A DNA stretch of 64,000 bases from Lampris incognitus (taxonomy: Eukaryota; Chordata; Actinopteri; Lampriformes; Lampridae), in assembly GCF_029633865.1 (NCBI RefSeq), contig NC_079212.1:84135672-84199671 (forward strand). Reading direction: 5' to 3'. Position numbers and translations under genes: made by a program. Positions 1 to 64,000 of the stretch are shown here, piece by piece (positions within the stretch are counted from its first letter, which is position 1; every line of letters starts with the position of its first letter). The notes beneath the pieces were generated by a model. The model searched no databases, had not been told where the DNA came from, and saw only the letters and a program-made list of their open reading frames with translations.

Positions 1-126
1 AGAGGCTGAAGCACTTGATGTGGTGGTGGACCCAGGCTGGTTGGCTTCCCGTTCCTGCCGCATCCTTCGATTCTCAGCTTGCAGCTGTGTGACCAAGTCT
101 TTTAGCTGGGCAAGTTCCTCCTCCAT
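1..126 (-). pseudogene. Gypsy-type gag, N-terminal fragment cut by the window edge
   Basis: Read on the minus strand, an ATG at 126-124 opens a frame of at least 42 codons running off the window edge. It starts MEEELAQLKDLVTQLQAENR and continues as a charged heptad-like stretch typical of the coiled-coil start of Gypsy gag in fish. The assignment rests on position: a tRNA-type primer binding site and an LTR edge lie directly upstream (286-310). The capsid and zinc knuckle would lie outside the window, so integrity cannot be judged. Confidence 0.55.
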
Positions 127-285
127 GGTGGGACACAGAGCAGAAGAGATCAGAGCACTGGCCGGCAATTCAGGGATCCATCCAGGACCCGCTGCTGCTT
201 TGCCCACACAAAACTCAATACAAGTGACTGAATAAACTAACTGGGTTGGAAGAAAAAAAATACTACACGTCTCTGCCTTATCAGT

Positions 286-303
286 ATCCTGCCGACAACG
301 CCA
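286..303 (-). promoter_or_regulatory. Primer binding site, tRNA-Ser type, of the minus-strand Gypsy element
   Basis: On the minus strand the 18 nt read TGGCGTTGTCGGCAGGAT. This matches the complement of the 3' end of vertebrate tRNA-Ser (as I recall it) at 17 of 18 positions. It lies 3 nt inside the LTR edge at 307 and upstream of the gag ATG, the expected order. Confidence 0.6.
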
Positions 304-306
304 AAA

Positions 307-1170
307 TGTGATGGAGGACTAAGACGAAGAAAAGGGCCAACAACGCCACCTGGGGAATTGCACTCCAGGAAATACTATTTCTCTTTAAAACCAGAGTTAA
401 GGATTTGATGCTTAGCCAGTTGAACAGATTCGCTACTGAAAAAGGACAGACGTGGTTCAAAAATATAAATACTTTGTTTAATTAATCAAAACAAGAAAGG
501 ACCGGAACTGAAGCTGCTAAGGAAATCAAGAAAAAAACGATTAAAACCAACATGAAGCCATTTAATCTTTATTACAAATAATTTGTAAAAATTATCTTTT
601 AATACAATTAAGAAAATGTAAAAGAACCACTTTAAAATACAAAAAAATGCCCAGCCTACACAAATAATGGTAACCAAACTAGGCTGAGGCCAACTGTGGA
701 AGGCAGACTAACTGAGGAGGGAGTGCCCAGGGATGCTACCAATACCCACCTTCGGTGCAGCACAGCAAACCCACAGCAAACTGGTGAACTCTCCACACGT
801 GTCCCGGTGCTTCTACTCACGCGCACACACGCACACACATGCAGGGACCTCACCACAAGTGCCTAGCCTCCCACAAGATGACACTCAGGCCGCTGAGGGG
901 AATAACTAACAAAATAAGTCAAATAGGTCCACAAAAAAACCAAACTAAAAAAAAAGGGTCAACCCAGTTAGTAATCAAAAGAAACTAAGGCAAAACAGCA
1001 GCAGAACCACCTCCAGCAGGGAACCTTGACACCAGGAAACACTCCTGATAACCAGCACAACAGTGGCAGCAAACACTAGAGGTTCCACGCTAGAAGTTCA
1101 GGAACTGCAGCACCAACTACCAGACACATGCGACAACGAGGAAGAGAGAAGGCAAAAAAAGGATTGCACA
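307..1170 (-). repeat. Probable 5' LTR of the minus-strand Gypsy element (outer edge undefined)
   Basis: The inner edge at 307 is a TG on the plus strand (LTR end CA on the minus strand), 3 nt from the primer binding site. The rest is AT-rich and without coding content. The second LTR is outside the window, so the outer boundary is a guess; possible TG/CA edges occur near 1060 and 1178. Confidence 0.35.
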
Positions 1171-1268
1171 GGTGGTCACAGGTGGCTTAGATAACCTGGC
1201 CCTGATGAGGAGATTGGCTGAGGGAGGAGTCAGGCCTGGAGCTGCATTCACAACCACTCAACCTACCA

Positions 1269-1880
1269 ATGAAGCACGTGACGGCTGCTCCCTACCACCT
1301 GTCGTCAAATGGACTGGCCGAGCGGGCTGTTCAAACATTCAAAGAGATGATAAAAAAAGCGCTGAGGGCAGCTTGTCAGCTAAGGTGTCACGGGTCTTGT
1401 TCAGCTACAGGATAACGCCTCAGTCCACCACAGGTCTCTCCCCAGCTGAGATGCTGTTGGGGAGGAAGCTGCGCTCCACTCTGGACTTTTTACACCCAGA
1501 CCTAAACAAGAAAATAGAAACCAGACAACGAAAACAGAAATACCAGCACGACAAAAATACAAAGGACAGCGGGTTCGGGGCTGGAGACGCTGTCATGACA
1601 AGGAATTTCAGCCACGGACCGAGGTGGGTCCCAGGATTCATTGTGTCAGAAACAGGTCCTGTGTCATATAAGGTCATGCTGGGAGATGGTGGAGTGGTCC
1701 GCTGACATATGGACCAGATCCTGTCCAGGCGTCAAGAGACAGCAGAAGGGCTGGATGTATTCGAGGAGCCCAGCACCCACGCTCCCGGTACCGCCGTCGT
1801 GACGTCTCCCTGGGCAACCACAACCCGCTGAAGGAAATCCAAGCTCTGAGTCAGAAACTCAGGTCAGTGCCCAGAGGGAG
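1269..1880 (+). pseudogene. Gypsy integrase C-terminal part, frameshifted
   Basis: The frame from 1269 reads an integrase core end (YHLSSNGLAERAVQTFKE, containing the third catalytic acidic residue, E of DDE) up to about 1380. It then shifts to the 1172 frame and continues with TGLSPAEMLLGRKLRSTLDF and a C-terminal SH3-like GDAVMTR...GPRWVPG...GPVSYKV segment, ending at a TGA at 1703. The type matches K02A2.6-like Gypsy polyproteins. RT, RNase H and the first two catalytic Asp are absent, so only the 3' end of the element remains. A polypurine tract and LTR follow. Confidence 0.8.
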
Positions 1881-2260
1881 CCACCAGATACTGCACAAGT
1901 GAAAGGGGGCAGTGATGCCACTCAAAGTGTCCGATGTACAAAAAGACTCACAAAGCTGCCAAGCCACCTGAAAGACTTTGCACTGTAGAACAGACAATAA
2001 ATGATGCGTACCTGGTGATATTTACCGAGGCCATCTGTGCAGATACTTACCTGTTAACTACATGTGGAGATAATACCTGTTTTAAGGTGGCATCATTGTT
2101 AGTGAATTGCATGGTAAATGGTGACTATTTAGTTCAAATCAACCAGAAGGAGATAGAGAAGGTGTAGGCCACGTGAAAGTTGTTTTTTTTTGTTTGTTTT
2201 TTTTAAAGTGTTTTAGCTTAGAGAAACTTGGGAGTTTTGCTTACAATTCTTGTTTATTTT

Positions 2261-2273
2261 AAGTGGGAGGGGC
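2261..2273 (+). promoter_or_regulatory. Polypurine tract before LTR
   Basis: AAGTGGGAGGGGC ends exactly at the TGTTATA start of the LTR, the standard position of the plus-strand primer in an LTR retroelement. Confidence 0.6.
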
Positions 2274-2451
2274 TGTTATATTCTAGTTCAACCACTAGGT
2301 GGAGCACAGGGTAACTTAGTAAGGAAGTCAGAACACTAGGCCAACGAAGAGCAAGATCATGCCCTGTAGCGTTTGCCGGTTACCAAAGTAAACATATTCC
2401 TAGTTTACCCATTACCCTGGTCTCACTATTTCATTCTTTGAGGTTATTACA
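2274..2451 (+). repeat. 3' LTR (178 bp) of the truncated Gypsy element
   Basis: Starts TGTTATATTC after the polypurine tract and ends TTATTACA. It is short, as usual for this Gypsy group. No second copy of it is visible in the window, so the right edge is inferred from the terminal CA. Confidence 0.55.
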
Positions 2452-2454
2452 CTG

Positions 2455-2717
2455 ACGCTACAAGTTAGCACTGCGGGACCCTGACAAGTTTGCCAACCGC
2501 GGCGAGCTAGCTGTTTCCCTTCAGAGGGCTCTTCTGAGTTCGTCACGAGGAGCGGACTGTGGCGGGCTTGATCACCTCCTTGGTGGCGGTGCTCACTGGA
2601 CTTGCTTCGGCTGCAGGCCAGGGGGCAGCTGGAGGGTGACGATTCCCAGGCTTCTGGACTGAGTGGGGGCGCGTATGAGTGGGCTACACTTGCACTGACG
2701 GACACACGGTTTGCACC
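2455..2717. repeat. Duplicated segment, copy A (partner at 14787-15055)
   Basis: From GCTACAAGTTAGCACTGCGG to TTTGCACCCT this segment is about 88-90% identical to 14787-15055, with a few small indels. It begins just after an LTR and has no convincing open frame. Identity of the repeat is unknown to me. Confidence 0.7.
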
Positions 2718-2849
2718 CTGAGCCCCGGGAACTGAGGTAAAACCGTCGGCTCAGGGAGCTGACATCGGTCCGAGGAGCGAACGGTTGAAGTTGCCTCGGT
2801 GCACCAACGGGCCCCAACGGCAAGCGCTTGATTTATAATAGTGACAGTA

Positions 2850-2932
2850 CTTTGTGTGTGTGTGCGTGTGTGTGTGTGTGTGTGTGTGGGTGTGTGTGTG
2901 TGTGGGTGGGTGGGTGGGGGGGGTTCTGAAGG
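2850..2932. repeat. (TG)n / (GGGT)n simple repeat
   Basis: About 80 bp of TG dinucleotides grading into GTGGG and a G run. The overlapping cysteine/valine-rich open frame is a by-product of the repeat. Confidence 0.9.
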
Positions 2933-2939
2933 AAGTTGT

Positions 2940-4657
2940 TTGTTTTCTTTCGTTTTCTTTCGTTTTATTTTATATCACGTTAAGATAGAGAGAGCCACTT
3001 TGCTCCCTGGGGGTGAACTTTGGTTTCACCCTCCGCTCTCAAATATATATCATGGTGCAGCCAGTTGGGAAATGCCATGTACCCTGTGTAAATATGTTCA
3101 GTATAAAAAAAGAGAATAGATTTTATTTTTGTTTAATTATGTACAAGGGAAGAGGTATTTACAGTTATTGTTATGCTAAAACATAATTCATATGCACAAA
3201 CCATTTTAAAAAGCAAGATTGTACCTAAGGGAACAACAAACATCATAAAAAGGGTAACTCTTAGCTGTTACAATCTGGTGCCACTAGAGGGCGAGATGGC
3301 GAATTTCTTCTTCGTGTGCTCAGGGGATTCTGGTCCCTTTTCCGGTTGAGTAAGCTGAGAGATGCAGGCGAAATGCATTCTGAGTCCATCTAATGAAATC
3401 CATGGGTAAATATGCCTTTGAGTGTTAGAAAAGAGATTTATTATTATTATTACTATTATTATTAATGATGCCATCTGTCGATCAAATACTATAGTGTGGA
3501 GGTTAATAGTTGTATCCTATATATTAGTTTGACTGATGTTTTGTTTTAAGGTGCAAATAGCGCGATGAATGTCGTGGGACGTACAGACTGTTTGAGGAAG
3601 TCCAAACGTGATTAGCAAGGTAACCGAGCCTACAGTTTAGCCTCCTTAGCTAATTATGTATTTGGTTAAGTTGAACAAATGTCTCTATAAATGTATCTTT
3701 ATTTCATGTAGATATTAGGATTTTTGAACAAAGCCAGAAGCTCAGCTTGGAGGTCCCTGTGAAGGGGAATGGAATGTGAGTGTGCTGTATTAAGTATTAC
3801 TCTTGAGTTGAATTCTCACATTGTTTCATTGTTGCTAGTGGGGTTAGAGGGCATGCGCGTTTATTTTGTACATTTTCGTGTTTTCTTTTAGTGATAAGCC
3901 CACTGCTGTATTTCGATTTGTTTTGGGTTTTTTTGTGTATTTGTTTTTCATTAAATCTTTCTGCCTAAACCATAAAGGCAGAACTTAATTACTCAATTCA
4001 ATTTAGAGTGATAACACAAAAAAATAAAGAACCCCAAAAGTAGTGATTGTGTCCTGTGTGGTACCTAGTATTTCCACGGGTTACAATGGTTTGATTTATT
4101 TTGTTTATGTCATTTTATTTTATTCTCTATAACTATTATCAATTTATAAATAATCGACTATTCTATTGAATTATATCTTGGGTGTATTGGCAGCTGATTT
4201 TAACTGGGTAAGTGTTGGGTCAATGTGCTCAGTAATATGCAACACCACTGGTGCATTATACCTTTTTACTATATGCGTCACAGGCTTGATCAGAAATTGC
4301 ACACACACCTGTAGGATGACAGGTATCCATTACCAGTGTTAGAATATTTCTTACTTAAATTCTGGGGAAATACATAATATACTAGCTTAATTGTGGGTGT
4401 AGTATTTCCGCAGTGGAGGCACCGCACTACTTAATGTGTTATATTTCCATTCAAGTTTTTCTTGTTATACTTTTCAGTCACATATAATAGTTACCTATAT
4501 TAATACTAACCTAGCAACATTCAGGGGTAGACAGGAATTTCAGCCATTTCACAACTGACCGCTGAGAACCTAGGATCCTGTTTTTTGGGGGGTTTTTTTA
4601 AGATATAAGAGTGACTCCTGTGTGAATTATAACACTAGGTAAAAAGGGGTTACATTT
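2940..4657 (+). other. AT-rich non-coding stretch, 5' flank and likely LTR of the PNMA-type element
   Basis: No protein-like frame is visible. The right end (…GGGGTTACA at 4645-4654) directly precedes a primer binding site, so the 5' LTR of the element downstream should end here. Its left edge could not be found by comparison with the 3' side. A 12-nt partial copy of the primer binding site (TGGAGGCACCGC) occurs at 4414. Confidence 0.45.
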
Positions 4658-4675
4658 TGGAGGCACCGCTGGGAT
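4658..4675 (+). promoter_or_regulatory. Primer binding site, tRNA-Thr type
   Basis: TGGAGGCACCGCTGGGAT equals the complement of the 3' end of vertebrate tRNA-Thr(AGT) including CCA, as I recall it, over all 18 nt. It lies about 90 nt upstream of the gag ATG at 4763. Confidence 0.75.
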
Positions 4676-4762
4676 ATCCTGTTTACCAAAACAAGTAGGT
4701 AATTTTACTGTGACTAGTGTTTATTTGTTTTTGCCATTTGCAGTCTACTCTAGGTACTTAAT

Positions 4763-5840
4763 ATGGACCTTAGTCAGGCTGTTAAGTGGAGCCGTGAGGA
4801 GAATGTGGACTTGTGTTGTGCTGTTTTACTTAGCAGAGTGCCACTGGATATGACTGATGATGTGGTTAGCTGTGGGCTAAACACAGTAAAGGTTTTGGGT
4901 CGGACGCGGATACGTGGTTGACGTGGCGACAAGACTGGCAGGCACTTGTTCATTTTAGTGGAGACTAATACTGTTTTAGATCCCAGCTCTCTACCTCCTG
5001 AAATTGGAGTTGTAGGTGAAGCAGGGCCCTGGGCTGTTCATTTGGTGAGCAGCCTAGTGACTGCTAACTCTGTCCCTGAAGGAGGTGATTTTGAGGCCAA
5101 GCTGTTGGCATTGCTACAGCAGGAGGGTAAGTCTATGGGTGATATGAAGGCTGTTTTGATGGGAAATCAGTCTCATAAGCCAGATGTCAGTGCTGATTTA
5201 GTGGATGCCATAGGCAAGCTAGTAGATCGCTGTAATCAGGCACTTGCTGATGGGCATAGCTACGTATAGGAAACTGAGGTTGTTCTCAGGATTGAGACCT
5301 GTTCCCCCAGGTGAGGAACAGTATGATGCCTGGATGGAGCAGGCCACTCAGATGGTTACTGAATGGCAATGCACTGATTCTGCGAAGAGGCAACGCATCG
5401 TTGAGAGTTTGCAAGAGCCTGCTGCAGATATTGTAAGGTTCTTGAAAGTCAGCAGTCCATGTGCTACAGCTAATGAGTACCTAGCCGCTCTTGAGACAGC
5501 CTATGGTTCCACAGAGAACGGGGCAGATCTTATGGCCATGTTTCGCCATACTTTCCAGGAAGATGGTGAGAAACTTTCTGCTTTTCTGTATCGCCTGGAC
5601 AAACTTCTCCATCGTGCTCTTCTGAAAGGTGGGGTTGATGCTGCAGGCCTGAATCGTGCACGCATGGAACAGCTGTTCAAGGGAACACTCACCAATGACA
5701 TGCTGGCTTTGCGCATGAAAATGACTCATACTTTGTGAGACCCGCCTTCTTTCTCTCAGCTGATGCGAGAAGTGAGAGAGGATGAGCATTGGGTAAGTGT
5801 AAGAGAGTGTAAAGGTTTCTGTTGTCACTGCTGCTGTTCC
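4763..5840 (+). pseudogene. Gypsy gag of the PNMA/MOAP1-like type, broken
   Basis: ATG at 4763 opens MDLSQAVKWSREENVDLCC, followed by an RRM-like N-terminal region, as in vertebrate PNMA proteins. The capsid follows from about 5270 (LFSGLRPVPPGEEQYDAWME, later EKLSAFLYRLDKLLHRAL), which closely resembles the PNMA1/MOAP1 capsid. Breaks: an in-frame TGA at 4919 where CGT reading continues after it, a frameshift near 5260, and a TGA at 5736 in a probable former CGA codon. Two stops fit decay by CpG deamination. PNMA genes are known to derive from Ty3/Gypsy gag; this copy is still joined to pol, so it is the retroelement rather than a domesticated gene. Confidence 0.82.
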
Positions 5841-5844
5841 CCAG

Positions 5845-7170
5845 GTGCCGGTGACTCTGGTAATACCTGAGCTAGATAGTTTGAGGAAGGAGGTTCAGGA
5901 GCTGGTGTCTCAAATGACAAGGCTTTTGAGTGTAGCCACCTTGACTCCTACCACTGACCGTGTCACACTGAATGCTGTGGGCCCGGGGATAGAAAACACT
6001 GTCCCAGATGTTTCCCAGGGGATGAAAATGCCAAAGTCTTCCTCAGCTTCTCCTTCGCCTGGCATCTTTTGCTACAAGTGTGGGAAAGATGACCATACAA
6101 AGCGAGAGTGCACGCATTCTGAGAATCTCAGGTTGGTTAATCAGAAGATGATTAAATGGGACAAGGTTGCAGAGAAACTTGGCCAGAGCTCAGTGAAGGA
6201 ACGGCATGGGGCTCCATCAGGCAAGACACGTTCCACCCATTGTTCATCTCCCATTAAAGCCAGCCCGCCAAACCTGCCTGCTGGGTTAATGGGGCCCTGT
6301 TCTGAGGTTCCTGTCCAGATAGAAGGGATTTATACTAAAGCTCTTCTTGATGGTGGTTCTCAAGTTACCATTTTATACCATAGCTTTTACAATGCATATT
6401 TGAATCATTTGCCAATACAGCCAGTGGAAAACCTGAAAATATGGGGTTTGAGCACTCACAAATACCCATATGATGGATACCTGTCTCTCAAGCTTGAGTT
6501 TACTGAAGCTGTTGCTGGAGTGCCTCAGCTGGTAGACACTCTAGCCCTTGTGTGTCCTGACCCTCTGACAAAGGAGGGGATAGCCATTTTAGTTGGCACG
6601 AACACTCACTTAGTGAGGAAGTTGTTTGAGTCTTGTCGAGAACAAGCAGGAGACCGTTTTCTTAGCACTCTGACCATACACCCTATGATACGAGAGGCTT
6701 TTGAGTTCATTCAACAAACAGTTGTCTCACAGGATGACATGGACAAACATGGTACGGTGTGGTTCACCAAGCATAAACCAGCTGTCTTAAAGCCAGGGCA
6801 GGTGCGGCAGCTTTCAGGGTTGCCTAAGTTTCCTGGTAAGCTGAATGAGTCTTTGATGCTTGTAGACCAGGCAGTTGCGACTGATGGTGTGTCTGCTCCT
6901 GAGCTGCAGGTGAGGCCTGAAGTTCACCCTGTCTCTGCTGTGTCAAACCGACACATTACTGTGACTGTGTGGAATGTTTCCTCCAGGGGAGTGCTGATGA
7001 AGTGGGGAAGTCCCCTTGCTCACATATTTCCTGTGGACTTGGCGCCACAAATTCCATCCACTAGCAGCTTGGAGAATACAAGCACACTTTCTTCTGCATC
7101 TTTTGACTTTGGTACTTCTCCTATGCCAGAGGAGGTAAAACTGCAAAACTGCGTTTGTGTGAGAAAATAA
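5845..7170 (+). pseudogene. Nucleocapsid zinc knuckle and aspartic protease of the PNMA-type Gypsy element
   Basis: An uninterrupted 441-codon frame. A CCHC knuckle (CYKCGKDDHTKREC, CX2CX4HX4C) lies near residue 75. A retropepsin domain follows, with ALLDGGSQVTILY (6343-6381). The expected Asp-Thr/Ser-Gly triad reads Asp-Gly-Gly at 6349-6357, so the residue after the catalytic Asp is not the usual one. The rest is the protease end and the linker into reverse transcriptase. The 5845 start is simply where the frame opens after a frameshift, not a real initiation site. Confidence 0.8.
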
Positions 7171-7184
7171 TGCAAAGATGAGAA

Positions 7185-8256
7185 GTGTTTTCCTGTCGTG
7201 AGTGGGAAGTATGCTGCTCAAAAAGTGCTATGCATGAGATTAGGCTGAACGACTTACGGCCTTTTCGGGAAAGATCTCGATGCTTTGCCCTAGCTGATCT
7301 GGAGGATGTGCACAAAAATTTGCAGGAGCTCCAGAAAAATGGCATTATTGCCAAATCTAGAAGTCCATATGCTTTACCTGTTGTGGTGGTGCATAAAAAG
7401 TCAGGAAAGTTCAGAGTGTGTGTTGACTGTCGGGTGCTCAACCAGCTGACCATCACCGACCAGTGCACCATTCCTGGGATCGAGGACACCCTCCATTTTC
7501 TCTCAGGAAGCAAATGGTTCACAGTCTTGGACTTGAGAAGTGGTTATTATCAAATTCCGATGAGTGAGGTTGATAAGGGGAAAACCGCATTCTTAGGCTT
7601 TTACCAATTTGAACGGATGCCTCAGGGTATTTGTGGTGCACCCGCCACATTTCAGAGAGTCATGGAATAGCCTGTCGGAGATATGAGCTTCCTGGAAGTG
7701 CTAGTGTATTTGGACGACCTGATTGTTTATGGACGGACTCTAGAAGAGCATGAGGAGCGCCTTTGAAGGTTCTGGACAGGTTGAGAGATGAAGGTCTTAA
7801 AATATCTTTAGATAAGTGCCAGTTTGGTAGGACTTCCTTGAACTATGTTGGATACATTGTTTCCCATGATGGAATAGCCACTGACCCTTCCAAAATAGAG
7901 GCTGTGGTTTCTTGGCCTCGGCCTCAAACCGTGACTGAGCTCAGGTCATTTTTGGGTTTCTGTGGTTATTACCGTCGCTTTGTGAAGGGTTTTTCGACTT
8001 TGTGCTGACCCCTGAATGAGCTGCTGCAGGGCTGGCCATCTCGGGTTAAAAAGAAAAATTCGAGTTCACCTGCTGCTGACACCAAGCCTGTCTTTAGGCC
8101 CGCTGAACCTTTTGGCTCCAGATGGAGTGACTAGTGTGAGACTGCTTTCCAGGAGCTTAAAACAAGACTGACTCAGGCTCCAGTGCTGGCCTTTGCAGAC
8201 ACACAAAAGCCGTATGTTTTGCATGTGGATGCAAGCATGGATGGTCTAAGTGGTTT
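7185..8256 (+). pseudogene. Reverse transcriptase and start of RNase H, PNMA-type Gypsy element, truncated by insertion
   Basis: RT blocks are in order: KSGKFRVCVDCRVLN, LDLRSGYYQIPM, FERMPQGICGAPATFQR, and the catalytic YLDD at 7707-7718. Breaks: TAG at 7668, a frameshift near 7765 and TGA near 8006. The RNase H start (LHVDASMDG) reaches the insertion point of the next element at 8257. What remains on the far side (13842 on) is only the pol C-terminus, so the rest of RNase H and the integrase were lost. Confidence 0.85.
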
Positions 8257-8946
8257 TCACAGTCCGGCCGAACTAGCCTGCTACTACATGCCGTGCATGC
8301 TAGGCCAGGTTTTCCCTTCTGCCCTGCCTCCTGGTTGATGGACACAAACAGCTCTTGCTCTACCACATCTGTTGCCACTCTCCTCGTCAGCCATGGATTT
8401 TTAAGCCATGCCAGGAGCTACACTCCTTGCTAGATTGTTGCGTCGCTCGGAGAGAGATCTTGCTCATGCCTGCTACTTTTTGACTCCTGATTTTCAACCC
8501 ACGCCTGTTTCTGGATTGTATTTTCGCCTGTTGTCTTGGACACTTTGCCCAGCCTTGTCTCTTGTCGCCAATCTCTGCCTGTTTAACCACGTGAGTCTGC
8601 CTGATCCCTGCCGGTACCTTTGCTGTGTTTCCATGCTCACCTGTGTACCGAACTCTGCCAGTTTTTGACCTTTGGAAATCTGCCTGATCCCTGCCTGTAC
8701 CTGTGCTGTGTTCCCTTGCTCACCCGTGTACCGAACTCTGCCTGTTTTGAGCTTTTGGATATCTGCCCGATCCCTGCCTGTACCATTGCTAAGGATTTTT
8801 GACATTTTGAGTTTGTCTGTTACTACCTCATTGGTGCCTTGATTCCATATTTTGCTCTCCTGATTTTAAAGACACCGAAACCTATTTTGTGTCCCTGAGT
8901 CTGCTTTTGGTTCCGCAGTCTTTACCCGGCCGCACCAGCCCTGACA
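8257..8946 (+). repeat. 5' LTR (690 bp) of chromodomain Gypsy element B
   Basis: Its first half is closely repeated at 13452-13841. It ends CCTGACA at 8946, just before the gag leader. The left edge reads TCACAGTCC where the 3' LTR reads TGTCAGTCC. Within the LTR a unit of about 80 bp (CTGCCTGATCCCTGCC...) recurs three times between about 8597 and 8790. The 3' copy carries an indel near ATGGACA relative to this one. Confidence 0.85.
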
Positions 8947-8962
8947 GTACAATATAGCCAAC

Positions 8963-9900
8963 ATGGACCCAGCGGACTTGGAACATGTGAGGGCTGCTGT
9001 GGAGAAATAGGGGACATTGCTGGGCACTCACCAACAGGAGCTCTACCAGGTGAATCACAACCTTCTGATATTTTCTGAGGGTCTTAACACCCTCTCTGTC
9101 CAGGTGCAGCAGCTCCTGGCTAACGCCCCTCAGGGCCCTGCACAACCAAGCCTGTCCCCACAAGCCCCTTCCCCTTCTCCTTTTAGAGAACCAAGACTCC
9201 CTGCTCCCCAGCCATATGACGGTGGTCCAGGGACCTGTTGGTATTTTCTCTCCCAGTGCTCTCTATCCCTGGAACTCCAGTCTCTCGCTTTTCCAACAGA
9301 GCGCTCACTTGTTGCATATGTCATCACGCTCCTCACGGGTAGGGCTCAAGAGTGGGGGACTGCCTTGTGGGATTCCAACGCCACGTGCTGCTCAAGCTAC
9401 CAGGAGTTCACCACTGAAATGAAGAGGGTTTTCGACCGCTCTTTTTACGGCAGAGAGGCAGCAAGAGAGATCATAGGACTTCACCAAGGCACACGGTCAG
9501 TGTACGATTATGCTATTGAATTTCGTACACTAGCAGCTTCTTGTGACTGGAATGATGACTCCCTGTTCGATGCTTTTTTGAATGGTTTATCTGACTCCGT
9601 CAAAGACGTATTGGTGTCAAGAGAACTTCCTACTAACCTGTCTGGGCTAATGGACTTGGCTGGTAGGATCGATGCCCACATCAGGCAGAGGATGTGGGAG
9701 AAGACCCAAGACCCCCCAGGCTGGGCCTGTTACCACCTCTGTTGCCCAATGCCCCTCTTCCCGAACCCATGCAGGTGGATCGAGCTCGAGTCACCCCTGA
9801 GGAACGCCAACGCCGGCGAGACATGAAGGCATGCTTCTATTGTGGGAGGGTGGGTCATTTTTGCCAGTCATGCCCTTTAAAAGGAGGGGCCCACCAGTGA
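8963..9900 (+). pseudogene. Gag of chromodomain Gypsy element B, broken
   Basis: ATG at 8963 opens MDPADLEHVRAAVEK, followed by an in-frame TAG at 9008-9010; the frame then runs on through the coiled coil, proline-rich linker and capsid (FDRSFYGREAAREIIGLHQG). A frameshift near 9695 moves reading to the frame with the zinc knuckle CFYCGRVGHFCQSC (CX2CX4HX4C, 9832-9873). This is the usual gag type of fish chromoviruses. One stop and one frameshift make it non-functional. Confidence 0.88.
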
Positions 9901-10949
9901 GATTGGGGAGCCTGGTGGGTACGGTCCAGAATCACTCCCCTATCCAGTGTTCCTATCTGCTGGTTGTGCTTTGTCATGAAAACCGGTCTCATGCTCTTCT
10001 TGCCCTCATTGACTCAGGTGCAGACAGGAACTTGATATGCTCCGCCACTGCTAAAGACTGTGGAATTCCTCTTGTAGCCCTTGGTCAACCCCTCACTGTT
10101 CAGACCCTTGATGGCAGTTGTTTGAGCTCGATCACCCACAGAACAGCTCCTGTTTCGCTACGAATTTCAGGTAACCACTCTGAAGTGATATTTTTCCACG
10201 TCATAGAGAGGTCCCATGTTCCCATTGTTCTTGGACTCCCCTGGCTGTCCATACATAATCCCAACGTTAACTGGTCAGATAACACCATTTTAGGATGGAG
10301 CCCCTTTTGTTTGTCCTCATGCCTCAAGTCTGCCTCCACGCCTGTCTCTCCCTCCCCAGACATTGAGGAGTTCCCTGACTTATCTAATGTGCCCCAGGAG
10401 TATTTGGACCTCAAGCCTATGTTCAGTAAATCTCGTGCTGTCTCTCTACCCCCTCATAGGCCATATGACTGCACCATAGAGCTTCTCCCTGGTACCTCTC
10501 CACCTAAGGGCAGACTCTATTCCCTCTGTCCCCCAGAGAGAGAGGTCATGAACAAGTACATTTCTGACTCCCTAGCCGCTGGAATCATCCGGCCATCCTC
10601 ATCTCCTGCAGGTGCTGGCTTCTTTTTCGTGGGGAAGAAGGATGGATCTCTGTGACCCTGTATCGATTACAGGGCCTTAAATAACATCACCGTCAAGAAT
10701 CAGTATCCTTTACCTCTTATGTCAACTGCTTTTGAGTTGCTCCAGGGAGCCTGTTTTTTCACCAAGCTCGACCTTAGAAATGCCTACCATCTTGTGAGGA
10801 TCAAGGAGGGGGATGAATGGAAAACTGCCTTCAACACCCCTACAGGCCACTATGAATACCTCATGGTCCCATTCGGTTTGACCAATGCTCCAGTTGTCTT
10901 CCAAGCCCTGGTCAATGACGTTCTACAAGATTTTTTGAATGTTTTTGTG
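9831..10949 (+). pseudogene. Protease and N-terminal RT of Gypsy element B
   Basis: The protease carries ALIDSGADRNLI with the Asp-Ser-Gly triad intact, followed by VLGLPWLSIHNP. The linker leads into RT (GIIRPSSSPAGAGFFFVGKK). A TGA at 10653 replaces a probable CGA codon before [11 protein letters not shown] continues through [13 protein letters not shown] and [17 protein letters not shown] to 10949, where a MITE interrupts it a few codons before YLDD. Confidence 0.88.
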
Positions 10950-11166
10950 GTAACACCTTAGTATGGGGAACATATACACCATTAAGTAGGTGCGTACTTT
11001 ATAAGGTGGTAGTACCACAAGAAGAGTTATTCTCCCTTACTAACACGTAATGAATATGGTCTGTTCTTACATAACAAAACACAAAAGTACAAGTGTTAAT
11101 AGTGTTACATTACTCTAAATTAAGTTTTTGTTACTTAGAATATGTTCCCCATACTAAAGTGTTACC
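10950..11166. mobile_element. 217-bp MITE with 27-bp terminal inverted repeats and 9-bp target duplication
   Basis: The left end begins GGTAACACCTTAGTATGGGG; the reverse complement of the right end is the same except C/T at position 9, over 27 bp. GTTTTTGTG is present at 10941-10949 and again at 11167-11175 as a direct duplication of RT coding sequence. A 9-bp duplication is characteristic of Mutator-like (MULE) transposition. No coding capacity, so non-autonomous. Removing the element and one duplication copy restores the RT frame, which proves it is an insertion. Confidence 0.9.
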
Positions 11167-12156
11167 GTTTTTGTGTATCTTGATGACATTTTAATTTTCT
11201 CTCACTCTCTTGAGGCTCACAGACTCCATGTCAGCCAAGTTCTCCAGCGGCTGCTGGAGAACAAACTTTTTGTCAAAGCAGAGAAATGTGACTTTCACAA
11301 GGACTCAGTATCCTTTTTGGGCTTTATTATCTCTCCCTCCCAGATCGAGATGGACCCCTTGAAACTGAAGGCAGTGCTTGACTGGCCCACCCCTTCCTCG
11401 AGGCGGGCACTCCAGCAGTTCCTGGGGTTCGCAAACTTTTACAGGCGATTTATCAGGGACTACAGTTCCGTGGCTGGCCGGCTCACCACACTCACCTCAA
11501 CTAAGACCCCTTTCCGTTGGAATAAAGGAGCAGAGAGAGCCTTTGCTGATCTCAGACACAGATTCACCCCCGCCCCGATACTCACCATCCCTGACCCTTC
11601 TCGCCAGTTTGTCATTGAAGCTGATGCCTCGGAGTCGGGGGTAGGGGCCATCCTGTCACAGAGATCAGCCACTGATAATAAACTGCACTCTTGCTCTTAC
11701 TTCTCCCACCGTCTCTCTCCAGCAGAGAGGAACTATGACAGAGGTGACCGGGAGCTGCTGGCAGTCAAACTGACTCTGGAGGAGTGGAGGCATTGGCTGG
11801 AGAGGGCTGACCCTCCTTTTCTTGTGTGGATGGACCACAAGAACCTGGAATACCTCCGGACGGCCAAGCGGCTAAATGCTCAGCAAGCCAGATGGTCACT
11901 CTTTTTTTCACGCTTAAATTTTTCTCTCTCATATTGCCCTGGATCCAGAAATGCCAAACCAGATGCCCTCTCAAGGCAATTTTCCTCAGCTCAGGACCCT
12001 AATCCCCCAGAGACTATCCTCCCTCCTCGATGCCTGGTGGAAGCAGCGCTGCTGAGGATGGAGGCCCTGGTCCAGGAGGCTCGGGGTCAGGAACTGCCCC
12101 CAGGAACTCCAGCTAACTGCCTCTTTGTGCCCCTCTCAGTTTGCCCCCAGTGTTGA
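11167..12156 (+). pseudogene. C-terminal RT and RNase H of Gypsy element B
   Basis: Opens with the catalytic YLDD (11176-11187) directly after the MITE, then the RT thumb ([15 protein letters not shown]) and RNase H ([37 protein letters not shown]). Open across about 327 codons. The frame then ends at 12154-12156 and the integrase continues in another frame. Confidence 0.9.
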
Positions 12157-13440
12157 AATGGGGCCACAGCTCCAGTATCGCCTGCCACTCTGGGGCAACC
12201 CGAACCATGGCTTTAATCAAGCAGCGCTTTTGGTGGCCATCCATGAAGAGGGACATTCAGACATTTGTGGCAGCCTGTGATGTCTGCACTAGGAACAAGT
12301 CAGGTAACAGGCCTCCGGCAGGTCTCCTAAGGCCCCTCCCCGTTCCTCACCGCCCCTGGTCACACATTGCCATGAATTTTGTAACGGGGCTCCCAAAGTC
12401 GGATGGCAACACATGCATCTTGACTGTGGTAGACCGCTTCTCTAAAGCTGCTCATTTCATCCCCTTACCTCAATTACCTTCTGCCAAGCAAACTGCTGAG
12501 TTGTTGGTACTTCATATTTTCCGTCTGCATGGTCTCCCCTGTAACATTGTATCTGATCGTGGACCACAGTTCTCTGCTCAGTTCTGGAAGGCCTTCTGCA
12601 AACTAATCGGTGCCTCTCCTATCTTGTCGTCAGGTTTCCACCCCCAGACAAATGGACAGACTGAGCGGGCAAACCAGAAGCTGGAGGTAGCTCTCAGGTG
12701 CATGACATCCCAGGACCCTACATCTTGGAGCAAGACGCTTCGCTGGGTGGAGTATGCCCACAACTCCTTGCCCACCTCTGCCACTGGCCTCTCCCCCTTC
12801 CACTGTTGTCTGGGCTACCAACCCCCCCCTCTTCCCCTCTCAAGAGGAGGAGGCTTCAGTTCCCTCAGCTCAGGCCTTTGTGGGCCGCTGCAAGAGAACC
12901 TGATCTCGGGCCAGGACCCAGCTCTTGCGTTTGATTGATGCCTTCAAGAAACAGGCGGATAGGCATCGCTCTGCAGCTCCAGTGTACAAGGTAGGCCAGA
13001 GAGTAATGCTCTCTTCACGCGATCTACCTCTCAAGTCCCCATGCCGCAAGCTGAACGCCAGATTCATTGGACCATTCACCATCTCCAAGGTTATCAACCC
13101 CTGTTTGGTCCAACTTACCTTGCCTCTGACCATGCGTCGTATTAATCCTACCTTCCGTGTTTCTCAAGTTAAACCCCTTGTCTTGAGTCCCCTATCACCA
13201 CCCCCAAGACCCCCTCCCCCTCCCAGGATTGTTGATGGAGGCGAGGTGTTTTTGGTGAGAAGGCTCCTGAAGGCCCGGCGGCGAGGTAGGGCATTCCAGT
13301 ACCTGGTTGACTGGGAGGGCTACAACCCAGAGGAGCGCTGCTGGGTTCCTGCCAGGTTAATTGTGGACCACACCCTGATCTCTGACTTTCACCGACAGCA
13401 CCCTGAGATCGTGCCTGGGACGCCTAGTGGCGTCCGTAGG
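12141..13440 (+). pseudogene. Integrase with C-terminal chromodomain, Gypsy element B
   Basis: The HHCC zinc-binding domain ([20 protein letters not shown] ... [10 protein letters not shown]) leads into the catalytic core. The second Asp (VSDRGPQFS) and the Glu (NGQTERANQ) are present, but the first catalytic Asp, normally in a LDFVTGLP motif, reads Asn (AMNFVTGLP). After a frameshift near 12925 the SH3-like domain and a chromodomain follow ([20 protein letters not shown]). Chromodomain integrases define chromoviruses, which target heterochromatin marks. Confidence 0.88.
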
Positions 13441-13841
13441 AGAGGGGGTACTGTCAGTCCGGCTGAACTAGCCTGCTACTACATGCCGTGCATGCTAGGC
13501 CAGGTTTTCCCTTCTGCCCTGCCTCCTGGTTGATGGACAGATAAGACAGCCCACAAACAGCTCCTGCTCTACCACACCTGCTGCCACTCTCCTCGTCAGC
13601 CATGGCTTTTTAAGCCATGCCAGGAGCTACACTCCTTGCTAGATTGTTGCGTCGGTCGGAGAGAGATCTTGCTCATGCCTGCTACTTTTTGACTCCTGAT
13701 TTTCGACCCATGCCTGTTTCTGGACTGTGTTTTCGCTGGTTGTCTTGGACACTTTGCCCAGCCTTGTCTCTTGTCGCCAATCTCTGCCTGTTTAGCCAAG
13801 TGAGTCTGCCTGATCCCTGCCTGTACCTGTGCTGTGTTCCC
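13441..13841 (+). repeat. Polypurine tract and truncated 3' LTR of Gypsy element B
   Basis: AGAGGGGGTAC precedes the LTR start TGTCAGTCC at 13452. The LTR matches 8257 onward for about 390 bp and then stops abruptly at GTGTTCCC, where remains of the older element resume. About 300 bp of LTR and part of the host element are missing, so a deletion spans this junction. Confidence 0.85.
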
Positions 13842-14338
13842 TGTCAATCCACTTGGGACAGCTGAGGTTGTAGAGGACTTAGTACCTGTAACCGAGGACT
13901 AGCTTTCCTGACACTCACCCTGTAGCTCACTTTGATGTAGGCCCTTCAGACTTAGTGCCTCCTGTACTATGCAGGTCAAGCAGGGAGAGGAAGCCTACTG
14001 ACCATTTGACTTATGGCAGACTGGTAGTGCAGAGCAGGAACGGTGTAGTAGCATCACGGCATTGTGGGGTTCACCTAGCAACTTTACAGACTTCATATTT
14101 CCTTGATAATTACAATAGTTCTCATGCCTGGTGTGTAACTCACAAGCTCTATGTAACACCTGTACACATAGGCCTTCACTTGTGCCATGCACTACGCCTG
14201 CCATTACACCCATAGTCAGTTTTTGAGTACGACACTATGTTTGTTGTTTTGTTTGTTTGATTTGTTTCATTGGTTTGTTTCATCTTATGACGTATGTGAC
14301 CCAGCAGGAGGGCATGCTGTATATTTGGTGGGGGGAGA
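13842..14338 (+). pseudogene. Pol C-terminus remnant and polypurine tract of the PNMA-type Gypsy element
   Basis: One frame reads VLCRSSRERKPTDHLTYG, the basic tail found at the end of Gypsy polyproteins, followed by non-coding sequence and a purine run GGTGGGGGGAGAG at 14326-14338. I assign it to the PNMA-type element because it resumes on the far side of element B. That link is inference, since the intervening RNase H and integrase are gone. Confidence 0.55.
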
Positions 14339-14786
14339 GTGTAAGGACCTGTAAAATATGATTAATGCACACTATATGTATTTTTTCTCCTGTATGTCCT
14401 GTATTTTTTTGTCCAGTTACTACATTCATCAGGATGCTTTGCAGTGTACAGATTCCCGCTGTTGAGGTGAAATTTTGTAAAGAGCCAATCATAATTTGTT
14501 AATGCACTGTAGCCGCAAAATCGCGGAGGAATCTGGGAGTCTGAGTTGACACTCTAGAGAGGGAGGTGACTTCTCCTACTGCTCTGCGCCACTGTTGTTG
14601 TGTTTTTGTGGAGACGAAGTATAACGTATCTTTGTGTACATAGGCCCACAAGTGTAAAACAGTGTTGGTCTCTTGGAGCATCCTTCCTCCTCGTGCGTTT
14701 TTCTTGGACCGTGATTTTGAGTTTCGCAGTGTTTATTCAAGTAACGCTATTTAGCTAGCTACTGGTGTTCACTAACTGGCTAGCTG
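14339..14786 (+). repeat. Putative 3' LTR of the PNMA-type element
   Basis: Starts TGTAAGGACC directly after the polypurine tract. The right edge is set only by the start of the duplicated segment at 14787. I could not match it to the region before 4658, so LTR status is uncertain. Confidence 0.4.
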
Positions 14787-15055
14787 GCGCTACAAGTTAG
14801 CACTGCGGGACCCTTACAAGTTTGCTAACCGCGGCGAGCTAGTTGTTTCCCTTCAGAGGGATCTTCTGAGTTCGTGAGGAGGGGCAGGCTTGATCACCTC
14901 CTTGGTGGCGGTGCTCACTGGACTTGCTTCGGCTGCTAGCCAGGAGGCAGCTGTAGGGTGACGGTTCCCAGGCTCCTGGACTGAGTGGGGGCGCGTGGCA
15001 CGTGTGAGTGGCCTACACTTGCACTGACAGTCATACACACACACACAGTTTGCAC
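14787..15055. repeat. Duplicated segment, copy B (partner at 2455-2717)
   Basis: Same orientation as copy A, about 88-90% identical, with a 10-bp deletion near 14885 and a short CA expansion near 15035. Like copy A it begins right after an LTR-like sequence. Confidence 0.7.
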
Positions 15056-15279
15056 CCTATAGCTATAGACCTCGCTCTAACGGATTCGGACTTTGGTAGC
15101 CAGGCGCACGCACGTCGTCACAACAACCCCCACCTGAGATTCCCCTGTTATCATCCCTGTGGCAGTGTTGTTTATTTACCTGCATTAAAGTTGCCTGCGG
15201 GTTTTTTCGGTGCTCTGTGTCCATCAGTCCTTTGGGTTTCACTACACTGGTCTCTGGTCCTCATTCGTGATACGTAACA
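15056..15279 (+). repeat. 5' LTR end of Gypsy element C
   Basis: The last 24 bp (GTCCTCATTCGTGATACGTAACA region, ending 15279) recur at 19697-19719 after the integrase, which identifies an LTR terminus. Gag starts 20 bp later. The left edge is unknown. Confidence 0.5.
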
Positions 15280-15298
15280 AGAGAACGTCGAAGCCAGA

Positions 15299-16466
15299 AT
15301 GAGCCAAAGTGAACCCAAGGGGCAGGCGCTCGCTCAGGGAGCTATAGCCCCTAAGCCACAGAACCCTATAGTTCTCGAGGCAGTGGTAAAGGATCACAGC
15401 CCTCAACTTACCCAACTCCATTCTGAGCTTAGCACTGCCTTCTCCCAGATCACTGGAGAAATCAGTGGGCTCCAGGCTAACTCGCGTACCTCAGGAAGCA
15501 CCCTTGCTTCACTCTCTGCGCAGATCGCTGCTCTGACAGTGGCAGTGTCCAAGATCAGCGATCATCCTGCTCTGACCCCAGTCTCTGACCCCAGCCTAGC
15601 TCCAGCTCCCAGTCCCTCAGAGCCTCCCTCCCATCAATCATATCACGATCCCTGTGTTGAGCCTAACCTCCTCTGTCCTAAAGCCTTCGGTGGGGAGTTA
15701 CGAGCAGTGCAGAGGTTTTCTCGGTCAGTGTGAACTCCTGTTCAAACACCAGCCAGCCAGGTATAGGACGGGGGAGGCTAAGGTAGCCGTGGTGATATCC
15801 CTGTTGACTGGCAGAGCCCTCAGTTGAGCAATGGCGGTGGTTGGCCATCACGAACCGTTCTCCACCAACTATGATGCCTTCCGCCGCGAATTCCGTTTCG
15901 TGTTCGATCACCCAGTGGACGGGGAAGACGCAGCTGGCCGCCTCCATTCTATCCAGCAGGGAGCTAGGTCAGTGGCAGACTACACCCTGGAGGTTAGGAT
16001 ACTGGTGGCTAACAGTGGGTGGGACGACAAAGTGCTTAAGAGCCCATACAGGAGTGGTCTCAGCGATTCCATCAAGGATCTCATTGTTAGAGACTGGCCC
16101 TCTTCCTTCAATGAGCTCGTCAATCTCACTCTCCGGATGGACAAACGGTTGCGGGAGTGGCGTCTGGAGCACGCTCAATGCGCCGTAGTCTCCCATTGAC
16201 CTACCCCAGCCCGAACTACCAGCGGGTCCCCTGTTCCAGCGTCCCGCAGCCACTCTCCGCCCTCTCAGTACCCCATGTTACCCCCGGCATCATCTACACC
16301 CAGATCAGAGCAGGAGCCTATGCAGTTGGGTCGGTCACAGCTTCCACCGGCGGAGTGGGAGTAGAGGATGCGTGACCGACTCTGCCTCTACTGTGAGAAG
16401 TCGGGCCATTACATCCGAGTCTGCCCAACTCGCCCAAAAAGACCAGACTCACTAGTGGGGGGTGTC
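15299..16466 (+). pseudogene. Gag of Gypsy element C with zinc knuckle, broken
   Basis: ATG at 15299 opens MSQSEPKGQALAQGAIAPK. A coiled-coil region is followed by a proline/serine linker. A frameshift near 15710 and a stop near 15829 separate it from the capsid part (FVFDHPVDGEDAAGRLHSIQ...LSDSIKDLIVRDWPSSFNEL). A CCHC knuckle (CLYCEKSGHYIRVC) lies at about 16382-16423 in yet another frame. The order matches the gag of element B, but the sequence is a different family. Confidence 0.82.
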
Positions 16467-17774
16467 CTAATGAACATTACCACCCTGCCCCAGTCCAAAA
16501 AAAGAGCACAACCGGTTGTTTCCTGTCACTCTCACCTGGGATAAGGAATCACTTTCTATCAGTGCACTTTCTATCAGTGTTAGATTCGGGGGCGGACGAG
16601 TGTTTGATTGACATCTCGCTGGCCCAGCAAGCCGGCATTCCATTCGTCCCCCTTGACACCCCCTCACAGCCCAAGCCTTAGACAGTCGTTCACTCGGTAG
16701 GATTAAGCACAGCACAGCTTCTCTCACGCTCACTCTTTGGGGTAATCACATAGAGACTGCGCGTTTTTTTTGGTCTTGCATGCCCATGCAGCGCCCCTAT
16801 TGTTAGAGAGGCACGAGCCCCACATATCATGGTCCACTGGGCGGATATTGGGTTGGAGTGTTGCGTGTCATGCCAACTGCCTTCGCTCCGCTCTCTCTCT
16901 GTCCAGTGGCCCCAGCCCCATGCTCTCTCCCCTGGATCTCACTGGTGTACCCTCTGTCTATCACGATTTAGCTCCCGTGTTTAGCAAAGTCACTTTGCAC
17001 TTTCACTTCCCCCTCACCGTCCCTGTGATGCACCCTAGACCTCCTTCCCGGGGCTGCCCCTCCCACCGGTCAGTCTTATAACCTCTCGGTCCCAGAGAAG
17101 GAGTGTATGCGCAATTATATCACAGAGTCCCTGGCCTCAGGAATCATAAGGCCCTCGTTGTCCCCGGTTGCAGCGGGCTTTTTTTTTGTGGCAAAGAAGG
17201 ATGGCAGCCTGAGGCCCTGTATAGATTATCGTCAGTTAAATTACATCACTGTTAAAAATAAGTATCCACTCCTCCTTATGAGTTTCACTTTCAAGCCACT
17301 CACTCACGCCACGGTGTTCACTAAATTAGACCTACGCAGTGCGCACCATTTGGTGCGTATTCGAGAGGGTGACGAATGGAAGACGAAATGCACCTAGGGC
17401 ATTTCGAATACTTTGTCACGCCCTTTGGCCTCACCAATGCCCCGGCCGTCTTCCAAGCGCTGGTCAGCGACGTGTTGCAGGACGTGCTTAACACGTTCGT
17501 GGTGGTATACCTGGATGACATCCTCGTGTTCTCCAGGGCAGAGGAGGAACACCACCAGCACATCCGCCTGGTCTTCCAACGGCTGCTGGAGAACAGTCTG
17601 TTTGTGAAGGCCGAGAAATGCGTGTTCCGCTCCGCCTCCATGGAATTTCTCGGCCACATTGTGGAGAAGGGGCACACCGGCACTGACCCCAGGAAGATCG
17701 GAGCGGTGGAGGAGTGGGCGCGGCCTACCGACAGGATGCAACTCCGGTGCTTCCTCGGGTTCGCCAACTTTTAG
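16467..17774 (+). pseudogene. Protease and reverse transcriptase of Gypsy element C, broken
   Basis: A degraded protease with LDSGADECLIDI (Asp-Ser-Gly kept) around 16580-16620, then stops. RT restarts at 17107 ([47 protein letters not shown]), shifts frame near 17390, and goes on through [17 protein letters not shown] and YLDD (17508-17519) to a TAG at 17772 inside the FLGFANF.RRF block. Confidence 0.85.
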
Positions 17775-18345
17775 CGGCGCTTCATCAGGGGGTTCAGCCG
17801 AGTGGCCGCCCCGAGTGGCCACTTTCTCGGCCTTGAAGGGACTGTTTACGACAGCTCCGGTGCTCACTCACCCTGACCCGTCTAAGCAGTTCATCGTGGA
17901 GGTAGCTGCGTTGGACACGGGCATCGGAGCCGTCCTCTCCCAGCAGTCGGAGGAGGACCAAAGAGTCCACTCGTGTGCCTTTCTCTCCCGGCGTTTCAGC
18001 CCAGCAGAGAGGAATTATGACCTCGGCAAAAGGGAGTTGCTGGCAGTCCATAGCGCCCCGGAGGAGTGGAGACACTGGTTAGAGGGAGCGAAGCAGCCAT
18101 TCGTTGCGTGGTCTGACCACAAGAATCTGACCTACATGCAAATGGCGAAGAGGCTTAACCACCGGCAGGTGCACTGGGCTCTCTTTTTCAGCTGGTTCGA
18201 CTTCACCCTCACCTACTGCCCGGGTTCCAAGAACATCAGGGCAGACGCCCTCTCCCGCCTGTTTCCAGAGGGGTCCCCTGACGCACCGGATACCCCTGAC
18301 ACCCCCCCCCCCAGCCCGGGTGGCACCTGGGCTATCAAATCGGTG
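17775..18345 (+). pseudogene. RNase H of Gypsy element C, catalytic Asp lost
   Basis: Open frame with [53 protein letters not shown] and [13 protein letters not shown]. In the first block the catalytic Asp of the usual EVDAS reads Ala (EVAAL), so the RNase H could not be active even if the frame were mended. Confidence 0.85.
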
Positions 18346-18389
18346 GTGAGAAGAGCTCAGCATGCCCAGCCCGACCCAGGCAATGGACC

Positions 18390-19690
18390 CCGGAATCGCC
18401 TACTTGTGCTGTCCACCGTCTGGTCCCAGGTGCTGGAGTGGAGGCACTCCAGCCGGTTCGCCTGTCATCCCAGCGTCCACCGGACAGTGGCCCTCATCCG
18501 CAGACGCTTCTGGTGGCCCACTATGGAGGGGGACACAAAAGAGTTCGTGGCCGCCTGCCCCACCTGTGCCCACAGTAAGGCTACCCATCGCCCGCCGGCG
18601 GGTCTCCTGTGCCCCCTCCCTGTCCCCAGTCGACCTTAGTCACACATTGCCTTGGACTTTGTAACTGGCCTCCCCATGTCCCAAGATAATGATACTATCT
18701 TGACCATTGTTGACCGGTTCTCTAAGGCTGTCCATTTTGTCAACCTTCCCAAGCTCCCCTCTGCGGCTGAGATGGCGGACCTCCTCGTCTCCCATGTTAT
18801 CCGTCTCCATGGGATCCCTCAGGACATTGTCTCCGACCGTGATCCCCAGTTCACTTCTAAGGTGTGGCAGGCCTTCTGTAAGGGGATTGGGGCCACGGTC
18901 AGTCTCTCCTCCGGATACCACCCCCAGACCAATGGGCAGGCGGAGCGGGCCAACCAAGCCCTGGAGGCAGCCTTGCGTTGCATCACCACCAGCAACCCTG
19001 CCTCCTGGAGCAAGTACCTACCCTGGGTGGAGTATTCCCTGAACACCATGGAGCGTTCTGCTACCGGTTTGTCCCCCTTTGGGTGCTCGCTAGGTTACCA
19101 ACCCCCTCTGTTTCCCTGTCAGGAGTTGGAGGTAGTGGTCCCATCCATCAGGGCCCATCTCTGCCGGTGCCGTCGCATCTGGAAGACTGCCTGGGCCGCT
19201 ATGTTGTGGGCCACAGAGTGGTCCCAGCGTGGCGCCAACGGGCGGAGAGTGCCAGCCCTGGCCTATCATCCTGGCCAGAGGGTGTGGCTACTGACCCGGG
19301 ACCTCCCCCTCCCAAGACTCTCCCGGAAGCTGGCCTCTCGCTACGTCGGTCCCTACACCAGTGACCGCATCATCAACCCCTCCGTGGTACATCTCCTCCT
19401 CCCTGCCTCACTTAAGATCCATCCTGTGTTTCATGTCTCTCACCTCAAACCCGTAGCCTCCAGCCCCGTCTCCCCCTGTCCAAGCTCCTCTGCCTCCCAG
19501 GGTCCTCCATGGTGGTGATTGGTCTGGGACGTCAACCAACTGCTCGCCGTTCGCCGCCAGGGCCGGGGTTACCAATACCTGTGGACTGGGTTGGTTACGG
19601 GCCCGAGGATCACAGCTGGGTGCCCCAATCCTACCTGGCCAACCCTGCACTCCTGAAGGAGTTCTATCGGGCCCACCCCAACACCATCGG
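18390..19690 (+). pseudogene. Integrase and chromodomain of Gypsy element C
   Basis: The zinc-binding part ([20 protein letters not shown] ... CPTCAHSK) is followed by a TAG at about 18638. The core retains all three acidic residues ([28 protein letters not shown]). The SH3-like part ([16 protein letters not shown]) and, after a frameshift near 19510, a chromodomain tail (VDWVGYGPEDHSWVPQSYL) close the element. Confidence 0.87.
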
Positions 19691-19696
19691 ACGGTC

Positions 19697-19719
19697 GTCC
19701 TCATTCGTGATACATAACA
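19697..19719 (+). repeat. Residual 3' LTR end of Gypsy element C
   Basis: These 23 bp equal the last bases of the 5' LTR with one or two differences. The rest of the 3' LTR is missing, so an internal deletion joined the chromodomain end to the last bases of the LTR. Confidence 0.65.
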
Positions 19720-19779
19720 GGCGTTCTTTCTTCCTTTTTAGCCACTTTATTTTGTCCTTGTACAGTTACAGTGACCGTG

Positions 19780-20406
19780 TTCTCTGCATGTAACCATCCT
19801 ATAGGAGCAGTGGGCAGCTGCAGCGCCCTGGGACCAACTCGAAAGTTGTTGATACACAACTCTGTCGTACTTTAGAAAAGAATGGAAGATTAGAGACTGG
19901 TCGGTAGTTATTAAGAGACCCTGTATTGAGGTGTGGTTTCTTAAGTAGAGGTTTGACCATAGCTGTCTTAAAACAGCTGGGAACAGTGCCAGTATCAAGT
20001 GATAAATTAATGATGAAGCATTGTAGGTCCCAGTAAAAATTTTTGCTGGTAAGAGGCCAAGTAGGCAAACAGTTGGTTTAGACGCTGACACGAGCTTAGT
20101 CAAAGTGTCAAGAGAGATAGTCTCAAAAGCTATAATAACAGGGACTACCAGTGACTCGTGTAGATATGAATTTGGTAAGACAGGATCTGCAGGAGTAGCT
20201 GAAGCTTCAGAGCTAATGTTGTTTAAGATCTCATCAACCTTATTGCAGAAAAAGTCTAGAAACTCATGGGCCGTGAATGGTGAGCAGCTAATAGACGGCT
20301 GCTTTTTAGTAAGTTTAGCTACAGTGTCAAAAGAGAAATCTGGGATTATGTTTATTAATATTGATGAAGCGAGAGAGATACGCTGCTTTTGCAGCAGATA
20401 AATCAA
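19780..20406 (-). pseudogene. L2/CR1-clade LINE reverse transcriptase fragment
   Basis: On the minus strand a frame reads HEFLDFFCNKVDEI and [15 protein letters not shown]; after a frameshift near 20000 it goes on as [20 protein letters not shown] and [14 protein letters not shown]. These are the linker and first RT blocks of L2/Rex1-like LINEs of fish. The YADD block is absent and both ends are truncated. Confidence 0.75.
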
Positions 20407-20584
20407 ACTTGTATTTCAGTAAACACTCATGCCACGATAAGTATAAAAAAAAACTTCCAATTTTAGTAATTAGTCATTGCGTACTACTAGACTTGCAATT
20501 GTTCTATCATTTAGATTGTGTCAGATTTTGTTAGAATATGAGACTGTATCATGTTTATTCCAAGAATGAATTGTACGATCACAA

Positions 20585-20890
20585 TGAAGATGAAGATGAT
20601 GATTTACTTTAGTGATCCCCATGGGGAACTTCATCCTCTGCATTTACCAGCCTATTGTACAGGAGCAGTGGGCAGCTGCAGCACCTGGGGACCAACTCCA
20701 GTTCGTCTTTCAATTGCCTTGCTCAGGGGCACAGGCAGGAGTATTAACCCTAACATGCATGTCTTTTTGATGGTGGGAGGAAACCCACGCAGACATGGGG
20801 AGAACATGCAAAGTCCACACAGAAAGGACCTGGGACAGCCTGGGGTTCGAATCCAGGACCTTCTTGCTGTGAGGCAACAGTGACAAACTG
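20585..20890. repeat. Dispersed fish repeat with TGATCCCCATGGGGAA start
   Basis: The same sequence family occurs at 47455-47580 and 47765-48135 (GAGCAGTGGGCAGCTGCAGC, AACATGCAAACTCCACACAG, TTCGAACCCAGGACCTTCTT). It looks like a LINE tail or related non-coding repeat. No reading frame. Confidence 0.7.
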
Positions 20891-22554
20891 GGTTTCAAAC
20901 AATACCTACAGGACAGGGGCTACTTGAGGACTTGGTTGGGAAACAGTACCATGCATTATATGACAAAGAGTTAGCAAGTCAGCAGCAGAGTGCAGTCATA
21001 GTAGACAATGGGTTTGGTTGAGTAATGAAAGTGGTGCACTCTAGTCATTCCTTCTACACCTACGCAAATCCAACTGTTCTATAAATAAAAGGTATTGTCC
21101 AGTGTTACAGGTATGATATATTTTGCAGCTTGTGTCGGTCTCACTATGCTTCACAGAACTCACGTGCTTACGGCTTGTGACAAGGACAAAAAAGGTCCTT
21201 CCATACTCACGTCTGGTCACAGTCCTGAGTTAACATGTGTGGTTGTGGTGATGAAGAATGAAACGTGTGGTTGTGGCGATGAAGAACAGAAATTGCTCCA
21301 AGCTCAACGTAAATGAATTCTTCATATGGGAATCATGGATAAAGAAGGTATAAAAAGAGGGACATCTCCCTCCACTTTTTGTAATCCCAGGGTTATGTCA
21401 CTTTTCCTTTGGCACCTTGAGCATGCTATCTAACACAGTTAATGGACTTGGTATGCTCTTATACATCGTATTCAATGGTGCATCCAAACAATATCCACAG
21501 TGGTACTCAAACATGTTCCATGAGGGGCTGAGTATGCAGGTTCTCATTTCAGCCGGACTGGGCGATACTGACAAAATCAAATATCACCATATTTTTGACC
21601 GAATACCTCAATATCAATCATATGAGAATATTTTTGGGATGATGATTGGCAATTTCATAAAATTACACACCCAAAAGTAGTAGTAGTAGATGAGCAGTAA
21701 TGTGTATATGATGACCGAGTAGGCAGAGAGGTTCATTGTTCAGGTCACTCAGCTAAAACCGTTCAACAAGTTCAGAAAACTGTATCACTTTATTGTAATG
21801 AAGCCTTTAGGAAAAAGGAAAGACAAAAGTTAAGTTATATCACAATATTAAAACTAAAACCTGACTAGTCTAATATCTCGATGAATATTGTATTGATACG
21901 TTGCCCAACTCCACTCCAACCCCAGCTGATTTCTCTGGTTGGTCCTCTATAGAGTGCTGGTCAGTGAGATCAGCTGGTGTGGAGTCCAGCTGGAATTAAA
22001 ACCTGCATACTCTTGTCCCTCCATGGCGTATGACTGAGTACATATGCACTAAACCTTTCGTTTCCAAACTGGACCCTGGAGACCCACAAATCCACAGACA
22101 AAGGTGAATGTAATTAACTACCTGGCAGAGCAGAAAACCAGCGGTACTGGGGGTCCCTGAGGACCTGACTGAGAACCACTGTTCTAGACTAATGGGTGGC
22201 TTGCTAAAATTCTTCAGTCTCGTGACTGACTGGCCTCCGTTGGTTGTGTATCTGTATCAGATAGTGTAGTGGTTATAGGGATACATAATTCCCCTTATTG
22301 AGCTAGTAGGAACGTTTGTTTACAGCTGCTGTTTTCTCGGTTCGTGTTTACAGTGATACACTTCCGCTGCGCGGGTTTTTGGTGGTTGTTATGGTGAAGG
22401 AATAAATGGTGCACGTTGTGTAGCGGAAAGAGAAAGTTGTCACGACTCCTGATTGAGCTCCTCTACAATATGATGTTTTACTGTGCTGATGGAGGTTTCA
22501 GTAACCACTGACCGTCATCACGCCGTTATGTACTGGAACACACTTCCGCATCTG
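20891..22554. other. Non-coding stretch with MITE fragments
   Basis: 20900-20960 is one end of the hAT MITE found whole at 34537. 21548-21910 starts GGGCGATACTGAC and ends GTTGCCCAACTC and may be a decayed hAT MITE. 22065-22190 has GGTCCCTGAGGACCTGACTGAGAACC-type ends typical of another hAT MITE. Otherwise nothing recognisable. Confidence 0.4.
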
Positions 22555-22690
22555 TAAATGGAAATATGGGTACCACAACCATATTTGCATATGAAACTGG
22601 TGGTTGGTTTCGGTCGTTATACGTCTGTCGCCATTTTACAATGCTGCAATTGCAACATTCCCTGGTGCTCTGTGAATAGTACACACGGCC
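22555..22690 (+). repeat. Penelope-like element fragment, circularly permuted
   Basis: Two blocks shared with 34261-34410 occur here in the opposite order: first TTTGCATATGAAACTGGT...CGGTCGTTAT, then GCCATTTTACAATGCTG...GTGAATAGTACACA. Confidence 0.6.
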
Positions 22691-22699
22691 TTCCATGAT

Positions 22700-23456
22700 G
22701 CTACCTTACAACGGTCCTGCTAAAAAGGGAAACGTTTTTCCTTTGCGTTTTAAAAAAAGTTCCGCGTTCAGACATCGTTTTGAATACGATCCGCATGCGC
22801 ACACGGATCCGCAAAAAACACCGTAGTACGCATGCCAGGCCAGTAGGTGACGGTGAAACTTTGTAGTAGAGAGCCCTTCCGGTGGACGTCTTGGCGCATG
22901 TAAATAATGCGTCTCCGCTGATCACAGTAATGGCGCAGCAAATCTGAGCTTTGCTGGAGGAGCGTTAATAAACTCAGCAGAGGTAACAGCACCAACACAG
23001 CTCGCTGAGCCGCCATTGTTAATGTTGTCTTCTTACTCGCGCATGGCTATTTGACTGAAAACGTAATACGCATGTGCGAAGTGGAGCCCTGACGTCACCG
23101 TTTTCACAGGAACCGGTTTTGCTAGTTTACACGGCGACGCCGGAATTGGGTTTTCAGAAGATTCCACTCTGGAACCCGGTTTCAAAAGTTTGCGTTTTCA
23201 GGCCCCCAAAACGCCGTTGTCGTGTGAACGAACGGCCACAACGCAAAAGTACCGTAACGATCACGGATACACAGACCCGGCTAGCGGGTCGGGCCCTTTA
23301 GTCGACTGGTTAACGTTGTCGCCGGCGGTGCGGAACATACGAGTTTCGCGCCCCGGCTGTGACGGCCCGGCCGGGCTGCCCTCCCAATTCGCTACAGTAC
23401 TTTACCGTGTTGTGTTGAAAACGTTGCCGGGCCGTTTACACGTCTGCGTCTACGTT
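22700..23456. mobile_element. Non-autonomous DNA transposon, interrupted by a solo LTR
   Basis: GC-rich, CpG-rich sequence with matching motifs at both ends (GCGTTTT, CCGTTCGTTCACACG and complements). It is split at 23253-23396 by a solo LTR. Its exact ends and family are not resolved. Confidence 0.35.
23253..23396 (+). mobile_element. Solo LTR (144 bp) of the tRNA-like miniature LTR element, 4-bp target duplication GTAC
   Basis: It matches the LTRs at 51042-51693 along its whole length: start CGTAACG (TGTAACG elsewhere), core TTTAGTCGACTGGTTAACGT, B-box-like GTTTCGCGCCCC, and end AATTCGCTACA. GTAC lies at 23249-23252 and 23397-23400. A solo LTR is the usual product of LTR-LTR recombination, so the family has been mobile in this genome. 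Confidence 0.85.
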
Positions 23457-23660
23457 TTGTCTTCGTTTGATGGCTGGGAGAGTTTGGTCTGTTGTACTGT
23501 GGGCCCAGGGACCGCGGCCTTTCCCGGAGCAGCGCCCGAGGAGGTAACACCGAGGGCGGACTGGCGGGACGCGAAGCGGGGCGGGCTAAGGTAACTGCTA
23601 GCCCATGGAGACGGGCGGTTCCGACAGTCATCCTGGCTGGCGTTCGTTCCCTTGGACAGT
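23457..23660 (+). repeat. LINE 3' region into which the minisatellite has grown
   Basis: From TTTGTCTTCGTTTGATGGCT on, this matches 52471-52690 and 52880-52950 with the same order of blocks (GAGGGCGG, GCTAACTGCTAGCCCATG, TCCTGGCTGGCGTTCGTT). Confidence 0.75.
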
Positions 23661-26106
23661 GACTTTTTTGTTTAGTGTGGGTATGTGTGTTAGTTTGGGT
23701 ATGTGTATTAGCTTGGGTATGTGTGTTAGTTTGGGTATGTGTATTAGCTTGGGTATGTGTATTAGTTTGGGTATGTGTGTTAGTTTGGGTATGTGTGTTA
23801 GCTTGGGTATGTGTGTTAGTTTGGGTGTGTGTATTAGCTTGGGTATGTGCGTTAGTTTGGATATGTGTGTTAGCTTGGGTATGTGCGTTAGTTTGGATAT
23901 GTGCGTTAGCTTGGGTATGTGTGTTAGTTTGGATATGTGTGTTAGTTTGAGTATGTGTGTTAGTGTGGTTATGCGTGTTAGTGTGGGTATGTGTTAGTTT
24001 GGGTATGTGTGTTAGTTTGGGTATGTGTGTTAGCTTGGGTATGTGTGTTAGTTTGGGTATGTATGTTAGTTTGGATATGTGTGTTAGCTTGGGTATGTGT
24101 GTTAGTTTGGATATGTGTGTTAGTTTGAGTATGTGTGTTAGTGTGGTTATGCGTGTTAGTGTGGGTATGTGTTAGTTTGGGTATGTGTGTTAGTTTGGGT
24201 ATGTGTGTTAGTTTGGGTATGTATGTTAGTTTGGATATGTGTGTTAGCTTGGGTATGTGTGTTAGTTTGGGTATGTGTGTTAGTTTGGTAATTGTGTTAG
24301 TTTGGGTATGTGCGTTAGCTTGGGTATGTGCGTTAGTTTGGATATGTGCGTTAGCTTGGGTATGTGTGTTAGTTTGGGTATGTGTGTTAGTTTGGATATT
24401 TGTGTTAGTTTTGGTATGTGTGTTAGTGTGGATATGTGTGTTAGTTGGGTATGTGTGTTAGCTTGGGTATGTGTGTTAGCTTGGGTATGTGTGTTAGTTT
24501 GGGTATGTGTGTTAGTTTGGATATGTGTGCTAGTTTGGGTATGTGTGTTAGCTTGGGTATGTGTATTAGTTTGGGTATGTGCGTTAGCTTGGGTATGTGC
24601 GTTAGTTTGGATATGTGTGTTAGCTTGGGTATGTGTGTTAGTTTGGATATTTGTGTTAGTTTTGGTATGTGTGTTAGTGTGGATATGTGTGTTAGTTGGG
24701 TATGTGTGTTAGCTTGGGTATGTGTGTTAGCTTGGGTATGTGTATTAGTTTGGATATGTGTGTTAGTTTGGATATGTGTGTTAGCTTGGATATGTGTGCT
24801 AGTTTGGGTATGTGTGTTAGTTTGGATATGTGTGTTAGCTTGGGTATGTGTGTTAGTTTGGATATGTGTGTTAGCTTGGGTATGTGTGTTAGTTTGGATA
24901 TGTATGTGTGTTAGTTTGAGTATGTGTGTTAGTGTGGTTATGCGTGTTAGTTTGGGTATGTGTGTTAGCTTGGGTATGTGTGTTAGTTTGGATATGTGTT
25001 AGCTTGGGTATGTGTGTTAGTTTGGGTATGCGTGTTAGTTTGGATATGTGTGTTAGCTTGGGTATGTGTGTTAGCTTGGGTATGTGTGTTAGTTTGGATA
25101 TGTGTGTTAGCTTGGATATGTGTGCTAGTTTGGGTATGTGTGTTAGTTTGGATATGTGTGTTAGCTTGGGTATGTGTGTTAGTTTGGATATGTGTGTTAG
25201 CTTGGGTATGTGTGTTAGTTTGGATATGTATGTGTGTTAGTTTGAGTATGTGTGTTAGTGTGGTTATGCGTGTTAGTTTGGGTATGTGTGTTAGCTTGGG
25301 TATGTGTGTTAGTTTGGATATGTGTTAGCTTGGGTATGTGTGTTAGTTTGGGTATGTGTGTTAGCTTGGGTACGTGTGTTAGTTTGAGTATGTGTGTTAG
25401 TTTGGGTATGTGTGTTAGCTTGGGTATGTGTGTTAGTTTGGGTATGTGTGTTAGTTTGGGTATGTGTGTTAGTGTGGGTATGTGTGTTAGCTTGGGTACG
25501 TGTATTAGTTTGGGTATGTGTGTTAGCTTGGGTATGTGTGTTAGTTTGGATATTTGTGTTAGTTTTGGTATGTGTGTTAGTGTGGATATGTGTGTTAGTT
25601 GGATATGTGTGTTAGCTTGGGTATGTGTGTTAGTTTGGGTGTGTGTGTTAGTTTGGGTATGTGTGTTAGTTTGGATATGTGTTAGCTTGGGGATGTGTGT
25701 TAGTTTGGGTGTGTGTATTAGCTTGGGTATGTGTGTTAGTTTGGGTATGTGTGTTAGTTTGGATATGTGTGTTAGCTTGGGTATGTGTGTTAGCTTGAGT
25801 ATGTGTGTTAGTTTGGGTATGTGTGTTAGTTTGAGTATGTGTGTTAGTGTGGGTATGTGTGTTAGCTTGGGTATGTGTATTAGTTTGGGTATGTGTTAGT
25901 TTGGGTATGTGTGTTAGCTTGGGTATGTGTGTTAGTTTGGGTATGTGTGTTAGTTTGGATATGTGTGTTAGCTTGGGTATGTGTGTTAGTTTGGGTGTGT
26001 GTGTTAGCTTGGGTGTGTGTGTTAGTTTGGATATGTGTGTTAGCTTGGGTCTGTGTGTTAGTTTGGGTGTGTGTGTTAGCTTGGGTATGTGTGTTAGTTT
26101 GGGTAT
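23661..26106 (+). repeat. 18-bp minisatellite array, about 2.4 kb
   Basis: Unit TTAGTTTGGGTATGTGTG with variants (C for T at position 5, GGA for GGG, GTGTGG). About 135 units. Because 18 is divisible by 3, long frames of MCVSLG or VLVWVC repeats are open on both strands; they are not genes. Higher-order periods are visible: one variant block recurs 178 bp apart (23945 and 24123), and another 326 bp apart (24915 and 25241). Confidence 0.95.
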
Positions 26107-26279
26107 TGTTACGGCCACGGGTGTGTCTGTATAGTTGTGTTGTGTTGCCTCCTGCATCTAACCCTCACTCTGACTCTACATTCAGGTATCCACCAGGTGC
26201 TGCTCATCACCTAATCAACCGGTCAACAAATCATCAAATTCCCATCAGCTGTGCAGTCTCCCATTTAAACCCCCACGTG

Positions 26280-26664
26280 GGGGTCCGCGGTGGTGTAGCG
26301 GTCTAAGCATCGGCTTTGTGTCGATGCAGTTGCCCACTGGGGAGCGGGGTTCGCGCCCCGCTCTCGTCAGATCCGACTATGGCCGGACTCGATGAAGCAG
26401 CAATCATTGGCAACGCTGGCTTCGGGAGGGGGGCGGAGTCGGCTTGTGTTCGTCACGCGAATGCGTCTCTGGGTGTGGGGAAAAGCAGTGGTTCGGCCTG
26501 GAGTCGCCTTGTCACGAAAGTGGCGAGGCGTCTCCTTCCAGACTGCCGGCCGGAGAGATGCAGTTGGTGAACGCATGCAGTACGAGGGTGGGTGTTTGAA
26601 TTAAAATAGGGATCGATTGGCCACTAAATTGGGAGAAAAAAGGGAAAAATCAGAAATAAATTTA
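26280..26664 (+). mobile_element. tRNA-derived SINE, 14-bp target duplication
   Basis: Head GGTCCGCGGTGGTGTAGCGG with A box and B box GGTTCGCGCCCC; tail TTGGCCACTAAATTGGGAG followed by an A-rich end. TAAACCCCCACGTG flanks it at 26266-26279 and 26665-26678. A second copy is at 39361. Confidence 0.92.
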
Positions 26665-27186
26665 TAAACCCCCACGTGTCTTCAGTTCACCGGCGAGCTA
26701 CTTTAGTTTGTGATTTTAGTTTGTGTGTTGTAGCTACTTTGTGTTGTCTTTGTCTCTAGCTACTTTGTGTTTGTAATGTCTAGCCCGTTTTCGGTTAAGT
26801 TTGGCATTGTTTGAATCTTGAGTATTTTGAGTTGTGTTTAGCCTTTAATTTGTTTAGTTCTTTTGGGCAAGGGGGTCAAGGTAAGATGCCCATGGGCAAA
26901 CACCCCATCACGTAGCTTACCTCCTGTTAAGACACACTAGGTTAGGAGCGGTTGCCCCCTTCTGTCTTTAGGTTTGGTGCTTTTCAGCACTGTCAAGGGT
27001 GGGTTACTTTTGTTAGTAGTTTATTGTTTTGGCAACCGTTCGGTTCCCTTGTCCTGTCATGGTGTCAAATAAATGTTTATATTTTATTATATTTAAACGT
27101 TTATGTCTCACTGTGTTGCACCCTCACCTCACTGTTACCCAGTACACCAATTGTTGCACCCTCTCCAGACTGAGGGATATAATTAA

Positions 27187-27204
27187 TGGGGGCTCGTCCG
27201 GGAT
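27187..27204 (+). promoter_or_regulatory. Primer binding site, tRNA-Pro type
   Basis: TGGGGGCTCGTCCGGGAT matches the complement of the vertebrate tRNA-Pro 3' end at 18 of 18 positions, as I recall it. A 17-nt inverted copy lacking one C lies at 27787-27803. Confidence 0.8.
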
Positions 27205-27505
27205 CGCTTGCGTTACCACACTGGACACCTCGCAGCTCCCGTCTCCGCCACTCCAGATTCGAGGGTCTGAACCCGACTCCCTTTCGACCAACCCCCCGGA
27301 TTTTCAAGGGCCGGCGAGAGCTCACCGGACGCCGGCGGAACTGTGATGCTTTCTAGGGCGCGGGCCCCTCTCTCGGGGCAAACCCATTCCAGGGCGCCCT
27401 GCCCTTCACAAAGAAAAGAGAACTCTCCCGCCAGCTTCTCTGGGATCGCTTGCGTTACCGCACTGGACACCTCGCGGCGCCCGTCTCCGCCACTCCAGAT
27501 TCGGG
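27203..27505 (+). repeat. 65-bp direct repeat in the LTR-element leader
   Basis: GGGATCGCTTGCGTTACC ... CCACTCCAGATTCG occurs at about 27201-27263 and again at about 27440-27505, with a few substitutions. It starts at the last bases of the primer binding site. Confidence 0.8.
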
Positions 27506-27839
27506 GAACCACAACAGGTTGGCCGGCAGCTTAGCCTTAGCGTCGAACCTCATCCGCTTCGGCACAGAGCTCCGCCACAAGGACCACTAGGTCCAATACC
27601 ATGGCAGAGGACGAAAGGAAGTGGACCAGCAGCCACAGCCGTACCAACCACCAATCCAAGAACACACCAACAACACCTGCTAACACTATAAACACAATAA
27701 TGAACACCGTGCTTAACACCACCCAACACCAACGTTAACACAGCACACTACAGGAAATAGCAACTAGCCAGACCAAAGCTGCCAATATCCCGGACGAGCC
27801 CCAATTTGTTGCACCCTCTCCAGACCGAGGGACGTAACA

Positions 27840-28060
27840 ATATGTGTGTTAGTGTGGATATGTGTGTTCTTGTAGTTTTTGGGTGTGTTGTCTTTGTGTT
27901 GTACTGTTGTGGGCTGGGGGAAAAATGTCGTTTGGTATATGTGTTCTTGTAGTTCTTGGGTGTGTTGTCTTTGTGTTGTACTGTTGCGGGCTGGGGGAAG
28001 CGGAATTTCGTTTCATTTCATGTACACAAGTGTGTGAAGTGACATGACTGTGATCCTGAC
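27840..28060 (+). repeat. Remaining minisatellite unit and LINE tail
   Basis: After two satellite units the LINE 3' end resumes (TTCTTGTAGTTTTTGGGTGT), tandemly duplicated with an 84-bp period, and ends near TTTCATTTCATGTACACAAG, as at 53080-53110. Confidence 0.7.
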
Positions 28061-28695
28061 ATGGCAGGCGTGTGTGTGAAATCCTGTGTCCATATGAGCA
28101 CACTCGTTTAGAGAATCTTACAAGATTTACTTGTAAATTATTGTTCCTTGGTGACTGTAATATTTAGTTAAATCTTGTTTATACACACCTCAGATATTGA
28201 AATCAATTTTTTATCACCCGTTATTACAGCAAAAAGGTGAAAATATGAAGATACAGTTCTGCATGGCTGCTGGAAGTTCCTTGATATGGCATGAAAGTAA
28301 AAGCTCATAGCATGAGAAGGAATGTCCAGTGTGTCAGAATTCATGTGCACACATTTAATATTAAAAAAAAAAAAAAATTTACTACGGAATTTAAATAGAA
28401 CTCAATATTCAGTGACTTTCTGAAAATGTGTATGTAATATGGGAGTGTCAACATGGAAAAAAACCAAAATGTCCAGCAAACCTGCCTGTATCTTGCTCCA
28501 GGATTAACTAAGAGTCAATAAGCGTCTTTACAATCAAATTGTAGGTCCATAACATGGTCATTGTCAGTGAAGTTCTTAGTGGCATTGCTGTGCCTTTGTG
28601 AATAACCATTTGTCAGTGTTCCCTCACAAAACACTGACTGGATCCTGCCGTCTGTCCTGGTGTGTATTTCCGTTCTTCTGCTGGATGGCGGACAT

Positions 28696-28782
28696 TCACT
28701 GCTGGGTCATCTTGGCTGCTTCAGCTTTGATAAGTGATATTAATTCTAAGTTGATTAGGAACACAAAACGAAGACCTGCAAT
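28696..28782 (-). CDS. mcrs1: mcrs1 terminal coding exon 13
   Basis: Acceptor CCTCAG; encodes [20 protein letters not shown], then KMTQQ and TGA at 28698-28696. Confidence 0.95.
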   Translation of the reverse strand: MAGLRFVFLINLELISLIKAEAAKMTQQ

Positions 28783-31700
28783 CTGAGGAGACAGCTATGT
28801 TAGGAAAATCACTTCACAAGCAATGGTGCATGGCTTTTATCATGACACTTCATGTTTTGTTAAATGGCAGCCTTCACAGACCTCCACGACAGAGTTGTTG
28901 TTGAGTTTCCACTTGTTGCCTGACAGGACTGGTCTGCCGTCGATGTAGATGGGCCGTCTGCCCTCATTGGCGATGAAGAAGTCCCCGTTGTTCTTCAGCT
29001 TAATGATCCCTGCCAACATGAATACAGGAACACTGACTATTTAAATCACACGCTGACAAAGGTCATCTGAAATGCCACGGGGGGTTACAGGTTTAATGCA
29101 CCATTTAATGTATCAAACAGCTGTTTTAGTAGTGCCACTGCAAAATTAATTTAGTTTATTCATATTGTGTGGTAGCTTCTAGACTTTTCTACCACAATGC
29201 ATCTGTGCATGCAGTGGATATTTGATACCAGGGAGAGTCCCTGTTTTGTACGTTCTCTCTTTTGTGTTAACGGTGCCTTAAGTTAGATATGCGTATATGG
29301 GTGAATCTGTGATTATGTGCGTATTCATAAGTATATGTATGCGTTTCTGTGTGTATACCATATTCCAGGATGTTTATTATTTCTATTTCAGAACCACATT
29401 ATTGCACTGTATGTGGAAGTACTGTATGTTCAATCAGTCAGTCAATCAAGTTGCATTTTATACAGCCCTTCTCTAGTTGCAACAGCCACTCAAAGCGCTT
29501 TACAAATAATACAAATACAAAACTTCAAATCACAATAATCACAAAATAATTTATATCACAATAGATGCCAACATTTCATTAGAATGACTGTTGTGAAGAA
29601 GCTCAACTATAAAGTTCTGAACTTCAGCTCCATCTCTGTCTCTTGTTGGACGTCCTGCAGTATGTTTGAATCCTGTAATCAGCTATAATCCTGTAATCAG
29701 CCTTCACCCGTTATTTATATTTTCATCTCTACTTTTACTTTTATTTCTTTAGCGATTGCAACACAAATGTAACTTCCCTGACATTCCAGTTCAGTTTTCA
29801 CTGCGCAATGTAAAGGAAGGAAGTATAAAGGAGTGATGCCATGATAAAAAATTTAAAAAAATCAGATACTTTGGGGTCTTAGGAGTAAAAAGTCAATTGA
29901 GGTGAAGTTGTAAACTGACCTAAACTGACCGTAAACTGCAAGACTTTTGGACCTGAACAGACTGCCGATGGAACTGGTGATCGGACTGGTCCTTTGAGGT
30001 GCGCACTTTGCGGGGGGAAAACAATCCAAAAAATAAAACTTAATTTGCGCTCAAAGACAAAGCCACAAAAACAAGCCTATCAAAGACACGTTCATTGCCC
30101 AATAAGTATCATTGCCCGATAAGATCAGAAAGGCATTCCGCTTCTTTCAGAACTGAGTTTCTATCCAGGCAGAGTAAATAAATAAAGTCCCTGCCCCCAG
30201 TGAAGAGGTGCCTACATGAGTCTGCATTGAGAATTAGTCAAAGGCTAGCATCGCGTGTACATAATTAAAGCAGAATCTTATCAGCCTGTCATGTTGGCAG
30301 AAATGTTCATTTCAGGCTGATGCCCATATTTCATTTTAAAGCCTTTATCGGCTTTAAAATGAAACCTAACCTGGCCACTGGTGATGCACAAGCCAGTGCA
30401 GCACCTTTGTCAAATCAAATATCCGGATCATAAATCAGATTTCCGGATCAGTCAAGGCCCAGGTTACCAACAACCGCCACCAGTACTGTTGGCCAGCAGG
30501 GTGCTGGTGGGCGAAGGGGAAGGAGAGGGGGAAGGCATGTCCAGAGGCAGCAGGAGAGGAGGAAGGGCAGGAGTGTGGAGGTGAGAGTCAGAACTTTGAA
30601 TGTTGGCACTATGACTGGTAAAAGGAGAGAGCTGGCTGATACGATGGAGAGAAGGAAGGTAGGCATACTGTGTGTGCAAGAGACCAGGTGGAAGGGGAGT
30701 AAGGCCAGGAGTATCGGAGGAGGGTTCAACCTGTTCTACCATGGTGAGAGTGGGAGGAGAAATGGGGCAGGGGTAATTCTGAGGGAAGAGTATGTCAAGA
30801 GTGTGCTGGAGGTGAAGAGAGTGTCAGACAGAGTGATGAGTATGAAGCTGGAAATCGAAGGTGTATTGATGAATGTTATCAGCGCATATGCCCCGCAAGT
30901 TGGATGTGAGATGGAAGAGAAAGAAGAATTCTGGAGTGAGTTGGATGACGTGGTGGAGAGAGTACTCAAGGAGGAGAGAGTGGTGATTGGAGCAGACTTC
31001 AATGGGCATGCTGGTGAAGGGAACAGGTGATGAGGAGGTGATGGGTAGGTATGGTGTCAAGGAAAGAAATGTAGAAGGACAGATGGTGGTGGATTTTGCG
31101 AAAAGGATGGAAATGGCTGTGGTGAATACATATTTCAAGAAGAGAGAGGAACACAGGGTGACGTACAAGAGTGGAGGAAAGTGCACACAGGTGGACTATA
31201 TCTTGTGTAGGAGGTACAATCTGAAAGGGATTGGAGACTGCAAGGTGGTGACGGGGAGAACATAGCTCGGCAGCATCAGATGGTGGTCTGTAGGATGACT
31301 TTGGAGACCAAGAAGAGGAAGAGAGTGAAGGCAGAGCCAAAAATCAAATGGTGGAAGTTGAAGAAGGAAGACTGTTGTGTGGAGTTCAGGGAGGAGTTAA
31401 GACAGGCCCTGGGTGGTAGTGAAGAGTTGCCGGATGGCTAGGCCGGGACTGCAGAAATAGTGGGGGAGACAGCTAGGAAGGTACTTGGTGTGTCATCTGG
31501 ACAGAGGAAGGAAGACAAAGCCCTGGTGTTGGAATGAGGAAGTACAGTAAAGTATACAGAGGAAGAGGTTGGCAAAGAAGAAGTGGGATAGTCAGATGAA
31601 GAAAGTAGACAGCAGTACAAGGAGATGCAGCACAAAGCGGAGAGATGGCAAAGGAAAAGGCATATGGCGAGTTGTATGAGAGGTTAGACACTAAGGAAGA

Positions 31701-34700
31701 AGAAAAGGACTTGTACCCATTGTACAAGTACTGAAGATGGAGCTGCCAGGGGAGAGGAGGCCTTCCTCTTTTCCTCTCCCTGGTATGTTTATGTTTATGG
31801 ATGTGGTGAGGGAGGACATGCAGGTGGCTGGTTTGACAGAGGAAGATGCAGAGGACAGGAAGAGATGGAAATGGATGATCTCCTGTGGCGACCCCTAGCG
31901 GGAGCAGCCAAAAATAGTAGTAGATAGGTCGATACTGATAACATGCCGATATCATCCCTATATTTGTCTTTACACTCAGCAAGGTAAGCTTATTTGGTTT
32001 TAAATTGTTTTTTTTTCTTTTACTGTAATGTTTCACAATTTTAGCTTCTCAATACGTGACACCCTCGCACCGCCTATGCCTATAGTCGACACTTTTGAAC
32101 AAAGTCAAAAATTATCCAGTTCAACTTTCTTCAAACATCTGGGCTGATGTCTTGGGGTAGCAAAGTTCATTGGACGCTGATCCAAATGGGCTGACAACAG
32201 CATTCTGAGACACTGCAGCAACACTAAAATCTTGCGAGAATCAACGGTGTCAGTGAACACCACACCCAAAACACTGAATCTGGAATATTTATACAGTTCA
32301 GGGTGGCTGAGAGAATAATGCTACATGATTACTTCCATTTTCACAGGAATGAATTTTGCATACTGGCAGACAAGCAGAGGTTGAAATTGGTATTGTGGTA
32401 GGAGGGCACTTGCTTAAAGAGGGCATTGTGCCCTCACTATCAGGTTTAATAAATTCCCTGTCTTAAATCGTATTTTCTGCTTCGTTTAAACTTTGTTTAA
32501 ATATCAATTGATCAACTTAACGTACTCTGAAATTAATTTACAATACTGATCCTTAGTTTGGAGGAGCCCGTTTCATTTAAACTTAGTTTATAGCTGAAAA
32601 TACAGCATGATATCCCGGCTGTGGCTTTAAGTGGTGAGTGATAGTTGGATGAATTATGAATTAATTATCTGTTAGACTTGCACCCTCAAAATTTAGTATG
32701 ATGACACTTAAGATGATTGCCAGAGGAACAAAGCTCTGCTTCAGGTTCAGCTTCAGGTAGCTGAGTTTGAATACGCAGGATCAGGATCTGAAGTTAAATC
32801 TCGAGTGCTGATAATGCGGGGCTACACTCCGAAACCCAGTTCAACAATAACCAACAACTTTGCACACGTGTCCATATGTTTAAGGAGAGAACATCAGGAA
32901 GTGATGTCATAACTCTCCATAAATCCAGTTCCAAATGGCTTAGTTGAGTACCTAACCACCACGAGTGCCAGTATGGGTATTCCACCAAGGCGGAACCTTA
33001 ACTTTAACTTCAACTTTAACTTTAAGTGGGAACTTTATTTCCAAGATGATTTGTATAATTAAACTCACGGCAACTCCAGAAGGCTCAGGAATGAGTTTTA
33101 GCATCCCAGACCACCCTTTACCATACCCATATACAACTCCCTCCACCTACCACGATCCTGCAAGTTCATTTGATCATTGCCAAGAGTCCCACCCCACCGG
33201 CATCATATATAAATGCCTAGTGGTAATCCCTTACTATCGTTGCCTGCAACCAAATGGGCCCAATGGCTACCTTGCAAACATGACACTGTTAAAGGTTAAC
33301 ATGGAGTCTTTTGCCAAGTTGTTTCTGGTAACATTTCTTGCAAGCTCCATCCATCCATTATCCAAACCACTTATCCTGCTGTCAAGGTCGCGGGCTGGAG
33401 CCTATCCCAGCAGTCATTTGGCGGCAGGCAGGGAGACACCCTGGACAGGCTGCCAGGCCATCACAGGACTGATCTACATAATCTTATAATGAAGCCTATC
33501 AAGGGATATCCCCGAGTCTATAGAGTTTTGTCTTTTCTATTTGTGATGAAAGCTGAAAATCTTCAGTAAAGAGTTTGAGTTGGGACCCATCTGATCTAAT
33601 CTCAGTATCGGGTGCCAATACTGATGTAATTCACTCATTGGATATAAGAACAGCAATGATAGTTGTGATTATTACGTCCCCACCGACACAGTGGATGGGG
33701 AGGGGGAGAAATCTCACATGAAATGGGCCCTGGTTAAGTATGGTTATCCGAACTGGGCATTAGTCACAGCCAGGAAGACGCCCAAACAGTGCACCAGCCG
33801 ATGGAAGAGAGAAGGACAACAGCTGTCTAAGAGTAAACCAGTGGTGATTCTGTATGTGGCTGGAGTGTCAGAAAATCTGAGACGCGTATTTTCCAAACAC
33901 CGCGTCTCAGTTGCTTTCAAACCCTAAAACATGCTGCGCCAGAAGGTGGTCCACCCCAAGGATTAGGTCCCCCGGCACAAACGGAACAATATAGTGTAGC
34001 TGTTAAGTGCCAGGAGGATTACCGTGACTTGTACATTGGGGAAACTAAACATGCTGCCCAAGAGGATGGCACAACACAGGAGAGCTAACACGTCAGACCA
34101 GGACTCCACAGTCTACACCATCTACAGGCCAGTGCCACTCTTTCAAGGATGAGGATGTGCACATCCTTGACAGGGAGGAACGCTGGTTTGAACGGGGAGT
34201 CAAAGAAGCCATTTATGTGAAGAGGGAACGACCATCCCTGAAATGAGGAGGGGCTAAGAGTACATCTGTCACCATTTTACAATGCTGGGATTGCAAACAT
34301 TCCCCAACCCTCTGTGAATAGTACACATGACCATTGTAACTCTAGTTAATGGTCACACCCATCTCTGCATATGAAACTGGTCGTTGGTTTGGGTCGTTAT
34401 GCCACTGTATTGTTTATAAGGGTGGGGATACCTGCAGTCAGGTGAACTGAAGAGGTCACTTAGATGATGATGAAACGTATCTGTCAGTAAATGTGTCCAG
34501 ATGAACTGATTCAACTTCCTGTGATAAACCCTAGACCAGTGTTTCCCAACCCAGTCCTCAAGGAACCCCTGTCCTGCAGATTTTTGCAACCCTGAATAGC
34601 TACCTGTTTGTAGTTATTCAACCAATCAGCAATGAATTATGTCAGATGTTGCACACCTTGCATAATTAAGTGCTATGAGATGATTGGTTGAGTAAGTACA

Positions 34701-37700
34701 AGCAGGGCTACCTATGCAGGGTTACAATGAAAATCTGCAGGATAGGGGTTCCTTGAGGACTGGGTTGGGAAACGCTGCCCTAGACCATTTTACTGAGTTT
34801 GCTGACATCTACAGGTTAAAAGCATGGCAGGCTGGTCTTGGTACGCTGATGTTAGAATAGCAGGATGACTACAGCTTGGCTCTGTTGGGATGAACAAGCA
34901 TTGACAGTACTACTGACAACTGTGCTGGCGTTGTCTTTCTGTCTGTCCATCTGTCAGTGCTGGGAGGTGTGCCGGCACAACCAAATAAAACATATCCATT
35001 AATAATGTTACTCCCTGTAGCTGTGTTCATCCTACGATAACGCCACAGTGACAGAGCACCAAGGCTCAACCTTTATGGTTTTCAACCTGTCGATGGCAGC
35101 AAACTCACTAAAATGCTCTTGGCTTTAGTTACTCCTTAATACTAAATCAATTTAAAGGATTCTGCTGGCCATCGCTTGGTTTGACCTCTGACGATAGGAG
35201 GTTAAAAAATACTGGAGTTTCTCTTTAAGTTTTGCTGACATTTTTCTTTGTGCCACCTAGCTGGGAGGCTAAGTAGTTGACTCATTAAGCAAAAAAACAC
35301 TTCCAAATACAACTATGGCTACGTCACAGAAGGTTGAATCAGTTCATCTTGACACAACGTTTATTGACAGATATGTTTCATCATCATCTAAGTGACTGTT
35401 TTAGTCTCAACCGACTGCAGGTGTCCTCACCCTTAGGGTCTAGACACACCAAACCGACTAGCGGTGACAAAGGCCAACTGTTGTGTCGCCTCACGTCACC
35501 TGCCGTCTGGACCAAAAAGTAACACTTGAACAGACCGCGAAGACTAAAGCCGATCGCCAACTAGCATGTACGTTCTGCATTGATTCACTAAGCTGAACAG
35601 CCAATCAGAGTGACCTCTCTCACCGACGGGCTAGGGTCACAGACGCTCACTGACGACCCTGCTTTGCTCACCTGTCCCCCTTACGTGATTGGTTCCTGCC
35701 CCTGCGTCGCTTTCATGTTCTCCATTCCCTGACTGGCTCTCCAGCAGTTATATAACCCCTGGTTGCCCTGGAGCATTGTCCGATCGTCATATTGACTTTT
35801 GGTAGCCGGACGCATCACATCTCGTCTCAAGCCTTCCTGGCTGTCTGTGAGTTTGTCTGTTTTATGAAAACATTGTTCAAGCCCAGTCTGTCTCTGCTGT
35901 CTGTCTGCATTTGGGTCCTCGATTCCTGCTCCCGGCATGTCAACTCTGACCACATATTACTACAGTTTAAACATACAGTTTAGATTTAACTGCTCAAAGT
36001 GTAAACGGCAGAAAAACACATGGCCTCTGATTTTTTGAAAAATCAAATACAGGCCCCCTCCTTCATCTGTGGTATTAAATTCTGACACAATTCCGATCGC
36101 CAACGTTCAGCCTGAAAAATCTGACCTGAAACGCTCAGGTCAGATTTTTACTGCTAGAAATGGGAAAGGTGTTGGGATGAATGACTGCAAAAATGAAAGA
36201 ATGTGTCCCTTCTCGAGGTTTTCCAGCTACCAAACGGGTGTACAACAGTCCCACTGCTCACACAGCCACATGCCAACACGCCGTGTGTACATTAACTCAC
36301 TAGCTTGACCGCGTGTTCCTATCTTCAAACGTGATGACATATTTGATACTGTTGGTATAACTGTTTGATGCTTAATCTAAAAACATGAGCTTTGTCTCAT
36401 TAAGTGTTCGCTTTCCTTACACTTTTTGTGTAATGTATTGGAAAACTCCTGTACTTTCTATTCCATTCTTGTTGAGTCCTGCACATAAAGACTACTTATT
36501 CACTTCAAACCACCGTTTTACTGTTTGACCCATAGAAACGGATGTGGAACTATCGTTGCTGTAGGTGCGCCCATCCACCTGATGTGTGTGCACGAGGGTA
36601 CGCGAGACTTGATGGGGTGAAAGGTGGTTATTTGCACTGGTCTGCTCTCGTACATATTGTAAGACAAAAATCTGCAGGTGTTGTGATGGAGGCGGTGGAA
36701 ACTGTTGCAGCAAATACAAAAATGTGTCCCACAGCCCTTGTCTGCCGTCTCACCATCGAAACCGTTTGAAAGAAACATCAGCTATATTGGTCTGTCGCCC
36801 ACATCATGTGTTGCTGTGTCCATAGACACACAGTCCAGACACAGCTCACATAATGTACACATCACTGACAAAAGGTTAGAACTTAACAATAACTGTGAAT
36901 CAGGCCTCAAGATCTGCAGTGTACAGGTAGCCCATGATGGACTAACTAACGCACACACTCCCACCAAACCTGAAACTGCTCGGAGGAAGAATGTTCACAA
37001 CTCATTGAGTCACTGCAGAACATGATGATGATCACCTTGTTTCCTAGATATCTTCCAGGCAGGCCCTTCCAGGGACAGGTCTACATCAATCTGCTTGTCC
37101 TTGGTTGCTCTGCCAAGCGTTATCTGTAGGAGCAATCAGGCCACACACAAGACATACATCATTGATACTACCTGCTTTCCTCACACCAGAATGACCGGGA
37201 TTTCACTCCTGCCTAAAACCAGCATGCCGGTGTTTAAACTCTGTATTGTGTCAAGGTAAATACCCAGCTGAGATGGTAATGCCGTTACACATGTCAGTAT
37301 GTCTGCTAAGAATCTAACTGACACCAAAATTAACATTATAACAACTTTAATACTATTTTCAAACAATTTAAGATGGCCGCTGTCCAACGCCTGTAAATAC
37401 TGCAGCGCCTTGGTGGTAGTCATGGTGCATCTGTAACCGCGTCTGTAACCAGACATGTTGGACATAATCATACATCAAGTTTAGACCATTTCTCTCGACT
37501 GGAGGATGCTCGTGTGTTTCTAGGACAGAGCAACGAACTTCATGAAGGAAATGACGTGACGCGCACCATCACACGCAAATCACGTATGGTCATTTTGACT
37601 GCTAATGGTCCTTTTAGGTAGATCTTATCATAACTTTTTTTTGTTGCAATTGATCTAAAACTCATTTTAATGCAAATATATGCAATTTTAGGAGAATTCA

Positions 37701-40700
37701 GGGGGTGGCAGGTCTGTATCTTTTTTTCCATAAAGTTATTAAACTTTGAAAATCCAAAACGGTCATGATGACCGTCTTGGTTGTTCTAGTGAACACGTCA
37801 CATAAAAAAGTAAAGATAAAATGACTACAAAAGTCTAAATGACAGGAAGGGCGCTCACATAGTCTGTAAGTACAGGGCACAGACACCATGTGGACGGACC
37901 ACACCTTTTCCTAGTCTTTTCACAGTCCAGTCGTACCAAGGCATACCCAAGGCCTACATTTCCCACAATCTTTGCGCGTCGTGTTCCTTTTCTGCCAGAA
38001 GTTACAGACTGTAACCAACACGCCACTGTCCACGGAGGAAAAGAAGAGCTGCTGTGTTGCAGGCTATGTTGGAAAGAAAAACCTCGTGGAGGGGGGTATG
38101 TTGGACCACTTCACGAAGGGAGGGACAGAGAGGGGGAGTCCAGAATGCTGGTGAGGGACATGAGAAGTATAGATGAGGAAAACACCGTCTCCAAGCCATG
38201 AAGAAGAAATTGAAGAAGGTTTCCGGTGCCACACGAAATGCATGTCGATGTGAAACAGTTTCATGCCGAGCCGTGTTTTGTGACACCGGTACATGAATGC
38301 TAGGTGCGCACGGTCACAAAAACTGAGCTTCACGCAGACATGGGCAGGCGGACATACGTCAAGGTCCACTATTGCGTCATTTTAGTCGGTGTGGACCCCA
38401 GTGGAGGACGGTCCGTGTCTGATACGTCAAGACTATGAATTGGCCTTAACTCACCTCTCGTGACCTCATAAGGTATCGCACCATTCGTCCTCTCAGTGCC
38501 GCTAGAGTCTGGTTGTCAAAGTCTGGCACGTTCATCCCTGGGGACACGCACAAACCAAACAAGGCTCCATCAGAATGGCTTTCCCAACCCACGGAGATCT
38601 GAAAAGTGATGCTGGTATGTCCTCGGGGAAAGACAGTCTGCCTACCTGTGATGCTGTCCACGAGGACCTGCCACCGTGGCAACTCTTGCTCCAACTGTCT
38701 GATCTCCCTCTTCTGATGGCGGTCTGAAATCATCAGCTCTGACGGTGGAAGAAAACAGTGAACATGGAGGTACACGTAAACAGTGAAATATTAACATCAT
38801 CAAATGTGTGTCAGTCAATGAAAATACCTCAGTCTGCTCATTGTTCTTATAAATAATGCTTTTTATTTCCGTTTAGATTCTTACCATGCTCCAGGACCTC
38901 GTCCCTGCTCTCCCTAAACGAAGAGAGACAACTGAGTTCCCAGTACACATGACTAATAAGTTCTTCACACGCTGCTTCTATAAAATCTGTCTTACTTTAA
39001 CTTCTGATCGTCCACTATCTGCTCAGCATCCGAGAAGTTGAGAACCTGGTCACCTTTAGGGAGAGTTTGAACTGGAACACACACACACACACACACACAC
39101 ACCAGATACAGCATTGTCAGACTCCATAATGTGTAGCAGTATAAGCATGTTTTCTTCATAACAACTGATATATCTGGCTACACTGTGGTTGTTCTGTTAC
39201 AGAAGAATGTACTTCCTGAGAGTTTTGTTGTTAAGAGTTGTATGTTAACTTGCAGTGTCATCTGTTGTTCTGCTTGTTGCTCCTTTAAGTTAACCAGTTC
39301 ACTTTAAACTCAGTGTTGAAAATATCAGCAGTTTCAATGACGTTAAAAAACAGCTGGATAGTGGGTCCGCGGTGGCGTAGCGGTCTAAGCATCGGCTTGG
39401 TGTCGATGCAGTTGCCCACTGGGGACTGGGGTTCGCGCCCCGGTCTCGTCAGATCCGACTATGGCCGGACTCGATGAAGCAGCAATCATTGGCAACGCTG
39501 TCTTCGGGAGGGGGGCGGAGTCGGCTTGTGTTCGTCATGTGAATGCGTCTCTGTGTGTGTCGGAAAAACAGTGGTTCGGCTTGGATTCGCCTTGTCACGA
39601 AAGTGGGGAGGCGCTTTCCTTCGAGACTGCCGGCCGGAGAGATGCAGTTGGCGAACGCATGCAATACGAGGGTGGGTGTTTGAATTAAAATAGGGATCAA
39701 TTGGCCACTAAATTGGGAGAAAAAAGGGAAAAATCAGAAATAAAATAAAAAAAAAACAAAAAAAAAACAGCTGGATATTGTCATTGTCTGTAAGAATGCA
39801 GGGCCAGGAAAAGCAGCTTAAATAGTTGTGTTGTGGCAGGAATGAGGAAAAACACATGAGACCAAGGCGAGATTGATGTTTATTCCTCAACTCCAAAAAC
39901 CAACTGCAGCAGGAACAACCCTGCCCCGGCGAGCCCGGGAACGTAAACCACGCCCCCAGCTCACAGTCCTGCTGGGTGAGAGGCATAGCCCCTAGTGTCC
40001 GCCACACAGGCCCCCCCCCCCGAACACCCAGAAGGGACTCCTGGAAAGAAACTTAGTGTCTCACTGGAGGCTTAAGCAGCCTGCCATAACGGTTGCGCCG
40101 TCCCTCAGCCGAAACAGTAGGTAAAACACAGTCCAAAGCCGGCTGAGAAGCAGAACGCTGAACCCGTGAAGACACTGTCGGGGTCCTGGAAGGAGGACGA
40201 CCCCGACGGGGAACCTGGGCCGGAAACACAACTTCGCCTGCCACCCTGTGCACCAGTTTAAGCCTATCAAGCGTGACACGCTCCCTACGCCCACCCATAT
40301 CTAGCACAAAACCCTTAGGACCCATCTCAAGAACCCGAAATGGACCATCGTATGGGGGTTGGAGGGGTGAGCGGTGAGCATCATGCCGTACAAAAACAAA
40401 ACGAGCCGACATGAGCTCCGCAGGCACGAACGACCGCGGAAAACAGTGGTGAACGGGGCCTGGAACCCGAGTGCTGTCGGACAAAAAAGGATAAACGGCC
40501 GGACGGGGTCGAGGAGCGGAACTCCCAGGCAAAAATTTCCCAGGGACGCGGAGTGGCTGACCAAGCACCAGCTCAGCGGGTGACGCGTCGAGGTCCTCCT
40601 TAGGAGCCGAACGCAACCCGAGCATAACCCAAGGTAAACGATCCACCCAGTTACCATCCAAGAGCGCAGCACTGCCTTGAGCGACCTGTGAAAACGTTCA

Positions 40701-43700
40701 CACAACCCGTTAGCCTGAGGGTGATACGCGGTAGTGCGGTGTACCTGCACACCCAAGGATCGCGCAAGTGCCGACCAGAGCTCTGACACGAACTGGGGGC
40801 CCCTGTCTGAGGTGATATCTGATGGAGTGCCGAAACGGGCGACCCAGGAGGAAAGAAAAGCGCGTACAACATCCGAGGATGTTGTGGAGGATAGAGGGAC
40901 AGCCTCTGGCCACCTGGTGGTCCGATCTACCATTGTGAGCAGGTGCGTAAAACCCTGTGAAGAAGGTAGAGGGCCCACCAGGTCCACATGCACGTGGTCG
41001 AAACGTCTGGCCGGGATCGGAAACGGCTCGAGGGGCGATTTAGTGTGCTGGTGGACCTTAGCGCGCTGGCACGCTACACATGCAGCTGCCCACCCCTTGA
41101 CGTCCTTGCGGAGGCCAGGCCAGACGAACTTGGAACCGACCAACTTCACCGATGCCCGAATTCCAGGGTGCGAGAGGGAGTGAATCGAATCGAAAACTCG
41201 ACGGCGCCAGGCCACTGGAACAACGGGGCGGGGACGGCCTGTGGAGACATCGCAGAGGAGGGCAGGACTGCCTTCCTGCATCACAGCGTCCTCTAGCTTG
41301 AGACCGGTACGCGTTGACCTAAGGGCAAGGACGTCCGGGTCACTGGGCTGGTCGGCAGCCATAGCGGAGAAATCCACACCGAGGTGCACAGGACACACAA
41401 GCACACGCGACAGACAATCAGCAACAGGGTTGGACTTCCCGGCCACATGCTGAATGTCCGTTGTGAACTCGGAGATCGCCGCTAGGTGGCGCTGTTGACG
41501 AGCAGACCACGGCTCAGTCACCTTGGACATGGCAAAAGTCAGCGGCTTATGAACCACATAAGCCGTGAATGGGCGACCCTCCAGCAGGAAGCGGAAATGC
41601 CGGGTTGCAAGGTGCAGTGCCAGCAACTCCCGGTCAAAAACGCTGTACTTGCGCTCGCTATCTCGCAGTTTGCGGCTAAAAAATGCGAGTGGCTGCCACG
41701 CATTCGCCACACGCTGTTCAACCACAGCCCCCACGGCTATGTCAGACGCATCGGTTGTTAAAGCTATGGACGCCGTGGGTGTGGGATGGGCGAGGAGGGC
41801 AGCGTTAGCCAGGGCGCACTTAGCTCCGTCAAAGGCCTGGACCTGTTCGGGAGTCCAGTCGACAGGGTCGTTAGCCTTCTTAAGCCGCAGGGCTTCGTAA
41901 AGTGGCTGAAGGAGGTGGGCAGCACGAGGGAGGAAACGGTTATAGAAATTCACCATTCCCAAGAATTCCTGCAATGCCTTAACAGAGACCGGGCGGGGAA
42001 ATTCCACCACCGCTTGCACCTTAGAAGGCAACGGGACCGCGCCTTGCGGTGACCCAAGAAGTCAATCACCGGCAGTCCAAACTGAAACTTGGCCGGGTTG
42101 ACTATCAGGCCGTGTTCGTCCAGACGACGGAAAACCTGTTTCAGGTGCGCCAGGTGCTCGTCAGCTGACGGACTGGCCACTAATATGTCGTCGAGATAAA
42201 CGAACACGAAATCAAGGTCACGCAACACCGAGTCCATCAGCCTCTGAAAGGTTTGCGCTGCCCCCTTCAAGCCAAAAGGCATGCGCATGAATTCGAAAAG
42301 CCCAAACGGGGTGATCACTGCGGTCTTGGGCACGTCCTCTGCGCGCACGGGAACCTGATGATAGCCGCGCACCAGGTCCACCTTAGAGAAGATAGTGGTA
42401 CCTGCCAGGCGTATGGAAAAGTCCTGTATGTGTGGGATGGCGGTGACGTTGTTCAGGCGGCGAAAATCGCCGCAAGGCCGCCACGACCCATCCGCCTTGG
42501 GCACCATGTGAAGCGGCGGGGCCCACGGGCTGTTGGAACGCCTCACTATACCCAGACGCTCCATGATGGCGAACTCCTCCTTAGCTGTAGCCAATTTTAC
42601 CGCGTCGAGGCGCCGCGCGCGCGCAAAAACTGGCGGTCCCAGAGTGGGAATGAAATGTTCTACCCCGTGTTTAGTAACCGCGGTGGAAAAGGCAGGCGTA
42701 GTCACCATGGAAAATCCGCCAGCAAGCGCTGAAAAACATCCCCTAATGCTAAAAAGTTAGCGTGTGTTAACGGCCCGGCTCCCCTTGTCTCGCACGGAAC
42801 AGTGGCGAAAGACACAGCATCAATTAAACGGCGGTTTAAAACATCAATCAGCAGACCATTAGCACACAGAAAATCCGCGCCGATAATAGGAACCGTAATG
42901 GCGGCCACTACAAAGTCCCACTCAAAATGGCGCCAGTGGAAGCAAACAGTCACCAACCTTGTACCAAACGTCGCAATGGACGAACCGTTAGCTGCACTTA
43001 ACTGTGGGCCGCCGCCTTCGGCCGACCTGTCTGTCTTAGCAGGAGGGAGTAGGCTCTTTTGCGAGCCTGAGTCCACCAGAAACCGTCTTCCTGACATCGT
43101 GTCCTTAATGAAGAGCAGCTCACTACGTCCGCCAGCGCCCACAGCTGCTACTGAGCGCTGGCCCTGGAGTTTCCCGCCGTCTCAAACGTGCACGGAGGGA
43201 CGCAGCGCCTCGCCTTGCCGCCGAACCGCTGGTGGAAGAAACAAGAGGCCTCTCCCGCGCCGTCTCCGAGCAGTCACTCCAGCCACCACTGCCGGATAGT
43301 ATCTGGACTCGTCCGCGGAGATTCCACGCAGGTGGAACAGCGCCTCGACATGCTGGAACCACGAGGCCGGGTCGCTCTGCCATAACTCTGGGAGCTTCAC
43401 AGCCGCGGCGAGAACGGCCGGCTGTGAGAGTCGGGGCGGCGTGACCGAAGTGGATTCACACACATCTTCTGCTCCAAATATGTTCAATTCGGGGTCACCA
43501 ATGTGGCAGGAATGAGGAAAAACACATGAGACCAAGGCGAGATTGATGTTTATTCCTCAACTCCAAAAACCAACTGCAGCAGGAACAACCCTGCCCCGGC
43601 GAGCCCGGGAACGTAAACCACGCCCCCAGCTCGCAGTCCTGCTGGGTGAGAGGCATAGCCCCTAGTGTCCGCCACAGTGTAACATTACATTTTGAGCACT

Positions 43701-46700
43701 GCAAATTCCACGACTTATTATATTCCATCCATCATCCAAGCCGCTTATCCCAATTGGGGTCACGGGAAGCTGGAGCCTATCCCAGCAGTCATTGGGCGGC
43801 AGGCGGGGAGACACCCTGGACAGGCCGCCAGGCCATCAAGTCAATCACAGGGCCAACACACATTCACACACATTCACACCTAGGGACAATTTAGTACGGT
43901 CGAGTCATCTGACCTACCTGCATGTCTTTGGATTGTGGGAGGAAACCGGAGCCCCCGGAGGAAACCCACACACACACACAGGGAGAACATGCAAACTCCA
44001 CACAGAGGACGACCCCCAAGGTTGGACTACCCCAGGGCTCGAACCCAGGACCTTCTTGCTGTGAGGCGACCACGCTAACCACTGTGCCACCGTGCCGCCT
44101 GATTTGATATGTATGTGAATATAAGTGAAGGGCTGGGTGGGGTTTTGTGAGGGAAGTTAGTCTGATATGACTGACCGCCAATAACATCCTGGCAGAATGT
44201 GGACACAGATATGCTACTGACTCGTTTCAATAACGTCCTGGCAGAATGTGGACACAGATATGCTACTGACTCATTTCAGTAACGTCCTGGCAGAATGTGG
44301 ACACAGATATGCTACTGACTCGTTTCAATAACGTCCTGGCAGAATGTGGACACAGATATGCTACTGACTCGTTTCAATAACGTCCTGGCAGAATGTGGAC
44401 ACATGCTACTGACTCATTTCAGTTTGGTGGTAGAAGATCACTTGTTTTCTCTCAATATCACACAATTCAATTTTTGTTAGTGTACGCCCTGAGTGTAAGA
44501 TAAAGTCACTAAAAAATATTTCCGTTTCTCAGGGAGAGGAAAAACAGTATCAAATAGATGTACATTAAGTGCAGATAAAAGTAACAAGAATGAAAATGTT
44601 TTTTTTTCCCCTCCCTTTTTCGCCCCAATTGTACTTGGCCAATTACCCCACTCTTCTGAGCCGTCCCGGTCGCTGCTCCACCCCCTCTGCTGATCCGGGG
44701 AGGGCTGCAGACTACCACATGCCTCCTCCCATACATGTGAAGCCACCAGCCGCTTCTTTTCACCTGACAGTGAGGAGTTTCACCAGGGGGACGTAAGCGC
44801 GTGGGAGGATCACGCTATTCCCCCCAGTTCCCTCCCCCCTGAACAGGCGCCCCGACCGACAAGAGGCGGCGCTAGTGCAGCAACCAGGATACATACCCAA
44901 ATCCAGCTTCCCACCCACAGACACAGCCAATTGTGTCTGTAGAGACAACCGACCAAGCTGGAGGTAACACGCGGATTCGCTCCGGCGATCACTGTGTTGG
45001 TAGGCAGCGAAAAAGACCGCCACGCCACCCAGACACAAAAATAATTTTTTTTATCTGCAACTATTCTTGATATTTTATCCGTTTAAAACATGACGGCAAT
45101 GTGATTCTGCTGGACAGATGATCAATATTACATTACAGCAAGGTTCCAGTAGAGTTCCATCTAGGGGACAGAAAGTAGACCTGGTGCAATGACTTAGACT
45201 ACAAACGAGGTGTAGCAGCCACTGTGGCTTGTGCGCGTCAGCTCACCAGTAAATAGTCCACACCATGTAAAACTGTGATCCTTGGACCAAAGCTAACACA
45301 GGCAACATCATTAAAATGTACCATTACACTGTTCTACAGTGATACGGAGTTGTGGCCACATCGACTTCACGTTTTATCTCTTCTCCTGCAGACGTTTCCA
45401 ACACGTTTGCTTGCACCTTGCAACTGGATGTGTAAAAGCCACTGTTTTAGCTTTCCATTATGCCACACTGCCCCACAGGATTAAAGCAAATCTTCACTAG
45501 CAGGCACCACGATGGCCACTGTGAAATGGCTACAGACAGACAAACTGACGTAAGAGTAATGTTGTAGAAATGACTCACATGTTGTGTGTGACTAGAATAC
45601 ACCTTAACTCACCGGTCTGGTCATCCAGAAGGTAGTACTGCTTGAGCAGCTGCCAGTGAACAAGCAGGCTCTTGGGGGTGCGAGAAGGATGGAACACACT
45701 GGGATGCTTGCTCAAGACCTCTTGAAACACCTCCAGTTTGGGCTGACTAGTCTGCTTAGTGGAAAATATTAAACTGCTGCAGCCAAACACAAATTACAGG
45801 ACATATACCCAATTTCCCCTCAGGGATGAATAAAGTATTTCTGATTCTGATGTTGCAAGCCATTAATGTTTTTTTCCCCCAAAAGGGTTAACATGCAGCA
45901 TAAATCTATGAGATGCTGACTATTTAGCTAACTAACCCCACCTGGTAAAATTCTAAAACAAAAAGTAATTTTTTTTCTAATATTTTGCCATCTCAAATAG
46001 CTTTTTCTTAACTGCATCTTCAAAATGCACATTAAAATAGTTTTCCAGAAGTCATTGGCAGATATTGGTCATCACTGCTCATTCTCACTCACCGATCCAA
46101 TTTTGGCCAGCAGTGCCTCTTCACCCTGACTGAAGAGCGCTTTACTCTGGATTGCAGCTATGGCCTCTGGATGAAGCTGACGCATGGCCTGCCATGCCAG
46201 TCTACAAGTACAATTAAAAAGGACAGTATTCCAAAGTGAATAATACTTACACACAAAACAAGGGCGGTGAAAAGCGAAAAACCCTGCCACAATTTTCTTA
46301 CTTTGAAATGACAGGATCGTAGAGCAGAGCATACCACCGCTCTTTAATCTCCCGCAAGGTGAAACGACAGCTAAACTTCACCCCCAAATGAACAGAAGTT
46401 AGGTCTGTCGTCTAGAAATAGACAGAAAAGGAGACGGCAACTTTTCAACATTTTCAGCTTTTCAAAGATACCACACAGAGAAAACAAAATGATTGAAAGA
46501 TCAACCAAACCAAGTCCACCATCACTGATGACATTACACTACCAAATAATCAAAAGTAATACCAATGGCACTGGGGGGGGGGGGGGGGGACTGACAACTT
46601 TGGGTAAGATTTCTGTTTTCCCTTGGCTGACAGCTGACAAACAAGAAATCCCAATGTTTTTTCTCAGCAATGATTGCTCATCTCACTCAATTCACCTGTA

Positions 46701-48423
46701 ACACAGCATTTATAAGCAGCAGGTCATCGGTTGGTTTCCACCGGCCAAGGTCTTTAGTAATTTGCAGGGTCTGCTTGCTTTTCTTCATCCTTTTTGTGAT
46801 AGGTGGGGGGGTAGTCACCATTGTGAGCGGTGGTGTTAGAGCTGTATTGGATTTTGTCACCTGATGGTGAGGTATGAAGGGAGACACATTATACAGAAAG
46901 TCTAGGTGTGTAGCATGCAGAGGTGGCAAATCCAAGTCCAGAAAGTAAAAGTCCTAACCATGTATTTGTTCTACCCATGTACAAAACTAATTGATTCTAA
47001 TCAACCCCACTCCTCAGCTTGATAGGGTAATGAAATCGGCTGATTTAGCACACGGGTGGAGGAAATACATGGTTCGGGTTGTACTTTCTGGACCTGGCTT
47101 TGCCATCTCTGGTAGCATGGCAGCCAAAATTCCTTTAATTGAGATTGTGTATTTTTAAATGGTCTTCCAAACCTTTTTCTTCTCACTCGATGAAGGTTCA
47201 CTCCCTGAGCAGCGGATCGGCTCTATGATAGGCGGGCCTTTGACTCTGCTAGATGACTTGACTAGGCTGCTTTCAACCAGCTCATCATCAAACTTCTTCC
47301 TTTTTATGGACCTGAGGACATTATTAGATTGAGGGTTGGACTGCAATTGGACCAAATAAGTAGTAGCAGATGTAAAATCAAAAAGCAATCTGAACATCTT
47401 GAGAAGAAAAAAGCAAATTTATTTTGTCATTGTATTCTTACAACGAATTTGTTCTCTGCATTTAACCCATCCTATTGTATGGGAGCACTGGGCAGCTGCA
47501 GCGCCCAGGCACCAACTCCCGTTCTTCTTTCCATTGTCTTGGTCAGGGGCACAGGCAGGAGTATAAACGCTAACATGCATTAGCGTTTATACTCCTGCCT
47601 GTGTCAAATCTTTTTGTAATACACGTCTTAGCGTTTATACTCCTGCCATGTAAAATCTTATTGCAATACACGTGTGAATAAGTTAATTGTTGTAAATCAC
47701 ATTTCGGTGGCCTTACGCATACGAAATAGGTAGCAATTGTACAGAAAACGTTTTTACTTTTTACTACTTTATTGATCCCCATGGGGAAATTCTTCCTCTG
47801 CATTTAACCCATCCTAGCTGTGTAGCTAGGCACAGTGGGCAGCTGCCGGGGAATAGAAAACGGCTTGTGTTCTATTATAACAGGTGTCTGAAATTCTGAT
47901 TTGACCAGAAATGTAAAGCGCTTTGAGTGGCTGTTGCAGCTAGAAATGCACTCTATAAAATGCAACTTGATTGATTGATGCATGCCTTTTTGATGGTGGG
48001 AGGAAATCGGAGCACCTGGGGAAACCCACGCCGATATGGGGAGAACATGCAAACTCCATACAGAAAGGACCTGGGATGGCGTGGGGTTCGAACCCAGGAC
48101 CTTCTTGTTGTAAGGCAATAGCGCTAACCACTGGACCAGTGGTTAGCGCTATTGCCCAGAAGACACCGGTAAGATAAATGTTTTTCTACTGAATTCTACA
48201 AGTAAAACGTATACTATATTGTTGATATCTACCTGGCTTTACAACAGAATAGGTATTAGCTTCTATCAAACCTTGAGGAGCTTCTGCGTTTGGGAATTCC
48301 ACCACCAAATGCTTGTGTTGCAGTCCTTTTCACATCTTTTATTCCCAGCGTCTCCTCATCCTCTGAGCGACTCTGAGCACCGGCAACTGCCACGGGTGCA
48401 CCGAGAGGTGCACCTGCCTGCAT
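28696..48423 (-). CDS. mcrs1: mcrs1, microspherule protein 1 (13 coding exons)
   Basis: Nuclear scaffold protein of the NSL histone acetyltransferase and INO80 complexes (family knowledge). Exons in coding order: 48423-48272, 47311-47173, 46860-46696, 46411-46302, 46201-46093, 45751-45613, 39071-38996, 38913-38885, 38738-38646, 38537-38455, 37123-37036, 29009-28882, 28782-28696. All junctions carry GT/AG and keep phase; the sum is 1398 nt, 465 aa, against 462 aa in human. The N-terminal part is Ser/Arg-rich with [14 protein letters not shown]; the MCRS_N domain spans [19 protein letters not shown] to ALLYDPVIS; a coiled coil follows ([18 protein letters not shown]); the C-terminal FHA domain holds [20 protein letters not shown]. 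Start: the ATG at 48423 precedes a conserved SRSEDEE segment; a longer N-terminus from an upstream exon cannot be excluded. A possible ATTAAA signal lies at 28359-28354. Not recognisably damaged. Confidence 0.96.
28882..29009 (-). CDS. mcrs1: mcrs1 coding exon 12 (FHA core)
   Basis: Acceptor TTGGCAG; encodes [20 protein letters not shown] and [10 protein letters not shown]; donor GAG|GTCTG. The preceding intron is 8.0 kb and filled with transposable elements. Confidence 0.97.
29425..29560 (-). repeat. L2-type LINE tail fragment
   Basis: Contains the complement of GTAAAGCGCTTTGAGTGGCT and AAATGCAACTTGATTGATTG, also seen in the opposite orientation at 47910-47985; a common end of fish L2 elements. 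Confidence 0.55.
29560..30328. other. Intronic sequence without recognisable features
   Basis: AT-rich mcrs1 intron 11; no protein-like frame or repeat family I can name. Confidence 0.5.
30329..30364. repeat. Perfect 15-bp inverted repeat with 6-nt loop
   Basis: TTTCATTTTAAAGCC at 30329-30343, loop TTTATC, complementary arm at 30350-30364. Confidence 0.9.
30575..31925 (+). pseudogene. RTE-clade LINE: endonuclease and 3' tail, internally deleted
   Basis: The first frame encodes an exonuclease-endonuclease-phosphatase domain: [28 protein letters not shown] (catalytic Glu), [23 protein letters not shown]. After a frameshift near 31025 it continues as [19 protein letters not shown] and THVDYILC-like [13 protein letters not shown] is missing. 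The 3' end (ATCTCCTGTGGCGACCCCTA near 31880) with a TAG-rich tail is the RTE end also found at 49880. This is the type often annotated as craniofacial development protein 2-like. Confidence 0.85.
31926..33339. other. Intronic sequence without recognisable genes
   Basis: mcrs1 intron 11. A short imperfect repeat of AACTTTAACTTC occurs near 32998-33025. No other family recognised. Confidence 0.5.
33340..33478. repeat. Fish interspersed repeat (CATCCATCCATTATCC type), partial
   Basis: Shares CCATCCATTATCCAAACC and GGAGCCTATCCCAGCAGTCA with the longer copy at 43720-44105 and a reversed piece at 50868-50930. Confidence 0.75.
33690..34260 (+). pseudogene. Penelope-like element: RT C-terminus and GIY-YIG endonuclease, decayed
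   Basis: The frame from 33691 has [20 protein letters not shown] and VSVAFKP, the linker after Penelope RT. Further frames give [10 protein letters not shown], then [11 protein letters not shown] (33+ codons on), the GIY-YIG core in the form LYIGET, and [19 protein letters not shown] near 34190-34240. Several stops and frameshifts. The RT domain itself is not present. Insertion is in mcrs1 intron 11. Confidence 0.82.
34261..34528 (+). repeat. Penelope-like element 3' region
   Basis: Follows the endonuclease and ends GTCCAGATGAACTGATTCAA. Related copies: 22555-22690 (permuted), 35325-35438 (inverted), 48640-48825. Confidence 0.7.
34537..34777. mobile_element. 241-bp hAT MITE with 48-bp TIRs and 8-bp target duplication
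   Basis: Left end CAGTGTTTCCCAACCCAGTC; the right end is its inverted copy with 2 differences over 48 bp. CCCTAGAC occurs at 34529-34536 and 34778-34785. The 8-bp duplication and CAG terminus are typical of hAT. Confidence 0.93.
34786..35324. other. Intronic sequence, nothing recognised
   Basis: No coding frame with family resemblance and no repeat that I can place. Confidence 0.5.
35325..35438 (-). repeat. Penelope-like element 3' end, inverted relative to 34261-34528
   Basis: Reverse complement of the last 115 bp of the copy at 34261, from GGGTG...CCTGCAGTC to GAACTGATTCAACTTCTGTG. Confidence 0.75.
35640..35975 (+). repeat. Probable solo Gypsy LTR
   Basis: TATATAAC at about 35748, followed by TTGCCCTGGAGCATTGTCCG, TGTGAGTTTGTCTGTTTTAT and a C/T-rich end, in the style of the element B LTR. 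Borders and target duplication were not established. Confidence 0.4.
36115..36149. repeat. Perfect 15-bp hairpin (MITE-like)
   Basis: AAAAATCTGACCTGA, loop AACGC, then the perfect complement. Probably the core or end of a fold-back DNA element in 35980-36160. Confidence 0.8.
36160..37035. other. Intronic sequence, nothing recognised
   Basis: mcrs1 intron 11 next to exon 11. No convincing gene or repeat family. Confidence 0.5.
37036..37123 (-). CDS. mcrs1: mcrs1 coding exon 11 (FHA start)
   Basis: Acceptor CTACAG; encodes [20 protein letters not shown] and AWKISRKQ; donor CAAG|GTGAT. Confidence 0.97.
37124..38454. other. mcrs1 intron 10, repeat-like but unassigned
   Basis: A palindrome GACGGTCATCATGACCGT (complement strand) lies near 37760, and a cysteine-rich minus-strand frame is seen at 37700-38030. 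No family could be assigned. Confidence 0.4.
38455..38537 (-). CDS. mcrs1: mcrs1 coding exon 10
   Basis: Acceptor CCCAG; encodes [20 protein letters not shown]; donor GAG|GTGAG. Confidence 0.96.
38646..38738 (-). CDS. mcrs1: mcrs1 coding exon 9
   Basis: Encodes [20 protein letters not shown] and VDSIT, the coiled-coil segment; acceptor GTCAG, donor ACAG|GTAGG. Confidence 0.96.
38885..38913 (-). CDS. mcrs1: mcrs1 coding microexon 8 (29 nt)
   Basis: Acceptor TTTAG, donor CATG|GTAAG; encodes ESRDEVLEH, matching RDEVLEH of the human protein. Phase-compatible with both neighbours. Confidence 0.93.
38996..39071 (-). CDS. mcrs1: mcrs1 coding exon 7
   Basis: Acceptor TTCCAG directly after a (CA)n run; encodes [20 protein letters not shown]; donor AA|GTAAG. 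Confidence 0.95.
39361..39761 (+). mobile_element. tRNA-derived SINE, second copy, with target duplication
   Basis: Same family as 26280-26664. AAAAAACAGCTGGATA is found at 39345-39360 and again at the end of the A-rich tail (to 39776). It lies in mcrs1 intron 6, opposite to the gene. Confidence 0.92.
39832..40006 (-). repeat. 3' LTR of Gypsy element D
   Basis: 175 bp, TGTGGC...GCCACA on the plus strand; inverted 5-bp ends. Confidence 0.95.
40053..43142 (-). pseudogene. Pol of Gypsy element D (protease, RT, RNase H, integrase)
   Basis: Protease with [13 protein letters not shown] (Asp-Ser-Gly) at the start, then [16 protein letters not shown] from about 42708 with [50 protein letters not shown] and YLDD at 42198-42187; a short in-frame gap removes residues before IPHIQDF. 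A frameshift near 42050 precedes the thumb ([20 protein letters not shown]). RNase H has [15 protein letters not shown], but the Asp of the DHKPL block reads Val (YVVHKPL). Integrase core: [28 protein letters not shown], all three acidic residues kept. A frameshift near 40665 precedes the C-terminal part, which lacks a chromodomain. Confidence 0.92.
43143..43500 (-). pseudogene. Gag of Gypsy element D, internally deleted
   Basis: The N-terminal part reads [20 protein letters not shown] and [20 protein letters not shown], equivalent to the start of the gag at 59701. Most of the capsid is missing, and the frame then changes. The gag end with a GGGAAAC heptamer (43175-43169) and a TAG stop shortly after is preserved. 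Confidence 0.8.
43502..43676 (-). repeat. 5' LTR of Gypsy element D
   Basis: 175 bp, one difference from the 3' LTR. Confidence 0.95.
43720..44105. repeat. Fish interspersed repeat (CATCCATCATCCAAGCCGC type), long copy
   Basis: From TTCCATCCATCATCCAAGCC through GGAAACCGGAGCCCCCGGAG to TAACCACTGTGCCACCGTGC. Non-coding; one of the commonest fish repeats. An embedded (CA)n run near 43970. Confidence 0.85.
44183..44421. repeat. 49-bp minisatellite, 5 copies
   Basis: Unit AACGTCCTGGCAGAATGTGG + ACACAGATATGCTACTGACT + CGTTTCAAT. Copies start near 44183, 44232, 44281, 44330 and 44379; the last lacks 6 bp. Two units carry CATTTCAGT instead of CGTTTCAAT at the end. Confidence 0.93.
44585..45045 (-). 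mobile_element. tRNA-derived SINE, second family
   Basis: Read on the minus strand: GTGGCGTGGCGGTCTTTTTC with a degenerate A box, then GCGAATCCGCGTGTTACCTC in the B-box region, a conserved body (AATTGGCTGTGTCTGTGGGT; GGTGAAACTCCTCACTGTCA) and tail GGGGTAATTGGCCAAGTACA ending in a poly-A-like run. Lies in mcrs1 intron 6. Confidence 0.82.
45613..45751 (-). CDS. mcrs1: mcrs1 coding exon 6
   Basis: Acceptor AAGCAG; encodes [18 protein letters not shown]; donor CCG|GTGAG. The intron that follows (39072-45612) holds a Gypsy element, two SINEs and a minisatellite. Confidence 0.97.
45795..45855 (+). repeat. LINE 3' tail
   Basis: ATTTCCCCTCAGGGATGAAT and AAAGTATTTCTGATTCTGAT, a common LINE terminus in fish. 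Confidence 0.6.
46093..46201 (-). CDS. mcrs1: mcrs1 coding exon 5
   Basis: Acceptor TTGTAG; encodes [20 protein letters not shown]; donor GATCG|GTGAG. Confidence 0.97.
46302..46411 (-). CDS. mcrs1: mcrs1 coding exon 4
   Basis: Acceptor TTCTAG; encodes [20 protein letters not shown]; donor AA|GTAAG. Confidence 0.97.
46696..46860 (-). CDS. mcrs1: mcrs1 coding exon 3
   Basis: Acceptor CATCAG; encodes [20 protein letters not shown]; donor CAG|GTGAAT. 55 codons, phase 0 at both ends. Confidence 0.97.
47173..47311 (-). CDS. mcrs1: mcrs1 coding exon 2
   Basis: Acceptor CCTCAG; encodes [15 protein letters not shown] and [13 protein letters not shown]; donor GTTTGG. Confidence 0.95.
47455..47610 (+). 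repeat. Dispersed fish repeat ending in a 24-bp perfect palindrome
   Basis: Same family as 20636-20760. CACAGGCAGGAGTATAAACG... at 47550-47573 is repeated inverted at 47580-47603 with a 6-nt spacer. A third, direct-inverted piece (TTAGCGTTTATACTCCTGCC) follows near 47628. Confidence 0.85.
47765..48155 (+). repeat. Dispersed fish repeat with L2-type insertion, ending in a 20-bp perfect palindrome
   Basis: TTGATCCCCATGGGGAAATT to CTAACCACTGGACC, with an L2-tail piece (47905-47985) in the middle. GCAATAGCGCTAACCACTGG at 48115-48134 is inverted at 48136-48155 around one base. Confidence 0.85.
48272..48423 (-). CDS. mcrs1: mcrs1 coding exon 1
   Basis: Starts at ATG 48423-48421, contains QSRSEDEE and IPKRRSSSR, and ends TCAAG|GTTTGA in phase 2. 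Confidence 0.85.
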
Positions 48424-48639
48424 CTATCCAATCAACAGCAAGACCTGACTTAAGTACTGGGTCACTGAGACACAATCAAGTAAAGCAGTGAGACAGACGC
48501 CGTCATTTCATAGTTTCAGATGCAGAACAAATCATGTACAACAAATATAGTTATGTGGCAAAGAAGTAAATATGAGAAAGAAAAAAATGCCAGGCTCAGT
48601 TTATATTAAGTTAATATGTCAACAGTTTCACAGAAAGTT

Positions 48640-48825
48640 GAATCAGCTCATCTGGACACGTGTGTTGATACCGATTGAGGAAACCGATCGTTGTTTTAGG
48701 TCGTTATGCCACTGTATTGTTTACAAGGGCGGAGATACCTGCAGTCAGGTGAGACTGAAGAGGTCACTTAGATTCTCTCTCAATAAATGTCGGGTCCAGA
48801 TGAACTGATTCAACTTTCTGTGATT
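48640..48825 (+). repeat. Penelope-like element 3' region with inverted ends
   Basis: Begins CAGAAAGTTGAATCAGCTCA and ends with its approximate complement GATGAACTGATTCAACTTTC; the middle matches 34390-34525. It lies just upstream of the mcrs1 start exon. Confidence 0.65.
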
Positions 48826-49410
48826 TTACCTAGATTGAGCATGCAATAGACATGTCAGCAGTTTAATACCTAGACTGGCATGCATAGCTTATCTAAATAT
48901 GTAGCCTAGGATAGTTTATTTGTTAATAGCTTCTGTGCCTGTTCACCTTGCAGCTAATGTTTCTATATAGTGACACCAACAATCACCCGCAAGGACTGGC
49001 TAGCCCTCTTTGTTTACATGTTGGGGAACATTGGGGCCTTTAGCAGATAACGCTGCCAGCTAAATGTTGTTAGCCAGGTGTGGAAAAAGGGCAAAGACAA
49101 ATTCAGGTAAATTTGTTACAATTTGAAAGCAAGCAAGCCAAAGTTAATTTCGCCTCCCATGTTCAAATGGAGTTTTCGAAGTGCGAATGTTTCCCTAATG
49201 CAAGTATCGCTAGTTAGCTAGTTAGCCAGCATAAGCTAACGACGTTTCTTCGGAGTTATCCATAACGTGATTACGTCTTATGACTAACCTTTGCTTACCA
49301 CTTTTCGCAATTTTAGTATCCAATCAGTAACTGTGACACTCTGTGCTATATTGATAACTTGGAAATATTAATATTATTAATACAATGTAGCCTTGCCAAG
49401 CGAACGGGCA
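48826..49410. other. Upstream flank of mcrs1, nothing specific recognised
   Basis: The mcrs1 promoter or 5' UTR exons could lie here, but I see no CpG-rich block or TATA box that settles it. Confidence 0.4.
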
Positions 49411-49615
49411 AGCTAGCTAGCTAGCTAGCTACATTATCCTGAAAGCTGCTAGCAACATGCATAGCCAGTCGTCGTCGTTCTTCTTCGTCTTCTTTTTTCT
49501 TCTTCGTTTGTTTGCCTTCTTCTTCGCTGCTTCTGTTTCTTCTGCCGCTTCTTCTTCTGCTTCGTCTTCTTCTTCTGCTGCTTCTTCTTTTTCTTCTGTT
49601 TTTTTTTTTTTTAGC
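49411..49615. repeat. Microsatellites (CTAG)n and (TTC/TGC)n
   Basis: Five CTAG units at 49411-49431, then about 150 bp of CTTCTT and TTCTGC triplets. The glutamate/lysine-rich minus-strand frame is a by-product. Confidence 0.9.
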
Positions 49616-49879
49616 AATTTCCAATGCACAAACAGCACGGCATTTCCATATAGAACAATAGCACCAGGTGGATACAAAGGAAAGGTAGAAAAAATTAAAA
49701 CAGACGAGAGATTGAAATAACATCAACACAAAATACAGTAATAATAACAGGGGTAGGGCTTTTCTTGAAAATTAAATTCGTCTATTGTACTGAAAAGTGT
49801 CACTGCATTTTATTTTTCATGACTTTAAGGGCCTTCGTGTAAGAAACAAACTCTGAAACATACAAACGTTGGGTTTCAC

Positions 49880-49993
49880 GTTCATCATGTGTATTTTGAT
49901 CCCAGAGGACAGGGAAAAAATGGAAACGGATGATCCGCTGTGGCGCCCCCTAACGGGAGCACCCGAAAGTAATAGTAGTAGTAGTAGTAGTAG
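49880..49993 (+). repeat. RTE LINE 3' end with (TAG)n tail
   Basis: AAACGGATGATCCGCTGTGG, then CGCCCCCTAACGGGAGC and eight TAG units; matches the RTE end at 31860-31915. Confidence 0.85.
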
Positions 49994-50059
49994 AAAAATT
50001 TCCCCAAAAATAAGAATGTTGTTGACCAAAAAGTCATCTTTGCCATCGTCCATCTTCTT

Positions 50060-50140
50060 CTTCTATTACTGCTGCTGCTGCTACTGATGCTGCTGCTGAT
50101 GATGCTGCTGCTGCTGATGCTGCTGCTGCTGCTACTACTG

Positions 50141-50193
<53 letters not shown>

Positions 50194-50216
50194 ACTGCTA
50201 CTGCTGATGCTGATGC

Positions 50217-50248
<32 letters not shown>

Positions 50249-50258
50249 ATGCTGCTAC
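50060..50258. repeat. (CTG)n trinucleotide repeat, about 200 bp
   Basis: CTG units with scattered CTA and ATG triplets; the longest pure run is about 16 units at 50145-50195. Poly-Leu and poly-Ala frames here are not genes. Confidence 0.93.
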
Positions 50259-50867
50259 ATAGGTCCTTACAAATACCAAACGAACAAGCAACACTTTTGA
50301 TATGACCAGGTGTCTATGGCGATATTACAACATCAAGTCTGCTACCTCTCTTCTCTTTTATTTGATTTTAATTGTCATGAAATGGTGTATTACATAACTG
50401 CAGTAAAGTATTTTTTTCGACACACGCTGATTACTGTTCAATAACACAGATTACACTGGACAACAAATTTTTTTCAAACGTTTTGCTTCCTGAAAAAAAT
50501 TCTAGCGATCATGATAATGTCAAGCTGAACACAAGAATAATTTCAGTTTTGCTGTATCACGTAGGAATTTGGAGAAACATTAAAGTAACTTTTGTTGAAT
50601 TTAACATGTTTAATCACATAATGAGGCTGACACATTGTGTTCAGCTGAGCTTAAAAAGTTTTGCAGCAGATTTTGGTTTGTACTCAGCACCTGGTGCCTC
50701 TCCTGTCAGTGTCCAACAATAGTCGGCCAGCACTGATGGATTCCAGTTATCCTGGTACCTCTTTCCCATGGTCACAATGTCCTGGTGAGACTTTTCACCA
50801 TGTTCCTCGCTGATTGCACCAAGATCAGCAGGGAAGAAGTCCAAGTGTGATGCAGAACATTAATTTT

Positions 50868-50930
50868 GACTGCTGGGATAGGCGCCAGCATCCCTAGGAT
50901 AAGCGGCTTGGATAATGGATGGATGTTGCA
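50868..50930 (-). repeat. Short piece of the CATCCATCCATTATCC-type repeat
   Basis: Reverse complement of the head of the repeat at 43730-43790, inserted between CATCAAGTGCAACAT and the codons for KINVLHH of the pseudogene. Confidence 0.75.
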
Positions 50931-51041
50931 CTTGATGGTTTTGTGTGCTTTAAGCATGTTGTCAAGCAGTTCAGTTTAGTTTGGTGCTCTGCGGTTGCCA
51001 AGAAAATCCTCAACAACATCCTTAAATGCCTTGCATGCTAT

Positions 51042-51195
51042 TGTTGCGAATTCAGGGGACAGTCTGGGAGACCGTCGCCGCAGCCGGGGACGCGAACGCG
51101 TGTCTCCCACTCCGCAAGCGACAACGTTAACCAGTCGACTAAAGGGTCCAACCCTGATCAAGGACCAACATGTCTGCTTATCCATTCACGTTACA
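51042..51195 (-). repeat. TRIM LTR 3
   Basis: 154 bp; start TGTAACGTGAATGGATAAGC on the minus strand, end GAATTCGCAACA. Confidence 0.88.
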
Positions 51196-51261
51196 CTACC
51201 CCGCTCCTTCGGTATCGGCTCCCTCACGCCTCTGGGCGCACGTACTTCCGATGACCTCACG

Positions 51262-51279
51262 ATCCCACTTCTGACACCA
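51262..51279 (-). promoter_or_regulatory. TRIM primer binding site 2, tRNA-Leu type
   Basis: TGGTGTCAGAAGTGGGAT, 18 of 18 to the tRNA-Leu(CAA) 3' complement as I recall it; 1 nt inside the LTR. Confidence 0.85.
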
Positions 51280-51280
51280 A

Positions 51281-51423
51281 TGTAACGAATTCGGGGGGGG
51301 GGCGCCACAGACGGGACGCGAACCCGTGTTTCCCACACCACAAGCGACAACCTTAACCAGTCGACTAAAGGGTCCGACCCGTTAGTCAAGAACCAACGTG
51401 TGTGCTTATCCATGCACGTTACG
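51281..51423 (-). repeat. TRIM LTR 2 (shared)
   Basis: 143 bp; has a C run expanded near 51290-51302 and lacks the GACGGTCTCCCAGACTG block of the other two. Confidence 0.88.
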
Positions 51424-51521
51424 CTACCCCCCTCCTTCGGCAAGCGCGTCCCCGCGCTTCAGGATATCGGCACCCTCACGCCTCTGGGCGCACGCGCTTC
51501 CAATGACCTCACGGTCTCACT

Positions 51522-51539
51522 ATCCTACTTCTGACACCA
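51522..51539 (-). promoter_or_regulatory. TRIM primer binding site 1, tRNA-Leu type
   Basis: TGGTGTCAGAAGTAGGAT, one mismatch to the tRNA-Leu(CAA) 3' complement as I recall it; 1 nt inside the LTR. Confidence 0.8.
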
Positions 51540-51540
51540 A

Positions 51541-51693
51541 TGTAGCGAATTTGGGGGGCAGTCTGGGAGACCGTCGCCACAACCGGGACGCGAACCCATG
51601 TCTCCCACTCCGCAAGCGACAACGTTAACCAGTCGACTAAAGGGTCCGACCCTGGTCAAGGACCAACGTGTCTACGTATCCATTCACGTTACA
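51541..51693 (-). repeat. TRIM LTR 1
   Basis: 153 bp; carries TTTAGTCGACTGGTTAACGT and GGGTTCGCGTCCCGG on the minus strand. Confidence 0.88.
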
Positions 51694-52318
51694 CTATTTT
51701 CTCTGCCCTGCTAGCAGATCTTCTAACTCCCTATCACTGATGACCTGTCTGATTTGTGGACCAACAAAAATGCCTTCCTTCATCTTGGCATCAGTGATTC
51801 TTGGAAACATCTGTCTCAGATAGTGAAATCCATCACCTTCTTTGTTCATTGCTGTCACAAAATTGTTCATCAGTCTGAGTTTTATATGAAGAGGAGGCAG
51901 ATATATCTGTTGGGTGGACAAGTGGTTTATCCTCCACACTTTTCTGTCCTGGAACGAAATGCTTACGGAGCAGCTAGTTCTTTTTAATGTGACGTGACTC
52001 TTTAGCACGGCTATCCCATTTTCAAAGGAAGCAACATTCCTTTTATGTCCGAGCTGCATTCCTAGTAGCAGTGCCAGTACTTTTACATCGCCACACATGT
52101 TCCAGTCGTAATTGTTGTACTGTATGTGTTCCAACAACAGTTCCATGTTATTGTAGCTTTCTTTCATGTGTACTGCATAGCCAATGGCTACTGAAGGGTG
52201 GACATTGCCATTGTGTAACAGGACAGATTCAGGCTTAACTTTGATGAATCTATAATACGATGCCATTGTTGTGGGTCATGCACACAACCCAAAGCCATGA
52301 ACAATCCACCAATGTCAA

Positions 52319-52353
52319 TGCAGAAACAGAGGTTGTCAACCTCTGTTTCTGCA
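52319..52353. repeat. Perfect 17-bp palindrome around one base
   Basis: TGCAGAAACAGAGGTTG, T, then the exact complement, within the pseudogene. Confidence 0.92.
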
Positions 52354-52465
52354 ATGTTTCTGTAGATGGCGGCACAAATTGACGTTTGCAGCAGCCTCAC
52401 CCAGTACCGGTGCGGGAAGATGGAGCCCAGTACCATCCATGCAGCGTCTTTGTCCACATCTGTGT

Positions 52466-53136
52466 CTAAGTTTGTCTTCGTTTGATGGCTGGGAGAGCTT
52501 GGTCTGCTGCATCCTGTGAGCTCAGGGACCATGGCCCTGCCTGGAGGTGTGCCCAAAGAGCTAACACCGAGGGCGGTCTGATAGGACGCGGAAGCGGGGC
52601 ATGCTAAGCTAACTGCTAGCCCATGCAGACCAGCAGTTCCGATAACACTGAGGGTGGTCTGGCGGCGGCCTCACCTAGGCTTGACTGTGTTTTTGGTGTC
52701 ATCGTGGGGGGTGCAGGGAGGTGTGTCGAAGGTGTCTGGCTGGGAGCGCTAGCGTTCGATCAGCTGAGGGAGCTTGGTTTGCTGTGTCCTGTAGGCCCAA
52801 GGATCATGGCCCTGACCGCAGCTGCACCCAAAGAGGAAACACAGAGGGCGGTCTGACTTGATGCAGAAGTGGGGCAGGCTAAGCTAGCTGCTGGCCCATG
52901 CAGACCTGCAGTTCTGACAGTCCTCCTGGCTGGCGTTCGTTCTCCTGGACAAAGGGTTATTTATTTATTTTTTAGTTTAGATATATGTGTTAGTTTGGAT
53001 GTGTTATTGTAGTTTTTGGATGTGTTTTTGTCTTTGTGTTGCACTGCTGTGGGCTGGAGGAAATGATGTTTCATTTAATTTCATATGCACAAGTGCATGA
53101 AATGAAATGACAAAAAAAGCGATTCTGATTCTGAAC
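52466..53136 (+). mobile_element. 5'-truncated LINE (3' region only), target duplication CTGTGT
   Basis: Starts near TTTGTCTTCGTTTGATGGCT and ends GATTCTGATTCTGAAC. CTGTGT flanks at 52460-52465 and 53137-53142. Contains two tandem units of about 290 bp (GATGGCTGGGAGAGCTTGGT; CTGGGAGCGCTAGCGTTCGA). At 52978-53010 it shows only two units of the TTAGTTTAGATATATGTG motif, the unexpanded state of the 24-kb minisatellite. Confidence 0.8.
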
Positions 53137-53337
53137 CTGTGTAAAGAAGTTTGTCAAATGTTCTTGATGGTTCCGAAAGATAGAAATGTTTATACCTAGT
53201 GACAGCAAACCCCATCCTTGTAATTTTGAACCAAGTTTGCTTTAGCTTTTAACAAATCTAAGTCCCTGACCAGGTCATTTAATTCTAGCTGTGTTGTCAG
53301 ATGATAACCAGGCATAAAGGGTTAAACATCTGGATCC

Positions 53338-54494
53338 ATGGACGGGTTATGCACGGGCCGACGGGGCCCGGGCCCCATGGCCCCGCCCTTCTGGGGGCCC
53401 CCAAGATTAGCGAAATTACGTCCTCTGAAATCCGCCCAATGACTATCCCTTCTATAAATAATCATTACAAGAGGTAATGTCGATTACCAGGGTTTATATA
53501 AGACATGATTTCACTAGAATTCTCAATCACGGTGGCAAAATATTTTTTTCCAGTTGTATGCCAAAAATATTCCTGTATTATTTCAAATATGGATTCATTA
53601 GCACCAATGTACAATTAAATGTTATAGACTACACATACAAAGAAAAACAAAAATCATTAAAAAATGAAAATAAATTGCATCATGGGCCAATAGATTTGCT
53701 CTTGACGATCATGATTCACGTTCAAGTACGTAGCTACGTCATTGTAGGCTATACAAAAAACAAAAATGGGGAAGAGGCGTTATGCTAGCGGGTTCCTTAA
53801 AAGAAAAACAAAACAGGAAAAAGTTGAAAGACAGGCGTCCGAGTTGCAAAAGATCCCAAAATTGGATAGTTTTTTTTTTTTAAAAAGAAAGAAACTCAAA
53901 CTCTGGATAAGGATGAAGAAGAAGCCCTACTACCGCCAAGCGTTAGCAACTGTGATGAAGCTAGTGTAAACTACTAATAAGACACGTTAGCCCCTAGCTA
54001 ACGGGTCTGACTCTTTAGCCGAGCGGTTAGTGATGTCGCCTTGTGGTGCAGTACACTCCGTATCGAATCCCGCACCGGGCAAGAAAATAACCGGTTACAC
54101 TAGCTAGCAACCTTAGGCCTACTGAAGATGAGCTAATGTTAACGGCAACCGCCATGAATGGACAGCAGCAGCGGCAGCGTTTGGATAAAAGTGGCTGCTA
54201 ATCAGCAGGCGAGCTAACTGTCGCCACGTTCGGGGGGTTACTGCAGCAAGAGCAACCGTGGAGAAAACGGTGAGGAGCAGCATGACGACAATCACAAACA
54301 ATACATCAGCGATCCTGGGGAGTGGGGTGAGAAGATTAGTGAACATTTGATGTGTTGTTTGCTTCAGAAGGGTCCGACCGCTTGTCAGAATAGAAGCAAG
54401 ACATATCCTGCATCTGCTCGGGAAATCAATGGAAAGTTAAGATCACTTTCTAATGAACTGTTTTTACGTCGTTTGCCCAACGGGGAAGAGGTGG
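53338..54494 (+). pseudogene. ZMYM1-like / TTF-type hAT gene, 5' part
   Basis: A G/C-rich start (GACGGGTTATGCACGGGCCG) near 53338 resembles the end of such hAT elements. ATG at 53766 opens MGKRRYASGFLKRKTKQEKV, then PKLDSF, the typical basic N-terminus. After decay and an LTR-like insertion (53998-54099), YISDPGEWGEKISEHLMCCL-type sequence in shifting frames and ASAREINGKLRSLSNELFLR run to NGEEVARE, where a second hAT is inserted. The gene goes on at 63336. Confidence 0.72.
53998..54099 (+). mobile_element. Possible solo LTR or SINE with tRNA-like core, flanks CTAG
   Basis: CTAACGGGTCTGACTCTTTA, then GCCGAGCGGTTAGTGATGTC in A-box position, TATCGAATCCCGCACC in B-box position, end AACCGGTTACA. 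CTAG at 53994-53997 and 54100-54103. The first half resembles the TRIM LTRs (GGTCGGACCCTTTAGTCGAC). CTAG is palindromic and common here, so the duplication alone is weak. Confidence 0.5.
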
Positions 54495-54836
54495 CTCGTG
54501 AACAGTGTTGTAGTACTCGAGTCCAGGACTCGGACTCGAGTCCGACTCGAGTCCTGATTTTCGTGACTCGGACTTGGACTTGAGCACTGATGACTCGGAC
54601 TTGGACTCGCGAATTTACTGCATTCGGACTCGGAAGTTGGAGACCCGGACTCTGACTTTTTAATTGATAAAGACTGTTTTTGTTAGATTTTTTTTAAATA
54701 ATAGGCCCTACTAAAATATATTGATAGCTATATTAATACTGTAACATTATTCAATTTCGTGTAAGGGCAGGCACGTGTGTTCCACCTACATGCGGATTCA
54801 CGTGGCGTGCATACCGTCGTGTTCAGTAGCGCGAAG

Positions 54837-55000
54837 ATGCCTAAAGAGACGCCCCGAATTGTGCTCTTTGCTTACACAGATTTTACAACAAATTCCAGCA
54901 AGATCACTGCTAGATGTTCGATATGTAAACGAACTATTGAGGAGAAGACCGGGACAACCTCAAACTTCAACAGACATCTGTCAAGGATGCACCCAGAAAA
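54837..55000 (+). CDS. hAT transposase exon 1, BED zinc finger
   Basis: ATG at 54837 opens MPKETPRIVLFAYTDFT. The BED finger has ARCSICKRTIEEKTG and TSNFNRHLSRMH, i.e. CX2C then HX4H. The exon ends CCAGAAAA|GTAAGT, joining in phase to 60735 (AA|G = Lys, then FQEYRTSTASD). BED fingers bind the transposon ends. Confidence 0.88.
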
Positions 55001-55581
55001 GTAAGTGATATGCAGTCAGCTGATGATATGGTTGGTGATCAGTTAACGTTAGCTAGCTCGCTATCTAGCTACGGTAACAATAGCCTCTGAAGTAACTCAA
55101 CCACTGGTCCAAGATGTTGGGTCGGGTCGTGTGGCGGGTATATCATGTCACTAGAACCGTTGGGTTAGGTGGTGTGGCGGGTATATCATATCACTAGAAC
55201 CAAGTGAGATTGTATAGGTAAGTTAAGTAACGTTACTGTTAGAATGCTAATGCAGCATTGCACAGAAAAGTCACAGTACGGTTCGCTTTCGGTACGAGCA
55301 TGCCATCGATCTCACTAATGATGAGTTGGTAAGTAACACGCAGCGTCTTCGTGTTATAGGGAGATTAAAACTGATTTTTCTTATTTATCATTTAGCTAAT
55401 TACCAAGTAGCATACACTTAACGGAAAAAACACACCACTCTGAACTACCGTGTTAGCATTTATCTTAACTAGCAATAACAAATCCGCACATTGCAGATCT
55501 CCGCCATGAATATTCTCCAAGTGCGGAGAAGGAAGAAGTCTAGCCTATATGCATCCACAAATAATGTTGATAAAATGTGCA

Positions 55582-55823
55582 TGTAGAGCCGAAGGAACGG
55601 AGAAGACCGTAGGTTCACACTTTAGCCGTGTAGGCAACTTTCTTTAATCACGGTAAATCAGCGAGACAAACAAAACCCACCGCTCGACTGAGCGGAGGTG
55701 GCAAGAATAATCAGAATACTGGCTGGACAACCATAACTTAACCCTGCGTTAACCTGCCAGGGCAACCATGACTTAACCCTTAGTTCCTGGGTTGAATTCT
55801 GTCCCCAATACGTGTCCACCACA
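55582..55823 (-). repeat. 3' LTR of Gypsy element E
   Basis: 242 bp; TGTAGAGCC...CACCACA on the plus strand. Confidence 0.97.
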
Positions 55824-55844
55824 TGAGCCCCCCCAGAATTCGCC

Positions 55845-57545
55845 CTAGTAATCGAAGTCAGGCAGGCGCGGGTGGACGACAGGCCGTCCGCGGCGGCTCC
55901 GGATAACAGGGGCCGGAGTGTCTGTGGGAGGCATTGACGCGGGCCTGTGGAGGTCGGCCTGAGGAGCAGAAGAGGCAGCTCGGGCCTCCACGGGGGGAGG
56001 AGGCGGAGCCGGGGGACGACCGCGACGAGGAGGTTGGGCTAACTCCAACGGCTGCGTCAAGTCCAGGTGTGCGGGTTTAACTCGGTCCACTGAAACATGC
56101 TCGGCCGTGCCCCCAAAATCCACCACCAGGTGCTTAGTTCCCCGTTCCAGGACGCGGAAGGGGCCGTCATAAGGGGGTTGCAGAGGGGGGCGGTGTGCGT
56201 CGTGACGGATGAACACGTAGTCCGCTGACTGCAGACCTGGGGGCACCTGGGACACCGGAGCGCCGTGTTGGGCGGTAGGGACGGGTGTGAAAGCTCTGAC
56301 CCCGTCCAGCAAGGAGGCTCGTTGGTCCACAGCTGACCAGGGACGCGTTACATTGGGCATGAAATCGCCTGGGACTCGCAGCGGCGTGCCGTACACCAGC
56401 TCCGCAGAGGAGGCTTGTAGGTCTTCCTTCGGGGCGGTCCGCAGGCCCAGCATGACCCATGGGAGCTTGTCAACCCAGTTGCAGTCCTTGAGAGTAGCCC
56501 GAAGCGCAGCCTTCATGGACCGGTGGAAGCGCTCACATAGGCCGTTCGCCTGAGGGTGGTAGGCGGTAGTGCGATGAAGCTTGACGCCCAGAGCCTCACC
56601 CACAGCATTCCATAGCTCTGAGGTAAACTGTGGCCCACGGTCAGATGAAAGGTCGGAAGGTGTACCGAAACGTAAGACCCACGACCCAATAAAAGCCCGG
56701 GCCACATCAGCAGACGTCGTGGATGCCAGGGGAACAGCTTCAGGCCAGCGCGTAGTCCTGTCCACCACAGTGAAGAGGTAGGTGAACCCATGGGAGGGGG
56801 GTAGGGGACCAACCAGGTCGACGTGGACATGGTCAAATCGTCTCTCCGGCACTGCGAAGCGTTCCAGGGGCGCCTTAATGTGGCGGTGTATCTTAGCCCG
56901 CTGACAGGCAACACACGAGTCGGCCCACGCTTTCACGTCTCTCTTAAGTCCCTCCCACACAAACTTAGCAGAGGTCAGGCGCACGGATGGCTTACCGCCT
57001 GGATGAGAGAGGCCGTGCACAGCTTCAAATACGGGGCGTCTCCAGCTGTGCGGGACGATGGGCCTGGGCTGTCCTGTGGAGACGTCACACAGGAGGGTGA
57101 CACCTGTGTCGCTGAAAGGAACGTCCTGCAGGCGGAGCCCCGTGTCGGAGGCCCGGAGACGGAGGATGCTCGGGTCCGTGGCCTGGTCAGCAGCCATCTG
57201 TGCATAGTCAAGGCCTAGGTGGACCGCTCCAATCACTGCCCTAGACAGGCAGTCAGCTACCTGGTTAGACTTACCGGCGACGTGCTGGATGTCGGTAGTG
57301 AATTCCGAAATGTAGGAGAGTTGTCGCTGCTGGCGAGCGGACCATGGCTCGGCCGTCTTGGACATGGCAAACGTGAGGGGCTTGTGGTCCACGTACGCAG
57401 TAAACTCGCGGCCCTCTAGCAGGAAACGGAAATGCCGGACGGCGAGCCAGAGACCGAGGAGTTCCCTGTCAAAAGTACTATACTTGCGCTCTCGGGGTGT
57501 AAGCTGGCGACTGAAAAAGGCCAAAGGCTGCCAAGCCCCCCCCAC
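55845..57545 (-). pseudogene. Pol of Gypsy element E after the stop: RNase H and integrase
   Basis: In the same frame as the upstream part. RNase [34 protein letters not shown] (catalytic Asp kept), VADCLSRA. Integrase: zinc domain HGLSHPGGKPSVRL and [12 protein letters not shown]; core [35 protein letters not shown] with all three acidic residues. A basic, proline-rich tail replaces a chromodomain. One nonsense codon is the only defect of the whole element; it may be a mutation rather than a recoded stop. Confidence 0.92.
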
Positions 57546-59066
57546 CTACTGTTCGTGAACCGCACCAACAGCATAGTCCGATGCATCCGTGGTTATGGAA
57601 ATAGGCGCTGTAGGTGAAGGATGCGCTAGCAGGGTAGCCTGGGAGAGCGCAGCTTTAGTCTCGGTGAACGCACGGTCCCGCTCTGCTGTCCAGTCGACCG
57701 CCTGGTTGGGGGACATGCCTTTCAGCGCCTCGTACAGTGGCCGGATGATAAAGGCGGCTCGAGGAATGAAGCGGTGGTAGAATGTCACCATCCCGATGAA
57801 CTCCCTGAGCGCACGAGCTGTTTGGGGGCGCGGAAAGGCCGCCACCGCTTCCACCTTTGAGGGCAGGGGGACTGCCCCGTCCCCAGTGATGCGGTGCCCG
57901 AGGAAATCAATGGCTGTCAGCCCGAACCGGCACTTCGCCGGGTTGACGATCAGCCCATGCTGGCTGAGGCGTGTGAAGAGGGCATGAAGATGGGACAGGT
58001 GTTCTTCCTCGGAGGCGCTGGCGATGAGTATGTCGTCCAAATAGACGAAGATGAAAGGAAGGCCACGGAGCACTGAATCCATCAGCCGCTGAAAGGACTG
58101 GGCCGCGTTTTTGAGTCCAAATGGCATTCGTAGGAATTCAAATAGGCCGAATGGGGTTGTCACCGCTGTCTTGGGGACGTCTGAGGGGTGCACGGGAACT
58201 TGATGATAACCACGGACCAGGTCGACTTTTGAGAAGACGCATTTGCCAGACAGGTTTGCAGAAAAGTCCTGGATATGCGGGACAGGATAGCGGTCAGGCG
58301 TGGTGGCGTCATTTAGTCGGCGGTAGTCCCCGCATGGGCGCCAACCTCCATCAGGCTTAGCGACGATGTGGAGTGGGGACGCCCACGGGCTGTCAGAGCG
58401 GCGGATGATCCCCATGCGTTCCAGGTGCTCGAACTCAGACTTGGCAATGGCGAGTTTGGCGGGGTCGAGACGCCTGGCTCTGGCGTAGACCGGGGGCCCC
58501 TTCGTAGCAATGTGATGCTCCACCCCATGCTTAGCGGTGGGTGCAGAGAAGGTAGGCTGGGTGAGGTCAGGGAACTCAGCGAGGAGGCGGGTGAACTTGT
58601 CTGCCTCTGAGAGAGAGTTGGCTAGACCTGCATAGGCCGCTTCCCTCCGCGTACATGCGAAGGAGGAGAAGGTTAAGGCATCGACCAGACGGCTGTTCTG
58701 AATGTCCACTAGCAAACCGTAAGCGCACAAAAAATCAGCTCCGAGGAGGGGAAGCGTTACATTGGCCATGACGAACTCCCACGTGAAACGTTGTCCACCA
58801 AAACACAGTTCTACAGACCGCACGCCGTAGGTGTGGATAGGGCTGCCGTCAGCCGTCGCCAACTGGGGGCCCCGCTCCCCGCCCATGATGTCGACGTCAG
58901 TAGCAGGGAGCACGCTTCTCTGTGCGCCCGTGTCACAAAGAAATCGCCGACCGGAGATGGTGTCGAGGATGAAGAGTAGCCTGCTCGTATCGCCAACACT
59001 CATGGCCACTACTGAGTGTTGGCCCTCTCGTTTCCCGTCGGCCTGTAGTTGCAGGGGGAACGGCAC
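57546..59066 (-). CDS. Pol of Gypsy element E: protease, RT and start of RNase H
   Basis: Frame enters by -1 shift. Protease [16 protein letters not shown] with intact Asp-Thr-Gly, then [79 protein letters not shown] at 58043-58032, thumb [20 protein letters not shown]. RNase [16 protein letters not shown], then TAG at 57548-57546. The frame continues directly beyond this single stop. Confidence 0.93.
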
Positions 59067-59701
59067 CGTTTAGCTTTCGCACCAAATCGAGCGTGGTACA
59101 TACAGAGTCCAGAGGGCTTGTAGCGGTCTGATGCTGTGGCGCCACCGTCGGGCCACGCCCGCGATGTCGGCGGGGGGCCAGTGAAGGTAGGAGCCAGCAC
59201 CCCGGCATGGGAGGAACGTTGTGTAGCGACGAAGAATCGGTCAGCCTCCTTTGCCAGCTCACGGGGATCAGTGATGGTGGAGTTAGCGAGCGCAGTCTGG
59301 ACGTGGGGCGGCATGTTGCGCAGAAACAGCTCCATAAACAGGAAACATGGCTTTTCTTGACCCAGTAGGTTTAACATCCTGCTCATTAGCTCCGATGGTT
59401 TGCCATCTCCCAAGCCCTGAATTGCGAAGAGGCGACGTGCTCTCTCCGTTGCTGACAGTTCAAAAGTTTCAAGGAGGAGATGTTTAAGTGCGGCGTATTT
59501 ACCATCGGCCGGTGGGTTGGTTATGAAACCGCTTATCCTGGAAGCCGTAGCGCACCCCAGCGCTGCCACTACGTAGTAGTACCTGGTCTCGTCTGCTGTT
59601 ATGTCTCTGAGCGCGAACTGTGCCTCAGCCTGCGCGAACCACGTAGCCGCGGAAGACTCCCAAAACTCCGGCAGTTTAATTGCAACGGCGTTCGTAGCCA
59701 T
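59009..59701 (-). CDS. Gag of Gypsy element E
   Basis: 230 codons from ATG 59701, 50 nt inside the LTR. Capsid: [50 protein letters not shown]. The C-terminal zinc-binding variant is [18 protein letters not shown] rather than a CCHC knuckle, the form of mag-like Gypsy gag. It overlaps pol by 58 nt, with pol in the -1 frame. Confidence 0.92.
59030..59036 (-). promoter_or_regulatory. -1 ribosomal frameshift heptamer GGGAAAC
   Basis: In the gag frame it is read G GGA AAC, 5 codons before the gag TAG; slipping back one base gives the pol frame ([10 protein letters not shown]). The same heptamer in the same place precedes the gag stop of element D (43175-43169). Confidence 0.8.
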
Positions 59702-59753
59702 AATGTGTGTGGTTTCAGAAAACTTATCCGAAAACCGACGTCGGGGTCACCAG

Positions 59754-59995
59754 TGTAGAGCCGAAGGAACGGAGAAGACCGTAGGTTCACACTTTAGCCG
59801 TGTAGGCAACTTTCTTTAATCACGGTAAATCAGCGAGACAAACAAAACCCACCGCTCGACTGAGCGGAGGTGGCAAGAATAATCAGAATACTGGCTGGAC
59901 AACCATAACTTAACCCTGCGTTAACCTGCCAGGGCAACCATGACTTAACCCTTAGTTCCTGGGTTGAATTCTGTCCCCAATACGTGTCCACCACA
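59754..59995 (-). repeat. 5' LTR of Gypsy element E
   Basis: 242 bp, identical to the 3' LTR as far as I can read. Confidence 0.97.
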
Positions 59996-60734
59996 TGCAC
60001 AACTTTACAATGCAAATACAAATAATTGTAGGCTATTACTCGCTAAATGGACTAATTGAAAAAGCTAATGTGGATGCCGCCACTGGTTTTCTTGAGAGCT
60101 GGAGACAGTACGAGATTTGACGGATGTGGCATTCCCCCCCCCCCCCCGATGTACCGAAAACTACCGAACCGTATGGTGATTCGTGACACCGCATAGGCTA
60201 CTGTAAATATGGGGATATTTTTCTTTGCATATATGCAGCATTGGGTGTGCCAAATTCTAAAAATAGACACGCGCGACGTAGCTTTTGAACAGTACTATGA
60301 ACTGGCTCTATCTTCTAACAAAATCACACCCTCCCTGACCCATACAGAATAAACATACAGACTCACGGAGGGTAGAGAGTTAAAGCTCAGCTAGGTAGCA
60401 TGTAACATACTTAAATCAATAATTAAATGACTGGGTTTTGCTAATTAATCCCTGTCCTGTTAGTCTCATAAATTATGTATCTTTTCTCATACTTTTCATT
60501 TATCCAGCTAGTTTACATTAGTTAATCTACTAATATGGTAATGTTAGTTATATAGATAACTAAATATGTAACTTAACTGGTTATGGTTCAAACAACTATA
60601 TGTATAATGTGTAACATTTGTATTGTTATTGCATATTGTTATAGCTATAACGTTACACATTTTTTGCTGTGAGAAAGATTACTTGAAACAGTTTGGCATC
60701 AGCAAGCTAAAGTGTGTATCCTATCTTCCCCTAG

Positions 60735-62167
60735 GTTCCAAGAATACCGTACCTCCACTGCTTCAGATGTGATGCCAGCTGCTTCAGGTCAGAAGACTAT
60801 CACATCATTTTTAAATGATGGACAGCAAAGGATGTACGACCTCAAACATCCACGTCAGAAGGCAATAAGTGATGCCCTTGTAAAAGATCTAATCATTAAG
60901 TGCTGCTTGCCACTCTCCATCGTTGACAACGAGGACTTCAAGCACTTCCTGCATGTCCTGGACCCTCAGTACCGGCCCATAGCAAGATCCACAATTTCCT
61001 CTGTGACCATTCCAGGAATGGTGGAAGTCAAGAAAGAACAGATAAAGAACCAGCTGGCAGAAGCATCGAGTGTTGCTGTTACCACAGACATTTGGAGTGA
61101 TCGAAAGATGCAGTCATTCCTTGGAGTGACAGCACACACAGTGGCAATGGATAAAAAAAACAGGAACTCAGCCTTCAGTCATATCTTCTTTCCTGCAAAA
61201 GAGTGCATGGGAAACACTCAGGAGAGAAGATTGCAATGATGTTTGAATGCTGTGCTGAAGAATACCTGATTAAGGACAAGATCAACTTTGTCATAACTGA
61301 CAATGAATCCAACATGAGAAAAGCTTTCCAGGCCAGCTTTCCCCTAGAGGATCCTTGTGATGCTGAAGCTCATGATCCCAGCTCATTTGAGGAGGATGAT
61401 GAAATATGGCAAGACCTGATGCCAGAAGATCAACAGACAGTCAGTGACACTTTGGCTTAGAACTGTAAGATGCGGAGACTATCATGCTTCACACATTCAC
61501 TGCAGTTGGTCATAAAAGATGGTCTGAAAGACACCAGTGGGCTGTCAAGCACCCTAGCAAAGCTATCCCGTGCAGCCAACCTCCTCCACAGTGGCACCTC
61601 GTTTAAAGACTGCTTTGAAGCGTGTTTTGGTGATGCAACAATTCCAACAGTGAATGCCACACGATGGAATTCCACTCTGAAGAAGGTGAAGGCTTATGTG
61701 CATTTAGACATGCAAAAGCTGTCCAGTGTGTTGGAATCAGAGGGGCACAAAAGCCTTATCTTATCCCCGCGAGAGTATGCTCAGCTTAAAGAACTGATCG
61801 AAGTTCTTGATCCGTTCTTAGAGGCAACCAACCTAACTCAGGGTGAGACTACTGTCACCGTCAGTGTGATTGTGCCCTGTGTCCTCACTGCGCTGTCACC
61901 TGCAGGAAATAAGAGGAAAAGCCAGATACGGTGGGCCTCTGGTGAGAGCTCTGGAGAGCTCCTTGAAAACAAGGTTTGCAGAGGTTTTCAGTGCAGTCAA
62001 GATACCAGGCTGTGAGCCGGCTGAAGGAAGAGGCCCCACCAAATTTCCTTTCACCGATGCCTACTTCATAGCATCTGTGTTGGACCCAGCATTTGGCTTC
62101 CAGTGGCTAGAACATGATGTGCAGCTGGACAGTGACATCAAAGATGTGCTGAAGACTGAGATCAAAG
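60735..62167 (+). pseudogene. hAT transposase exon 2, catalytic domain, with frameshifts
   Basis: Acceptor CCCCTAG at 60728-60734. Catalytic regions: VAVTTDIWSDRKMQSFLGVT (first Asp), NFVITDNESNMRKAFQ (second Asp), FTHSLQLVIKDGL and NATRWNSTLKK. Breaks: a frameshift near 61210, an in-frame TAG at 61458 and a frameshift near 61905. DAYFIASVLDPAFGF and KDVLKTEIK end the exon at a GTGAGA donor (62168). Damage is light, so the family was recently active. Confidence 0.88.
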
Positions 62168-62333
62168 GTGAGAAATGTTTTGATTAACGTTAGTTAAGTG
62201 ATTAACTATTTGATTGTTGTGATGTTTATATCATTGAAGGTGTTACAATAAAGCACATAGGCATGTCATTTGTCATGTAGGCCTAGTCAATAACATATTT
62301 GTAATGAGTCCCCCATGCCCCCTCTCATTTCAG

Positions 62334-62764
62334 AGTATATAAAGGCAGAGGGTGACAAGCAAGCGGTATCAACAGCAGATGCAGCGGAAGCAACAGGACC
62401 AGGGGAAGGTGAACTTTCAGAGTCTCCTCCTGAGAAGCAGTTGAGAATGTTCTCCCACTATAGGAGGACTCCCTCCTCCACCAAGAAGAAGCCGTCTGGC
62501 CAGGCTCAGTTGACTGCATACCTCAACTTGATCACTGAGAAGGACTCTGACTCAGTCCCGTGCCTCAGATTTTGGCAGCAAAACAAATCCAAATTCCCTA
62601 CCCTCTATCAGATTGCCACACAGGTATTCTCTATCCCTGCCTCCAGTGCGGCCATTGAAAGGGTATTTAGTCATGGAGGCATTTTGATGAGGCCTCACCG
62701 TGCAAGGTTGAGTAGTTCCATGCTGTCAGATCTTATGTTTTTGAAATGCAACATGTATGCTTAA
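62334..62764 (+). CDS. hAT transposase terminal exon, dimerisation domain
   Basis: Acceptor TTTCAG at 62328-62333; in phase (K|EYIKAEG). The hAT C-terminal dimerisation region is intact: QIATQVFSIPASSAAIERVF and GGILMRPHRARLSSSMLSDL. Stop TAA at 62762. Confidence 0.9.
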
Positions 62765-63335
62765 AACTAGTGCCACTAGCTTTTTGTTCCTAACTATTCC
62801 TGAGAGACAATGTCTTTTGACTAGTTTTTATGAATGTATTGTATGCTGTAGAACTTACTTCTGTATACTGTTTCCACCATTTGCTAATATCATGCTATTC
62901 ACAGCTATCAATGTGTTTTGAAGCACATCCAATGTTCAGAATGTCAAAGAAATTCAGACTGTTCTAAAAATGTGTGTGTGCGAGCTTGCGCGTGCATGTG
63001 TGCGAGTGTGTGGGTGTGCATTTGTTTGGCTATCGTGTCACAAAGTAAATAAACTCCCTTTGAAATGGTGACAGCTGTGTCATTTTTGTTTAATGTAGAC
63101 CTTTTTTATTTGTATGTCAGATCTTTGACTGTGCCCGAGTGGATCACTGGAGCCATCTTGGAACTCGACTCAGACTCAACCTTGATGACTCGGACTCGGA
63201 CTAGGGTAATAGTGACTCGACTCGGACTCGACTTTTCTTTGGTGACTCGGACTCGGACTTGGACTCGAACACTGGGGACTCGAGACTTGACTCGGACTCG
63301 AGGTTTAGTGACTCGACTACAACACTGCTCGTGAA

Positions 63336-64000
63336 TGGCTGATTTACTCTCCATCAAATGGGCGCGTTTTTTTGTTTTGCCTGCAAATTCTTTCTAAGGA
63401 AAAAGAATGCGTTTGTCGATGGATTCTGCGACTGGAAGCACCCAGAGCGTGTTGGAGAGCACGAGAAAAGCCCGGACCATCGGAACAGCACGGTGGCTTT
63501 AGTGTATCGGTCAAGGGAACTGGGACTGTCGATTCTGCTCTTGTTCAGCAGTTCGAGTCAGAATGTCACTGTTGGAAGGAGGTCCTGCGACGAGTTGTAT
63601 CAGTGATTACATTTCCGGCCGAGCGTGGAGTGGCACTTCGTGGCAGAGATGAATTATTGGGCTCTGAACACAACGGTAACTATTTGGGTATTCCCGAGCT
63701 AATGGCCCAATACGATCCGTTTTTAGCCCAGCATATCAAGAAATATGGTCAAAGGGGTAGGGGAAACACCTCTTATCTAAGCTCAACAAATTTCTGAAGA
63801 GATTATCGATTTGATGGGGGGGGGGGTGAGAAGTGTTATAGCTGCAGAACTCCAGCAGGCCAAATATTTTTCCGTAATTGTGGATTCAACGCCCGATATA
63901 TCCCATGTTGATCAGACCGCTGCCATGCGTAGAACGTAGGAATCTAACGCCATGTGGATGAATGGAAGCAATAGCCTACAATAATTTTTAAATCAATAAA
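63336..64000 (+). pseudogene. ZMYM1-like / TTF-type hAT gene, continued, cut by the window edge
   Basis: Resumes after the hAT insertion with EWLIYSPSNGRVF, the TTF-type zinc finger ACKFFL...GFCDWKHPERVGEHEKSPDHRN, then FESECHCWKEVLRRVVSVIT and GNYLGIPELMAQYDPFLAQH. Past a frameshift near 63790 the hAT catalytic start FSVIVDSTPDISHVDQTAAM is readable at about 63870-63930. Frameshifts show decay. Confidence 0.8.

Follow-up and report, generated by a model that had tools for sequence, protein, structure and literature searches.

Small LTR retrotransposons of the TRIM type with a tRNA-like LTR were named Helenus by Kojima (2024) and are described there from fungi, animals and plants (PMC10886601). 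Animal Helenus elements are reported to create 4-bp target-site duplications and to be mobilised by Gypsy elements, those of vertebrates being primed by tRNA-His, tRNA-Leu or tRNA-Lys, and fish families are listed from Cypriniformes, catfish, milkfish, sterlet, paddlefish and coelacanth (PMC10886601). Several families can be found in one genome, primers vary, and LTR-11_DR, with 5575 LTRs, occurs in tandem arrays (PMC10886601). According to the same account, most Helenus families are unlikely to encode a tRNA, their use of RNA polymerase III (Pol III) had not been validated as of 2024, and Cassandra is the only validated TRIMp3 (PMC10886601). Cassandra arrays are reported to form by two routes, one of which is LTR recombination (PMC7215508).

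The element analyzed here lies in a stretch of 64,000 nucleotides from Lampris incognitus, hereafter the window, and is read, at a probability of about 0.88, as a Helenus-type TRIM, i.e., an LTR retrotransposon without coding capacity that an autonomous element of the Gypsy superfamily mobilises in trans. It is likened to Helenus, a TRIMp3 with fish families such as LTR-11_DR, on the basis of the published description. The original prediction knew of no described fish family of this sort, a statement overtaken by the families already present in Kojima (2024) (PMC10886601). The kind is therefore already known, and what is new here is a further abundant member with extra detail; an RTAY target site and a three-LTR unit in which the two outer LTRs resemble each other most, both considered below, were not found in the main text of that paper (PMC10886601). 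Literature searches judged by titles and the beginnings of abstracts found no further reports of such elements in fish among the records listed, and a text search with LTR words returned matches by one short word only, under titles mostly concerned with DNA barcodes. Cassandra, a plant TRIM, resembles the present element in the Pol III-type promoter sequence within its LTR and in its short arrays of about three LTRs; however, its LTR is derived from 5S rRNA and its promoter is validated, whereas the LTR described here is tRNA-like and its promoter putative. Ajax, a nemertean TRIM, shares a small-RNA-gene-derived LTR and a tRNA-Leu primer but differs by its 5S-like LTR and 5-bp duplications. 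The 5S signature of Cassandra and Ajax was not seen, 5S rRNA in Rfam giving no match in window positions 50900-51800 and 53900-54150. The animal elements biv-TRIM and PbTRIM are likewise miniature and non-coding, and biv-TRIM also occurs as solo repeats and tandems (PMC6934838); unlike the case of the present tRNA-like LTR, no small-RNA promoter is named in the abstract of biv-TRIM or in the opening of that of PbTRIM.

The complete unit spans positions 51042..51693 on the minus strand (652 bp) and reads, from 51693 to 51042, as LTR(153)-internal(117)-LTR(143)-internal(85)-LTR(154), with a perfect CTAT on either side (51038..51041 and 51694..51697). The arrangement first proposed, with three LTRs of 143-154 bp, two internals of 85-117 bp and a perfect CTAT duplication, was found again in every part on that strand. 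LTR1, the 5' LTR (51541..51693, 153 bp, TGTAACG...CTACA), is 91.5% identical to LTR3, the 3' LTR (51042..51195, 154 bp, TGTAACG...GCAACA), while LTR2 in the middle (51281..51423, 143 bp, CGTAACG...GTTACA) is 82-84% identical to the outer LTRs. Internal A (51424..51540, 117 bp) and internal B (51196..51280, 85 bp) both begin with TTGGTGTCAGAAGT and end with GAAGGAG[GC]GGGGTAG. Each is bounded, as had been claimed, by a tRNA-Leu-type primer-binding site and a purine tract: the primer sites at 51522..51540 in internal A and 51262..51280 in internal B agree at 17 and 18 of 18 positions, respectively, with the complement of the 3' end of tRNA-Leu(CAG), their putative primer, plus CCA, and the polypurine tracts, read by eye, are GAAGGAGGGGGGTAG (51424..51438, internal A) and GAAGGAGCGGGGTAG (51196..51210, internal B), all on the minus strand. 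Stop-to-stop frames within the 652 bp do not exceed about 90 amino acids, and a protein search with one translated LTR/internal frame returned no database match at E 0.01. Neither AATAAA, TATAA nor TTTT occurs in the element, and the five LTRs of the window are without AATAAA, ATTAAA, TATAA and TTTT. The LTRs have ends of the TG...CA type. The architecture is that of a Helenus TRIM, non-coding and below 1000 bp, with LTRs around a short internal region, a primer site at the 5' LTR and a polypurine tract before the 3' LTR.

Two solo LTRs, both on the plus strand, complete the inventory of the window, a profile search of which gave no further LTR copy above threshold. One, at 23253..23396, belongs to the same family, is 74-77% identical to LTR1-3, has GTAC on both sides and shows a decayed box B; the other, at 53965..54099, represents a second family, is 61-63% identical to LTR1-3 and has CTAG on both sides. 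Across the assembly (1.48 Gb, 537 contigs), a search with the LTR sequence confirmed that the element is repeated, exact occurrences numbering 2757 for a 27-base LTR core, 3692 for the primer-site pattern and 3474 for the core of the second family, with 0 for each reversed control; bacterial/archaeal and viral contigs searched for LTR and primer-site words yielded nothing. The exact-word counts 2757 and 3474 and the published figure of 5575 LTRs for LTR-11_DR come from counting methods that are not comparable. Copy structure was examined in 70 loci (L039-L108) of contig C1, taken by position among the hits to the LTR core word; they gave 96 unique LTR groups, 93 of them away from a locus edge; 63 were complete at both outer ends and 33 were dropped. 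Single LTRs are the commonest form (40 of the 63 units) and share both LTR termini; 19 units have two LTRs and four have three. Exact 4-bp duplications flank 29 units (14/40 single, 11/19 two-LTR and 4/4 three-LTR), against 9.3 of 63 expected from random re-pairing of flanks, whereas exact duplications of 3, 5 and 6 bp number 0, 0 and 1; under a stricter end rule, with duplicates not yet removed, the count is 29/65 (15/41, 11/20 and 3/4). Together with CTAT, GTAC and CTAG in the window, these provide the 4-bp duplication typical of Helenus, and the 34 of 63 complete units that have no exact 4-bp match weigh against this assignment. The primer site is found with at most one mismatch in 20 of 27 inter-LTR gaps and with at most three in 22; the five gaps missing it include those between LTRs 3 and 11 nt apart, and L049 is a locus with two LTRs 3 nt apart. 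LTR pairs within 20 two- and three-LTR units are 78-97% identical, indicating insertions of varied ages, the youngest of them fairly recent. As a side observation, 19 of the 43 LTR matches listed fall within 50.9-54.5 Mb of contig C14 (L003, L008), where the loci of two matches share 97.7% identity over 3.1 kb, which makes a large segmental duplication probable.

Duplications in the sample are strongly biased in sequence. RTAY accounts for 25 of the 29 exact duplications (ATAT 16, GTAT 4, ATAC 4, GTAC 1) against a background of 0.0146, and the flanks, symmetric about the duplication, show A at -7 in 20/29 and T at +3 in 17/29. Among the window duplications, GTAC is RTAY, and CTAT (ATAG on the strand of the element) and CTAG are not. 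Drosophila Gypsy elements are reported to make 4-bp duplications with palindromic ATAT or TATA motifs, the Idefix clade having a high-information ATAT target (PMC3276498). The RTAY pattern looks like the footprint of an integrase and would be compatible with a Gypsy helper. Regarding the helper itself, the primer-site core TGGTGTCAGAAG has no other occurrence in the window, which weighs against the assignment inasmuch as an autonomous partner was not found, and all five places examined when this partner was sought through its primer site turned out to be TRIM copies or a TRIM fragment. These five places (L109-L113), which lie away from the listed LTR core words, belong to further subfamilies; in four the internal region is flanked by LTR-like sequence at either end, in L112 at one end only, and the LTRs of L111 are of two subfamilies. 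The window also contains a Gypsy-type element at 55582-59997, with long pol open reading frames, a primer site unlike that of the TRIM, and two 244-bp LTRs whose 100% identity indicates that it is probably young. A Gypsy family sharing the TTGGTGTCAGAAGTGGG primer site and making 4-bp duplications at RTAY would be the likely helper.

Regarding the origin of the three-LTR unit in the window, the most likely course, proposed with modest confidence, is that it formed by a template switch or from recombined cDNA, before or in the course of reverse transcription, and was integrated as one piece. Its outer LTRs share 19 sites that group them, against 6 for LTR1-LTR2 and 4 for LTR2-LTR3, and its internals differ by 32 bp in length. 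The main competing view, that the tandem arose only once the element had been inserted, through unequal or ectopic recombination between LTRs, and was not integrated as a unit, seems somewhat unlikely although several points speak for it: such recombination is one of the two routes reported for Cassandra arrays (PMC7215508), L074 has internals that are 99% identical with LTR2-LTR3 as the closest pair, and sister-chromatid or allelic exchange within one element would likewise preserve the outer duplication. Unlike fused separate insertions, all five three-LTR units (the one in the window and 4/4 in the sample) have a single matching outer duplication (3/4 of those sampled under the stricter end rule), and in L094 the sequence jumps from the primer site back into the LTR, as a template switch would leave it. 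Weighing against the preferred reading, the outer LTRs are the closest pair in only two of the five units, namely that of the window and L084 (20 shared sites, against 7 and 9); LTR2-LTR3 is closest in L074 and L094, and LTR1-LTR2 in L097, the middle LTR of which is shortened.

The LTRs carry two tRNA-like boxes. On the minus strand, box A and box B are located at 51629..51639 and 51586..51596 in LTR1, at 51357..51367 and 51314..51324 in LTR2, and at 51131..51141 and 51088..51098 in LTR3. Both boxes had been assigned to each LTR, which stands for box A, TAGTCGACTGG being present in all three, and partly for box B, since LTR1 and LTR2 have GGTTCGCGTCC exactly and LTR3 has CGTTCGCGTCC, one letter off. 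The boxes are 43 nt apart from start to start, with 32 nt between them, a distance within the spacing seen in tRNAs. With at most two mismatches, eight A+B pairs can be found in the window (LTR1, LTR2, the LTR of the second family and five elsewhere), compared with a mean of 0.15 and a maximum of 2 in 20 dinucleotide shuffles; the pair of LTR3, with three mismatches (shuffle mean 2.7 at that cut-off), and that of the LTR at 23253, with four (shuffle mean 18), would not stand out alone. In the second-family LTR, box A is TAGCCGAGCGG at 54016, and a box-B-like GTATCGAATCC with two mismatches lies at 54060. When the LTRs were aligned locally to nine tRNA genes, with 200 shuffles per LTR, LTR1-3 scored 33-36 and the second-family LTR 39, each above all of its shuffles, and the LTR at 23253 scored 30, equalled or exceeded in 6/200; the highest-scoring isotype varies, being glycine or proline in LTR1-3, arginine in the LTR at 23253 and histidine in the second family. 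The excess of box pairs over shuffles and the similarity of LTR1-3 provide the tRNA-derived LTR sequence with boxes A and B that characterizes Helenus. The idea that the LTR could be recognized as a tRNA by structure search was not borne out, ARAGORN finding 0 tRNAs in the window, 0 in 108 loci and 0 in L114-L115, and Rfam at relaxed thresholds none in 50900-51800, in 53900-54150, in 20 loci or in 6 loci; lowered-threshold ARAGORN calls in 4/5 window LTRs were set aside as uninformative, because 127-193 of 300 shuffles per LTR were also called. Boxes and similarity with no recognized cloverleaf indicate a likeness that is promoter-like rather than that of a working tRNA. Just upstream of box A is a small hairpin, GGGTCGGACCC, followed by TTT (LTR1: minus strand 51652-51639). 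It is predicted in all five window LTRs, weakly in the second family (-1.3 kcal/mol), and may possibly be a start or end signal for Pol III.

Chance resemblance was addressed through the recurrence of the boxes among copies. The C1 sample had been chosen by a word covering box A, so that conservation of this box cannot be read from it; a set selected by the internal region comprised 29 loci and 82 hits, which gave 63 LTRs with at least 110 columns. Among these, the majority letter has a mean frequency of 0.928 in each of the two boxes and of 0.858 outside them, with 36/145 (box A) and 34/145 (box B) windows at least as conserved. Five diverged copies show a mean identity of 0.83 in box A, 0.72 in box B and 0.66 in the rest, windows doing as well numbering 19/143 and 47/143, respectively, and many of the best-conserved windows fall in the stretch hairpin (GGGTCGGACCC)-TTT-box A-GGTTA. 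In six of seven diverged LTRs, box A either equals the consensus or departs from it by one letter, the exception being L110, and in these six the two boxes are 43-44 nt apart. The boxes are therefore kept across copies, both somewhat above the rest of the LTR, moderately and not exceptionally. That box A survives in 6/7 diverged LTRs argues against chance likeness, and it also bears on a second rival, according to which the element is an ordinary TRIM driven by Pol II whose LTR merely holds the decayed remains of an inserted tRNA or SINE that do not act as a promoter. While this rival draws on the lack of any tRNA recognized by ARAGORN or Rfam in the sequence searched and on box conservation only moderately above that of the rest of the LTR, it is made rather unlikely by the intact or nearly intact box A with its constant spacing to box B and by the five window LTRs, which are without TATAA or a polyadenylation signal. 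The weakest rival, a tRNA-derived SINE, single or in an array, that a LINE mobilises, is highly improbable and was rejected, for although the boxes and their spacing are tRNA-like and single units outnumber two-LTR units by 40 to 19 of 63, the LTR-internal-LTR order with two or three LTRs in 23/63 units, the primer site with at most one mismatch in 20/27 gaps, the exact duplications of 4 bp, mostly RTAY, carried also by 14/40 single units, the LTR termini that single units share at both ends, and the lack of an A-tail at the three window copies identify an LTR element. Structure, copies and boxes thus agree with what had been proposed from the start, a non-autonomous LTR element of the TRIM type whose LTR contains a tRNA-like region with boxes A and B.

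The second family is not restricted to solo LTRs. L114 and L115 are complete LTR-internal-LTR copies with internals of 97 and 104 bp and with duplications ATAG and CCCC, respectively. The primer site of L115 matches 17/18 nt of tRNA-Leu(TAG), an isoacceptor other than that of the first family, and the shortened primer site of L114 matches 11/18 nt. The four LTRs of these copies have tRNA scores of 32, 35, 39 and 39, of which 32 only ties the best of its 200 shuffles. Their internals also contain about 19 nt similar to the variable arm of tRNA-Leu(TAG) in sense orientation, a likeness reached by 0/300 shuffles; this is the isoacceptor that also fits the primer site of L115, and the stretch, which the first family does not show, is kept only as a curiosity. 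The two families thus have LTRs about 60% identical to each other and primer sites fitting different tRNA-Leu isoacceptors.

With the Helenus-type reading, the life cycle of the element can be outlined. Transcription by Pol III would begin in the 5' LTR, upstream of box A, and extend across the internal region into the 3' LTR; the resulting RNA would be packaged by the Gag of a Gypsy element, tRNA-Leu would prime its reverse transcription, and the integrase of the helper Gypsy element would perform the insertion. Weighing against the Pol III part is the rarity of TTTT, at which a Pol III transcript would be expected to end and which is absent from the 652-bp element and present in only 2/63 LTR copies. 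A broader proposal, drawn from sequence features, is offered as tentative and is on the whole unlikely to hold: two co-resident vertebrate Helenus lineages would run the whole LTR-element cycle on Pol III, starting upstream of box A and ending at GGGTCGGACCC-TTT in the 3' LTR, which would leave a short R like that of Cassandra, and three-LTR compounds would be copied and integrated as units at RTAY.

Regarding its surroundings, the element interrupts an open reading frame of a repeat family (51694-52266, minus strand, resuming at 51041). This fragment (51694-52266 minus plus 50641-51041) is itself a widespread repeat, the named homologs of which include fish, turtles and arthropods, and no Pfam family was found in it above cut-off. 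The joined flank peptides have 307 homologs, the best match being from the fish Metynnis hypsauchen (58% identity); among the 120 homologs listed, 86 alignments cross the junction with 10 residues to either side of it, 80 of these without a gap within about 8 residues. Judged from these junction-spanning homologs, the insertion is clean; in the DNA, the reading frames of the two flanks do not agree at the junction. Elsewhere in the window, positions 23672-26106 hold short units such as GTGTTAGTTTGGGTAT repeated in a long tandem array, the open frames of which are due to the repetition. Positions 26281-26668 and 39363-39752 form a 94% identical repeat pair that carries tRNA-like boxes A and B and may be a SINE with a tRNA head.

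With regards to the biology of these elements, Helenus-type TRIMs can attain thousands of copies per genome, so that many of the short repeats and tRNA-like hits in such a genome may belong to LTR elements and not to SINEs. The RTAY target-site signature could aid in finding the helper element, and the families described here provide a high-copy system in which the putative use of Pol III by an animal LTR retrotransposon can be examined.
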